Assembly (NCBI GenBank): GCA_029941865.1
Contig: JAPYTO010000002.1
Location: 1-64,000, forward strand
Length of the DNA: 64,000 bases
Source of the DNA: Fuerstiella sp.
Lineage (GTDB): Bacteria; Planctomycetota; Planctomycetia; Planctomycetales; Planctomycetaceae
Direction of reading: 5' to 3'
In this document: positions 1-64,000 of the stretch, one piece after another
Position numbering within the stretch: position 1 is the stretch's first letter
Layout: every line of letters begins with the position of its first letter
The notes under the pieces: model-generated
What the model saw: only the letters and a program-made list of their open reading frames with translations
Told to the model about the DNA's origin: nothing
Databases searched by the model: none
Program-made: the position numbers and the translations under genes

Positions 1-2
1 TC

Positions 3-1517
<1,515 letters not shown>

Positions 1518-1601
1518 AATCGTTTACTCTTTCTCGTAAACCGTTCCGAGCCGCGGGCGAGCCCGTTGCTGTGGTCAGAACGCAGCCATCGCACTCCTGA
1601 A

Positions 1602-3314
1602 TCAGCGGACTGCGCTGTCGTGATCAGAGATTTCGTAGACTCGCCAGATATCGTTCCGGAACACTGGCGCTGCTTCAAATGGTCCCAGTCGCCGCGTGAG
1701 GACGTAGTTGCAACCTGTTTGCTGTCGCAGTCGCTCCAGGTCCGCGTCGTCAAACCGGCCATCCTGAAATGACTCGTTGGCCCAGCCGTGAATGGTCCAC
1801 AGTCGCTGATTCCATCCCAGGATCCCCTCCGTGTCCTGAGGGCAGTCTTTAATGCAGACATATTCAGCCCGCTCCGCAAACCACTTGAAAGCGAACGACT
1901 CGCGAGGCGTGAAGACCAGAGCATCCTGAGGCGTGTTGTGGCGAATCCAGTCGCAGGCAGACTTCCAGTCGGCAAAGTGTTTGCGGCTGTAGCCGGCAGG
2001 CGTCATTGGACGCTGTGATAATGCCGCCATGATTACAAGACCGGCGGACACGAGAGTCACGCCGCCTAATAACCAATTCCCTCCGCGGTTCGGTCTTCCA
2101 GTCGCAGAACTCTCAGGGACTGCATTCGGGGTCCCAGGTGTTTCCCCCGGTCGTCGCACGACAGTGTCAAGAAGGCCGGCGACCACCAATGCCGTTGTCA
2201 TGGGCAGTAACGCGTCAAATAACCGAAACGGGTAGAATTTCAACACGGCGGCCCGCCATTGCCAGTCGGGCATGTCGCGGGCGAGGCCGGAGTGCCAACC
2301 AACAACCACACCTGCCGCCGCAATGATCGCAGAAGCGACCAGCAAACACAGACACGGCTGCCACGCGGGGGGCCGTGTTGACTGAGGCTGCAGCCTTTGC
2401 AGTCCCACAAATCCCGCGATGCATACACCGGAAAGAACGAGAGTGTGAATCCATGCCCTCGCTGGAAACGTGCCGGGATCGAGATGGTGGGCAAGTCGCC
2501 AGAAGACCTGAATGTAGTTTGCCCGTTCGATTTGAGCAGCGGGGGCATCGCCGGATGTGAGCAACAGTAGTGCCGGCACCAGCCCCGGCAGCGACACGAC
2601 GAACGCCACCGTCGCAAACGACAGACCGTCCAGCACCAGGGCAGTCATGGTGCGTTTTGGCGAACCTTCGGACGGAACACCACGAAATGGAAACATGGCC
2701 GCTTCACTCAGCGCAACGCCAATGCAGAACCATAGACCAACGACCGGGTGACAGGCGACGCTCAGGCCGGCACACACGCCCGACACGGCGTAACGGCGTC
2801 GAGAGCCTGCCTGCAGTGCGTCCAGCCAGAACGACATCGCCAGCAGAGCAAAGCCGTAGGCTGCGACCTTACCTTCCAATCCGCCGACAACCCACTCGCC
2901 GGAGAAGTTCCCGGTCATGGCAATGCCGCAGAAGCAGCATGCCGCCAACACAATTGCGCAGGATGAAAGTGACAGACGCCGACCAAGTGCCACCCAGGCC
3001 AGTCCGAACAATGTCAGACTGATGATTCGTCCGACAATTGCAACAACGGCTAACGGCAGAACCTGAGCGGCTGCTCCGAACAACGCGAAGAACACGACAT
3101 GTGCATTCGCCGAATGGAGAAAGAGATCGCGTGAACACCACTGAGCGTCGTAGAACGCCCGCGCCTTGCACAGGTAATGTGGCTCGTTGACACCGGGAAT
3201 GGGAACGCGGCAAAACGAATACAAAACGAAGACACAGCACACCAGCACCATGGTGGCAGCGTTTCCTGCTTTGCGATCGGGACGCGTCGCGTCGTTCGGT
3301 GAATCGGCCTTCAT
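1602..3314 (-). CDS. Multi-pass membrane protein of unknown function
   Basis: 570 aa ORF with many hydrophobic segments and a soluble C-terminus. Confidence 0.8.
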   Translation of the reverse strand: MKADSPNDATRPDRKAGNAATMVLVCCVFVLYSFCRVPIPGVNEPHYLCKARAFYDAQWCSRDLFLHSANAHVVFFALFGAAAQVLPLAVVAIVGRIISLTLFGLAWVALGRRLSLSSCAIVLAACCFCGIAMTGNFSGEWVVGGLEGKVAAYGFALLAMSFWLDALQAGSRRRYAVSGVCAGLSVACHPVVGLWFCIGVALSEAAMFPFRGVPSEGSPKRTMTALVLDGLSFATVAFVVSLPGLVPALLLLTSGDAPAAQIERANYIQVFWRLAHHLDPGTFPARAWIHTLVLSGVCIAGFVGLQRLQPQSTRPPAWQPCLCLLVASAIIAAAGVVVGWHSGLARDMPDWQWRAAVLKFYPFRLFDALLPMTTALVVAGLLDTVVRRPGETPGTPNAVPESSATGRPNRGGNWLLGGVTLVSAGLVIMAALSQRPMTPAGYSRKHFADWKSACDWIRHNTPQDALVFTPRESFAFKWFAERAEYVCIKDCPQDTEGILGWNQRLWTIHGWANESFQDGRFDDADLERLRQQTGCNYVLTRRLGPFEAAPVFRNDIWRVYEISDHDSAVR

Positions 3315-3349
3315 AAATTCAGGTACACATCGAGGTGATCACCGCAAAC

Positions 3350-3628
3350 CTACTTCTTTGACTTTTTCTTTTTCTTTGGCTTGCCGGCTGACTTCGCCGG
3401 TTTCTTAGCGGATTTCGTCGGTTTCTTAGCAGACTTCGTCGGTGCCTTGGCGGCTTTCGTCGATTTCTTAGCGGTTTTCGTCGGTGCCTTGGTGGCCTTC
3501 GTCGATTTCTTCACGGCTTTGGCAGCCTTTTTGGGCTTTTTCTTTGTGGCCGTACCGCCGCCGAATGCCTGGTCCCAGTTTCTCCAGAACTCGGGTGTGG
3601 TGCCTGTACGAACAATTGGACCGCTCAT
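3350..3628 (-). CDS. Small Lys/Ala-rich basic protein with tandem histone H1-like repeats
   Basis: N-terminal 'TPEFWRNWDQAFGG' followed by KKSTKA/APTKSA/KKPTKSA repeats. Confidence 0.75.
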   Translation of the reverse strand: MSGPIVRTGTTPEFWRNWDQAFGGGTATKKKPKKAAKAVKKSTKATKAPTKTAKKSTKAAKAPTKSAKKPTKSAKKPAKSAGKPKKKKKSKK

Positions 3629-3911
3629 AAGAAAAACGCCTTGCTGCAGAACATGAAATCTGAGGTTGAGGAAATGGACTGAGGACAGTTGATGATTTTG
3701 TCCTGCGCGGGATTGTTTTCGGAGTGCCAGTCGGCGTCAAGGACAGGACAAACTATCTGTGAAGTTCTCACGACATTCACCCGGCTCCTTTAAATTGTGT
3801 GGTTGAGTTTGAGTGAAAGTCTTGCCCAACTGCCGTATTTGTTCGTAAAATGGGTTTGGACTCAGTTGGCTGATCATGCTTGATCAGTCGTCCTGATCGG
3901 GAGCAACGATA

Positions 3912-5030
3912 GTGCGATTTCGAACAAAACAACGACCGCGGGGCGCATTGCGTCGTGGCGACCAGCGACGACTTGTGGCGTTGATTGCTGGCGTTGCTGT
4001 GATCATGCTGTGTTTCACAATCGTCCGACGACCACAGTTCTGGCACAAAATGTTTCCCGACACAGAGTCGGCAGCCGAAGTCATTTCGAGCGATGCCGCC
4101 CCGAACAGCGGCGTTCGGCTGAACGATTGGGTTGCGAACGACGGAGCAATCCAATACGACGAATTCCTGTCCAGTGCTCCGTCGTCAGACGGCATCGCAA
4201 CATCCGACGTAGTCTCAGTCACAACAAATCGTCTGCCGCTTGACATCGCGGAATCTGAATTCAGTAGCGGCATTCCCCGCGTGCCGAAAGATTTGCTGAA
4301 GACGGTGAAGGACGATGTCATCGGCGTCTACTCGGCAGAGTCGAAGGCGTATTATGCGACCCTGAAGATGGCGACTTTGATCGATGAGAAAAAGACCAGC
4401 ACGCTGCCGACGGGTGCCTTTGCCCTGTTCATGGACTCCCCGAACGGTTCACGCGGCATCCCATGGCGAGTCGAAGGACGTCTTCGGCGATTGGCGGAGA
4501 TCAAAGAACGGCCGAATCCGTATGGCGGCGGCAAAGTCTACGATGCATGGATCACCACACCTGATTCCGGTGATCAACTGATACACGTCGTGTCCATGAA
4601 TGTGGATGAGACGTTGAAAAGGCTGTTGCCGCGACGGTCGTCAAGACAGACGGAGCCGCCGCGTCCAGTCGTCGAGTTCAACAGGAAAAACTCTCCCGAT
4701 GTAAAATTCACGGGATACTTTTTCAAACGCGAAGGATACGCCAGCAGACAGGGAGTGTCTTTGGCGCCGTTGCTGCTGGCCGGCACACTGCACGAAATCC
4801 ACGCAGCTCTGGTCACTTCAACGCGTGCCGAGCAACTGACTCCGTACCTTGGCTGGCTTACGATGGCCGTCTGTGCCGGAGTCTTTTTTGTGGGGTGTAG
4901 TTTCATGAGGAGCGACGCGGCCCATTCCCGCACGCGGGCACATGCACTTACGCGCCTGCCAGCCTATGCCTCGTTTGAGAATGTAACGGCGACGACGATC
5001 GCGGAGACGTTGGGCGAACTGGAAACGTAA
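3912..5030 (+). CDS. Hypothetical protein with two predicted transmembrane segments
   Basis: 372 aa ORF; hydrophobic segments near both termini; codon use like neighbouring genes. Confidence 0.7.
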   Translation: MRFRTKQRPRGALRRGDQRRLVALIAGVAVIMLCFTIVRRPQFWHKMFPDTESAAEVISSDAAPNSGVRLNDWVANDGAIQYDEFLSSAPSSDGIATSDVVSVTTNRLPLDIAESEFSSGIPRVPKDLLKTVKDDVIGVYSAESKAYYATLKMATLIDEKKTSTLPTGAFALFMDSPNGSRGIPWRVEGRLRRLAEIKERPNPYGGGKVYDAWITTPDSGDQLIHVVSMNVDETLKRLLPRRSSRQTEPPRPVVEFNRKNSPDVKFTGYFFKREGYASRQGVSLAPLLLAGTLHEIHAALVTSTRAEQLTPYLGWLTMAVCAGVFFVGCSFMRSDAAHSRTRAHALTRLPAYASFENVTATTIAETLGELET

Positions 5031-5105
5031 GGCACCCCTGTCCTGTCCAGACACCGTTTCTTTGCCGTGAATCGCAACGGGCTGCTGTTGATCGTTGCGA
5101 TGGAA

Positions 5106-5861
5106 TTACCGCGTCGAGCGTGAGCGGTGCCAACCGACCTGACGGATTCCCGAGCTCTGTCTGATCGGGAGAACTCTTTGTGACGACTGACCGGTCACTG
5201 GCGGCAGAAACTCTTCTGACGGCCGCCGCGCTGGATCAACGTCACGACGATCACTGGCAGGTGGTGCGGACAATGGTGGCAGGTACGGGATTGTGTTTTG
5301 GAGAGCGCCGCTGAATGGTGAGTTGGCCGGGGGAGGGGTCGGAAAGCGGTCGATTGCTCGTCCCGGTGGACAGAATGTGCCGGTGGCGGTCGGGAGACTG
5401 GGTTCCAGTCGACGGCGGTCCACTTCCAGCAATGGTCCATAGGTTAATGGTGCATGCGCACGCTGTATTTCCGCGCTGTGCTGCACCTGGGCCAACGGAT
5501 CACTGTACGGCACGATTCGGGGCAGCAGAGTTTTCACGAGAGGAACATTGACCGTCTGCGGCAACTGCAGCTGCTCGTCCTCATCGATCATTTTCTGTAG
5601 CACACGGGCCGCGTCCGGATCGACGAGCTCTCCGCCCGGTACGGCACGTCCTGACGATAGGGGATTGTCGATGATCTGCGGGGCCAGCAGATCGTTGATC
5701 GGGCTGTTGACATCTACATGGTCCGCGGCAGTCACCTGCTCGTCAGGCCGAGGCTGTGGTGAGCGTCGCCGCTGACTTTGAATCGGGCTGTCACTCAAAT
5801 CCTGCGGAAACGTTTCCTGCCACGCGCCGACCTCTCCCGAACCCAGCAGCATCACACCCAT
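5106..5861 (-). CDS. Hypothetical Pro-rich protein
   Basis: 251 aa ORF, low-complexity Pro/Ser-rich. Confidence 0.5.
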   Translation of the reverse strand: MGVMLLGSGEVGAWQETFPQDLSDSPIQSQRRRSPQPRPDEQVTAADHVDVNSPINDLLAPQIIDNPLSSGRAVPGGELVDPDAARVLQKMIDEDEQLQLPQTVNVPLVKTLLPRIVPYSDPLAQVQHSAEIQRAHAPLTYGPLLEVDRRRLEPSLPTATGTFCPPGRAIDRFPTPPPANSPFSGALQNTIPYLPPLSAPPASDRRDVDPARRPSEEFLPPVTGQSSQRVLPIRQSSGIRQVGWHRSRSTR

Positions 5862-6163
5862 TAGCGCGCAGCGGCACAGGTCCTCGCGGCAGCCACCGGG
5901 GTGTCATTGAGTGGAAGTTCGGTGAATCAGGCATGGGAAATCTGTGGGGTAAAACCGGTACAGATGAGACATCTATCTCTGTCTCATTCATCGGCTACCG
6001 CAGTTACCGTGATCGCAAAATCCCGAAAAACCGTTACCAACGCCAAAAACAGCCGGCCTTGCCCAGCCTGTTGCGGGCGTTGGAGATGCAACTTGTCCTG
6101 TCGTTTCAGCAGAATCTGCCGTCCGCTGTGAGGGACGTGCGCCGTTCAAGTGACGGATTCACA

Positions 6164-9100
6164 TCATTCGGCGTTGATGCCAGGCGGTTCCATCTGCACG
6201 CGGACGTCGCGTTGTGGAAATGGAATTGAGATGCCTTCTTCGGCAAAGCGATGATGAATCTGAGTGTACAGTTCAGTTGTCGTTCCAAGTCGGTTGTCCA
6301 GGTTCGGCAGGTACGCTCGCAGCACAAGGTCCAGAGAACTGTCACCAAAGTTTTCGAACGTGGTCATTGGACCCGGGTCGTTCATGACATCGGGATGGTT
6401 CCGGGCCACATCCAGCATGACCTCACGAGCTCGATCGGTATCCGTGCCGTACGCGACGCCAACGTTCACCATCACTCGATTCGTGGTATCGCTCAACGTC
6501 CAGTTCAGCAGCTTGCCGGTGATGAACTCGCGATTCGGCACGATGTATTCGCGTCGATCCCAGTCGGTAATGGACGTTGCTCGGATTCGAATCTTCGAAA
6601 CGACACCACTGACTCCATCAATGGTGACGATATCGCCGATACGGATGGGACGCTCGACCAGAATGATCAGTCCGCAAACAAAGTTCGCGAATATCTCCTG
6701 CATGCCAAATCCCAGACCCACCGATAGCCCGGCCACCAGCCATTGCACCTGGCTCCACCGCAGACCGACCAGTCGAAAGATCACTGCCATTCCCAGCAGC
6801 AGTACAACATACCGCGTCACCGTGCAGATCGCATAACGTACGCCGGCATCAAGATTCGACTCACTGCGCAGCACGACTTCAATCAGTCCGGGTATCTGAC
6901 GAACTCCGACGACTGTAATTGTTAGGGTGAACACAGCCAGAAACAGGCTGCCGACCGTGACATCGCGACGTTCTATCCTGGTCTGGACAGTCGTCTCCTC
7001 GTCTGATTCGATCGGCACAACAACTTCTTCGTACACCGTCCATAGCGGCTCACGGTCCAGTACACGAAGAGCCGGCAGCACATCCAGCCAGATTCCCCAC
7101 ATACAGGCCAGGGCCGTCAGGCAGGCGATGTTGCGAAGCAGTGCGTCTGCCTGCAATCCAAAAACTTCGACGTCTTCGTCATCCTCTTCGACCGGTGGAA
7201 TGGATGAATTCGCTGCATCCGCTTCATCACTGTCGGATTTAGACCGTTCCATCGCACGTGCGCGAGCTGCCAACAGTCTGGTCTTGGTGCGGTGCAGACG
7301 CAGCCAGCGTGTCAGCAGTTGATGTCCCAGTAAAAGGAGTGACATCACGACCACGGTATAACCAAAGCGGATCGCCAGTTGAACGGCCGTGTAGTGAAAC
7401 CCGGTGACCGAAAGAAAGATCACCAGCGCCACCAGTGCGACGGGGCCAAACGTCCAGAGCCATCGCGATGCCGCCAGGATCGAGAAGGATGCTGACAGGC
7501 GGCTGACCAGAAGATTTGACGGTGGCAGCAGCAGGCGTATTACTTGTGCGCCCACGACGATCATCAGCACCATGAACAGGCTGCGTTCGATCAGGTCTCC
7601 GTCCGATGCTCCCTGACGCACGGCCAGAAACAGAAGCATTGGCAGCAGCGTCACAATAATCGTGCCATGAAACCATTGCCGCAGGATTTGACAAACAGTG
7701 TTGTTCCACCCGAAGTGAACTTCAGCCAGGCCGTCGGACCGCAGCGCCTGACGAAAACAGTTCAGCCACAGAAGTATGATGCCCAGTTCGGACAGCGCCA
7801 GACCGAATTGCCGTATCGTCTGACCGGCCGCCTGAGTCTGCAGCAGCGTACCAGTCACCAGCATCAGCAGCGGCCACTCCGCCGCCAGTCCAAAGGTCAG
7901 CAGCATTGCCCGCAATGTCGGTCTAAACGTGGTACAGGCGCGCCGCCCTGCCAATTCAGCGACGGCATTCAGGCCGAGTTTCGCTCTGTGCTGAATGGCA
8001 AATAACAGCGCGATGACCAGTCCCGCTGGAATGAGAATGAAAAGGAAAGCCCCAACCATGTTGCCAAGAGTGTTTTTCAAGCCAGCCCGAGCTTCACGAA
8101 CTGCACCGGAAAACGCAGTTGGTAACGACGCCAGATCCGACAGCGTCAGCATTGGGTGGCTGCGGAACCACAAGGCCTGTTCACTTGCATAGTCTTCCCA
8201 CTCGTCCATCAGTGCCAGCCGCCGCCGATTCTCATGGTCCAGTTCCGATAGCAGCGATGACAACTGCCTTGAATTCTTACCCAACGACTTCAGCAGGGTC
8301 CCATGGCCCTCGATGACCTCAATTTCAGCCGTATTGAAAGGCCGATCATCCGGTGCAACCAGTTCTTCGACGCCTTCCAGTTCGTTGACATATTTCAACT
8401 GATTCGACCGACGTTCAGAAAGTACACGCTCTATCTTGTTCATCTCCGTTTCGATTTCCGCACGGCTCGATAATTTCTCGTGAAAGTGAAGCAAATCGCG
8501 ACCAATCACTCCTTCTGCACCAAAATCCTTGATGCGTTGCTGGATCTTTTCGGCTTCGGCCTCCAGTTTATTATTCGTCTCCCGGAACGTTTTCACTGCA
8601 TTCTCTCGGACTGCGATCTGGTCCACGATTTTACTGTTGGTCGTCGCGAGTTCAGTCCGGGATTCCAGCAGCAGCCGGAGTTCCGGGGATTCCAGGCTGG
8701 CAATCACCTGCTGTGCATTTTTCGCTTCCATCACTTGATTGTCAGTTCTCTCCTGGCGGAGGATTTCCCTTCTTTTTTGCAGCACGTCCAGACTCTGCTC
8801 ATACTGACGAATCAGCTGCTTTCGGTAGGCAGCGCGAAGCGTTGGCAGGTTCCGTGTCACCTCTGTCGTCAGCCGCATCAATTCGGCACGGCCCATATCC
8901 AGGTCAGCCTGCGTCGTGGCGTGTCGTGTCGTCAGTTCCCGCTCAGTGGCGCGGTGCAGAAGCGTTTCCGCATTGGCGGGCAAAGCTCTCTGCAGCGCCT
9001 CTATCTCGTCCAGTTTCTTCTGTAGCACCAGGTTGCGTTGCTGCTGCACCTGTTTTGGTGTCACCTTGTCGGCGGCAGCCGTTTCTGCAGCGGCGGAGTT

Positions 9101-9616
9101 TTTCCGTTCGGCGGCCAGCTTGATCGTCAGTTTCGCGATTTCGCTCTCGATATCGACTTCGGCGACGTTATCCAACTGAGGAGCTTCAGCGGGCGTCTCA
9201 AGGCGTTCCACTTCGGCGCCAAGCTCACTTGTCTTCGCAATGATATCGGCAGTGGACTGCTGTAGCTCATTTACCCTTGCTACGTTGGCAAGCGACTGTT
9301 GCAGCAACTGCGTCACTTGCTTGCGCGCTCCTTCCTCGAGATCTGCCTCCGACAATTCTTCCTGGAGTTGGGCGATAGACCGCTCGTGCTGAGCAATCCG
9401 GTCATCGGCGGCCGACGTGGCAGCCGGATCTTTCGTGACAGTCTCCGCGGCGGCGGCATTCTGTTCTGCGACCGAGGCCTTCGTCTTGTCTGCAGGCGTT
9501 TGTGTTTGAGCCGCAGCCAGCGAACACCACGAGGCAACAACCAGTACTACAGCGACAGGCAGCGCGCGAACTTCGCTCTCGCTGTGGCGTTCGCATGTTT
9601 TGATGATTCCGTTCAT
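6164..9616 (-). CDS. Mechanosensitive ion channel, MscK/KefA-like large MscS family
   Basis: Long N-terminal coiled-coil periplasmic region, many TM segments, C-terminal MscS core 'GLSVGLGFGMQEIFANFVCGLIILVERPIRIGDIVTIDGVSGVVSKIRIRATSITDWDRREYIVPNREFI'. Confidence 0.95.
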   Translation of the reverse strand: MNGIIKTCERHSESEVRALPVAVVLVVASWCSLAAAQTQTPADKTKASVAEQNAAAAETVTKDPAATSAADDRIAQHERSIAQLQEELSEADLEEGARKQVTQLLQQSLANVARVNELQQSTADIIAKTSELGAEVERLETPAEAPQLDNVAEVDIESEIAKLTIKLAAERKNSAAAETAAADKVTPKQVQQQRNLVLQKKLDEIEALQRALPANAETLLHRATERELTTRHATTQADLDMGRAELMRLTTEVTRNLPTLRAAYRKQLIRQYEQSLDVLQKRREILRQERTDNQVMEAKNAQQVIASLESPELRLLLESRTELATTNSKIVDQIAVRENAVKTFRETNNKLEAEAEKIQQRIKDFGAEGVIGRDLLHFHEKLSSRAEIETEMNKIERVLSERRSNQLKYVNELEGVEELVAPDDRPFNTAEIEVIEGHGTLLKSLGKNSRQLSSLLSELDHENRRRLALMDEWEDYASEQALWFRSHPMLTLSDLASLPTAFSGAVREARAGLKNTLGNMVGAFLFILIPAGLVIALLFAIQHRAKLGLNAVAELAGRRACTTFRPTLRAMLLTFGLAAEWPLLMLVTGTLLQTQAAGQTIRQFGLALSELGIILLWLNCFRQALRSDGLAEVHFGWNNTVCQILRQWFHGTIIVTLLPMLLFLAVRQGASDGDLIERSLFMVLMIVVGAQVIRLLLPPSNLLVSRLSASFSILAASRWLWTFGPVALVALVIFLSVTGFHYTAVQLAIRFGYTVVVMSLLLLGHQLLTRWLRLHRTKTRLLAARARAMERSKSDSDEADAANSSIPPVEEDDEDVEVFGLQADALLRNIACLTALACMWGIWLDVLPALRVLDREPLWTVYEEVVVPIESDEETTVQTRIERRDVTVGSLFLAVFTLTITVVGVRQIPGLIEVVLRSESNLDAGVRYAICTVTRYVVLLLGMAVIFRLVGLRWSQVQWLVAGLSVGLGFGMQEIFANFVCGLIILVERPIRIGDIVTIDGVSGVVSKIRIRATSITDWDRREYIVPNREFITGKLLNWTLSDTTNRVMVNVGVAYGTDTDRAREVMLDVARNHPDVMNDPGPMTTFENFGDSSLDLVLRAYLPNLDNRLGTTTELYTQIHHRFAEEGISIPFPQRDVRVQMEPPGINAE

Positions 9617-9690
9617 GTCGATCTTTTAACAATCGACATACCTCCGCGCAACCCGAGTCTTGTGAATCTGGCGGCGGTTCAGGATCAAAG

Positions 9691-10182
9691 TTACTGCGGG
9701 TCAGCGTCAGTACGTACTGCGTTTCGGCTGCACGAGCGGTCGGGCAGCAGCCTTAGACACCATTCGGCGATCGGGATGTCGTTGACGGCGTTGAACAGCA
9801 GACTGTCCACCCCGGATTCCAGCAGCACGGGCATTAGTTCCTGATGATGTTCAGCGGCGACAATCAGAATGGCGGGGCGGCGGGGTGCCAGCACAAACCG
9901 GCGAAGCAGTGTCAGGCACTCCCTTTCCAGGCCATCCAGAAAAATCACCAGCGCTGCCGTGTTGATTTGCTGAGCAACCGACGCCAGGTCCTTTGTCGTC
10001 GTAAACGAATCAAAGACAATACTGCCATCGTTCCGACCATCGCCGGTACGGTCCCGCAGTTTGTCCATCACCTGAGCGGCGATGGCGGAAGGCCAGCGCC
10101 CCGACCGGTCAACCACCAGAAATCGAGTGACTGACCAGTCCGGCAGGAACGCTTCGGCAGCAGGAACCTGTGGCATTGACAT
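9691..10182 (-). CDS. Hypothetical protein, possibly receiver-like fold
   Basis: 163 aa ORF with alternating beta/alpha pattern; no clear phospho-acceptor assignment. Confidence 0.55.
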   Translation of the reverse strand: MSMPQVPAAEAFLPDWSVTRFLVVDRSGRWPSAIAAQVMDKLRDRTGDGRNDGSIVFDSFTTTKDLASVAQQINTAALVIFLDGLERECLTLLRRFVLAPRRPAILIVAAEHHQELMPVLLESGVDSLLFNAVNDIPIAEWCLRLLPDRSCSRNAVRTDADPQ

Positions 10183-10261
10183 GTAGTATGTTGACCTGTG
10201 CCCTGATCTCGCAATTCTGTACCAATTCCGCGGGTTTCTGATCGATGTCCATTATCGCTGT

Positions 10262-12067
<1,806 letters not shown>

Positions 12068-12423
12068 GACGATTGATGATCCTGAAAATCACGGGCAGAC
12101 ACTGGATAGGGTCGTGCACCATTTAATATCGGCAATTCGGTGACTGTCGAAGCCGGACTCGGCGTGTTCAGCGTTCCTGACCGAAGATATTCGACTTAGA
12201 GACGTAAGCTGTGGCAAGAGTTCAGACGCAGTTGAGGGGGTGGCTGATTGAGCCTCGGTCCCTGACCACATGCTGCCGGAATCGTAATGTTCAACCGCCA
12301 ATTTGCAATTGCTCTTTGCCGGCAACCTTTTATTAGAGCGCGCTTCACCGAAGTGTAGCGACTTCCGCCACCGTTCAGCTGCGAAATCGCTCGCCGGACC
12401 CGCCGCACGTCCGTGCGACACGC

Positions 12424-12506
12424 ACTACAGCGTTTCACGCTGACTTGTGGCCGCGAAGAACGATTTTCAATAGCACTTTGGTTGCCCCCACGAGCCAGTA
12501 TCGTCC
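12424..12506. repeat. Dispersed intergenic element family 1, copy A
   Basis: 'ACTACAGCGTTTCACGCTGACTTGTGGCCGCGAAGAACG...GTTGCCCCCACGAGCC'; similar to copies near 32327 and 41637. Confidence 0.6.
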
Positions 12507-12525
12507 ACGACAATAAGTAATCTGC

Positions 12526-13629
12526 TTAGCCGCGTATGACGGGCCAGACGTCAACTTTTTCTGCGCCCCGGTAGATGTGGATGTGTCGATGCATCAGGAT
12601 GGTGTGATCTGAATAGCCCACCACCAGGCGGACCGAATCGCCGATCTTCAGGTCACGGGCGGTCCCTTCCAGCGAAAGGACGGCGTGCTCGGCGCTCAGG
12701 GAATCGATTGTGGCCCCGGTCACATCGAGCACTTCCGCAGGGTGAACGACAGGGTTGACGGCTTTTCTCCCACAATTCAGGACGGCTCGATCCAGCGAGG
12801 GCCGCGAAACCACGTCCGCGGTCAGAGTCAGAGCGGGCTCAACATCCTGAAGACCGCAGGCCTGGGTGTAGAAGAGATCTCCGAAGATTCCGCCTCCGGC
12901 CTGTAGTTCTGTCACTGCCTCGTGTTGTCCGGTGATCCAGAAGGAACCACTCCCTCCCGCACTCACAAAGTCGCAGCACACGCCTTCGTGCTGCATCGCA
13001 TCCCGGGTTTGTTCCAAAGCGTTCATGGCGTCAAAAATGGCCTTCTGTTTTTCCGCCGGATCAGCAATTGTCAAAAGGTGTCCTTCGTAGCCCATGATGC
13101 CAACCACCGATATGCCCGGCAGCTGGTCTGCTGCGACGGCCAGGCGGGTGGCGTCAACGCGGGGACGAACTCCGGTTCGCTGCATGCCAATATCGATGTC
13201 AATCAGCACCTGAAACTCGACACCGGCAAGTTGCGCGGCAGCTGAGAAGCGTTCCGCCTGCACATAGTGATCGATGGTCACCAGCAGGTTTGTCTGCTTT
13301 GACGCGGCGGCCAGACGGTTCAGCTGTGCTTCGGCCACGGCGATGTGGGCCAGCAGGACTGATGGTATGCCCGCAGTTGCCATCACTTCAACTTCTGCGA
13401 CGGTGGCCGCTGTCACCCCGCACGCACCGTACTGCACCAGCGTCTTCGCAATTTTCGGCTGGCTGTGCGCTTTGACGTGGGGACGCCACAGCTTGCCGAG
13501 GCTCAGAACTTCCTTTCCGATTCTGGTGGCATTGCGTTCCATCACTTCGAGATCGAGCCGTAGTTCGGGCATATGCTTGACTGGCCTTAATGAATTCCGG
13601 CCAGTGCTCGACAGGGTCGTGGTGGCCAT
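12526..13629 (-). CDS. D-threonine aldolase-like / alanine-racemase-fold PLP enzyme
   Basis: 'LGKLWRPHVKAHSQPKIAKTLVQYGACGVTAATVAEVEVMATAGIPSVLLAH' PLP-barrel signature. Confidence 0.88.
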   Translation of the reverse strand: MATTTLSSTGRNSLRPVKHMPELRLDLEVMERNATRIGKEVLSLGKLWRPHVKAHSQPKIAKTLVQYGACGVTAATVAEVEVMATAGIPSVLLAHIAVAEAQLNRLAAASKQTNLLVTIDHYVQAERFSAAAQLAGVEFQVLIDIDIGMQRTGVRPRVDATRLAVAADQLPGISVVGIMGYEGHLLTIADPAEKQKAIFDAMNALEQTRDAMQHEGVCCDFVSAGGSGSFWITGQHEAVTELQAGGGIFGDLFYTQACGLQDVEPALTLTADVVSRPSLDRAVLNCGRKAVNPVVHPAEVLDVTGATIDSLSAEHAVLSLEGTARDLKIGDSVRLVVGYSDHTILMHRHIHIYRGAEKVDVWPVIRG

Positions 13630-13850
13630 TCTGAGGTAAGACTTCGTCGGTCGGCCATTTCAACGCGGCTGTGGCGCCGGGCACGATCGAGCCAATCAAT
13701 GTATTCGGTTTAACCGTCGCAGAACAGGCTCAGAAACATCCCATGGGGATCATTCCCGTTTGCAGATGTCGAAAAGTCGACCGAGACTCAAGCAGGCATT
13801 TGACAACGATCTTCCCATTCACAAAAAATTGCAAGTACAAGGCAGGTACG

Positions 13851-14090
13851 ATGGAACAGCAAACCGCAACAGTCGACAACCGCAGCTTTGTGGATCGACG
13901 TGATTCCGGCACCGAAACGGGTGCGGCAGGATTTGAGCGACGTCAGTTTCGCGATGGCAATCGGTCAAGTCGCCCGGAAGTCACAGAATTTGCCGAAGCA
14001 GTCGACGAATACAAGGTCACACATCGCCGTCGCTTCATCACTTTCGAAGAGCTTTTTGATGTGATGTCAGGTCTCGGTTATCACAAGTAG
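13851..14090 (+). CDS. Small hypothetical protein, paralog of the downstream ORF
   Basis: ATG at 13851; C-terminus 'EFAEAVDEYKVTHRRRFITFEELFDVMSGLGYHK' resembles the 14426..14776 product. Confidence 0.7.
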   Translation: MEQQTATVDNRSFVDRRDSGTETGAAGFERRQFRDGNRSSRPEVTEFAEAVDEYKVTHRRRFITFEELFDVMSGLGYHK

Positions 14091-14425
14091 CCGGATCTTC
14101 GTGATAATGTGAATCGCAGAGCGGCGAGATAACCGGCACAGACGGGTATTTTCTGCAGTCGCTCATGTTTACTTTTGTTATCAGCTTCATTTAATCAGAT
14201 TATCTTCTCTCGTCATTCGTTTTTGTGGAAGAGTTCTAAAGTCCGGAAGGTCGGGCTGGTGGAACCATGCACAGGAAGTCAGGCAGGTGTTGCTCGTTTG
14301 TAAAGAGCGGCTCGTCCTGTTGCTCTTACTCAACGAATGAGAAGCCTTCCGCTGTGAGAAGTCTGTGTCCTTGTGGAATGGTCGTAGACAGACTCCGTTG
14401 TCCTCAAACGCGAGAGAACTGATTC

Positions 14426-14776
14426 ATGATTGAAGTTGAACCGGACGTATTGGTCACAGAGCGCCGCGGGAACCGGCGTAGAAGTGCTGTCCCGGAAAAA
14501 ACTGTTTCCGCCCCTGCCGACACCTTCCTGGAAGAAACGGCTCCTGAGGTCACTGACCGTCGCAAACAGGACCGACGCCGTCAGATCGATCCCACGACGT
14601 GCGAACGAGACTATTCAGGTTCTGAAGTTGAATTCATGCGAGCCATGGACAACTACAAACGCAAGAGTGGTCGCCCGTTTCCAACGTGGAGCGAAGTACT
14701 GGAAGTGCTGACAAGCCTTGGCTACCGCAAGGTCGCTGAACCGACCACGATGGCGTGGCGTTCCAGCGGCGACTGA
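14426..14776 (+). CDS. Small hypothetical protein, paralog of the upstream ORF
   Basis: C-terminus '[34 protein letters not shown]'; followed by a terminator-like hairpin. Confidence 0.75.
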
Positions 14777-14790
14777 CAAGACACGATCAT

Positions 14791-14822
14791 CCCGGTCTCT
14801 CTTCAGGAGACCGGGACTTTCT
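14791..14822 (+). terminator. Rho-independent terminator
   Basis: CCCGGTCTC-tcttcag-GAGACCGGG followed by actttct, just after the stop at 14776. Confidence 0.75.
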
Positions 14823-14866
14823 GTGCGCCCATCCGTTTCGCGCCACCGTGGACTTTCGCCGCGGTT

Positions 14867-15442
14867 TCAACTGTGGACACGGGGCAATTCGCAGCCCTCG
14901 GCGATGATCGTCGCTTCGGCCGCAGCCAGACCCTCAAGCCTGTCATGGACGATGTCGTCACTGCCATACGATTTTGCCAGACGGACATAGGTCGCATGAT
15001 GCCGCGCCTCTGATTCGTAAAGGCTGCCGTAGAATTCGCTTAGCTGTGCATTCTTCAGGTGATCGCGCAGCAATACGAACCGTTCGCAGCTGCGAGCTTC
15101 AATCAGCCCGGCGATCAGAAGTCGATCGACGGCTTTGTGCGGTTCCTGACGACGGCACAATTCCATCATCTTTCGCCCGTACGTGCCCGGCTTCATCTTG
15201 TAGAAACGAATCTCACGCTGCTTCAGCAGCGCCAGCACCAGATGAAAGTGCTCCAGCTCCTCGGTGACGATTTCCGTCATCTGCTGACACAGGTCTTCGT
15301 TTTCAACGTACTCAAACATCAGGTGCATGGCCGTCGAAGCCGCCTTCTGTTCACAATGAGCGTGGTCGATAAGCACAGCGTTCAGGTTTTGATCCACCTG
15401 AGCGAGCCAGCGGTCGGGAGATGTTGAATGAAGGTGCAGCAT
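14867..15442 (-). CDS. miaE: tRNA-(ms2io6A)-hydroxylase
   Basis: 'MLHLHSTSPDRWLAQVDQNLNAVLIDHAHCEQKAASTAMHLMF...TEELEHFHLVL...EARSCERF...YESEARHHATYVRLA' diiron ferritin-like motifs; ORF extends to 15622 but the ATG at 15442 fits the family. Confidence 0.93.
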   Translation of the reverse strand: MLHLHSTSPDRWLAQVDQNLNAVLIDHAHCEQKAASTAMHLMFEYVENEDLCQQMTEIVTEELEHFHLVLALLKQREIRFYKMKPGTYGRKMMELCRRQEPHKAVDRLLIAGLIEARSCERFVLLRDHLKNAQLSEFYGSLYESEARHHATYVRLAKSYGSDDIVHDRLEGLAAAEATIIAEGCELPRVHS

Positions 15443-15767
15443 GGTGTGATGATATTCGGTTCCGGCCCGCAGGCCAACGCTGACCGTCGTGAGTTTCCGG
15501 GGAACGCCGGAGCGTAGCGCGTGTTCAAGTCTAAGAATCAGGGTTGTTCCGTAGCCGAACTCGCCAGAGTTTGGAAGTTTTTCTCTATGTCGTCCAAAGT
15601 CTGGTGACTTCGGCTGCCTCAAAATTAAGACTTAACGAAGCACCTGCGGGCCGCTCCGCATCAGGAATTGGAAAAATTCCGTCCTGCACGCATTTCAGGA
15701 GCGACCAACGGCAGCGGGCCACCGTCTTCCGGGCGTCAGCCCGCATCGGCCGGCGGGCCGCCCCACC

Positions 15768-18700
15768 TCAACCGAGCAGCATGCCGGCGTAGCCGACGAC
15801 TCGGCTCTTGTCTCCGGAAACGTCGGCACTGGTAGAGTAACCGGCGCGTTGCATTTTCGACAGTTGACCGCCTGTTCGGAGTGCTTCCATCACGATCACG
15901 GCAGGCCGCAGGCCACACATGCTGATATTCTTCGATGTGACGGTGTTGAACAACTTTGCCGGGTCGAGCGATTCCATGGCCGTCAGCGCCATTTCGTCCA
16001 GCTTGCGGTTTTCTTCGTCCGTGGCAAAGTGATTCATGTCGCTGGAGATGACCAGCAGGGGCGGTGTCGGCAGTTCTGCGATGACAGCCGCCAATTGCTG
16101 TCCGAACTGCTGACAACGCTCCGCGTTGCCGCCGCCAATCGCGATGCCGACAACTTTTGCGTTTGGTGCCAGCCGGTGAAGCAAAGGCAGCTCCACTTCG
16201 ATGCAGTGTTCCTGAGCGTGAGCGGCTGAATCCAGTTCCAGGCCGTCGATTTGTTCGGCCAGCTTGTTTGCTAACTCCTGGTCCGCGGCGACTGTTGCGT
16301 CGGGAAGCTGCCAGGTAGTGTGCGGTGCGACAGCCCACTCGACACCGTGTCGCGTGTGCTTCGGACCGATGATGATCACCGTCTCGGGAATTTCGATGCT
16401 CTTCAACACATCACCGGCGATGCGTCCGGAAAACTGAAGTCCGGCGTGAGGCACCATGACTGCCGGCCACGTTGTTTTTGTTGCAGGAATCTGTCCAAGG
16501 CAGTCGGAAACGATCTTCGCGAGCGTAGGAGCATCCGCCGGATAGAATCGTCCCGCCACGCCGGCCGGACGAATCTCGGTCCCGGGCTGGGCCTGCGGCA
16601 CGTTGCTGTTGCCGATTGCATCCGCGGTGGACCTTGCCGCAAAACTGAACACCTGGGCCGCCGCCGGCACGCTGACCCTCGCTGCCGCAGCCGCTGTCTC
16701 AACCAATTCAGCCGCCGCAGCATCCCGCTGGAATTGCCACGCCGTGCGGCCTGACTCAGCCACCATCACGGCTCTGGTTTGTGGATCAATGCCTCCTGAG
16801 TCGCAGGCTGCCACAGTTCCGTGCATGGCGGAATCGGCAAACAGCACAATGTCGACGACCATTTGTCGCATCAGCTGACTGTTCACCCGTGACGTGCGTA
16901 ACCAATTGGCCGCGGCGCCGGTCAACTGCAACAGGGTTGTCTGTAATGCAAATCCGTGGCGAACCTGAATCTGCGAAAACGTGGCATGTTGATCCGAACC
17001 GGGAAATGTCAGTCGAAGGGCAATGCCATCGACCGTGCCGTCCGAACAATTCGCCGGAAAACATCCCGGCACGGCGCCTTGGTATCCGGCGATGATGTTG
17101 GTCTTCGCGAATGCCGCCAGCGTCTCAATTTCTGCCTGACTGAAGGGGTGTTGCAGGTCAGCAACATTGTCAGTCAGTACCGACGCATCGAAATCACGTT
17201 CGATCATGCGACCTTCGAAGCGTGTCAGCTGCGCATCCGGCTGCTGCCATGCAGTGATCGGCAACCCCGCTTTGTGACATACCTGATCCAGAAATGTTCG
17301 GGAATCCCAGTTGCGTTCGATGGCCACGATCGGCAGCAGCAGACCGGCCTTGTTGCCCCGTGCGATCCTGAGGCCGTGCTTACCGACTTCAACGGCGTCA
17401 GCACGCCGTTCACCCTGCTGAGTGATCGGTTCAAAGTTGAACAGCAGCGTGACATCCAGTGTCAGGTACGGCAGTTCTGACGCGGACACTGGAGGAAACC
17501 GATGATCCTCAACTGCCGTTCGAGTGCCCGATTGCGTCAGTGCCGCAAGCAGCTTCATCGGCTGCCCCAGACTGCCGCAGCAGCCTCGCAGTTGCCCCCG
17601 CCGTTTCAACGTGACAAACGTTCCCATCACGGTTTCGTCCGCTGCGTTTAGTAACGTGGGATCGCTCAGGCGCACGGGCCGTTTGTTCACGGCGGCCTGC
17701 ACGATTTCGCACGCCGCTTTATGAATCGCGGATTCCTGTTCCGTCGTCAGCGCTGGGCTTTCCCGAACTGTCTGCATCGTTTCATTCGCTTTGGGGTGGA
17801 GATTCCGGCTGTCATTGGACGTCTGCGTCACGGGTTGCGTGGCTGTTCCGAGTTGTACCAGATTACCGGGGACTGCGGTGGCGTGATCTGCGGCCGATCC
17901 ATATTCACTAATCTGAATCGGCTGACGCTTTCGGCCCCATGTTCCGGGGGCGTCGTCAAAGTGTCCCGCGATTTCAGTGCCACACGCGCCGCAGCGATTT
18001 GCGGTCATGCTGTATCTGCCCAACTGGTGCCAGTCGCGTTCAATCAGCAGCTCGTTGCAGTTTGGGCACCAGGTACTCTGATTCTGCACATCGTTGACAT
18101 TGCCCACGTACACAAAACGAAGTCCCTGTTCGCCAGCGATCTGCTTTGCCATCAACAACGTTTCGTGAGGCGTGCGGCCCAGATCCATCATGCGGAAATC
18201 CGGATGAAAGGCCGTAAAGTGAACCGGGACGTCAGCTCCCACACTGTCCAGAACCCAGTCGCACATCTGACGAAGTTCGTCCGCGGAATCGTTGGCATCC
18301 GGAATGATCAGATTGGTGATTTCGAACCAGACGTCGCTTTCGTGCTTCAGCCACTTCAACGTGTCCAGGACAGGTTGAAGATGTGAATAAGTAATCTTGT
18401 GATAGAAGTCCTCGGTGAATGCTTTCAGGTCGACGTTAGCAGCATCCATCGCGTGAAAAAAAGCCGGCCGCGCCGCTGGTGAAATGTACCCCGAGGTGAC
18501 AGCCACCGATTTGATGCCACGTTCACGACAAGCCTTCGCCGTGTCGATCGCGTATTCGGCCCAGATAATCGGATCGTTGTACGTATAGGCGACGCTGCGG
18601 CAGCCCGTCTGCTGCGCGGCGGCAGCAATCATCTCCGGCATCGCCAGCTCACTCAGTCGCTCCACCTCCCGAGATTTTGAGATATCCCAGTTCTGACAGA

Positions 18701-19013
18701 ACTTGCAGCCCAGATTGCACCCCGCTGTCCCAAACGACAGCACTGCGGTACCCGGGTAAAAATGATTGAGTGGTTTTTTTTCGATGGGATCTATGCAGAA
18801 ACCCGTGCTCTTTCCGTATGTCGTCAGCTGCATCTGACCTTCAACGTTCTGCCGCACAAAGCAGAAGCCGCGATCGCCGGGCTTCATGTGACATTCACGA
18901 GGACAAAGGTCACAGACAATACGTCCGTCCTCTTCCGTCGTGTGCCACCAGCCGCCGGCAATGTCACCTGCGCTGCCAGGCTTTGACGGTGGAGGTAAAG
19001 AAACTGAGTGCAT
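15768..19013 (-). CDS. Fused AmmeMemoRadiSam protein: radical SAM enzyme + AMMECR1 domain + Memo domain
   Basis: One ORF carrying radical SAM motif 'GTAGCNLGCKFCQNWDISK', AMMECR1-like 'GTFVTLKRRGQLRGCCGSLG', and Memo-like 'GRFYPADAPTLAKIV...VMVPHAGLQFSG...IIGPKHTRHG...EHCIEVELPLL...VISSDMNHF'. Confidence 0.95.
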   Translation of the reverse strand: MHSVSLPPPSKPGSAGDIAGGWWHTTEEDGRIVCDLCPRECHMKPGDRGFCFVRQNVEGQMQLTTYGKSTGFCIDPIEKKPLNHFYPGTAVLSFGTAGCNLGCKFCQNWDISKSREVERLSELAMPEMIAAAAQQTGCRSVAYTYNDPIIWAEYAIDTAKACRERGIKSVAVTSGYISPAARPAFFHAMDAANVDLKAFTEDFYHKITYSHLQPVLDTLKWLKHESDVWFEITNLIIPDANDSADELRQMCDWVLDSVGADVPVHFTAFHPDFRMMDLGRTPHETLLMAKQIAGEQGLRFVYVGNVNDVQNQSTWCPNCNELLIERDWHQLGRYSMTANRCGACGTEIAGHFDDAPGTWGRKRQPIQISEYGSAADHATAVPGNLVQLGTATQPVTQTSNDSRNLHPKANETMQTVRESPALTTEQESAIHKAACEIVQAAVNKRPVRLSDPTLLNAADETVMGTFVTLKRRGQLRGCCGSLGQPMKLLAALTQSGTRTAVEDHRFPPVSASELPYLTLDVTLLFNFEPITQQGERRADAVEVGKHGLRIARGNKAGLLLPIVAIERNWDSRTFLDQVCHKAGLPITAWQQPDAQLTRFEGRMIERDFDASVLTDNVADLQHPFSQAEIETLAAFAKTNIIAGYQGAVPGCFPANCSDGTVDGIALRLTFPGSDQHATFSQIQVRHGFALQTTLLQLTGAAANWLRTSRVNSQLMRQMVVDIVLFADSAMHGTVAACDSGGIDPQTRAVMVAESGRTAWQFQRDAAAAELVETAAAAARVSVPAAAQVFSFAARSTADAIGNSNVPQAQPGTEIRPAGVAGRFYPADAPTLAKIVSDCLGQIPATKTTWPAVMVPHAGLQFSGRIAGDVLKSIEIPETVIIIGPKHTRHGVEWAVAPHTTWQLPDATVAADQELANKLAEQIDGLELDSAAHAQEHCIEVELPLLHRLAPNAKVVGIAIGGGNAERCQQFGQQLAAVIAELPTPPLLVISSDMNHFATDEENRKLDEMALTAMESLDPAKLFNTVTSKNISMCGLRPAVIVMEALRTGGQLSKMQRAGYSTSADVSGDKSRVVGYAGMLLG

Positions 19014-19346
19014 GGTTTACCGAATTGAGCTTTGTACCATCGTAATGTAGCGTCGTTCAGTATCTTGCCCGAATTCATGGTCCAGGAAAAGCAAAAAACG
19101 TTGCCGCACCGGATCGCGTGACTGGTCTGGCTCAGGTCCTCGAAATTCGGCCTGCGAATCGCGCCAACGATGAAACGGGATTGGCGGTTCCAATGGAAGA
19201 GCTCTGCGGCGCGATCTGTATTCCCTTCCTCAGTTGATATGAAGAGCCAAATGCGGTGCAATGATCAACCTGCGGCCCGGGTGTGAAACCCGCTCGTGCC
19301 GGTTGTTGAACTGTTTCGGGTCAGAACGTCTTCGGGAATATGTTGA

Positions 19347-20297
19347 ATGCACGGTTTTCGCACATTGGTCGCGGTATTGGTCCTCGTCCCCGCCACAACG
19401 ACCTTCGCAGAAGAGAAACCTGGCGATCTGCCATTACCGAACGTGCATCATCTGATCGACACTCATATTCATCTGTTTGACACTCGGCGGCCAAACGGAG
19501 TTCCGTGGCCGCCAGCGGATGACAAGGTGCTGTACAAGCCGCATCTGCCTGAGGAGTATTCACGCATTGCGAAATCGGCAGGTGTCACTGGGGTTGTGAT
19601 CGTCGAAGCAAGTGATCGGCTGGAAGACAATAAGTGGGTGCTGGACCAGGTTGCCGGCGATCCGTTCTACGTCGCTCTGGTGGGCAACATCGATCCGAAT
19701 CGGAAAGACTTCGGCAAACTCCTGAAACGCCTCCGCAAAGACAAACGTTTTGTTGGCATTCGAGCCCGCACCAGCACGCCGATCGACTACACGCACCCAC
19801 AGGTGCTGGCGAATTTCCGTTTGCTCGAACTGGCGGGACTGTCACTCGACATTCTGGCGAATGGAAAAGGGATCGAAGGCGTAAAAGAAGTTGATGTTCT
19901 GGCCGCAAGTGTTCCGCAGCTTCGAATCGTCGTGGACCATGTGCTGGGCTATGACATCGACGGCAAGCCTCCCGGCAAAGAGTGGATTGATGCCGTGGCG
20001 AGTCTGGCAAAGCACCCAAATGTTTACTGCAAAGTGTCCGGGCTGTATCAACGATGTACGCAGCAACCTGCTCCACAAGACCCGGCCCATTACCAAACCG
20101 TGCTGGATCCGTTATGGCAGCACTTCGGTTCCGAACGATTAATCTACGGCAGCAACTGGCCCTGCACAAAGAAGAGCGGCGACTACGCCAGCTTCGTTCG
20201 TCTGGTGAACGCGTACTTTTCCGCGAAGGGACAGGACGCCAGCGAACGATACTTCTGGAAAAACGCAGCGACCGCGTACGGTCTGTCGCTCGATTAG
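19347..20297 (+). CDS. Amidohydrolase family protein (TIM-barrel metal-dependent hydrolase)
   Basis: 'LIDTHIHLFDTRRPNGVPWPP', 'IVVDHVLG', 'VYCKVSGLY', 'RLIYGSNWP'. Confidence 0.9.
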   Translation: MHGFRTLVAVLVLVPATTTFAEEKPGDLPLPNVHHLIDTHIHLFDTRRPNGVPWPPADDKVLYKPHLPEEYSRIAKSAGVTGVVIVEASDRLEDNKWVLDQVAGDPFYVALVGNIDPNRKDFGKLLKRLRKDKRFVGIRARTSTPIDYTHPQVLANFRLLELAGLSLDILANGKGIEGVKEVDVLAASVPQLRIVVDHVLGYDIDGKPPGKEWIDAVASLAKHPNVYCKVSGLYQRCTQQPAPQDPAHYQTVLDPLWQHFGSERLIYGSNWPCTKKSGDYASFVRLVNAYFSAKGQDASERYFWKNAATAYGLSLD

Positions 20298-20380
20298 GGG
20301 GCCATTGAAATTGAATTTCACCCGGCCGAAATCAAACATCGTCGGCAATCGACGGCCTGACTCCAACGAGTTGCAGATCA

Positions 20381-21733
20381 TCAGGCTTTGAAGATCTTAT
20401 CGCGTCCCACTTCAACACCGCTGGTGGCGTTTCGGGTGTCGAGCACCATCGTCGAATGTTCCACGATGAAGTCGTAATCGTACGACGAATGGTCGGTGGC
20501 AATCAGCACACAGTCCTGTTCGGCAAGGAAGTCCGCCGTCAGTTCTTCGCTTTCCATGGGCGGGACGTCGTGATGCCGCACCTGTGGCAACACGGGGATG
20601 TGAGGGTCGTTGTAGGTCACATCAGCGCCGCGTTCCAGCAGTAGTTCCAGCAGATCAAACGATGGACTTTCTCGGGGATCGTCCACGTCTTTCTTATAAG
20701 CCATTCCTAACAGACAGATTTTGCTGCCCTTAATCGGCTTGCCGGCGTTGTTGAGGAATTCCGCCAACTGGCTGATCACGTAACGTGGCATTCGCGAATT
20801 GACTTCGCCGGCCAGTTCGATGAAACGAGTGCTCATGCCCTGACGACGTGCCAGCCAGCTGAGATAGAACGGGTCAATCGGGATGCAATGTCCACCAAGT
20901 CCCGGTCCGGGATAAAACGCCTGAAATCCAAAAGGCTTTGTTTTGGCCGCGTTAACGACATCCCAGATGTCGATGCCCATCTGGTCGAACAGCGTCTTCA
21001 GTTCATTGACCAGAGCGATGTTAACGGCGCGGTAGGTGTTTTCGAGAATCTTGCAGGCTTCCGCGACTTCGGCGCTGGCAACGGGGATGACCTGAACAAT
21101 GGCCTTCGAGTACAGACTGCAGGCCAGGTCGCAACCTGTTTGATCGTAACCGCCGACGACCTTGGGAATTCCCGCTGCCGTGAAATCAGGATTGCCTGGG
21201 TCTTCGCGTTCCGGACTGTACGCCACAAAGTAATCTTCTCCGCATTTGAGTCCGCCTGCGTTACCTTCGAGGATCGGCACCATCACGTCGCGGGTGGTTG
21301 TGGGGTAAGTCGTGCTTTCCAGAATCACAAGCTGGCCGGGCCGCAGCGTCGCAGCAATCGCCTGAGCGGTGAGTTCCACGTATTTCAGGTCGGGGTCACG
21401 GCTTTCTGTTAATGGCGTCGGCACACAAATCAGCAGCACGTCCGCATCGCCAAGACGTTCCATATCGGACGTCGGTTCCAGCACGTCGCGTTCGATCCAA
21501 TCGGCGACGGTGGCCGATTCCACATGTTTGATATAACTGCGTCCGGCTGACAGAGCGTCCACCTTGCTTTTGTCAACGTCGTAACCAATGCAGCGGAACC
21601 CGGCGTTTGTAAAGGCACTGATCAGCGGCAGGCCAACGTAGCCAAGACCGATGATTCCTATCTGTGCCGTTTGGTTTTCAATCTTTTGAAGAACGTCAGC
21701 AGCAATCGAATCAGGCACAACAGATTGGCTCAT
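20381..21733 (-). CDS. Nucleotide sugar dehydrogenase (UDP-N-acetylglucosamine/glucose 6-dehydrogenase family)
   Basis: 'IGIIGLGYVGLPLISAFTNAGFRCIGYDVD', 'LVILESTTYPTTTRDVM', 'YSPEREDPGN', 'GPGLGGHCIPIDPFYLSW'; ORF extends to 21871, likely ATG at 21733. Confidence 0.95.
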   Translation of the reverse strand: MSQSVVPDSIAADVLQKIENQTAQIGIIGLGYVGLPLISAFTNAGFRCIGYDVDKSKVDALSAGRSYIKHVESATVADWIERDVLEPTSDMERLGDADVLLICVPTPLTESRDPDLKYVELTAQAIAATLRPGQLVILESTTYPTTTRDVMVPILEGNAGGLKCGEDYFVAYSPEREDPGNPDFTAAGIPKVVGGYDQTGCDLACSLYSKAIVQVIPVASAEVAEACKILENTYRAVNIALVNELKTLFDQMGIDIWDVVNAAKTKPFGFQAFYPGPGLGGHCIPIDPFYLSWLARRQGMSTRFIELAGEVNSRMPRYVISQLAEFLNNAGKPIKGSKICLLGMAYKKDVDDPRESPSFDLLELLLERGADVTYNDPHIPVLPQVRHHDVPPMESEELTADFLAEQDCVLIATDHSSYDYDFIVEHSTMVLDTRNATSGVEVGRDKIFKA

Positions 21734-22430
21734 TGAATAAGTTCCAGACAGGCGTTGTTCTGCGACAATGTCGGTAAAGCGAGATGAATGTCGATCAAGG
21801 CGCATATCCTGCAGGTTGACAGGGCTCAATGACAGTGAAAATCTCACGAATCGACGATTTATCGTAGTCAAATCTGACGTCGCTCATAAGCCCGATTCGA
21901 GTACGTAGAGGGCAAAGGATGGGAGTCGAGGTCCGTTCAGTGCGTGAACTGAGCAATGCTGGATGTTTCGAAACCCTTAGCCGTCAAGACAAGGCTGCGC
22001 AGATTTTTTGCGCAGTCGAAACCTGCCCGCGGTGTGTTGGGTGGTGCAAGTGGAACATAGTGGGAATGGCTGCTCACTAAAAAGCCGTGTGCAGCGTGTG
22101 GGCTATTGTCTGCCGTTGGCGTGGGACGTCGCCAATCGAGGTCTGGTCGGATCCCAGGCCACGGGGTCGCAGGCGATTCAGAGTCGACAGTTCCTGGGTT
22201 CCATCGACATCCCGGATGCGAATGTTCTCGGACGTGTCTGCTGAAGCGACCCCGCGGGAATCGAAGCTCCACGACAAAGAGGCTTGTACTGCGTGAGGAG
22301 CGAAGAGCTCTGAGGGGCCAGGATACCAGGCCTCTTAGAGTTATCTTGCACAAAGAAGAATTATAAGGGGGCAGAGAATTCTAAGTCACAGTTTAGTCCG
22401 TTCGGGGTCTTCCTTGCCTGCGGCTGAATC

Positions 22431-22525
22431 CGAGGAGGAGAAGACGAGGACGAGACACGAGGACGATATTCGAGTTCTTTCTTTCGTCCTCTTACTTCCT
22501 GCTCGTCTTCTCGTCCTCGATTTTT
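22431..22525. repeat. Imperfect inverted repeat with purine-rich and pyrimidine-rich arms
   Basis: Left arm 'cgaggaggagaagacgaggacgagacacgaggacga'; right arm 'tcgtcctcttacttcctgctcgtcttctcgtcctcg' then ttttt. Confidence 0.65.
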
Positions 22526-22600
22526 CCTTCTCACGTTCGATAGCAACTGGGGTCGCCCTCGTGCCGTACAGTATTGAGCGTGACCTCTTTGGTCGGACTT

Positions 22601-22632
22601 CTGTCCTGGCGATGATGGGCGCGCCAGGACAG
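22601..22632. repeat. Perfect 11-bp inverted repeat
   Basis: CTGTCCTGGCG-atgatgggcg-CGCCAGGACAG. Confidence 0.7.
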
Positions 22633-22788
22633 GTTGTGGCCTACTTCGCTGCGTGGGGATCAGGGGACTGACGTCCCCCGCTCGCCCTGTGCAGGCGATG
22701 GAGCCGTCGGGCTCGGACCAATTGGTTTTACGACGTGTGTTCGTCAGGCGTCTCTTGACAATCGTTGCAGACGGCGTGAACATTCGGC

Positions 22789-23559
22789 ATGAATTGCTAC
22801 GACTGGCCTCAGTACTGGGATCTCGCGTTTGATGATGACACACTGCTGGAAGCGGACTTTGTCGAAGCAGCGGGCCGCAAATACTGTGATTTTCCGGTAA
22901 AACGACTGCTGGAACCGGGCTGTGGAGGTGGTCGGCTGGTTCTGGAGCTGGCACAGCGTGGCTACGACGTGTCGGCCTGTGACCTGAGCGTTACCGCAGT
23001 TGAATTTGCCAGAGCTCGCGTCGCCGCCGCCGGCCTGACAGCGGACGTGACTGTTGACGACATGCGGCAACTGTCGTGCGAACCCAAAGCTGATGTCGCA
23101 TATTGTCTTGTCAACACGTTCCGTCACTTGTTGACGGAAGATGACGCGGTCCGACATCTTCAGGCCGTGGCCAATTCCGTTCGAAGTGGCGGTTTGTATC
23201 TGATCGGCATGCACTTGCTGCCTCCCGATGCAGACGAAGAAGACAGCGAGGAATGGAGCGTTTCGAAAGACGAAACGACCGTCAATATGCGGCTGGATGT
23301 GGCTAACTGCGATCGCGCAACGCGTTTGGAAACACTGAAGTTTCGCATGGAAGCGGTGACCAGCGACGCTGATTCACCGCAGCTGTTCGAAACCGACTAC
23401 CAGATGCGGATTTATCGCGCTCATCAGTTTGAAGAGCTGGTCAAACGAGTTCCGGAGTTCGAACTGCTGGACGTCTACGACTTCTGGTACGACATCGAGG
23501 AACCGCTGCAGCTGTCCGACGAAATGGGCGACACGGTTTTTGTACTGCGGCGCATTTGA
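22789..23559 (+). CDS. Class I SAM-dependent methyltransferase
   Basis: 'RLLEPGCGGGRLVLELAQRGYDVSACDLS' motif I and 'GGLYLIGMHL'. Confidence 0.9.
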   Translation: MNCYDWPQYWDLAFDDDTLLEADFVEAAGRKYCDFPVKRLLEPGCGGGRLVLELAQRGYDVSACDLSVTAVEFARARVAAAGLTADVTVDDMRQLSCEPKADVAYCLVNTFRHLLTEDDAVRHLQAVANSVRSGGLYLIGMHLLPPDADEEDSEEWSVSKDETTVNMRLDVANCDRATRLETLKFRMEAVTSDADSPQLFETDYQMRIYRAHQFEELVKRVPEFELLDVYDFWYDIEEPLQLSDEMGDTVFVLRRI

Positions 23560-23652
23560 CTCTATGCGAACAGGCACGAAGTCGAACGCCGTGCGACCCC
23601 TGTGACACCTTCAAGGCCACGCGTGGTTTATGCACCCGGGGTTGATGAAGTG

Positions 23653-24234
23653 TCATGACTCGGACGGCGCGGTTGAGCTCCCTGCGGGCGCTGCTTCCGG
23701 TTGTGCAAAGAAGGATTGAATCATCAGCATGATGGCGCCGGTGACCAGGCAAATATCGGCCACGTTGAAGATGGCCCAATCCAGTGCAGGCTGTTCCACT
23801 GAACCCCCGAATTGAAAGTGGAAGAAGTCGCGAACCGCCTTGATCGGTTCGTTACGACCGGGCAGCGTAATTCCGTGCCATCCCAGGCGGTCATACAGAT
23901 TCCCCAGCGTGCCACCTGAAACCAACGCCAGACAAACAGTCAGCCAAAGACTTTCGGCGGCGCGAGCGACGAACAGCCAGTAAACGATTCCGCAGAAGGC
24001 CGCCACACTCAGCAGAGCAAACACCCAGGCGAAGCCCTGCCCCATGCCCCACAGTGCGCCTTCGTTCAGACTTGTGAAGAAACGAAAACGGACCCACGAA
24101 TCGATCAACCATGGACCGCCGTTTCGCACGCCGAAGGATTCGAACGCCAACGACTTGGACCACAGGTCGAGCGTGAGGCAGGCCGCGGACAAAGTTGCGA
24201 AAATGACGACACGATTCCGAGGCAGCTTCTCCAT
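23653..24234 (-). CDS. lspA: Signal peptidase II
   Basis: 'GGTLGNLYDRLGWHGI...VRDFFHFQFG...WAIFNVADICLVTGAIMLM' conserved Asp motifs, four TM segments. Confidence 0.95.
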   Translation of the reverse strand: MEKLPRNRVVIFATLSAACLTLDLWSKSLAFESFGVRNGGPWLIDSWVRFRFFTSLNEGALWGMGQGFAWVFALLSVAAFCGIVYWLFVARAAESLWLTVCLALVSGGTLGNLYDRLGWHGITLPGRNEPIKAVRDFFHFQFGGSVEQPALDWAIFNVADICLVTGAIMLMIQSFFAQPEAAPAGSSTAPSES

Positions 24235-24623
24235 CAGTCCCCGTCTTCTCGCTTTCGTTCACACGCAACACAATTCCGCGCGTAGGGAATGGCTCTCAGT
24301 CGAGCCTTCGGAATCCAGGCCTTTGATTCAGGGATTTCCGCTTCGAGGCACATTTCGCAAAGACCAAACGTACCGCCGTCGATCTTGTGAAGTGCCGTGG
24401 AAATCTCCTTCATGGAGTCCTGATCATTTTCCACAATGCGAAGGGAGAAGTCGAGATCCCACGCGTCGCTGCCCATTTCCGCCATGTGATTGGAGGATCC
24501 GTGGTCGCCGCCGCTCCTGCCGGAAAACGCTTCTTCTTCAATCTGCTCGACGTCACCTCGAAGCCGAGCCTGAATCATTTGGAGCATTTTTCTGAACTGC
24601 TCCAGCTCTTCTGCCTTTAACAT
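24234..24623 (-). CDS. TraR/DksA family zinc-finger protein
   Basis: 'MLKAEELEQFRKMLQ...ALHKIDGGTFGLCEMCLEAEIPESKAWIPKARLRAIPYARNCVACERKRE'; overlaps the lspA start. Confidence 0.88.
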   Translation of the reverse strand: MLKAEELEQFRKMLQMIQARLRGDVEQIEEEAFSGRSGGDHGSSNHMAEMGSDAWDLDFSLRIVENDQDSMKEISTALHKIDGGTFGLCEMCLEAEIPESKAWIPKARLRAIPYARNCVACERKREDGD

Positions 24624-24743
24624 GGATCGCCACAACCTCTGTACTTCCAACCGATATCGACGCAAGGGGAGCGTCTGGGGACCGGGATTATGCGGCGGGA
24701 TCCCAGCCTGGTCAAGCAACCTGGTTTTCTGCCGGGGGGGACG

Positions 24744-25793
24744 TCAGGCAGCAGCTTTTTTCTGGTTTTCTTGTCTTTGCCCGGTCTGATACGACCAAAC
24801 CTCGAGAGCATTCAGCACTGATTCCGCAACAATCATGGCGTTAAGTCCCTCGGCCCCGGATACCCTGGGAGTTGACCGGTTTCGGATCGCCGCAATAAAA
24901 TCCTGCAGTTCCAGCGACATTGCATCGTCGGAATTCGCCTGGATTTCGTCTGCCTGAATCCATTCGCCAAAGACTCGGTGCTTCAGCGTTCTGGGGTCCG
25001 GAGTACTGGCGGCAATGGCGTGGACCAGTTGCGGAGTTGTACGAAATTGCCCCTTCGGTTCCCAGGTCCGCACCACCCGCGACTGCAGGTCGGCGTGGAC
25101 GCAACCGTTTGTCCCCCAGATCTGCAGGCTGCGTTCTGCCTCCGGACTCATTCGGCTGGCGGTCAGGTCGACGATGGTGCCGCCGGGCATCTTGAGCCGC
25201 GCAACTGCCATGTCCTCATGGGGACCAATGCCGACTGCACCAAATGCGTCTACCGACGTCGGTAGTTCATCCGTCAGTGCCAGAGCCAGCTCAATGTCGT
25301 GAATCATCAGGTCATGAACGACACCGATATCCGTGGAACGGAATGAGTACGGGCTGACACGCTGACAGCGAACGTACAAAGGGTACCCGCAACGCTCCTG
25401 TGCCAGAGAGAAGGCTGGGTTGAATCGTTCGATGTGTCCGACCTGCAGGATTGTGTCGGATTGCTTCGCGGCCTCGGCCAGTTGCGTCGCATCAGGGACA
25501 TTGGCGGCGAGCGGTTTTTCAACGAAAGTGGGAATGCCGCGCTGCAGAAATTGTCTGGCGGTATCCAGGTGAAATACCGTCGGTGTCGCGACGACAACTC
25601 CGTGAAGTTCGCCCTCAATGTCATCGGGCGACGCCACCCAGTGCGTCCCGTGTTGTTCAGCAACGCTGCGGCCCTGCCGTTCGTTCGGGTCGACAACGGC
25701 AACCAGGTCGACACCGTCAACACTCGCCAGTTTTCGAGCGTGGTGTTGACCGAGTGACCCCACTCCAACAACTGCCATTCGTAATTGTGTCAT
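24744..25793 (-). CDS. Gfo/Idh/MocA family oxidoreductase, possibly lipid A-associated (GnnA-like)
   Basis: 'MAVVGVGSLGQHHARKLAS', 'FVEKPLAANV', 'QVGHIERFNPAF'; start overlaps the lpxA stop by 4 bp. Confidence 0.92.
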   Translation of the reverse strand: MTQLRMAVVGVGSLGQHHARKLASVDGVDLVAVVDPNERQGRSVAEQHGTHWVASPDDIEGELHGVVVATPTVFHLDTARQFLQRGIPTFVEKPLAANVPDATQLAEAAKQSDTILQVGHIERFNPAFSLAQERCGYPLYVRCQRVSPYSFRSTDIGVVHDLMIHDIELALALTDELPTSVDAFGAVGIGPHEDMAVARLKMPGGTIVDLTASRMSPEAERSLQIWGTNGCVHADLQSRVVRTWEPKGQFRTTPQLVHAIAASTPDPRTLKHRVFGEWIQADEIQANSDDAMSLELQDFIAAIRNRSTPRVSGAEGLNAMIVAESVLNALEVWSYQTGQRQENQKKAAA

Positions 25794-26638
25794 GCTGCTT
25801 TTCGTTCTCTGGCTCCGTCTGCCGCCGGAGCATGCCCCACTTCTCTTGCCCGCCCGAGTTTTCCCGCCCGCTGAGCCTCAATGAACTGCAGCAGTTGCGA
25901 CAATTCCAAAGGTTTTACTCCGTCGAGTGTTTCGTCGAAGTGCTCGTGGACCTCTGCCAGTGTCTTGTGTTTTCGGTACAACATTCTGAAGGTTGTACGG
26001 ATGACCTCGATTGCGTGTTCAGATATTCCGGCGCGACGCATACCTACCACGTTGATCGTCTTCAACGTTGGTTTGTCGCTTCCGGCAGCCAGCATGAATG
26101 GCGGAATGTCGTGCGGTACACGGCAGCCACCGCTGACAAAGCTAAGCCGGCCGATTGTGGAAAAATGGTGGACAACAGTGTTTCCCGAGACAATTGCTCG
26201 GTCGTGAATGTGTACGTGGCCGCCCAGCAGGACGCCATTCACCAGTATCACATCGTTGTAGATGCGGCAGTTGTGGGCGACATGACTGTTCGCCATAAAC
26301 ATGTTGCGATTGCCTATTCGCGTGACGTGATCTTCCTTTTCGGCACCACGATTAACAGTGACGCCTTCGCGAAAAATGTTGTTGTCACCGATCAGAACCT
26401 CAGTTGCCGATTCCTGATAGCTAACGTCCTGTGGTTCGCCGCCAATCACACACCCCGCGTGCAGTTTGTTATGGGAGCCAAGCGTCGTTCTGCCAGTCAA
26501 CACCACATGGCTGTTCAATTCGCAAAAGTCGCCGACAACCACGTCCGGCCCGATCAGGCAAAATGGCCCGACGACCACCCCTTTGCCAAGTTGGGCAGAG
26601 GAGGCGACCTGAGAGAGTGGTGAGATTCGAGATTCCAT
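25790..26638 (-). CDS. lpxA: Acyl-ACP--UDP-N-acetylglucosamine O-acyltransferase
   Basis: Hexapeptide repeats, 'NIFREGVTVNRG', 'MANSHVAHNCRIYNDVILVNGVLLGGHVHI', 'MRRAGIS'; ORF extends to 26698. Confidence 0.93.
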   Translation of the reverse strand: MESRISPLSQVASSAQLGKGVVVGPFCLIGPDVVVGDFCELNSHVVLTGRTTLGSHNKLHAGCVIGGEPQDVSYQESATEVLIGDNNIFREGVTVNRGAEKEDHVTRIGNRNMFMANSHVAHNCRIYNDVILVNGVLLGGHVHIHDRAIVSGNTVVHHFSTIGRLSFVSGGCRVPHDIPPFMLAAGSDKPTLKTINVVGMRRAGISEHAIEVIRTTFRMLYRKHKTLAEVHEHFDETLDGVKPLELSQLLQFIEAQRAGKLGRAREVGHAPAADGARERKAA

Positions 26639-26807
26639 ACTGATCATCCTGATCAAGAGTCGCGTCCCGGAATCCGATTCCGGTTGTTCTCGCCCCAAAC
26701 TTCGATTTGGGGAAGTAATTCCCGGGCCGGAGCCGGGGAACAGAGTGTTTTTATGTCTTACTGTACTGCGTTGTTACTGGTCGCCCAGTGAACACTGGCT
26801 TTCCTTT

Positions 26808-27734
26808 TCATGCTGCTGCTTTGTCGGAAGGCTGTCGCTTATTAAGCGTCGAAACTGTTTTTGCAAGTTCGTGGTTCAGGTGATGGCCGCTGCGATTTGC
26901 CGTAACATGCCCGTAGAGCGATGTTCCTGCCAATGCCAGGTCGCCGATACAATCCAGGATTTTGTGACGAACGGCTTCATCCGGCCACCGCAGACTGTTG
27001 TCCAGAATCCCGTCTTTGCCGACCACAACAATATCCTGAGCTGTCAAATGCTTGCCATAGCCCATCTTCTGGAGCATGGAAATCTCGCTCTCCAGAACGA
27101 ACGTCCTGGCAGCGGAAATCTCAGTATAAAAGAACTCCGGTGATATTTCCGCGGACATCGTCTGTGGTGGCACGGCGGCCAGTTGGCCGTAATCGAGGTG
27201 ATAAGTGATGGCCAGACAGCGGTGCAGGTATGGCCGCAGGACGAGCGTCTGCGCTCGGTCAGAACTTTGCACCGTGTGAATGTCGTCCACCACAACGTGA
27301 CTGGCGTCCTTGTCCAGCGGAACTGTTCCCGCGCTCAGGATTTCATCGCAGAAGGGACGGCACGACCCATCGAATCCCGGGACTTCCGGAGCATCGATTT
27401 CGACGATGCAGTTGTCCACCTGTAACCCAGCCATGGCGGCCATGAGGTGCTCAACAGTTTCAACGCGTGCATCTTTCTTCGCAGCCAGAACTGTACGCCG
27501 TGGTTCTGTTGCGATCAGACTGCAGGCCGCTGGAATTGGGAGAGAATCCGAAAGGTCGGTGCGACGGAAGGAGATTCCCGTGTCGGACTCCGCAGGCAGC
27601 AGAGCAACCGTTGTCTCAATTCCATGAAACATCCCGCGACCACGAAACTCCACGCGACGTGCAATGGTGTTCTGACGCCGGGGCAGGGGAATTTGCAGTA
27701 TTGTCTCGTTCCTTGTGTCGCAATCGGAATGCAC
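26808..27734 (-). CDS. lpxC: UDP-3-O-acyl-N-acetylglucosamine deacetylase
   Basis: 'VETVEHLMAAMAGLQVDNCIVEIDAPEVPGFDGS', 'RWPDEAVRHKILDCIGDLALAG'. Confidence 0.94.
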   Translation of the reverse strand: MHSDCDTRNETILQIPLPRRQNTIARRVEFRGRGMFHGIETTVALLPAESDTGISFRRTDLSDSLPIPAACSLIATEPRRTVLAAKKDARVETVEHLMAAMAGLQVDNCIVEIDAPEVPGFDGSCRPFCDEILSAGTVPLDKDASHVVVDDIHTVQSSDRAQTLVLRPYLHRCLAITYHLDYGQLAAVPPQTMSAEISPEFFYTEISAARTFVLESEISMLQKMGYGKHLTAQDIVVVGKDGILDNSLRWPDEAVRHKILDCIGDLALAGTSLYGHVTANRSGHHLNHELAKTVSTLNKRQPSDKAAA

Positions 27735-27771
27735 TTGAGCTTCGTCCGTGAGGAAAGCATAAACCAGCAGA

Positions 27772-27795
27772 AGACTCCTGCTGTCACAGGAGTCT
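27772..27795. promoter_or_regulatory. Hairpin in the gap between ompH-like gene and lpxC
   Basis: AGACTCCTG-ctgtca-CAGGAGTCT, perfect 9-bp stem. Confidence 0.45.
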
Positions 27796-27853
27796 CTGCC
27801 GTACTGTTACAACGAGTCGGAGGGAACACGGCGACCGTGCCCACCCCATTCGG

Positions 27854-28543
27854 CTATTGTTGCCTGGTGCGTCCTGCAGGCACCACATTGCCTTTTGCAG
27901 TGTTTGGCGCCGGAGCCCCGGATGCGTATGGCTTGTTCAGGTACTGCAGCACGACGTCAGTAATGTCGTTTTCACTACTCGTGTAAATGAACGTCTTGTT
28001 CATCGTTTGAACGGCTTCCTGAGGGTTCGTGATTTCCTCGATCCCTTTGCGGTTGAACCGCATTACGTGATCGAAGTGAGCGTACTCAGCATACAGCTTC
28101 ACGGCTTTGGTGACGTCGGTGTAGATGACTTTGAATGTTTCGGATTCTCGTCGAGCCAGTCGTCTTTGTGTGGCTGCGCGGAAGGCGTCAAATTCGCCCT
28201 TCAGGTCGAGCAATTGCTTTTCACGCTGTTCGTACTCCGGGCTGCCGCTATCAAATTTCTTGATTTCGGCCTGCCCCTTCTGGAGTCGTTCCACCATCAC
28301 CTTCGCTTCAGCATCGCTTTTTTCGATCTCAGCCTGCAGGCCGGAACGTAGTTCTTCGAATTTTTTGTAGTGCTGGAAGACGTGGGCCATATCGATCAGC
28401 CCGACCCGGTGGCCTTTTGTAGGTGGGGCAGGACTTTGAGCCTGAACGGCACCGGTGGTGGCTGTAATTGCGACAGCCAACAGCGTAAGAATTAGCTGTT
28501 TCACGGTAAGGGCACTCCTTTGCCAAATGCAGCCCCAGTCCAT
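27854..28543 (-). CDS. OmpH/Skp family periplasmic chaperone
   Basis: Signal-peptide-like start, 'VGLIDMAHVFQHYKKFEELRSGLQAEIEKSDAEAKVM', 'IYTDVTKAVKLYAEYAHFDHVMRF'. Confidence 0.85.
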   Translation of the reverse strand: MDWGCIWQRSALTVKQLILTLLAVAITATTGAVQAQSPAPPTKGHRVGLIDMAHVFQHYKKFEELRSGLQAEIEKSDAEAKVMVERLQKGQAEIKKFDSGSPEYEQREKQLLDLKGEFDAFRAATQRRLARRESETFKVIYTDVTKAVKLYAEYAHFDHVMRFNRKGIEEITNPQEAVQTMNKTFIYTSSENDITDVVLQYLNKPYASGAPAPNTAKGNVVPAGRTRQQ

Positions 28544-28837
28544 GGGGCAGTGATATGTTGATTTTTGAAATCAGTCGAACCAGACCTGACTGTCGCAAAG
28601 ATCTGCCTGATGGTCAAGATCTGTCACCCTGCAGAGCCTCGGAAATCGCCATTCCACGCACATTCCATGCAGAGATCGGCACATTCTGCAACTGGCCGGA
28701 TTCCTATCCCGGTAACTGCACGTTTGTGCTATAGCGATTGCGATGGCAATTGGCTCGTGGCAACCCGTTGCTGCAGACGCTGGTTGTCATCGTGACCTGA
28801 GTCTTCAGCTGGCAGTGCCGGCGACCAGAGGCTCAAG

Positions 28838-28882
28838 CAGCGTCAGCCCTGTATTGAAGTGTGCCAGTGGCTTGAGGCTCAC
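28838..28882. repeat. Dispersed palindromic intergenic repeat family 2, degenerate copy
   Basis: 'cagcgtcagccctgtattgaagtgtgccagtggcttgaggctc' resembles 58214-58267. Confidence 0.6.
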
Positions 28883-28992
28883 GAAAACAGGCCAACACAT
28901 GTTCCTGTGACTTCGCTTGACCGTGGAGGCTTGACGTCAGGAAATCGGTCTCAGATGAGAACGCCATCGCTCACTGTGGGAGTTCCTGCGAA

Positions 28993-31900
28993 ATGAGGTT
29001 TCAAATGGCAAGGATTGCCCACGTGAGAACATCGCACGAATGGCGGACAATCATCAAGGGAAGTGTTTCCTTATGCACTGCCCTGTGCCTGCTTTTGAGC
29101 CTGGAATGTCCTGCCCAACAAGCGGTCCCTTCGCCGCGGGCCAGCGTGCTGACGATCGTGGCGGCAGAGGACCTGCCAGCGGCATTCTTTGCGGGACCGG
29201 TTCCAAGGACTGCGGCAATCGCTGACGACGCGTCGCTAAACGATGTGTGCAGTGTCGGCCGCGATGTCTGGGCCGTCGGCGACCGAGGAGTGATCGTTCG
29301 CAGCCATGACGGCGGCAACACCTGGCAGACTGCGGTCCTGCCCTTTGAATGTAGTTTGCAGAGCGTTTGTTTCCTGACGAATCAGATCGGCTACGTCGCC
29401 GGAGCTCGGTTTGATCACTTCGCAAGGCGGTATCATGGAGTTCTCTTGAAAACCAGAGATGGCGGTGACACCTGGCAGCACGTTGCTTCGACGGGGGCCG
29501 CTGTCACAACCCCGGGAGTTTCGATCTCCGGTGTTCATGCCGGATCGGATTTGCCGCCGCTTAGTTACGTCCGATTCTTCGACATGGAAAACGGAGTCGC
29601 CATCGGTCGATTGACGGTGGCAGGCCAGTCGAGCGTGCTGCGGACCGACGATGGCGGCCGAACGTGGAGGTCACTGAAGACGGAGGAGCCGAGTGGACGG
29701 TGGACAGCGGGAGCGTTTCTAACTCCCGGTGACGGCATTGTTGTCGGTTCGGGCAGCGCTTACGGAGCTGTGGTTGGCGAGCAACTCGTAACCCTGGCAA
29801 GGCCGCTTCGCACGTTTCGGGAAGTTAACGGAGCAACACTTTCACGTGACGGTCATGGCTGGCTGGTCGGCGATGGGGGATTCCTGCTGCAAAGTCGGGA
29901 CGGAGGAATCTCGTGGGTGCTGCCCGTGGGGCGACTGCCAACTCGACTCAACGACGTGGTTGATTTCTCCAGTGTTGACAGGAATGGGACGAACGTTTGC
30001 ATCGCCGGAAGTCCTGGCAGCGTTGTCCTGCACAGCAATGACGATGGCCGATCGTGGACGTTTCGGCGGGTCTCTTCGGCTGCTCCCATACGACAGGTGC
30101 GATTTATCGACACGACGACAGTCCTTGCTGTCGGAGCATTTGGCGTAATCCATCGGTCACAGGACGCTGGTCTGACATGGGCTCCCGTCCGCAACGGCGA
30201 TTATCGAGCGGCCATCATGTGTCTGGTCACGAACCCGGAAGATGTCTCGCTACGAATGCTGGCCAGCATCAGCGGCGACCAGGGTTTTCGGTCAGTGGTG
30301 GTACAACCATCCGCACGCCTGGCCAGCGAGAACATTGACGATCAATTGGCCGCCCGCGAAATGCAGGTTGCGACAGCACAGGTGGGGGGAAACCAGTTTG
30401 TTCAGGACTGGATGTTTGCACGCACGCAACCGTTGCAGGAACTTGTGCGAGACGAGCTGTTGAAGTCGTGGGCTGGACAGACCGATGACCGCGTTAGTGA
30501 ATTGCTGCCGCAACGTCTGGCAGAAACGATCCGAATCTGGCGACCGGATGTGATTTGCATCGAACGTTCTGCTGATGTCGACGAAATTGCTGATGTCTGG
30601 CTGCAGGCCATCGACGTCGCCATGAACATCGCTTCCGGTCGAGATCAGCGGGGTGCCATTCTGGATTCGGTCGGACTGGCACCATGGCAGGTGACCCGCG
30701 TATTTCGGGGCCTCACGAATAAGGAGACATCACCGCTGAGCTTTCCGGGCGATACGCTGCTGCCAAATCTGGGGACCACCGCAGATCTGATTTCAAACCA
30801 CTGCCAGCGGCTGACTCCTTCGGTAGCGATCGCCGCTGCCACAGCTGGTGAACCTGTTGCCTCGTCGTACGCAGCGCATTCGCATGCATCTACCGCAGCA
30901 GCCACGCCGACACATTTTTTTCCCGGTGGAATGGCGGCGCCCGGCTCAGCGTCCCGGCGGTCGTTGACTCATGTAAGCCCGGAAGAACGTAGACGGCTGG
31001 AACAAATCAGCCAGCGGGAAAAGACGCAACGTGCGGCACTCACCGGACATCTGTCTCAGCGAACAACGCCGCTCAGTCTGATTGCACATCTGCAGACCCT
31101 GGGGGACGACCTGCCGAACAGTCTCGCGTTGCAGCAACTGCAGCATCTCGTGGATCTTTACAAATCCGAAGATAATCTCGAAGGCATGATCGCTGTCCTG
31201 AAGGAACTGATCAATCGCTTTCCCCGGACGCCGGAGTCGGCCCTGGCGGCGGAACAGCTGTTTCAGTTTTATTCCTCAGAAGAACTTCGTTTTCTGAGAC
31301 GCAACGTCAGCGAAGAATACGCCGGGGACGGTATTCAGCCGGTCGGTTATCGGCTGCCGGCGGCAGCGGCGGGGAGTATTCCCATCGTTCGTTCCGGCAC
31401 TGGCACGCTGCTCTGGAATCCGTCCGGTTCTGATCGGCGCGCGGTCGACGTTCAGTGGAACGAGAATGCGGACCGAGCGTTGCGAGTCCTGCGTTCGTTG
31501 GCACCGGAGGTCGCGAATTCTCCGCAACTGCTTCTGCGGCAGGCGGCCAACGTCCGTCGCGGCGGTGAGTTTGGAGCGAACAGTACGCTGCTGGCCAAAG
31601 CGGCAGGGGGCAGCGATCTGTTTGCCCTGCTGGCTCGAGCCGAACAGGGAGCCGTACATGGGGCAGCGGAAACGACCGTGCCGACGATCAACCTGCCGAA
31701 GGCAAGGGCCAAACCTGTGCTGGACGGCCAGCTGACCGAGCAGTGCTGGCAGGACGCGATTGAGCTGCATCTGGCAGTTTCGAATGATGGCTCGGTCGTC
31801 ACGACCGCCGACTGCCTGATCATGCTGGCATGGGACGACGATCATGTTTACGTCGCCGGGCGAATGGAACACTGTCCCGGTCACTCAAACCAAATGAACC

Positions 31901-32298
31901 ACACCGTCGATCGATTTCACGACGCAAAGCACGGCACGCTGGACCGCGTGAATATCACTTTTGATGTCGACCGTGATTACACAACCGGCTTCGAATTCGT
32001 CATTGATGAAAGCGGTCAGACAAGCGAACGGTGCTGGACGGCTGGAAACTGGAATCCGCAATGGTTTGTCGACGCAGAAGCCGACGAAACATCGTGGCGT
32101 TTCGAGATGGCGATTCCCCAGGCAGAACTTCAGACCACACCGCTTCGTCCGGGGAGCCTGTGGGGTATCCGAATTCGGCGACTGGCCCCCGGAGTCATCG
32201 AACAAACACTGAAAGACCCAGAGACGGAAAACGCCGTGGCTCACACAAATGGACATGGTCTGTTGAGATTCATTCGAAACCGAAAACAGTCCCGGTGA
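28993..32298 (+). CDS. Secreted Ycf48/BNR-like beta-propeller protein with C-terminal CBM9/DOMON-like domain
   Basis: Repeated 'SHDGGNTWQTAVLP', 'TRDGGDTWQHVAS', 'RTDDGGRTWRSLK', 'SRDGGISWVLPV', 'SNDDGRSWTF', 'SQDAGLTWAPV'; C-terminus 'AKPVLDGQLTEQCWQDAIELHLAV...LIMLAWDDDHVYVAGRM'. Confidence 0.85.
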   Translation: MRFQMARIAHVRTSHEWRTIIKGSVSLCTALCLLLSLECPAQQAVPSPRASVLTIVAAEDLPAAFFAGPVPRTAAIADDASLNDVCSVGRDVWAVGDRGVIVRSHDGGNTWQTAVLPFECSLQSVCFLTNQIGYVAGARFDHFARRYHGVLLKTRDGGDTWQHVASTGAAVTTPGVSISGVHAGSDLPPLSYVRFFDMENGVAIGRLTVAGQSSVLRTDDGGRTWRSLKTEEPSGRWTAGAFLTPGDGIVVGSGSAYGAVVGEQLVTLARPLRTFREVNGATLSRDGHGWLVGDGGFLLQSRDGGISWVLPVGRLPTRLNDVVDFSSVDRNGTNVCIAGSPGSVVLHSNDDGRSWTFRRVSSAAPIRQVRFIDTTTVLAVGAFGVIHRSQDAGLTWAPVRNGDYRAAIMCLVTNPEDVSLRMLASISGDQGFRSVVVQPSARLASENIDDQLAAREMQVATAQVGGNQFVQDWMFARTQPLQELVRDELLKSWAGQTDDRVSELLPQRLAETIRIWRPDVICIERSADVDEIADVWLQAIDVAMNIASGRDQRGAILDSVGLAPWQVTRVFRGLTNKETSPLSFPGDTLLPNLGTTADLISNHCQRLTPSVAIAAATAGEPVASSYAAHSHASTAAATPTHFFPGGMAAPGSASRRSLTHVSPEERRRLEQISQREKTQRAALTGHLSQRTTPLSLIAHLQTLGDDLPNSLALQQLQHLVDLYKSEDNLEGMIAVLKELINRFPRTPESALAAEQLFQFYSSEELRFLRRNVSEEYAGDGIQPVGYRLPAAAAGSIPIVRSGTGTLLWNPSGSDRRAVDVQWNENADRALRVLRSLAPEVANSPQLLLRQAANVRRGGEFGANSTLLAKAAGGSDLFALLARAEQGAVHGAAETTVPTINLPKARAKPVLDGQLTEQCWQDAIELHLAVSNDGSVVTTADCLIMLAWDDDHVYVAGRMEHCPGHSNQMNHTVDRFHDAKHGTLDRVNITFDVDRDYTTGFEFVIDESGQTSERCWTAGNWNPQWFVDAEADETSWRFEMAIPQAELQTTPLRPGSLWGIRIRRLAPGVIEQTLKDPETENAVAHTNGHGLLRFIRNRKQSR

Positions 32299-32326
32299 CT
32301 GTTCGACGTCACGTGTCTCGTGTTTA

Positions 32327-32408
32327 TTGCAGCGATTTTCGCTGACTCATGGCCGCGGTTGACGTGTTTTGCCAGCAGAACGACTGCCCCCACGAACCAG
32401 AACCGGTT
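32327..32408. repeat. Dispersed intergenic element family 1, copy C
   Basis: 'GCAGCGATTTTCGCTGACTCATGGCCGCGG...CTGCCCCCACGAACC'. Confidence 0.55.
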
Positions 32409-33034
32409 CCGTCCGTTTGTAAATTGCTCCAGCAATCCGCCGTATTCGTCGCCTGCAGACGCACCTGCGGCGTCCTGCTGTCACTCTGTACTTTGATGAA
32501 CTCTGCGTCTGGCTGAATGAAAACCTGTGGAGCGAACCATATTTGCCGACAATGGAGTTGTGCAGGTGCAGCGATGGTGTTGGCGACTGCTGAGGGGGCT
32601 TCAAAGAAGAGGACGCGGCGACCACGAATGATCTGAAAGCAGCGGGCACCCAAGCCGCTGGCACAGAGAATTCGGTACTTCGGCGGTCAAAAATCATGCC
32701 GCAAGGATCGGGAACACGGCATAAGTCGTGATTCGTCGGCTCTGGGCCAGAAAACGGTTGCAAGTTTGGTTTGGGTCAGGGAGGCCGATTGGCCCGACTT
32801 ACGCGTCAAAAAACACAGCGTTTTCGCCTTCAAGTTGCGCGGAAAGACCCGAATTTACAAGGTTGGGGCATTCCGTGACCGATCAGTCCACAAGAAGGTG
32901 AACTTGAGGATTTGCATCTCGGACCATTTGCCGCAAAACTATGGGGAAGTCGTTCTTCTCTCAGGCGTCCGCGCCCCGGTACTCCACGTGTGTTCTTTCC
33001 ACTTCCTCCTGATTCTTCATAGTTTTCAGTCAAC

Positions 33035-34867
33035 ATGTCCATATCATTTGAGAGTTGTTCGGGCTGTGATGCCTTCATCCTGTCTGGCACCAAAGAGTGT
33101 CCGCAGTGTGGCCAGGTTCTCGACGCCAATCGTGCCAAGCCAAAGGTGACCTCGGAGGAACTTGGTGTACGCAAGTTTCGGGATATGTTTGATCCCTGCC
33201 GGAAATGCAACGAAATGGTCCGTTCCGGGCTTGTTCGTTGTTGGAACTGTAATTCGTTCATGCGTGCTGATATTGAAGCCAAATACCATGAACTGAAGGC
33301 GAAGCCTCAGGCGATCATTTTTAGTGACATCCCGCTGGAAGAACGAACGGAAATGCTGCCTGCCAGCTTCGAGTCCGGCGGGGGCTACGCGCGTTCAATG
33401 TTTGACGCCGAAGAAGAAGATAACGCGGAATTCACCTTGAATAACCTCCCTGTGACCGACGTTGGCGGTGCCGAATTCGAACTCGCTTCGCTCGCACCAG
33501 CCGCGGCCGCTCCACAACCTGTCGCACCCGCACCCGTGGCGAAGCCTGTCGCGAACGAAGAATCCACGGATACAGCCCCTGCAGAAAAAGCTGACAGTGC
33601 GGCTTCGTCCGTGCGGTCGACGTCGGATGCTGCTAAGCCCGATGACGCTGCAGCGACGGACGGTGCCGTCAGCAAGGAGACTGAACCGACGTCGAAGGAG
33701 CAGAAGTCATCCGGCGACATTGACGACGTTGACCTGGTCGGTATTGCCATGCAGGACGAAAAAGCAGAAAAACGCCGCCAACGTGGCAAGGTGATGGAGT
33801 CGCGTCGCAAGCGAATTCTGTTGCCATGTTCCTGTGGCGCGTGGATTCGCGTCAGCCACGATCAAGGTGGTCGTACTCTGCGCTGCAAGCAGTGCAAGAA
33901 CCCCTTCATTGTGCCGGACATCAAGAAGAAAGAAAAAGGCCCGCAGGAAGCCCGGCGGGTCAACGTGCCGCAGATCAAACTCGGCTGGCTTGAGGATCTG
34001 CAGTTTCACGTCATTGCACCGACGGACGTGGTCTTGAAGCCCGGGAGTCTGGCAAAGACGTTCGAGAACGTGGATGGCATCTTCCACGAGACGGGCCTGT
34101 ACCTCGTGAAGTATGCAGCGCCAGCAAAAAAAAGCATGTTCGGAAAGGCGGCGGACGGCCCACCGGCGGTTGGGCAGCAACGCGTACAGATCAGGGAACA
34201 CATTCAAAAGACCGGAGCCGTTGCCGAACTGCCGTTTGGCGAACTACACACCGTGACTGCGGAACAGACGGCTAAGATTCGACTGATCCAGCCCGTCACT
34301 GAGGCTCACGAAAGTATGTTCGCGGGTGTGCCGGTGTTCGGAGACGGCCGCATCGCTGTTTACATGCCTCTTGAATTGACAGAAAATCGTCAGGCCTTTA
34401 TCTCGATGCCGTTAAGCGTTTATCGCAGATTTTCCGAGCACGCGAGCGACCTGTTCGGGCTGAAGATCCCGGCAGAAGCCAACGGTGTTCCTGCGGCCGA
34501 GGAAACGGACACGCTGTTCTGCTTCCTGAGCGAAGTGAAGATTGAAGCCGTCAAGAACGTGGCCTATTACGAGAACGATCCCGGTTTCGATCTCGAGTTG
34601 TCTGGATACGTTTGCGGAACCTGCGGTGTGGCCATCACTGAGAGTTCTCGAAAAAACAAGAAACTTGGCGGGGCTGCCGGCAAGGGGCTCGCCAAGGCCA
34701 AGTGCCCAAAATGCAACAACAAATTCAGCGACCAGAAGGCCTATCGAGTCACCGCGAGAGCGGAGGGTGGCGAAGAAGTTGAAGATGTCGACGACGTGCT
34801 GAAACCAAAAGCACAGGAAGCTGCGGCAGTGCCAGCAAGCTCAGCGACCGACGATGCTTCGTCCTGA
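33035..34867 (+). CDS. Multi-zinc-ribbon protein of unknown function
   Basis: Cys pairs 'SCSGCDAFILSGTKECPQCG', 'DPCRKCNEMVRSGLVRCWNCN', 'LPCSCGAWIRV...LRCKQCKNPF', 'YVCGTCGVAI...AKCPKCNNKF'. Confidence 0.85.
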   Translation: MSISFESCSGCDAFILSGTKECPQCGQVLDANRAKPKVTSEELGVRKFRDMFDPCRKCNEMVRSGLVRCWNCNSFMRADIEAKYHELKAKPQAIIFSDIPLEERTEMLPASFESGGGYARSMFDAEEEDNAEFTLNNLPVTDVGGAEFELASLAPAAAAPQPVAPAPVAKPVANEESTDTAPAEKADSAASSVRSTSDAAKPDDAAATDGAVSKETEPTSKEQKSSGDIDDVDLVGIAMQDEKAEKRRQRGKVMESRRKRILLPCSCGAWIRVSHDQGGRTLRCKQCKNPFIVPDIKKKEKGPQEARRVNVPQIKLGWLEDLQFHVIAPTDVVLKPGSLAKTFENVDGIFHETGLYLVKYAAPAKKSMFGKAADGPPAVGQQRVQIREHIQKTGAVAELPFGELHTVTAEQTAKIRLIQPVTEAHESMFAGVPVFGDGRIAVYMPLELTENRQAFISMPLSVYRRFSEHASDLFGLKIPAEANGVPAAEETDTLFCFLSEVKIEAVKNVAYYENDPGFDLELSGYVCGTCGVAITESSRKNKKLGGAAGKGLAKAKCPKCNNKFSDQKAYRVTARAEGGEEVEDVDDVLKPKAQEAAAVPASSATDDASS

Positions 34868-34883
34868 GTGAGTGCGGAGTCGG

Positions 34884-36206
34884 TCATGCGGCGTCGCGAC
34901 TGGCAAGTCTGCCACCGGATAATTCGTCGCACAGCAGGCGCGTCGTCTTTTCCACGGCTCCTTGCTGGGCGACAATGATTTTGCGGGCATTTTGCCCCAG
35001 CCGATTCCGTGCATCCGCGTCAGACAGCAGTCTCTTCACTGTGGGCAGAAACTCGTCCTGCGTTTGCAATTGTACGGCGGCTTCCGCGCGACGCAGTTGG
35101 TCGACGATGTCCTTGAAGTTCCATGTGTTGGGACCGAACAGTACGGCGGCTCCGTGAGCTGCCGGTTCAAGCATATTCTGTCCGCCGCGTGGACCGAAAC
35201 TTCCGCCCACGAAAGCGATGTCCGCCAGTCCCCAGCAGGCAGACAGTTCGCCGATGGTGTCCAACAGGATGGCCGCATTACGTGGTGCCGCGTTTTCCTC
35301 GCTGGATTCTGAACGTCGATACAACTGGCATCCTGAGGCACGAACCACGGCCGCCACGTCATCAAATCGTTCTTTGTGTCGGGGAACCAGAATCAATCGC
35401 AGGTTGGTTCGCTCTTTCCGCAGTTCCATCCAGGCATCCAATGCCATCTGTTCTTCCGGATGCTGCGTGCTGCCGGCAATCAGCACGACATCGCCGTCCG
35501 AAATTGAAAATAGTCTTCGAAATTCGATCGTGGCAGCGTTCTCGTGATTCGCTGTCACACCGTCAAACTTTATGGAACCGGTGACCTGTGTTGCTGTCGC
35601 GGAGGTGCCGAGTCTTCGCAATCGACTGGCATATTCTTCCGTCTGTGCGGCGACGACATTAAACTGCCCAAGCAGCGGGGCCATGATTGGCCTCACACGC
35701 GAGTAGCCTCGAAAGCTGCGTTCACTCATCCTGGCATTTGCCAGCGCTGTCATGACGCCCGCTGTGCCACATTCACTCAGGAAATTGGGCCAGAGTTCCA
35801 ATTCGACAAGGACGACCATGGCCGGTTTTACACGCCGAATGGCATTCGCGACGGCCCAGGAAAAATCGAGCGGAAACCATGAAACAGTGCAGTCCGAGAA
35901 TCTTGAGGTGGCCAGCCCGAAGCCGGTGTCTGTCGAGGACGTGACGACGATCCGAAAGGTATCGCCGGTTTCAGTGCGAAAAGCGTCCACGATTTTCTGT
36001 AGCTGCACAACTTCGCCGACACTGACCGCATGAAACCACACCACCGGATTGTCGCCAGTACTGATCGGCAGACTTCCAAATAGTTTTTCACGCCACCCGT
36101 TGCGATATCGCCCGTGGCGAAGACTTCGCCACAGAATAACGGGTGACAGCACCAGCAAAAGAAGTACGTAGATGCAGTTCAAAATCCACTTCATCAGGGA
36201 ATCCAT
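34884..36206 (-). CDS. waaA: 3-deoxy-D-manno-octulosonic acid transferase
   Basis: '[19 protein letters not shown]', '[17 protein letters not shown]', '[34 protein letters not shown]'. Confidence 0.94.
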
Positions 36207-36220
36207 TCCTGTCTGCAGAG

Positions 36221-39766
<3,546 letters not shown>

Positions 39767-40343
39767 GTCCGAAGTGTGTCCTCAAAAAAACACGTTATCT
39801 CAGCGATGCGTTGTCTGACACCGCACTGCAATTTCAGCAGTCAACCGCTTGGCCAACTGTCAGACAGTCTGCCTGACCAGCCCGGCAATCCGTTCCGGAC
39901 GCCCCGCCCAATTGTCGTAACCTGTGTGCCTGCAAGTGTATTAGAACGAGCGAAACTCGGTCAATGGAGACCAGATGGCCGATCCTTCGAACTGACAGGG
40001 CAACTTGCATACCTAACAAATCGCCTGGTTTCGGATATTATCTGCGGTTTTTGGGAATCCTGAGTTTCCTTCATTGGGAATGGGGCAGGATATTTGCCGC
40101 CGCGGTTCGTTGGAAATCCCCGTATCCTGTCACCGTGAGGTATTTCCGCCGGCGGGTTTCTTAGCGATCCGTTGGCCGCGGGCTCCGACTGCATCTGACT
40201 GACAACCGTGCCTTGCGGAAATTAATCTGGCCGGTGATTGACCCGTTTTCAGAAAAACCAGGCTGCGACAGAGGCCCTGGCGATTCCTGACGTCGGCGTG
40301 TCGGGGTATCATGCGTCAACTTGTTCAACCGAAGAGGCTCTGA

Positions 40344-41030
40344 ATGTACAGCCCCCAGACGGATCCAAAATATCAGCCTGAGGAACTTCCCGGCAGTGAA
40401 AGTCTGCCGGAGAACACTATTATCTCTCCGGACACCATGCGCGCTGATCGCCTTCCGCAGGGACAGCATCGGACTCGAAAGTGGCCCGTGCTGCATGCAG
40501 GGGCTGTGCCGAGTATTGATCCTGCGAAGTGGCGGCTGACGATTGACGGACTGGTGGACAGGCCGCTGAGTTGTTCGCTGGAAGAGTTTCATCAGCTGCC
40601 CCGGCGAAAGGTGTACTCGGACTTCCACTGCGTCACCGCCTGGTCGCGGCTTGGCAACCTGTGGGAAGGCGTCGCTATGACGCGACTGCTGGGCGAAGTC
40701 TGCGTTCAGCAAGGTAGCCAATTCGCGGTTGTTGAGGGTCACGATGAGGGCTGGACCACAAATCTGCCGCTGTCAGCATTGTTGCACGAAGACGTGTTGC
40801 TGGCGGATCGACACGACGGCGAACCAATCGACGACGATCACGGCGGTCCGGTAAGGCTGATCGTGCCGCGACTGTTCGCGTGGAAAAGCGCCAAGTGGGT
40901 CAAGCGGATTACGCTGAGTGCTGACAATATTCCCGGCTATTGGGAACAACTCGGCTACCACAACGTCGGAGATCCCTGGCAAAATCAGCGATATCGTGAC
41001 GATTCGGCATGGATGGCCGCTAATGAATGA
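40344..41030 (+). CDS. Sulfite oxidase-like molybdopterin-dependent oxidoreductase
   Basis: 'WRLTIDGLVDRPLSCSLEEFHQLPRRKVYSDFHCVTAWSRLGNLWEGVAM', 'GGPVRLIVPRLFAWKSAKWVKRITL'. Confidence 0.9.
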   Translation: MYSPQTDPKYQPEELPGSESLPENTIISPDTMRADRLPQGQHRTRKWPVLHAGAVPSIDPAKWRLTIDGLVDRPLSCSLEEFHQLPRRKVYSDFHCVTAWSRLGNLWEGVAMTRLLGEVCVQQGSQFAVVEGHDEGWTTNLPLSALLHEDVLLADRHDGEPIDDDHGGPVRLIVPRLFAWKSAKWVKRITLSADNIPGYWEQLGYHNVGDPWQNQRYRDDSAWMAANE

Positions 41031-41172
41031 GAGAAAATTGTCGGTTAGTTCTCAAGTTGCTGCGGTTGGTGTTAGACTTCCGAGGTGACATTCTCTGCCG
41101 CTGGGCGGGGAATTGATCAGCCTGGCCGCCAAAGAGGTTTGTTCAGGCTTCCACTATTCGGAGGACTTCGCC

Positions 41173-41634
41173 ATGCGATGTCCCTTCTGCAAACACGACG
41201 AAACCAAAGTCATCGACTCGCGAAACAGTCAGGATTTTTCCATCCGACGCCGCCGCGAATGTCTGGAATGCAGTCGTCGTTTTACGACTTATGAACGGAT
41301 CGAAGAATCACCAATTAAGGTGATTAAGAAGGATGGATCCCGGGTACCGTTCGACCGAAACCGAATACGAGCGGGTATCGAAAAGGCCTGCTACAAACGC
41401 CCCGTCAGCAACGAACAGATCGATCAGGTCGTTTCTGAAGTCGAAGCCGCCATTTATGAAGACGGTCTGCGCGAACTTCCATCCCGACAGATCGGTGAGT
41501 TGGTCTTCAGTGCACTGCGCGACCTGGACAAAGTTGCGTTTGTCCGTTTCGCATCTGTGTATCGTGAGTTCCAGGACGTCAACGACTTTGTCGAGGAGCT
41601 GCAACCGATTCTGAACGACCTTGATGAAAAGTAA
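41173..41634 (+). CDS. nrdR: Transcriptional repressor NrdR
   Basis: '[44 protein letters not shown]' zinc ribbon plus ATP-cone '[24 protein letters not shown]'; ATG at 41173. Confidence 0.97.
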
Positions 41635-41636
41635 CA

Positions 41637-41718
41637 CCTACAGCGTATCACGCTGACTTGTGGCCGCGGCGAACGTTCTTCCACTAGCGAGAGTTGCTCT
41701 CCCACGAGCCGCACGACC
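41637..41718. repeat. Dispersed intergenic element family 1, copy B
   Basis: 'ACCTACAGCGTATCACGCTGACTTGTGGCCGCGGCGAACG...CTCTCCCACGAGCC', starting right after the nrdR stop. Confidence 0.6.
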
Positions 41719-44366
41719 ACATCTTTTCGAACACTGCTCTAGTCGAGGCTGCGGAATCCGTGCCCGCCAAACTTCCGGAATCAGAACGCAGCGGCAGAGT
41801 CCTTCGGAAAATTAACGACTGGTTTCGTTCGCATCTTTGCAGCAATCAGTCTGAGCGGGGCGGCAGCTTTCGAGCATTAGCTGGAATTCGTGTTGCCGGG
41901 CATGCTCTTACCCGGGTGTTTGTTTGGCCCCGGCTGCCGCTAAGTGGGTGGACGGCGGTGGCTCTTGTCGGCGGAATAGTCCTTGGCTCGGTCGTGCCAC
42001 CCGTACCTCTGGTGTTGCTTGCAGCAAGTCTGGCGTGCCTGTTCGCAGCAGCATTTTTCAGGCGACGGAATCCTCGTGCGTGCAGTGTGCTTTGTGTGCT
42101 GACGGCGATTGTGTTGCTGGGTGCCGTACGTTGGCAACTGCATCAGGGACCGTCTGCACGCACATCGCTGAAAGATTTTTGCGGTGACGGCCCCGTAACC
42201 CTGACACTGAGGGGACACATCGCGTCCGTTCCCGCTGTTCATGTGCGACCTTCCTCCAGCACCGCGCCACGACTGTATGGGTCCGCCGAGCAATCACGTT
42301 TCCTTGTGTCGGCGACGTCTGTGATCACTTCGACGGGGGAGCGCGATATTGGCGGCAACTACCAGGTCTACGTCGATGGTGACATAACCGGTGTTCTGCA
42401 CAGCGGTGACGAAGTGATGCTGACGGGCCGATGGGATTGGCCTGGTCCTCCCGGCAACCCCGGAGAATTCGACTATGAGCAGTTTCTGACAAGGCGTCAG
42501 ATCTTCGGGCTGTTCTTTGTGAAACATCCTGCTGCAATTCGCGTTGTCACTTCGTGCAGCAGGTGGTCGCCAGGCTACTGGGTCAGCGAACTGCGGCAGA
42601 AAGCGCGTTCCGTTCTGGTGACTGCCGTGCCGGACCGCGTACGAGGAATTGCGTTGGCGTTGTTGCTGGGAAATCGCCATCAACTGCCGTCCGAGACGGA
42701 AGATGCGTTCATTGGCAGTGGCACGATGCACTTGCTGGCTATTTCCGGACTGCACGTCGGGATCCTGTGTGCTTTTTTACTGAGCATCTGTCATCTTCTG
42801 ATCATTCGTCGCAGTTGGGCGCTGCTGTTGACAGCGGCGGTGTGCATCATTTACGCCATGCTCACTGACCTGCGTCCTTCGGTTCTCCGCGCCACCGTTT
42901 TCTTTGTCATCTTTGTGATCGCTCAGCTGGTGCGGCGCAATCAGAGTATTGTCAGCCTGCTGTCCGTGACGGCGATCATCATGGTCAGCGCCCAACCCCA
43001 TCTGGTCTTCGACACGGGAGCCTGGCTGTCGTTTCTGTCGGTGGCGGCTCTTGGCTGGGTCTCCGGGCGCAGGATTCCGGACGACGTGCACCACGACGCG
43101 CCCGCCGATGCCCTGAGTGCTGGTGAAAAACTGCGTGACATGCTGAGCGGTCTGTCGAAGCGGCTCGCACATCGCTTGCAGCAAATGTTGTCCATCCTGG
43201 CACTCACGACACCGTTGGTTGCGGCAACGTTTCATGTGATTTCACCGGTTGGAGTGATCGTGAATGTGCTGCTGATCCCGCTGACCGCACTGACACTGTG
43301 TGCCGGTTTCGTGCTTCTGGCAGCAGGGATGCTGCACCCTTCACTCGCTCATGTCGCGGGGCCCGTGTTTTCGTGGCTACTGACGGCCATGACCAGGATC
43401 GTTGAAGCGACGTCCAGCCTGCACCTGAGTCACGTTTACGTCGCGGACGTTCCGGAGTGGTTTCTACCGCTTTACTATGTGCTGGTCCCCACAATTCTTC
43501 TGATCCGCTGGCGCCCGCTGAAACGAATCGCCGTTCTCGGCCTGTATTGTTCCATCGCTGTGGCATTCTTTGCGGCGACACAGCCAAATACATCGCGCGA
43601 ACTGCGATGTACTGTGCTGGACGTGGGCCACGGCAGCGCAGCTGTGCTGGAGTTTCCCACCGGTGAGGTTTTTCTGGTCGATGGCGGCGCCCTGAATCGG
43701 GGAGAACGTACTGCGGACCTGATCTGTCGCTATCTCTGGCATCGCGGTTATCGAAGCCTGAACGGGATCCTCATCTCGCATGCGGATGCCGATCACTACA
43801 ACGCCGTGTCCGGCATTCTGAAACGCATACCGGTATCGGAACTTCTGACATCCCGAGACTTCGTGACGTCAGACTCGGCATCCGTCCAGTCGGTGATTCA
43901 GCTGGCGGGCGACATGGGCACGCCGGTACGAATTCTGCACAACGGTGACTCAGCGCAAATGGGAATGTCATTCCTGCGGTGCGTTCAGCCTGACTTGCGG
44001 CTGCTGCCACAGGATGCCGACGACAATGAAAAATCGCTGGTTGTCGTTGCTGAGCATGCCGGACGTCGCATTGTGCTGCCGGGAGATCTGGAAGGCAGCG
44101 GCAGTCGGAAGGTGTTTCTGGATGTTGGGCCGACGGATGTTCTCATTAGTCCTCACCACGGCTCGCCGACTGCGAACACGGCCGTGCTGGCCGGTTGCCT
44201 GACTCCGGATACCGTGATTGTGAGTGCTCGAAGTTCAGTAAATGCAGACAGACTTCGAAGCGTTTTCGGTGAAGCCGCTCTCTTTTATACCAGCGACTTT
44301 GGTGCCGTTTCGGTCTCGATCGCCGCCAACGGGCGGTTGTCCGTCACGCCCTGGCGGGATCTGTAG
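41694..44366 (+). CDS. comEC: ComEC/Rec2 family DNA uptake channel protein
   Basis: 'ALALLLGNRHQLPSETEDAFIGSGTMHLLAISGLHVGIL', 'TVLDVGHGSAAVLEFPTGEVFLVDGG', 'SHADADHYNAVSGIL', 'LISPHHGSPTAN'; true start probably downstream of the TTG at 41694. Confidence 0.93.
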   Translation: MLSHEPHDHIFSNTALVEAAESVPAKLPESERSGRVLRKINDWFRSHLCSNQSERGGSFRALAGIRVAGHALTRVFVWPRLPLSGWTAVALVGGIVLGSVVPPVPLVLLAASLACLFAAAFFRRRNPRACSVLCVLTAIVLLGAVRWQLHQGPSARTSLKDFCGDGPVTLTLRGHIASVPAVHVRPSSSTAPRLYGSAEQSRFLVSATSVITSTGERDIGGNYQVYVDGDITGVLHSGDEVMLTGRWDWPGPPGNPGEFDYEQFLTRRQIFGLFFVKHPAAIRVVTSCSRWSPGYWVSELRQKARSVLVTAVPDRVRGIALALLLGNRHQLPSETEDAFIGSGTMHLLAISGLHVGILCAFLLSICHLLIIRRSWALLLTAAVCIIYAMLTDLRPSVLRATVFFVIFVIAQLVRRNQSIVSLLSVTAIIMVSAQPHLVFDTGAWLSFLSVAALGWVSGRRIPDDVHHDAPADALSAGEKLRDMLSGLSKRLAHRLQQMLSILALTTPLVAATFHVISPVGVIVNVLLIPLTALTLCAGFVLLAAGMLHPSLAHVAGPVFSWLLTAMTRIVEATSSLHLSHVYVADVPEWFLPLYYVLVPTILLIRWRPLKRIAVLGLYCSIAVAFFAATQPNTSRELRCTVLDVGHGSAAVLEFPTGEVFLVDGGALNRGERTADLICRYLWHRGYRSLNGILISHADADHYNAVSGILKRIPVSELLTSRDFVTSDSASVQSVIQLAGDMGTPVRILHNGDSAQMGMSFLRCVQPDLRLLPQDADDNEKSLVVVAEHAGRRIVLPGDLEGSGSRKVFLDVGPTDVLISPHHGSPTANTAVLAGCLTPDTVIVSARSSVNADRLRSVFGEAALFYTSDFGAVSVSIAANGRLSVTPWRDL

Positions 44367-44670
44367 CGTTCCGTGTTACCCGGGGCACCGGCAGCTTCTG
44401 CAGGTTGCGACGCGTAAGAGAATCGCGAACGTGTGACATGTCGCAATCAGTTCGGCAGGAAATGCAGCGGAGCGTGAACGCGGCGACGATCGATCGGCAA
44501 ATGCACGCTTCATTGTAGAAATATGCTCAAAATCGTGTAGTCGGCATCATTCGGCAAACGTAAAAAACGACTCCCACCGGCGATCTCCTGCCACACCGAA
44601 TCCCGCGTCTCGAAACGACCGCCGTTTCGCAGACGTCCTGTCTGACTCAGCTCTTTTCGAGCCCATTGCC

Positions 44671-45498
44671 ATGCCCTCAAAAAATCAAAACCTGTCAATT
44701 CTGTTTTTGACAGTCATGTCGTGTGTTTCCACGGGGTGTTGCTGCCTGCCCGGTCGTCGCGCAGCGCATGAACACCTCGTCGCCAGTCAGTTGCGTGCTC
44801 AGGAACTGTTCGCGGAAAACGAAAACCTGCTGATGGCGCAGAACAATCTGAATCAGACAGTGGCGGGGCTGGATCAGACAAATCAGGCACTGGCACAGCA
44901 ACTTGCACAGAATAACGGCCAATTGGCCACGGCGAATTCTCGCATCGACAATCTGCTGGCGGAACGTTCGGAACTCAAGGACCGCTACGTAGCCCGTCTG
45001 GCCGACGCATCCGGTGATCCATTGATGCTGGGCGGGGGTGGCAGCAGCGTTGCCGGACTCGACTATGATCCGTTGACGGGACTGAACAAGTTTCCCGATG
45101 ACGTCCTGTTTGATCTGGGAAGCGCGGAGCTTCGCGCTGAGGCAATTTCTGTGCTGAACGAGTTTGTCAGCCTGGTGAATGCCGGCGGCGCAGACGGAAT
45201 GCGGGTTCTGGTGGTTGGACATACGGATGACCAGCACATCGCACGTGGCGGCAGTACGGCAGCAAAACATCCCACAAACTGGCATTTGTCCACGGACCGC
45301 GCTGGTCAGGTGATCGCGGAGTTGGAGATTCTGGGAATCTCGTCGAAGCGCATGGCGGCGATGGGTTACAGCAAGTTCCAACCGCTTGAAACCGGCATCG
45401 ACGAATCGTCGCGTCAGCGAAATCGTCGGGTCGAACTGTACATCGTTCCCGAAACGACAAACGTGGCTGCCTGGGATCCTGTACGGTCTCTGAATTGA
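44671..45498 (+). CDS. OmpA family protein
   Basis: N-terminal Cys-containing signal, coiled coil, C-terminal 'FPDDVLFDLGSAELRAEAISVLNEF...VVGHTDDQHI...LSTDRAGQVIAEL...QRNRRVELYIVP'. Confidence 0.93.
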   Translation: MPSKNQNLSILFLTVMSCVSTGCCCLPGRRAAHEHLVASQLRAQELFAENENLLMAQNNLNQTVAGLDQTNQALAQQLAQNNGQLATANSRIDNLLAERSELKDRYVARLADASGDPLMLGGGGSSVAGLDYDPLTGLNKFPDDVLFDLGSAELRAEAISVLNEFVSLVNAGGADGMRVLVVGHTDDQHIARGGSTAAKHPTNWHLSTDRAGQVIAELEILGISSKRMAAMGYSKFQPLETGIDESSRQRNRRVELYIVPETTNVAAWDPVRSLN

Positions 45499-45984
45499 TC
45501 ACGCGGCGTCAAAAGATACCGTCAGTGTCGCAGGATCTTCATCCGGAACAGACACCGAAACGTCGCCTTTCGGCACCGGCGACTGTCTGATTCTTCGGCG
45601 GGTCTGCGGATTGGACACTCTGGCCCCGGTTGTTGGCATCTGTCGTCCGGCTTTTGTGAGCTGTTCATCGATGCTTTCGCCCGTGGCACTGGACCGAAAA
45701 CTGGCGTTATAACCGCCGGGGACCGGCCCCTTTGCAGCCGGCAGAGACCCGGCTCCATCAGCGATGATAATGCGAATCAGCGGACTCTTGACCCCCGGTT
45801 CCGGTTTCAGCACCAACGTCCCGGATTCAGGCGCTTCGCCTCCAATTTGTACCGTGACGTCGACCGCGACCCGTCCCCCGAGGTCTTCGTTGCCGCCACA
45901 GCCTGCGGCAAACAGGCACAGGATAACACTGGCCAACACCGTCGCGTCTGCGGCGGTAGCAATTGGTAACAAGCGTGTGTTCAT
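45499..45984 (-). CDS. Small lipoprotein downstream of DUF1559 gene
   Basis: 'ILCLFAAGCGGNEDLGGRVAVDVTVQIGGEAPESGTLVLKPEPG' lipobox and transthyretin-like character. Confidence 0.75.
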   Translation of the reverse strand: MNTRLLPIATAADATVLASVILCLFAAGCGGNEDLGGRVAVDVTVQIGGEAPESGTLVLKPEPGVKSPLIRIIIADGAGSLPAAKGPVPGGYNASFRSSATGESIDEQLTKAGRQMPTTGARVSNPQTRRRIRQSPVPKGDVSVSVPDEDPATLTVSFDAA

Positions 45985-46251
45985 GAGTCTTTCGGCGATG
46001 TCGACACTCCGGTGTCAGCAGCTGCGTTGCTTCGACGACGCGAACACCTCTGCCTGAAGCCTTCTCGAGGTTTGATCATGGGGTCGGACGTCTGCGTCCG
46101 GCTTGTATTTGGCACCACGATTCCTCGCGGTAGCCTCAATTTTCGGCCGCGACGAGGCACCAGAATGCTGTCCGGATACCTGAAACAATGAGCCAACAAC
46201 CGGCGGCTGGCGCCGCGCCGCTCACAAGAACATACGTATCCCGTCAGCCTC

Positions 46252-47205
46252 CTAGAACTCGCCAATAACGTTTCCATCGTTTCGCTGATGCAGGTAGTCC
46301 ATCGTATTGTAGTCCGTATTGTACGAAACAAATCGGGCACTGCCATCTGTCAGCAAAAACAGTCCTCCGCCGGCGTGATAACTCCACCAGTGAAAGATGT
46401 CGTCGCCGGCCGGGTCAGCAAAGTTATCAGGGGGGCGAAATCCGCCAACATAAGGAATTCCTCCGCTGACCGTCGAAAACTGCCAGTTGTCGTGCGTCAA
46501 CATGGTGTCGCCGTGTCCACTGGGGCAGCCAAGCAGGCTGAAGTTCCACATGCCCCAGCCGCCGAACTTGGTAATCACGCCTCGTTCGCCGGCCAGAATT
46601 GTGTTTGAGGTCCCGTCCCTCACATCTCGAATGCGGACACCCTTGCGATTGAAGACACCGCTGGTCAGGTCGGCCACCGGATTACAATTGAAGAAAAACT
46701 GATTCGAGGCGAGTCCGCGGTAGCCGCCGTTTCCAAGATAGTTCGTTGTTCCCATCTCCTGGTTGAACATGATCTTGTCCTCCGAATTCGGGTCGGACGG
46801 ACAGGTCAGTGCGGTCATGCTTTCTGAGGAAATCGGATCGGCAGTGGTGACGACGGTCGAGTCGGCCCCGTTGTAAAGATTTGCCTGATCGAAGTAGGGG
46901 AGCAGGTGAAAAATCCAGCTGCGAGCCGCGTTGGCGTCCACTAGATTATTCATTGGGTCAGCTTCCCAGATGGACGAAGGTGGGAAGATTCCATGCACGT
47001 CGTGATAATTGTGCAACGCAAGTCCCAGCTGTTTCAGATTGTTACGGCACTGAGTGCGCCGGGCCGCCTCGCGAGCCTGCTGTACGGCTGGCAGCAGCAA
47101 GGCGATCAGGATCGCGATGACGGCAATGACAACCAACAGCTCAATCAGCGTAAAGCCGGAGGGAACTCTGGATCGAATGCGTGAAGGAGGGTTCATCGTG
47201 GACAT
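46252..47205 (-). CDS. DUF1559 prepilin-type N-methylation domain protein
   Basis: '[60 protein letters not shown]'. Confidence 0.95.
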   Translation of the reverse strand: MSTMNPPSRIRSRVPSGFTLIELLVVIAVIAILIALLLPAVQQAREAARRTQCRNNLKQLGLALHNYHDVHGIFPPSSIWEADPMNNLVDANAARSWIFHLLPYFDQANLYNGADSTVVTTADPISSESMTALTCPSDPNSEDKIMFNQEMGTTNYLGNGGYRGLASNQFFFNCNPVADLTSGVFNRKGVRIRDVRDGTSNTILAGERGVITKFGGWGMWNFSLLGCPSGHGDTMLTHDNWQFSTVSGGIPYVGGFRPPDNFADPAGDDIFHWWSYHAGGGLFLLTDGSARFVSYNTDYNTMDYLHQRNDGNVIGEF

Positions 47206-47856
47206 GCCGTTTGATTGCAGAAGAGGATGTGCCGCGCCACAGTGCCATTCGTTGGTGTCATCAATTGTCCATCAAATGACGTCAACGTTTTCTCTCACGC
47301 ATATAGTATGCCACAACTGTCTAATCACGCACAATTTGCCGTGTAAATTGCAGCTGTTGCGGTAGTTGCGACAGACCGTGGACACAGAATTGCTTCAACC
47401 AGGACGCATCGGCAACGGAAACCTCACGGAGTGTTCGAAAATGCGACACGTCGATTCAGGTCAGTGACGCTTTGAACCTTGCGGCGAAGCTTAAACTTCC
47501 CCACGATGGCCACCCGGATTCCGGCGGTTGTGCTCAGCCTGTCAAGCCCTCAGGACGCTCTCGTGCCGCCGTCCTGTTTGTCCAGGTGGTTCCCGGGCCT
47601 CTGCTATACGGTTCTTCCATTCCGGCAGACGTAGTGCAGAAGCCTGAAAACCACCGGGGCAAGCCCGAATGGCGTGGACTTAAATCGACAATCACTGACG
47701 CTGACTTTCGATTCGCTTTTACTCTGCTGTGGGAGAGTCGAGCCTCAGCGAGGAGCCAGGGCGTGTCGACTTCCAGCCACCACTCCGAAACTGCTGGCCG
47801 TTCCGGTGGTCGCAACCAGTGCTGTGGAATAAACGTCTAAGGCACGGGGAAAATCT

Positions 47857-49881
47857 CTATCGGTAAAACCAACTCACGGGCAATGAACGAAATCGGCAGG
47901 ACAAAATGCCCTGCCCTGCACCGCTGTCCCAGTAACTCATGACGGCTCGGTCGCGGCTGAAGACAAGGCTGGTGTAGGAGTACGTGCGATCGGAATCCGC
48001 TTCCAGATTCTTCACGTGTTGCCATGACTTGCCCTCGTCACGGGAAATCGCTGCGGTCAATGGCGTTCGTTTTCCGCCGTGTCCGGCTCCGGCTGTGAAC
48101 GTGTTGTTCCAGACCAGCAGCAGGTCGCCCGTCGCCGGGATTCTACGCAACGTTGAGGGTGCTTCAGGGGCTTTCACGCCCAGTGACTGCATTTCCGTCC
48201 ACGTACCGCCACCGTCGCCTGAGTAACTGCGGCCGATAAAGCCCAGCTGCGTACGGACGATCATCATCACGCGCCCGTCCGTTAACTCGATGACCTCCGG
48301 TTCCATCGCACCTCGCTTTGGCGCATCGACGCTGCCGCTGCCACCGCGCCAGGTTCTGCCGTTGTCATCAGACAGATAGCAGTGTGACACGAAGTGGTTA
48401 ACCTTGTGAACGTCCGGCGTCGATGCGGCCGGTGCCAACAGGCGGCCCGTCGAGAGTTGGACGATGCGGTCGTTGTTCACGACGTGGTAGCCGTCGTCGG
48501 CTGTGACCAGCACCGGATCGCCAAACGTCGCCGCTTCATCTGATGAAATTCGAACGAACAGATCCAGATCTGTGTGGCTGTTCTTCTGCAGGTAGAACAT
48601 CGCAATCTGACCAGATGGAAGTCTTCGCATTGTCACGCTCATGACGTTCATGCCACCCGTGTTTCGCTGCAGCACTCGACTTTCGTCCCACGTCCGTCCA
48701 CCGTCTGTTGATCGTCGTCCCACAACGTGTGCTTCTGCAAAGTCGCTGCCGGTACCTTTGAATTCGGTTGCGGCGAACAGCAACGAGCCATCAAACAGCG
48801 GCAGCACAGAGCCTTCGGTGTACCGTGGATTCTGTTTTGTACTGGGGTAAACGACGACAGAAACATCTTCACCGGGATCTGGTGCTGCGGGCCGCGACAG
48901 AAACAGCAGCGTTTGAGCGGCTCGGATAGCGGCATCGGGGTGAGCATCGTCCAGCATCCGGCGCAACGTATCGGCCACGTTGTCGGCACGCGCGTCTCCG
49001 GCAAACGTCGCCGCATACGTTCGCACCGCACCGTCTGCATTGTTCAGGTTCGCGGCCAGAGCACTCCGTCCGTCCTCATCGCCCAGGGCAGCCAGTGAGT
49101 GGTGCAAATAAGCACGCAGCAGTTCTTCTTCGCATCGTGGAAGTTCTTTCTGAATCCGGGCAATGTCGCTGCTGTCGCCGATGCGTCCCAGGATCCAGGC
49201 CGCGATCCGCAGTATTTCCGGATCTTCGTGTTGCAGCACCGATCTCAGCACACGCATCGCTTCCGGGTTGCCGCAGCGTGCCAGGGCTGCGGCGGCCATT
49301 AACTTCAGTCGCAGGTTGTCGTTCTGGTGAAAGGCCCGTCGCATGGCGACACCATCACCGATTTCGACGACCTTGTACAGACTCTCAGCGGCATGTACGT
49401 GACCGTAGTCGTCATCGCCAGCCAGAATCGAAAGCATGACCGCAGCGTTGGATCGCCTGCCGGCCCGGACAAGTTCACGGGAGATGCCGCAGCGTCGCTG
49501 GTCGTCTTTTTCGTCCGGTAGTTTGGGCGTAAGAAATGCGATGACTTCCTGTTCGTAGCCTCCAAGAGTCAGTCCTTCGGCGGCGTGGATTGAGGGCCAG
49601 AAGTCATCTCCGTGCAGACCACTCCTCAGCACCGTCAGACATTTTTTACGGGTGGCGTCGTCAAGATCGATGGTGTCGTCGGCGTGTGCGTTAAGCGACA
49701 GACAGACGAGGGACATCAGCGTGACGCCGTGGCGAAGTGAATTGGGCATGTTGAACTTTTCGTGTTGGCGGGAGGGGGGGGCCATCTTTTTCAGTGCGCG
49801 GACGGAGTCAAGGCAATCACGGGGCATCTGAAGAATACTGCCCCGCATCTTTGCCAATGCGGTTGATCTCACGGTCATCAA
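47857..49881 (-). CDS. HEAT-repeat plus exo-sialidase-like beta-propeller protein
   Basis: HEAT-like repeats 'DDFWPSIHAAEGLTLGGYEQEVIAFL', 'RIAAWILGRIGDSSDIA'; sialidase Asp-box-like 'RSTDGGRTWDES', 'SDDNGRTWRGG', 'SGDGGGTWTEM', 'SRDEGKSWQHV'. Confidence 0.88.
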   Translation of the reverse strand: MMTVRSTALAKMRGSILQMPRDCLDSVRALKKMAPPSRQHEKFNMPNSLRHGVTLMSLVCLSLNAHADDTIDLDDATRKKCLTVLRSGLHGDDFWPSIHAAEGLTLGGYEQEVIAFLTPKLPDEKDDQRRCGISRELVRAGRRSNAAVMLSILAGDDDYGHVHAAESLYKVVEIGDGVAMRRAFHQNDNLRLKLMAAAALARCGNPEAMRVLRSVLQHEDPEILRIAAWILGRIGDSSDIARIQKELPRCEEELLRAYLHHSLAALGDEDGRSALAANLNNADGAVRTYAATFAGDARADNVADTLRRMLDDAHPDAAIRAAQTLLFLSRPAAPDPGEDVSVVVYPSTKQNPRYTEGSVLPLFDGSLLFAATEFKGTGSDFAEAHVVGRRSTDGGRTWDESRVLQRNTGGMNVMSVTMRRLPSGQIAMFYLQKNSHTDLDLFVRISSDEAATFGDPVLVTADDGYHVVNNDRIVQLSTGRLLAPAASTPDVHKVNHFVSHCYLSDDNGRTWRGGSGSVDAPKRGAMEPEVIELTDGRVMMIVRTQLGFIGRSYSGDGGGTWTEMQSLGVKAPEAPSTLRRIPATGDLLLVWNNTFTAGAGHGGKRTPLTAAISRDEGKSWQHVKNLEADSDRTYSYTSLVFSRDRAVMSYWDSGAGQGILSCRFRSLPVSWFYR

Positions 49882-49890
49882 AGCAGGAAA

Positions 49891-50685
49891 TCACCACGCC
49901 GTCCAGCCACCGTCGACCAGAAGATTCTGGCCTGTAATATAGCTGCCGGCGTCGCTGGCCAGCAGCAGCAGAGCCCCGTTCAATTCCTGCGGTGCACCCA
50001 TCCGCCCCATCGGGCTCTTTGTTTTCAGTCGTTCCACCATTTCGGCCGGCGCTTTTTCCGATGGAAATGGACCGGGACTCAGGCAGTTGACTCGTACCTG
50101 GTCCTTGCCCCAGTAAACGGCCAGGTGTCGCGTCATGTGAATAATGCCGCCCTTGAGTGCGTGATACTGCACCGGACTGGCGAGGCAGACGCCGTCGTAG
50201 GCATCGGGATACGAACCGACGACGCCGTACATGGAACCGACCATCACAACGGACCCCGCGGCGCCTCGCGCTACGACATGGTCTCGCAGGTGACGAGCCA
50301 GCAGAAAGTACCCCGTCGCGTTTCTTAGATCGCTGCTGAACGCGTCTGCGGTGACGTTGGTCAGATCCATCGCATGGCCCTGCTGCCCGTTGTTGATGAG
50401 AATGTCGACGGCGTCTGCGGCATCGACGGCAGCCGCAAAACCCGCGCCGACAGATTCTTCATCCAGTTGGTCCAATTGTACGCCATAGTGTTTTGCTGTG
50501 CCGATGCGAGGCAGGTCGTCCGCGATCTGTTGTGCTCGCGATTGTTTGCGACTGGCCACCACCACCGTGGCTCCCGCGTCCGCCAGCACGCGGCAGAACG
50601 ATTGACCCAGGTAGCCGGATCCTCCTGTGATCAAGGCGACTCGGCCACTGAGGCTGAACAACTGTTGAATCGATGATTCGTTCAT
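49891..50685 (-). CDS. Short-chain dehydrogenase/reductase
   Basis: 'VALITGGSGYLGQSFCRVLADAGA', 'INNGQQG', 'YHALKGGIIHMTRHLAVYWG', 'ASDAGSYITGQNLLVDGGWTAW'. Confidence 0.93.
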   Translation of the reverse strand: MNESSIQQLFSLSGRVALITGGSGYLGQSFCRVLADAGATVVVASRKQSRAQQIADDLPRIGTAKHYGVQLDQLDEESVGAGFAAAVDAADAVDILINNGQQGHAMDLTNVTADAFSSDLRNATGYFLLARHLRDHVVARGAAGSVVMVGSMYGVVGSYPDAYDGVCLASPVQYHALKGGIIHMTRHLAVYWGKDQVRVNCLSPGPFPSEKAPAEMVERLKTKSPMGRMGAPQELNGALLLLASDAGSYITGQNLLVDGGWTAW

Positions 50686-51668
50686 ATCTGCACCCATTGT
50701 TTCGTTCTGACAGATTCCAAAGCAGCCAGACACACTTTCAGAGTCTGCAGTGCCTCGTCCAGCGTGCAGGCGGGCAGAGCCTTGCCGTCGATCTGGTCAA
50801 GGAACGCGTCTGCCTGCCTGGCAAAGAGGTCGTCTCGCTCAAGAGTAAAATCGTTTTCTACCTGCCACGGACCATCTGGTTTGCTGGACGAAAGCCACCG
50901 GCTGTGGTGGCCTTCAAATCTTGCGGCACCACGTTCACACACGATGGTCAGTCTGGATTCGCTCACGGGCTGATGCTGATTCAGACTGAATGAACCGAGA
51001 ACGGCCTCGTGACGAGTGATGACGTGGACCGTGTCTTCCACGTTGACTCCGTCCAGAACACAGTGCTCCGCATCGGCCACCAAACGAGTCACCGGGCCCA
51101 CGATCCATTCGGCGGTGTTCATCACGTGAGTCAGGGCATCCTGAATCGCTCCGCCGCCGGTTTCGTGTTTTTTGTAGTAGATGTCACGGTACGCCGGGCG
51201 GTAAAAGGGAAAGTGCTGTCCTCCCGTGTACACGACCTGTACCGGTCGACCAAAGTCCTGTCGGTCGAGAGCATTCTTCATTTCGACGAGTGCGGGATGT
51301 TGTCTCATCACGTAGGCAACGCTGACAGGCAGCTGTTGTCCATGGACCGCTGTCAGCAGGTCACCCACTCCGTCCACCGAAATACTCAGCGGCTTTTCAA
51401 TCAGCGTAGCAATTCGACGTTCCACCAGCTGCTGTGCCATCGGCACATGCAATTGTGCAGGTGTACAAATCACGGCACCATCGAAACGTTCGGTTAATGC
51501 GTCGTCCAGCGATGCGAATGAATTGCTCAGACCGTACAAATCGCCAATTCGTTGACGCAAGTCATCGTTTGTTTCACACAGAACAACGTCAGCCCGTCCA
51601 GTCTTCTGAAAACATCGGACGTGGCGTTCACCAATGGACCCACCACCGATGATAAGAATCTGTTTCAT
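50682..51668 (-). CDS. Gfo/Idh/MocA family oxidoreductase
   Basis: 'ILIIGGGSIGERHVRCFQKTG', 'ALIEKPLSISVDGV'; 4-bp overlap with the downstream SDR start. Confidence 0.93.
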   Translation of the reverse strand: MKQILIIGGGSIGERHVRCFQKTGRADVVLCETNDDLRQRIGDLYGLSNSFASLDDALTERFDGAVICTPAQLHVPMAQQLVERRIATLIEKPLSISVDGVGDLLTAVHGQQLPVSVAYVMRQHPALVEMKNALDRQDFGRPVQVVYTGGQHFPFYRPAYRDIYYKKHETGGGAIQDALTHVMNTAEWIVGPVTRLVADAEHCVLDGVNVEDTVHVITRHEAVLGSFSLNQHQPVSESRLTIVCERGAARFEGHHSRWLSSSKPDGPWQVENDFTLERDDLFARQADAFLDQIDGKALPACTLDEALQTLKVCLAALESVRTKQWVQI

Positions 51669-52166
51669 TTAGTTTTCCAGCTTCCCGGCGCTGTCGCGTC
51701 TGATGCCGTGTCATTTCATGGATGGACTGAGGCTGTGCCGTCACTCAGAGCACGTTGCCGGGGACAATGGCACGAAGTCTGGAGAATCCTGTTGTATTCG
51801 GCAAACGAAGCGACGACAAACTTCAGTTGTCGGGTTTATGGGCGAAGAGAATGGCTGATGATGCTCTCGGATTTCAGTTTCCTGGCGGAAATCGATCCCG
51901 TTCACCATAATTGTCCGGTGAAGCTGAAATAGTCATAGGGTCTCAGGCATCTCTATCCAGATGCACAAGGCAATCGCAGCCATCACTTTCCGAGTGACGT
52001 CGCCACCAGTGAAAATAACAACATTTTCGGGCATCGTCACTTAGACAGTGATGGCAACCTTGACTCTTGTCAGGTGTATCAATCCGATTGAGCGACCATG
52101 GTGGTGGCTCGAATCCCCGATTAATTGAAGTATTGTGACTTGAAAATCACATCAGGAGACCCGCAG

Positions 52167-52700
52167 ATGAAACTGTTTCGTAATTTGGTTTGTTTGTCGC
52201 TCATCGCCGTATTGGCTGGCAGTGTTGTGGCCGACGAAAAACAAAAGAAGGGCAAGCGAAAGGGCAACGCCAAAGCCCCAACCGCCACACAGCGTTTTGT
52301 TAAGGATCTGGAACTGACGGCTGATCAGAAGGAAAAAGTTGCAGCGATCGACAAGGAATTCGCGGCAAAGTTCAAGGATCTGGCAGCGAAGAGAAAGGCC
52401 ATCCTCACCGCTGATCAGGTGAAGGCTCAGCGTGATGCTCAGAAGGCGGCCAGGGCCGCAGGCAAGACCGGAGCAGATGCTCGAAAAGCTGTTACCGGTG
52501 CCGTCAAACTGACGGACGAGCAGACGGCTAAGACCAAGGAAGTCCAGAAGGCTCAGCAGGCACTCACCGGTGCAATCGTTGCGTCTCTGAGGAAGGTTCT
52601 GACTGCTGAACAGCAGGAAAAACTTCCTAAGGCCCGTCGTGGTGGCAAAGGCAAAGGCGGAGCTGGAAAAGGCAAGAAGAAAAAGAAAGCCGCTGCTTAG
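52167..52700 (+). CDS. Small secreted Lys-rich helical protein (LTxxQ-like)
   Basis: Signal peptide 'MKLFRNLVCLSLIAVLAGSVVA', 'LELTADQKEKVAAIDKEF', 'LTAEQQEKL', Lys-rich C-terminus. Confidence 0.8.
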   Translation: MKLFRNLVCLSLIAVLAGSVVADEKQKKGKRKGNAKAPTATQRFVKDLELTADQKEKVAAIDKEFAAKFKDLAAKRKAILTADQVKAQRDAQKAARAAGKTGADARKAVTGAVKLTDEQTAKTKEVQKAQQALTGAIVASLRKVLTAEQQEKLPKARRGGKGKGGAGKGKKKKKAAA

Positions 52701-52925
52701 TGCTTTGTCACTATCAAAAGGGTGGGGTAAGCATCCTGCTTGCCGTGTGTTTCTCCCGATGAATCGCAAGCTGGAAGCTTACGCCACGAATCTGCAACCC
52801 AAAGACTTGACTGTGATAATGTACTAGCAGCGGAATCGGCTCGATGTGCACTCGATAAATGAGCGTGCAGAGCGGGTTGCAGAATGTTCCGGCGTTCTGT
52901 CATGCCTAAGAAGCATCAAAACAGA

Positions 52926-52961
52926 GCCCCGCGTTATCGGTTGGTAACGCGGGGCTTTTTC
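52926..52961 (+). terminator. Rho-independent terminator
   Basis: GCCCCGCGTTA-tcggttgg-TAACGCGGGGC followed by TTTTT; convergent region before der. Confidence 0.92.
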
Positions 52962-52999
52962 CGTTTCGTTATGTCTGTTCAAGCTGTAGCAGCCTCAAC

Positions 53000-54475
53000 T
53001 CATTCCGCAGGTTGATCGCCAGCAGGTGCTGCGTCCGTTGCTGTCGAAACATCTGCGAGTGGTGTTGATTCGGTCGATTCGTCACCCAGGTCGTCAGTGT
53101 TCCGCAACTGAATATCCGGCAGGTCCTTATCAATGTCTTCGTTGCTGCGAGAACGCATGATCATGCGGATCGGGACTTCCTGAAAGGGTGACACTTCACG
53201 CAGAAAGCCCAGTAGGTAACGCTTCCACGATTCGTCGAACAGCTTTGGTTCGTTGCACTTGACCACAATCGTGGGCGGTGCCGTGGCGACCTGAGTTGCA
53301 TAATAAATCTTGGCCCGCTTGTTCTTGCGGTGCGCCGGCGGGTTCTTGTCGACAGCCATCTTCATAGCCCGGTTCAGTTTGCCCGTACCCATTCGGGTCT
53401 GTGCCTGTTTGTAGATGGTTTGTGTGAGGTTCACCAGTTGCCGGATGTTGCGACCGTCTTTGGCCGTCAGGACGGCAATGGGGACATGCCGCATCGATGC
53501 GAACGATTTGACGAGATACTCGCCCCATTTTTCGATCGTCATTTCCTCTTCCTGGGCAAGATCCCATTTGTTGACGACAAAGACGCAGGGCTTGTGGTGT
53601 TTCGTGATTTCTTCCACAAGCTGCTTGTCGACTCGGGAGACCGTCTGCGTGGCGTCAAAGAACATCAATACGACGTCGGCTCGCCGAATGCTTTTTTGAG
53701 CTCGCACCAGACCATAAAATTCGATGCTGTTTTCAAGGCTCTTCCGTTTGCGAACGCCCGGCGTGTCAATGGCCACAAAGGCACGGCCGTCAACGTCGAA
53801 GCGAATATCGATGCTGTCACGTGTTGTTCCTGCAATCTCGCTGACGATCACCCGTTCTTCCTGGGCCAGCTGATTAATGAACGTACTCTTGCCGACGTTC
53901 CGTCGCCCCACGATCGCCAGTCGCATTTCCGGCGGTTCGAACAGAGTCGCCCCTTCCTCATTCTCATCGTCGCGGGCTTCGGGAAGGTGTTCCGCAATTG
54001 CCTTCAGCAGGTCAGCACGATTACGATTGCCTGTCACGCTGGTGACGACCTGAGGCAGGTTCGCCAGTCGCAGAAAACCGCCGGCTTCGATATCCAGCTT
54101 TGACGAGTCACATTTATTGACGACCATCAGCATGGGTTTGTCGATGTGCCGCAGACGTTCGGCGACTTCCTGGTCCAGCGGAGTAATGCCGGCCTTCGCG
54201 TCCACGACAAACAGCAGCAGGTCACATTCCGCCAGCCCCACGTCGATCTGCCGCTCAATGTCATCGGACAGATCGTCGCTGTCCACGATGCCGATGCCGC
54301 CCGTGTCGACCAGTTCGAAATACCGGTCCTTTTCGTGCATCATCCAGGTGACTCGGTCACGCGTGACCCCGGCCGTGGGATCCACAACCGACAGCAACTT
54401 GCCCGCCATCCAGTTCAGCAGCGAGCTCTTCCCCACGTTCGGACGACCGACAATCGCCACTTTGGGAATACCCAT
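53000..54475 (-). CDS. der: Ribosome biogenesis GTPase Der (EngA)
   Basis: Two G domains: 'MGIPKVAIVGRPNVGKSSLLNWM' and 'RLAIVGRRNVGKSTFINQLA', 'NKCDSS', 'NKWDL', KH-like C-terminus; ORF extends to 54586 but ATG at 54475 fits. Confidence 0.97.
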   Translation of the reverse strand: MGIPKVAIVGRPNVGKSSLLNWMAGKLLSVVDPTAGVTRDRVTWMMHEKDRYFELVDTGGIGIVDSDDLSDDIERQIDVGLAECDLLLFVVDAKAGITPLDQEVAERLRHIDKPMLMVVNKCDSSKLDIEAGGFLRLANLPQVVTSVTGNRNRADLLKAIAEHLPEARDDENEEGATLFEPPEMRLAIVGRRNVGKSTFINQLAQEERVIVSEIAGTTRDSIDIRFDVDGRAFVAIDTPGVRKRKSLENSIEFYGLVRAQKSIRRADVVLMFFDATQTVSRVDKQLVEEITKHHKPCVFVVNKWDLAQEEEMTIEKWGEYLVKSFASMRHVPIAVLTAKDGRNIRQLVNLTQTIYKQAQTRMGTGKLNRAMKMAVDKNPPAHRKNKRAKIYYATQVATAPPTIVVKCNEPKLFDESWKRYLLGFLREVSPFQEVPIRMIMRSRSNEDIDKDLPDIQLRNTDDLGDESTESTPLADVSTATDAAPAGDQPAE

Positions 54476-54874
54476 GATGCTAAACCCTGTTCTGAAAAGG
54501 AGGCACGTGCCTCGGACGGTGCGAGCTGACGCTCGAAAATCCAGACCTGCTTCGGAAGTGTTCGCAAATCCGTTGGCAGACGACACACGGCTTGCCGGAA
54601 ATGTCTCAATTCTGTCTGTACGGAGGACAGGAAGGCATCTTAATGCTCTGCTGGAAGTGTCCGGCGATTCGCCGACAAGTCGGGCAGATTACACAGCGAA
54701 AAGCGGAATCGTTAGAGAGAAGATGCCATTTCCCATGAGTTACTCGCGATTTCCACAGGGAATTACGTGATGAGGTGACGAAGTTGGCTGCAGCGAGATT
54801 GGACTACGGACGCTGCAGCCATTACCCTTGTACTGCATCTGACAGGCTGTTGTTCTTTTTTTGGGAGTGAATGC

Positions 54875-55282
54875 GTGCAGCGACAGTCAGTTCTGGTTTT
54901 ATGGATCGGGTGGTTGATAATAGTCAGCGTCGGGTGTGGCGACGATGAGGGCTCGGTACGTCTTCCACTGTCAGGGATGGTGTTGTCAGCAGACATTCCG
55001 GAGAACCTGCAGGGAACCGTTTCCCTGATGCCGGAGGGTGAAACGAAGGGGCCGGCAGCCAACGGTATTATTCAGAACGGTTGGTACGAGTTCACGACCG
55101 AGGACGGGCCGGTCGCCGGTCAGCATCGCGTGCTGATCGACGTGGAGCCACCGCGGGGGAAAATGGACACGGCCGCTCAGCAATCACGGCTGGAGTGGAA
55201 ATTTGAATTTCATATTACCATACCGTCGGAGCCTCCATATGAATATGACTTTCCGTTGGTTCGGGACAGCGCCGACGAGTAG
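54875..55282 (+). CDS. Small lipoprotein upstream of DUF1559 gene
   Basis: '[26 protein letters not shown]' lipobox; overlaps the next ORF start. Confidence 0.75.
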
Positions 55283-56210
55283 TTCTGCCGGACAGGATGC
55301 TGCACTCCCAATGTGGCGCAGCCGTCGCGGTCAGCGCGGCTTCACATTGATTGAACTATTGGTGGTGATCGCCGTCATCGGAATTCTGGTGGCACTCCTG
55401 CTGCCGGCCGTTCAGCAGGCGCGAGCTGCCGCACGGCGCACGCAGTGCAAAAATAATCTGAAACAGATTGGGCTGGCGTTCCACAACTATCACGACGTTC
55501 ACAACGTGCTGCCCATGGGCAGCAGCAGCGAAACTGCTGTTGGGTCATGGGGCATGACGGCGCACGTTTTGCCATATCTCGAACTGGGAAACACGTATCA
55601 GCTGATCGACTTCGAAAACAGCGGTTGCTGCACGGCCGTCAAACTTCTGCAGAATGCCACGCCCTCGCAGCCAGACCCGTCGTCGAACCCGATTAACGTT
55701 TTCTATTGTCCGGACGATTTCAACTCAAATATTCAGCTGTTAAGTGGCCCGACCGGCCCCAGTCCCAACACCTACGATTGCGGCCTGCTGTTTTCGGGCG
55801 ACTACATGGGCGTGAGCGGTATTACAGAAGGAAACCCTGGCTGTTCAGGGATTATCGACGGAAAGGGGACGTTTTATTCGATGAGTAAAACGCGGTTTCG
55901 CGATTTCACGGATGGTACGTCACAAACCATGATTATTGGCGAACGTGGAATCCCGAGTGACATCGGATGGGGCTGGTACCTGTGCGGTGGCACGGAATGC
56001 GAACACTACATCAGCACGGAACGGGGGCTGAGTGCCGGAAAAAATGTGCCGTCCTGGCAGGGAACGCTGCGTCGATTCTGGAGCTGGCACCACGGCGGCG
56101 CTCACTTCATCATGGGCGACGGTTCCGTGCAGTTCTTCAGCTACAGCATGGACTTCGACACCTTCCGCAATCTGTCCACCCGAAACGGTGGTGAGGTTGT
56201 TTCGTTTTGA
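55239..56210 (+). CDS. DUF1559 prepilin-type N-methylation domain protein
   Basis: '[60 protein letters not shown]'; ATG at 55239. Confidence 0.94.
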
Positions 56211-56348
56211 GACTGCCAGCACCTCTATCGGCACCAGGGACATGATCGCGGCTCAGGAAATGTGACTCGATCCTGGCCGGCATGTCTCTACGAAGTTCCT
56301 GCCTTGCCAGACAGGTTCGCTGTTACCGATTGTCAGAAAGGAAATTCT

Positions 56349-58109
56349 TTGACCAGTCTGTTCACCCGGTTCTTCGTGTTTGTGACTTTCATTGTCGTTC
56401 TAACACAAAGCTGTGCAACGATCGGTGTCGCAGCAGAGAATCAGCACCCGAATGTGCTGTTCATTGCCGTGGACGATCTGCGTCCATCAATCCGCTGTTA
56501 TGGCGACCAGCATGCCATCACTCCAAACATCGATCGGCTTGCCGAACGTGGCGTGCTTTTTGATCGGGCACATTGCCAGGTGGCAGTCTGCAACCCGTCA
56601 CGCGCCAGCCTGATGACGGGTCTTCGTCCGGACAAACTGGGTGTCTGGACTCTGCCGATTCACTTTCGGGAAGCGCTGCCCGCTGCCGTGACACTGCCGC
56701 AGTGGTTTCGCCGGTTCGGTTACACGGCCGTAAGTCACGGAAAAATCTATCATAACCCAACTCCGGATCCACAGTCATGGAGTGAACCCATTCGATCCTT
56801 GCCTCGTCTGAAGTCGGCCTACCCGGAGGGCACACGGCAACATATTCGAGAAGTTCAGCAGGCACTGCCAAAGAACGACTGGCGAAAAAACAATCTGCGA
56901 GGTCCCAGCACGGCTGCTCCCGAGATCGACGACAACCAGCTTGTGGACGGCGCACGAACGGACATGGTGATCGAGGATCTGCGGCGATTGGGCAAAGACG
57001 AGGCACCGTTCTTTCTGGCAATGGGATACATCCGGCCCCATCTGGCGTGGATTGCACCGAAAAAGTACTGGGATCTGCACGACCCGGCCACGCTGCCCGT
57101 GCTCACCGACAGAACTGTCACTGCGAATACGCCGCCCTACGCGCTGTCGAACAGCTACGAAATGACTCACTATGTCGATCTGATCGACTTCCCGAAACCG
57201 TGGGATGAACAGAGGGTTGCCGACGAACGGGCTCGACACCTCATGCACGCGTACTACGCCTGCGTGACGTACATCGATGCTCAGATCGGTCGTCTGCTGG
57301 ATGCGTTGGACGAAGAAGGTCTGGCTGACAACACGATTGTTGTTCTGTGGAGCGACCATGGCTGGAAGCTTGGCGAATTCAACGGCTGGGGCAAGATGAC
57401 CAACTACGAAATTGATACTCGCGTGCCGCTGATTATTTCGGCACCCGGTCTACAGACGGCCGGAAAACGATCAGGCGAACTGGCCGAACTGCTCGACCTG
57501 TACCCGACGCTCTGCGAGCTGGCCGGAATTGATACGCCGGATTTTGTTGATGGAACCAGCCTGGTGCCGAATCTGAAAGACGTCGACCTTCACGTCAATG
57601 ATGCAGCATTCAGCCAGTACTATCGCAATTTCGAAGGCCGTGAATACATGGGCTACGCCATTCGCACCGATGAATACCGTTTTGTGGAATGGCGAGACTT
57701 CAGCACCGGAGATGTGACTGCACGGGAACTGTACGACCATCAGGCCGATCACTCGGAATCCGTCAATCTTGCAGAATCCGCGCCGCAGGAGCTTATTAGT
57801 CGTCTCACGGCTAAGCTGTTGGAATCGCACCCACGCAAGGCGCTGACGATGACACCTCCTGTGCATTCGAATCCGAATCAGCCGCGGCTAAGGGCCGATA
57901 TCTCGTTTTCGAACAACACAGAAATGACGGTCATGGTCTTTCCAATTACGCCCAAAGGTCGCCGTGGGCGAGTGAAAACTCTTGGTCCCGGCGAAGCTGT
58001 CACAATCAAGGCTCGCATCGGCGGCGTTTACGTGGTTGAGAGCAAAGACGGATCGATTCACCAGATTCACTCACCATCGATGCCTCCCCGCACCATTGTG
58101 CTTGAGTGA
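56349..58109 (+). CDS. Sulfatase (iduronate-2-sulfatase-like), secreted
   Basis: 'PNVLFIAVDDLRPSIRCYGD', formylglycine motif 'CNPSRASLMTG', 'VVLWSDHGWKLGEFNGWGKMTNYEIDTRVPLII'; TTG at 56349 gives a signal peptide, ORF extends to 56262. Confidence 0.93.
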   Translation: MTSLFTRFFVFVTFIVVLTQSCATIGVAAENQHPNVLFIAVDDLRPSIRCYGDQHAITPNIDRLAERGVLFDRAHCQVAVCNPSRASLMTGLRPDKLGVWTLPIHFREALPAAVTLPQWFRRFGYTAVSHGKIYHNPTPDPQSWSEPIRSLPRLKSAYPEGTRQHIREVQQALPKNDWRKNNLRGPSTAAPEIDDNQLVDGARTDMVIEDLRRLGKDEAPFFLAMGYIRPHLAWIAPKKYWDLHDPATLPVLTDRTVTANTPPYALSNSYEMTHYVDLIDFPKPWDEQRVADERARHLMHAYYACVTYIDAQIGRLLDALDEEGLADNTIVVLWSDHGWKLGEFNGWGKMTNYEIDTRVPLIISAPGLQTAGKRSGELAELLDLYPTLCELAGIDTPDFVDGTSLVPNLKDVDLHVNDAAFSQYYRNFEGREYMGYAIRTDEYRFVEWRDFSTGDVTARELYDHQADHSESVNLAESAPQELISRLTAKLLESHPRKALTMTPPVHSNPNQPRLRADISFSNNTEMTVMVFPITPKGRRGRVKTLGPGEAVTIKARIGGVYVVESKDGSIHQIHSPSMPPRTIVLE

Positions 58110-58153
58110 TTGGAATTCATCATCAACCCATGTCGGGTCCGCTGCGCAAAAAA

Positions 58154-58192
58154 AACGCGACACCGGTCAGACCCGGCGTCGCGTTGTTTTTG
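58154..58192 (+). terminator. Rho-independent terminator, possibly bidirectional
   Basis: AACGCGACaccgg-tcaga-cccggcGTCGCGTT followed by gTTTTTg; A-run on the other side. Confidence 0.85.
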
Positions 58193-58213
58193 AGATAAAC
58201 GGTGTCATCTATA

Positions 58214-58297
58214 CAGCGTCAGTTCTGTATAGAGGTGTGCCACTGGCTCCGCCAGTGCCTTGAGGCTCTCACTAAACACTGGCAAAGCCAGTGGCAC
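58214..58297. repeat. Dispersed palindromic intergenic repeat family 2, full copy
   Basis: Outer arms GTGCCACTGGCT (58237-58248) / AGCCAGTGGCAC (58286-58297); inner CACTGGC-tcc-GCCAGTG and CACTGGC-aaa-GCCAGTG. Confidence 0.75.
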
Positions 58298-58325
58298 AAT
58301 TGCTTATACCGTCACCGGCAATCGA

Positions 58326-58883
58326 CTAGAGGATCTTCTTGAGATCCGCGATGACAGCTGCTGTATTCAGGTCGTTGACATCAGACACTGAGAAGTTGGC
58401 TTTAACACCCAAGCCGCTGGCCAGAATGATTGTCACTTCAGCTTTGGGGCTGATACCGTAGTTGTCAGGGCCATTTTCAAATTCGTTAGGAACGACAAAC
58501 GGCACGTTGGTAGCCTTGCTGGTTTTTGCAAGTTTTTTGGCTGCATCGGACAGTTCGTCCTTGTCTTCACCAAGCACGTTTACGAACGCCGTCAGCTTGG
58601 AGTCTTTGTTCTTCGCGATGGCCTTGTCGATCAGCTGTACCAGTTCGATAACGCGTTTGTCGGTTGAACGGGTGAAGATAACCACTTGTGGCTTGGCACC
58701 ATTGCGACAGCGATAGCAAAGGTTCTTGCCTTCTGCCACGCCATCTGTTTCGGCACCGGCACACTTGGTCACGTAGAACGCTCCAAGTGAGTCTCCGGTC
58801 TGAGGACCGCTCTTGACTGCTTCACCTGCGGTAACAGCCGAGGCGACTGTCAAAATCATTCCAAATGCGAAAAAGTTCTTCAC
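58326..58883 (-). CDS. Small secreted protein with thioredoxin-like CxxC pattern
   Basis: Signal peptide 'MKNFFAFGMILTVASAVTAG'; 'NLCYRCRNGAKPQVVIFTRSTDKRVIELVQLIDKAI...ATNVPFVV'. Confidence 0.8.
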   Translation of the reverse strand: MKNFFAFGMILTVASAVTAGEAVKSGPQTGDSLGAFYVTKCAGAETDGVAEGKNLCYRCRNGAKPQVVIFTRSTDKRVIELVQLIDKAIAKNKDSKLTAFVNVLGEDKDELSDAAKKLAKTSKATNVPFVVPNEFENGPDNYGISPKAEVTIILASGLGVKANFSVSDVNDLNTAAVIADLKKIL

Positions 58884-59218
58884 GAATTGCTCCTTTCAAG
58901 GGGCGGGCGGGAATTCTGTGCGTCAAAGCACAACGGGGATGGTCGTTGAGGGAAAACGTTTCGACTGACCGTCATAGGTCTTGATCAGCGGTCGTCGCTG
59001 ATCGACAATATAAACCACCGACCTCGCTGTCGGTCTCGCAGAATCTTACCGGGTTCCGGAATTGGATAAAAGTGACCAGGATTACATAACACTGCACCTT
59101 GCTCCAATTGCTGAAAAGAATGAATCCGGCGTTCCCACCCCACGAATTGCACACCTCACGCGGCCATTGAGTTTCCCGGCCGCGTTTCTTCCGTCTCGAA
59201 CGTCGAACAGGACATCGC

Positions 59219-61048
59219 ATGCCCAAGGCATTCAGCTCGACTCTGTTGGTCCTTTTGTGCCTGCTCGCAGGCGGGCCGTTGAGTTATTCCGGCGAACCCA
59301 CCGTCATCGACCGCACTGAGCAACCGTCTGCGCACACTGACCGTTCGCCCGTCGACCTCGCCCTGTCAGCGGATGGACGGTGGCTGGTGACAGCCAACGA
59401 AACTTCCAACAGTGTCTCTCTGATTCGGACGAAGGATCGTCAGCTCGTTGACGAGTTGGTGTGCGGTCGTCACCCCGCCGACATCGAATTTTGCCCCGAT
59501 GGTCAGACGGTTCTGGTGAGTGGTTCGTGGTCCGGTGATATCACCGTCCTGAAGATCATTGATGGACGACTGCAGCGGTCCGGCGTGATTGAAGTGGGAT
59601 TTGAGCCTCGCGGCATGGCGGTCACTCCGGACGGACGGCGAGCGTTTGTCGGGCTCGTTGCCACCGGCCAGGTTACCGAAATCGATCTGAAGAATCGCAG
59701 CGTGCTGCGGCGTTTTGACGTTGGCAACTGGCCTCGATACCTGACGCTGTCGCCCGATGGCTCAAGGCTTGCCGTTGGCTGTGGCGGTTCCGGTCGTATT
59801 GATGTGATTGACCCGGTGACCGGTGAAACGCTGTACGACGAACCTTTGGCGAACGGGATCAATCTGGGACACATGATTTCTTCCGCGGACGGCACCTATG
59901 CCTACTTCACGTGGATGGTCTATCGAACAAACCCGATCAACGTCGGGAATTTGCGGAAAGGCTGGTTGCTGGCGAGTCGCATCGGTCGCGTTCGGCTGGA
60001 CGGTTCATCCTACCGCGAGGCGATCTCACTGGACGTCCCTCGCCTGGCCGTCGCGGATCCTCACGGAATCGTCATCAGCCGCGATGAACGTCGTCTGGTG
60101 GCGTCCGCTTCCGGGACTCATGAACTGTTGGTTTACCGTCTGCACGATCTGCCATTTGTCGGCGTAGGCGGTCCAGGTGATTTGATCGATAGACGACTGC
60201 AGAACGATCAGGACAGGTTTCACCGCATCGAAGTTGGTGGGCGCCCCATGGGCCTGCGCATGGCAGACGACAGTCGCACGGTGTATGTCGCCAACTATCT
60301 GAGAAATTCCGTTCAGGTGGTGGATCTTGATTCCCGGAAGGTAAGCGCCGAAATCGATCTCGGTGGTCCGCAGGAGAAAACACTTGCGCGGCGAGGGATG
60401 GAAATATTCCACGACGGAGAGCGGAGTCTGGATCAGTGGTATAGCTGCCATTCGTGTCATCAGTACAGTGGAATCAACTCACGGCCCATGGACACCATGA
60501 ACGATGGCACAGAAATGACCCTGAAGACCGTTCTGCCGCTGTTTGAAGTCAGCAGCACCGGCCCGTGGACGTGGCACGGCTGGCAGGATGATCTTGAGAG
60601 TGCGATGCACAAATCCATGACATCGACAATGCTGGGGCGTAATCCCAGCGATCGCGACGTTCGTGCTCTGCTGGCCTATCTGGATTCGCTGGAACCTCCT
60701 CCTAACCCGTTCCGAAATTCTGACGGATCGTTAAGTGATGCCGCACACCGCGGACAGCAGGTCTTCACAAGTGGCAAAGCCGGCTGTGCCGACTGTCACA
60801 ACGGCCCGCAATTCACGGATGGCAAGATTCACGACGTCGGATCGGGCTCTGATAAAGACTATTACGACGGATACAACACACCCTCACTGCGCGGTGTTTA
60901 TCGCAAGGTCCGGCTGCTGCATACCGGCCGAGCGCGTTCGCTGGAACGGGTCGTGAGCGATCTGCACAGTCCTGAAAAAGTCGCCGGCGAGGGGCAGTTG
61001 ACTGAACAGGAAACTGCGGATCTGATCGAATATCTGAAGTCGTTGTGA
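59219..61048 (+). CDS. YVTN-type beta-propeller fused to di-heme cytochrome c peroxidase-like domain
   Basis: Propeller 'DLALSADGRWLVTANETSNSVSLI...', heme motifs 'SCHSCH' and 'CADCH'. Confidence 0.9.
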   Translation: MPKAFSSTLLVLLCLLAGGPLSYSGEPTVIDRTEQPSAHTDRSPVDLALSADGRWLVTANETSNSVSLIRTKDRQLVDELVCGRHPADIEFCPDGQTVLVSGSWSGDITVLKIIDGRLQRSGVIEVGFEPRGMAVTPDGRRAFVGLVATGQVTEIDLKNRSVLRRFDVGNWPRYLTLSPDGSRLAVGCGGSGRIDVIDPVTGETLYDEPLANGINLGHMISSADGTYAYFTWMVYRTNPINVGNLRKGWLLASRIGRVRLDGSSYREAISLDVPRLAVADPHGIVISRDERRLVASASGTHELLVYRLHDLPFVGVGGPGDLIDRRLQNDQDRFHRIEVGGRPMGLRMADDSRTVYVANYLRNSVQVVDLDSRKVSAEIDLGGPQEKTLARRGMEIFHDGERSLDQWYSCHSCHQYSGINSRPMDTMNDGTEMTLKTVLPLFEVSSTGPWTWHGWQDDLESAMHKSMTSTMLGRNPSDRDVRALLAYLDSLEPPPNPFRNSDGSLSDAAHRGQQVFTSGKAGCADCHNGPQFTDGKIHDVGSGSDKDYYDGYNTPSLRGVYRKVRLLHTGRARSLERVVSDLHSPEKVAGEGQLTEQETADLIEYLKSL

Positions 61049-61114
61049 TTTCCGTGCCAACGAGAGTTCCTTCGAGTTGTACGCGCCAGTGTACCCGACC
61101 GTTGTGTGTAGCCC

Positions 61115-61336
61115 AGGTTGCTTGCAACCTTTAGGTGCCGCAGGCACAGGAGGCTGTGATGGAACGTTTTCACAACAAACAATGTCGCACCCAGGAACCT
61201 CTTGTTGCTGCGCAACCCTTGTTGCAAGCAACAGGGCGACCCGGTGGATGAGTTGTTTCCGGACGTGAACAGGGGATGATTGTTGGTCCGTAGAGCGGAC
61301 ACGACATCGCTGCCATTGCCGGAGCGGCGTCGCTCC
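61115..61336. repeat. Cluster of short palindromes downstream of the cytochrome gene
   Basis: AGGTTGC-tt-GCAACCT, GTTGC-tgc-GCAAC, TGTTGC-aa-GCAACA, GTCCG-tagag-CGGAC, GGAGCG-gcgt-CGCTCC. Confidence 0.65.
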
Positions 61337-61395
61337 GCTCCTTGATTAGGCCTGCTTCTGCTGCGAGCAAACGATGGTACTCGGAGGAACAAGGC

Positions 61396-63729
61396 CTATC
61401 GCGTTGACGTGACCTGTTCGGACAGTGGGGTCGACACGATTGCGTCCTGACCGAGCAGTCGTTGTGCTTCCTTCAGGACATAATCCGGATCCATGAATGG
61501 TTCGTAGCTGATGTCCTGCCAGCGAATACGCCCTTCACCATCGACCAGGAACGTGCCGTGCAGTGGCTGGTTTTCGAAGTCGTCGTAGCAGCGATACTTT
61601 TTGAAGACGTTGAGGTCAGCATCTGAGACAAGTGGAAAAGGAAAACCATCGTCGAGGTCTTCGTAGGCCCGGCCCAGTAGTTTCTGCTCATCTGTACTGA
61701 CGGCGATGACATCGATTCCAGCCTCGCGGAATTTTTCTGTTTCGGGAGCGAAGTTTTGCAGCTGCTTGGCGCAGTGCAGGCAACCGAAACCCAGATAGAA
61801 AATCATAACCACCGGCTTGCCTCGGTAATCGCTCAGCGAACGCGGCTGATTCTCGACATCGGCCAGTGACCAGTCTGGTGCCGCTACGGGGCGCCAGTGA
61901 AGTGGCCCTAGAGAATCCAGCGGCGGTCTGGCGCCGATGTCGGAGGCAACCACGGCATCTGTGCGCCAGTCGTCGCCAAAACCCAGTTCCATGGCGATCG
62001 GTTTCAGGCGAGCAAATGTGGGGACGTCCTGATCAAGGGTTGACGATATCTTCCGCAGCTGTTCGAACGCCGTTTTCGCCTCGTCTTTCTTCTGTGCCGC
62101 CCACAGCGTCTCCACCTGAGCCGCCAGGGGGCGGACCTCACCGCGATTGCTGCCAACGTGACTGGCGATTTTCTTTACGGCGTCGTCCGTCTTGCCGGCC
62201 TGCAGCATGACGGCGACCTGATCTTCGACCGGTACGCCTGTTGCCTTCTTGAACAGTTCCAATGCTTCATCAAACTTACCCTTAGACGCGGCGATGCGTC
62301 CGTCAATTTCCTGCACCGCTCTTTCCAGGTCGCGAACTCGACTGCGGTGTTTGCCTTCTGCCGTACTGCGGGCTTTCTTGACATCCTTCTTTGTCTTTTC
62401 AGCCTCTTTCTGCGCTTTGTCTCCGGCTGCCTTCTGCTTTTTCTTTTCCTGGTCCAGCAGAGTCTGAATGTCCTGCTGAATGGCGGTCGCCTTCTCCGGG
62501 TTGCCTGTGGCGGTCAATGCTGCGGCCAGATACCGGTTGCGTTTCAGATCTTCCGTGCCATTTCCGCATTCTTCAAGGTATGGCGTCTGGCACAAAGCGA
62601 TCAATTGATCGTGTAGTTCATATGCCCGCAGCACATCAAGAAGTCGCTGCCGTCCGTACTTGAAGCTGCCGGACTTTCCGATGTGGTTGTACTTTGGGTG
62701 ACGCGGCAGGCTCATCATGTTTTGTGACAGTGCGATTGCATCGTTGACTCGACCGATGTGGATGAGATTTCGAATACACCACTCGTTGTTGTGTGCGAAA
62801 TTATGAATCTGATCCGGCAGCACCAGATCCTTCATCATGTGCGCATGGTCCACTCGCGCCGATGCTTCCTGCTGATAGACGGCGTCGTGGTAGCGTTTGA
62901 GTCGCGAATAAATGTGCCCCGGCATGTGCCACATGTGAGCGATCTGCGGAGCTGCCAGACCACATCGGGCGGCGGATTCCAGAGCTTTGGCGGCCTTCTT
63001 CGTATCCCACAGGTGAATGCGATAGTGATGGACCGGATGCAACGGTTCGACATCAAGTACGTCCTGAATCAGGGCGTCGACGGCTAGGTAGCTGATCATT
63101 TTCACCCCTTCTCGGCGTGCCGACCAAAAGTACTCGCACAAAAAAGCTTTCGCATCGATATCGTCCGGAAATTCAAACAGCAGTTCTTCCAGGTCGCTGA
63201 TGTACTTTTCCGCTCGCTTCTTTTTCTCGTCGCTGGTCCCGGACTTCGCCTTCACGTAGCGGTCATACGCTTCGATGTAGCGCTGTTCACGGGGCGACGC
63301 TTTGTCCTTGCGGTCCATGGCTTCCTTGATGAAACCCTTGGCTCGCTCTGCGTTTTTGCGGTTTGAATAGGCCATGCCCCAGTAGGCGATGGCACAGTCG
63401 GGGTCCAGCATCGCCGCCTGCCGAAAAGAACGCTCAGATTCAAAATACCAGAATCCGTGCAGCTGGCCGATTCCCTGCAGAACGAACGCCCGAGCCTCCT
63501 CAGACTTCGTGGTGACATCGAAGCGGATGGCTCCGACGCCCTTCATGAGATAAGCGGCCTGACGTGGACCTTCGTTGAAGACTTCACCGTGCAACGAATG
63601 GCCTTCAAGGATCTCCTTCGCTGCCGCATCCTTGACGGGGGGCGTTTTCTCATCGGCGATGGTCGCTGCGAACGGGCTCACCAGGGCGACGGCAGTCAGA
63701 AAGACGCGAGCGGAATAATTTCGGGGCAT
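61396..63729 (-). CDS. TPR protein with C-terminal peroxiredoxin/thioredoxin-like domain, secreted
   Basis: N-terminal signal and TPR-like 'SFRQAAMLDPDCAIAYWGMAYSNRKNAERAKGFIKEAM'; C-terminal 'LSDYRGKPVVMIFYLGFGCLHCAKQLQNFAPETEKFREAGIDVIAVSTDE'. Confidence 0.9.
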   Translation of the reverse strand: MPRNYSARVFLTAVALVSPFAATIADEKTPPVKDAAAKEILEGHSLHGEVFNEGPRQAAYLMKGVGAIRFDVTTKSEEARAFVLQGIGQLHGFWYFESERSFRQAAMLDPDCAIAYWGMAYSNRKNAERAKGFIKEAMDRKDKASPREQRYIEAYDRYVKAKSGTSDEKKKRAEKYISDLEELLFEFPDDIDAKAFLCEYFWSARREGVKMISYLAVDALIQDVLDVEPLHPVHHYRIHLWDTKKAAKALESAARCGLAAPQIAHMWHMPGHIYSRLKRYHDAVYQQEASARVDHAHMMKDLVLPDQIHNFAHNNEWCIRNLIHIGRVNDAIALSQNMMSLPRHPKYNHIGKSGSFKYGRQRLLDVLRAYELHDQLIALCQTPYLEECGNGTEDLKRNRYLAAALTATGNPEKATAIQQDIQTLLDQEKKKQKAAGDKAQKEAEKTKKDVKKARSTAEGKHRSRVRDLERAVQEIDGRIAASKGKFDEALELFKKATGVPVEDQVAVMLQAGKTDDAVKKIASHVGSNRGEVRPLAAQVETLWAAQKKDEAKTAFEQLRKISSTLDQDVPTFARLKPIAMELGFGDDWRTDAVVASDIGARPPLDSLGPLHWRPVAAPDWSLADVENQPRSLSDYRGKPVVMIFYLGFGCLHCAKQLQNFAPETEKFREAGIDVIAVSTDEQKLLGRAYEDLDDGFPFPLVSDADLNVFKKYRCYDDFENQPLHGTFLVDGEGRIRWQDISYEPFMDPDYVLKEAQRLLGQDAIVSTPLSEQVTSTR

Positions 63730-63769
63730 GAGGACAGACGCCGTGAAATTGAGGAGGTGGGAAGAGTGG

Positions 63770-63904
63770 ATGTCGTGGCCGTGGTTTGGTCAGCCGATCG
63801 ATGAAATCAAGTGGACCGACGATATTGCGCTCGAGAACGAACCGGGACGTCGTATTGTGTCGCTGCGCGGCGATACGAGCAAGGACCTGGAGCAAAAACG
63901 GTGA
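63770..63904 (+). CDS. Possible 44-aa small ORF
   Basis: GAGGAGG upstream of ATG; translation 'MSWPWFGQPIDEIKWTDDIALENEPGRRIVSLRGDTSKDLEQKR'; below the length cut-off of the ORF track. Confidence 0.3.
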   Translation: MSWPWFGQPIDEIKWTDDIALENEPGRRIVSLRGDTSKDLEQKR

Positions 63905-64000
63905 ATGCCTTGAGAAACCGCAACTTCTTCGACGGAAGAAGCTCTCTCATTTGGACTTGCGGAATCTCACCGGTTAACCTGCCGCCGGTCTTTTCACAAT

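Follow-up and report, generated by a model that had tools for sequence, protein, structure and literature searches.

A TA-inserting, high-copy repeat with a covarying end hairpin in Fuerstiella and other Planctomycetaceae: very probably a MITE of the IS630/Tc1-mariner type

The window, i.e. the complete stretch of 64,000 nucleotides of Fuerstiella sp. that was analysed, contains three intergenic loci that share a short hairpin, a conserved core, and a second conserved block further downstream, which raises the question of what these repeats are and why their hairpin changes on both sides of the stem. The original prediction regarded them as a dispersed structured element under selection on RNA or DNA structure. 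The hairpins and both flanking motifs were indeed found at all three loci. Furthermore, the search with a covariance model that had been proposed (model R1, constructed from 37 Fuerstiella copies, with window copies A to C included and a decayed fourth copy excluded) retrieved copies A to C with E-values of 8e-30, 4e-26, and 1e-24, respectively, plus the decayed copy at 1.3e-7. The following features are involved:

12425..12530, + strand: copy A, YTA plus about 100 bp plus TAR (model R1, E=8.4e-30; alignment)
12428..12442, + strand: left-end hairpin of copy A, CAGCGT-TTC-ACGCTG (sequence)
12443..12455, + strand: conserved core of copy A behind the hairpin, ACTTGTGGCCGCG (sequence)
12486..12496, + strand: second conserved block of copy A, CCCCACGAGCC (sequence)
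32327..32432, + strand: copy B (model R1, E=4.4e-26)
41638..41742, + strand: copy C (model R1, E=1e-24; empty site in two sister genomes)
1514..1620, - strand: fourth copy, decayed (model R1, E=1.3e-7; sequence)

Copy A, predicted at 12424-12506, starts in the expected region but extends further, as the element reaches to about 12530. Its right end lies within the stop codon of the gene at 12526-13629 (- strand), coding for a D-serine dehydratase-like/alanine racemase N-terminal protein. Its core (12443-12455) is an imperfect complement of CCACGAG at 12488-12494, and the block at 12486-12496 falls within the half of the copy that corresponds to the left end of a Fuerstiella IS630 element. Copy B (hairpin at 32330-32344) starts 28 bp past the stop of the gene at 28993-32298 (+ strand) and represents a subfamily with an AATTT/ATTTT loop and a CATGG core. 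Copy C (hairpin at 41641-41655) is flanked by nrdR, whose stop codon is at 41632-41634, and by a ComEC-like gene (Pfam). The right end of the decayed copy, which the original prediction had missed, lies within the TAG that terminates the sigma-54 gene (rpoN; 3-1517, + strand).

The consensus consists of YTA, followed by CAGCG-loop-CGCTG...CCACGAG...AACTGCTC, followed by TAR. It is non-coding and sharply bounded, with a body of about 100 bp (mode 100 bp; exactly 100 bp in 131 of 200 aligned copies and 98-102 bp in 189 of them), or 106 bp when the flanking YTA and TAR are included. From the left, the hairpin CAGCG-loop-CGCTG is followed by the core ACTYRTGGCCGCG, a variable middle part, CCCACGAGCC, and the right end GTAAACTGCTC. 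Several subfamilies are set apart by their middle part, and chimaeric copies, as read from the sequences, combine the head of one subfamily with the body of another. The sequence outside the aligned copies is random, apart from the YTA before, the TAR after, and a slight extra preference for T and G behind the TAR. The inverted-repeat match of the ends is weak in Fuerstiella (left TACAGCG versus right TAGAGCAG / CTGCTCTA), terminal inverted repeats are clear in G010, G066, and G087 (TTAGAGCAA... / ...GCTCTAR), and in several genera the outer hairpin arm is itself the terminal repeat (GAGCAA-TTGCTC). A minimal palindromic form was encountered in L218 (around 5450-5520), where two left ends stand head to head around a 3-bp spacer (CAGCGTATTACGCTGACTTGTGGCC GCG GGCCACGAGTCAGCAGGAACTGCTG), the second hairpin having a different stem (CAGCAG/CTGCTG).

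The left-end pattern CAGCGNNNNNCGCTGACTNNTGGCCGCG matched the whole 8.04-Mb genome 237 times (up to three mismatches), with 118 forward and 119 reverse matches, and a control with the reversed pattern gave no matches in the same genome; the repeats are well outside what chance would yield. The shared + strand orientation, noted in the original prediction, is thus a chance property of the window. Six of the eight Fuerstiella genomes carry the element: the five further ones contain 37 to 291 matches each (up to two mismatches; 58 genomes scanned), and the remaining two yielded one match with two mismatches and no match, respectively. A scan of public genomes retrieved almost only records of Fuerstiella and Planctomycetaceae. 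A genuine copy in a record labelled as an uncultured Mesorhizobium MAG (L225; CATMOC010000297.1, 5164-5269) probably belongs to a planctomycete contig put in the wrong bin. A search of 118 relatives from 87 genera with the covariance model from 37 copies detected the element in nine genera, all from one family, and a set of 298 genomes of the class likewise yielded it only in the Planctomycetaceae. Beyond Fuerstiella, it occurs in at least eight other genera of this family, with at least 150 copies in G064, 85 in G011, and 33 in G027. Some of the copies of G064 (4.7 Mb) are clustered or in tandem (L318, L322, and L306). On contig C1 of G004, a complete chromosome, the copies listed at 4.5-5.5 Mb appeared by eye to be mostly on the minus strand and those at 8.5-8.9 Mb mostly on the plus strand. 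The closest pairs among 83 copies examined in the present genome are at most 97% identical and thus give no sign of recent activity.

Comparison of orthologous sites showed that the element is mobile DNA that inserts at TA within YTAR sites and duplicates the TA. The site after nrdR, occupied by copy C in the window (GTAACACCTA[100 bp]TAGTCGAGGCTGCGG; right flank TAGTCGAGG), is uninterrupted in the sister genomes G007 (GTAATCCCTTGTCGAGGCTGCGG / GTAATCCCTTGTCGAGG) and G001 (GTAAGACCTTGCCAAGGATGCGG / GTAAGACCTTGCCAAGG), indicating that the target was most simply CTAG, of which the TA was duplicated. Similarly, a copy in L077 is nested inside another one (GTGTTTTA[reversed element]TAATAGCAG, as opposed to GTGTTTTAATAGCAG in uninterrupted copies) and was inserted at TA, and G064 contains two copies arranged head to tail with one CTAG in common. 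Insertion at TA with TA duplication is known for IS630 transposases, for which work on a CTAG preference has been cited as well (PMC2170065).

The position of the copies relative to genes was scored for 160 copies, using a home-made gene caller on this and related genomes pooled. In agreement with the predicted intergenic nature, 158 of the 160 lie between genes. The right end coincides exactly with the stop codon of an opposite-strand gene in 38 copies, where the terminal G of the element restores TAG; in four others the element is reversed at the stop codon, and the reading frame of the gene continues into it for a few codons, up to a TGA. About a quarter of the copies thus lie in stop codons, which account for about 7% of the available YTAR sites; this excess stems from target preference, from selection, or from a combination of the two. 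In the window, two of the four copies, namely copy A and the decayed copy, are stop-codon insertions. Apart from these insertions, the 160 copies displayed no orientation bias towards flanking genes, with gene 3' ends pointing at the element in similar numbers on its two sides (84 and 94). Selection may have purged insertions within genes, and those in stop codons may have survived because the first base of the element rebuilds TAG.

A candidate relative was found in the sister genome G001, namely the IS630 element L236 (about 998-2030), with terminal repeats CTTAGAGCAATTTCCGGAA / TTCGGTAAACTGCTCTAAG. The right end of the element is matched both by the terminal repeat TAGAGCARTTTMC of this IS and by its sub-terminal sequence over about 45 nt. 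Indeed, the left 45 nt of the IS aligned to the reversed right end with a best score of 22, compared with a maximum of 14 for shuffled sequences, and the element covariance model, which contains no IS sequence, matched the ends of L236 and of L232, a second copy of this IS in G001 with an 89% identical transposase (E=7e-5, 4e-4, and 0.026). This type of IS is about 1.03 kb long, only two near-full copies were seen, and the two overlapping frames of L236 encode HTH_Tnp_IS630 and DDE_3 domains. The splitting of its transposase (1073-2013) into overlapping frames of 139 and 219 amino acids suggests programmed frameshifting. Two other IS630 elements of the genus (L233 and L237) were discarded as relatives, as their terminal repeats are unrelated to the element, which makes the match to L236 specific. 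No matching ends were recognised in IS630 elements of other genera (L343-L363). At the opposite side, the right end of the IS (GAATCATGCGG) resembles the left core of the element (GACTCATGGCCGCG) by eye, although the left-end alignment did not score above shuffles. If both ends are related in this way, the element would have arisen from the IS by internal deletion, the origin of its left half being unproven.

The TA duplication, the nesting at TA, the random flanks, and the right end matching an IS630 left end indicate that the element is very probably an IS630/Tc1-mariner-type MITE of the family Planctomycetaceae. It may have originated as an internally deleted IS630, and an IS630 transposase acting in trans would recognise its ends and move it by cut and paste. 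Against this reading, a conserved internal core (GTGKCCGCG...CCACGAG) together with a covarying hairpin in several genera is not what one expects of plain MITEs. In addition, neither a DDE_3 transposase nor any match to the L236 transposase was found in the present genome (612 contigs), making present mobilisation here doubtful; given such an assembly, loss of the helper and failure to assemble it are both possible. Likewise, no DDE_3 transposase was found in G003, G011, G027, and G079, despite many element copies, so that the helper must have been lost, have escaped assembly, or belong to a different family. An autonomous copy among the repeats was sought, but odd copies such as L063 and L106 look truncated, and no transposase lies beside L063. 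A DDE_3 sequence adjoining a copy in L034/L242 was a fragment that showed no link to the element ends.

The hairpin was the part for which covariation had been claimed. Across genera, the claim stood: the left stems read CAGCG/CGCTG, AAGCG/CGCTT, GAGCG/CGCTC, GACCG/CGGTC, AACAC/GTGTT, and GAGCAA/TTGCTC, and five of the six stem pairs changed on both sides. The three window copies, by contrast, give a single covarying base pair, as does Fuerstiella as a whole, and the genus alone is therefore insufficient to demonstrate covariation. For the whole structure, 54 cells with changes on both sides were counted versus 11.7 in shuffles, albeit in an alignment fitted to the structure of the model, which favours this result. 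Sliding the stem partners destroyed the pairing, and 62 of 74 copies had a perfectly paired stem of 5 bp or more, compared with 3% after shuffling. A second helix (CTYRTGG/CCACGAG) is conserved but displayed no compensatory pair in the Fuerstiella set. Stem mismatches showed no strand preference (seven G-T versus 12 A-C), which is compatible with RNA, single-stranded DNA, a double-stranded palindrome, and palindrome correction alike.

As the sequence drifts, the left hairpin may be kept palindromic either by a folded or palindromic end that helps mobility or by template switching that repairs imperfect palindromes. In quasipalindrome correction, a polymerase that switches templates uses one arm to rewrite the other, so that any change in the first spreads to the second. 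This explanation of the covariation, which dispenses with selection and is compatible with an IS630-type MITE, deserves serious consideration, though at somewhat less than even chances: it accounts for mutual arm changes without strand preference among the mismatches, for the large share of perfect stems, and for a second helix that, with its arms far apart, lacks compensatory pairs in Fuerstiella, whereas each genus or subfamily mostly has a fixed stem sequence of its own, a pattern that inheritance from a few founders would explain equally well. It is rather unlikely that the hairpin and the GTGKCCGCG/CCACGAG core form a structure needed by the mobilising enzyme or by an RNA of the element, with the folded end having replaced the terminal repeat as signal and the family-wide spread resting on it.

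A different mode of transposition would be that of a single-strand (HUH/Y1) transposase, as for IS200/IS605 PATEs or REP/RAYT, with the end hairpin as signal and TA as cleavage context. The one-sided hairpin with compensatory changes, the asymmetric element ends, and the Y1 genes in six of the eight Fuerstiella genomes would suit such a mechanism, and a TA duplication is indistinguishable from insertion beside a TA carried by the element. However, no enrichment was found near 30 Y1 loci (two copies in about 90 kb, about as expected), G007 harbours 104 copies and no Y1 match, the element ends match IS630 repeats, and the hairpin is preceded by YTA instead of the 5' GTAG or CGTC tag of REPs (PMC3733652), rendering this mode of transposition very improbable. 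Y1/RAYT was rejected as helper, its genes showing no association with the element. Lastly, a structured regulatory RNA (small RNA, 3'-UTR element, or terminator) dispersed by chance, for which the intergenic copies, the covarying stem, the conserved core, and the many copies near stop codons could be adduced, is hardly credible, given the equal use of both strands, the gene 3' ends facing the element from both sides, the absence of Rfam matches within the window at the gathering threshold, the empty orthologous site in sister species, the stem mismatches without strand preference, and the lack of a T run behind the hairpin. Of the original prediction, the covariation is supported and the RNA of fixed orientation that it implied is not supported.

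Among known repeats, the IS630-type MITE proposed here is most readily compared with RUP of Streptococcus pneumoniae, which has been proposed to be moved by IS630-Spn1 and which is similar in size (about 107 bp) and copy number (about 110), in having TA at its ends and terminal repeats resembling those of an IS630 element from its own species, and in its predicted secondary structure (PMC2229807, PMC3049150). RUP comes from an unrelated host, and no shared sequence was seen. Moreover, the planctomycete element possesses a self-contained, covarying left hairpin, spans many genera, and lacks a detectable helper in most hosts searched; the Fuerstiella IS630 itself (L236 and L232) differs from it by a two-frame transposase and the absence of an end hairpin. 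In ERIC and Correia/NEMIS, a long stem covers most of the repeat, instead of a hairpin at one end. Their length of about 100-160 bp, TA ends, and RNA-forming palindromes are comparable (PMC2229807), whereas their hosts and sequences are different. REP/GTAG palindromes with RAYT, reported in Planctomycetes too, are likewise high-copy intergenic hairpin repeats (PMC3733652), but they measure 20-40 bp, carry a GTAG or CGTC tag, and are tied to a Y1 transposase, none of which was found for the 100-bp element. No earlier description of the element was retrieved from the literature searched, and the description of Fuerstia marisgermanicae mentions no transposon or MITE. The family is apparently undescribed and, by analogy, comparable to RUP, its covarying end hairpin being the unusual part.

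The Planctomycetaceae thereby gain a high-copy MITE family of the kind represented by RUP or ERIC, which can be of use for annotation, strain typing, and the understanding of assembly breaks caused by repeats. As the end hairpin persists while the terminal repeat drifts, it becomes testable whether miniatures of the IS630/Tc1-mariner type need a folded end or whether replication errors repair their palindromes. Finally, the excess of stop-codon insertions rebuilt as TAG shows how such elements can settle harmlessly at the ends of genes.
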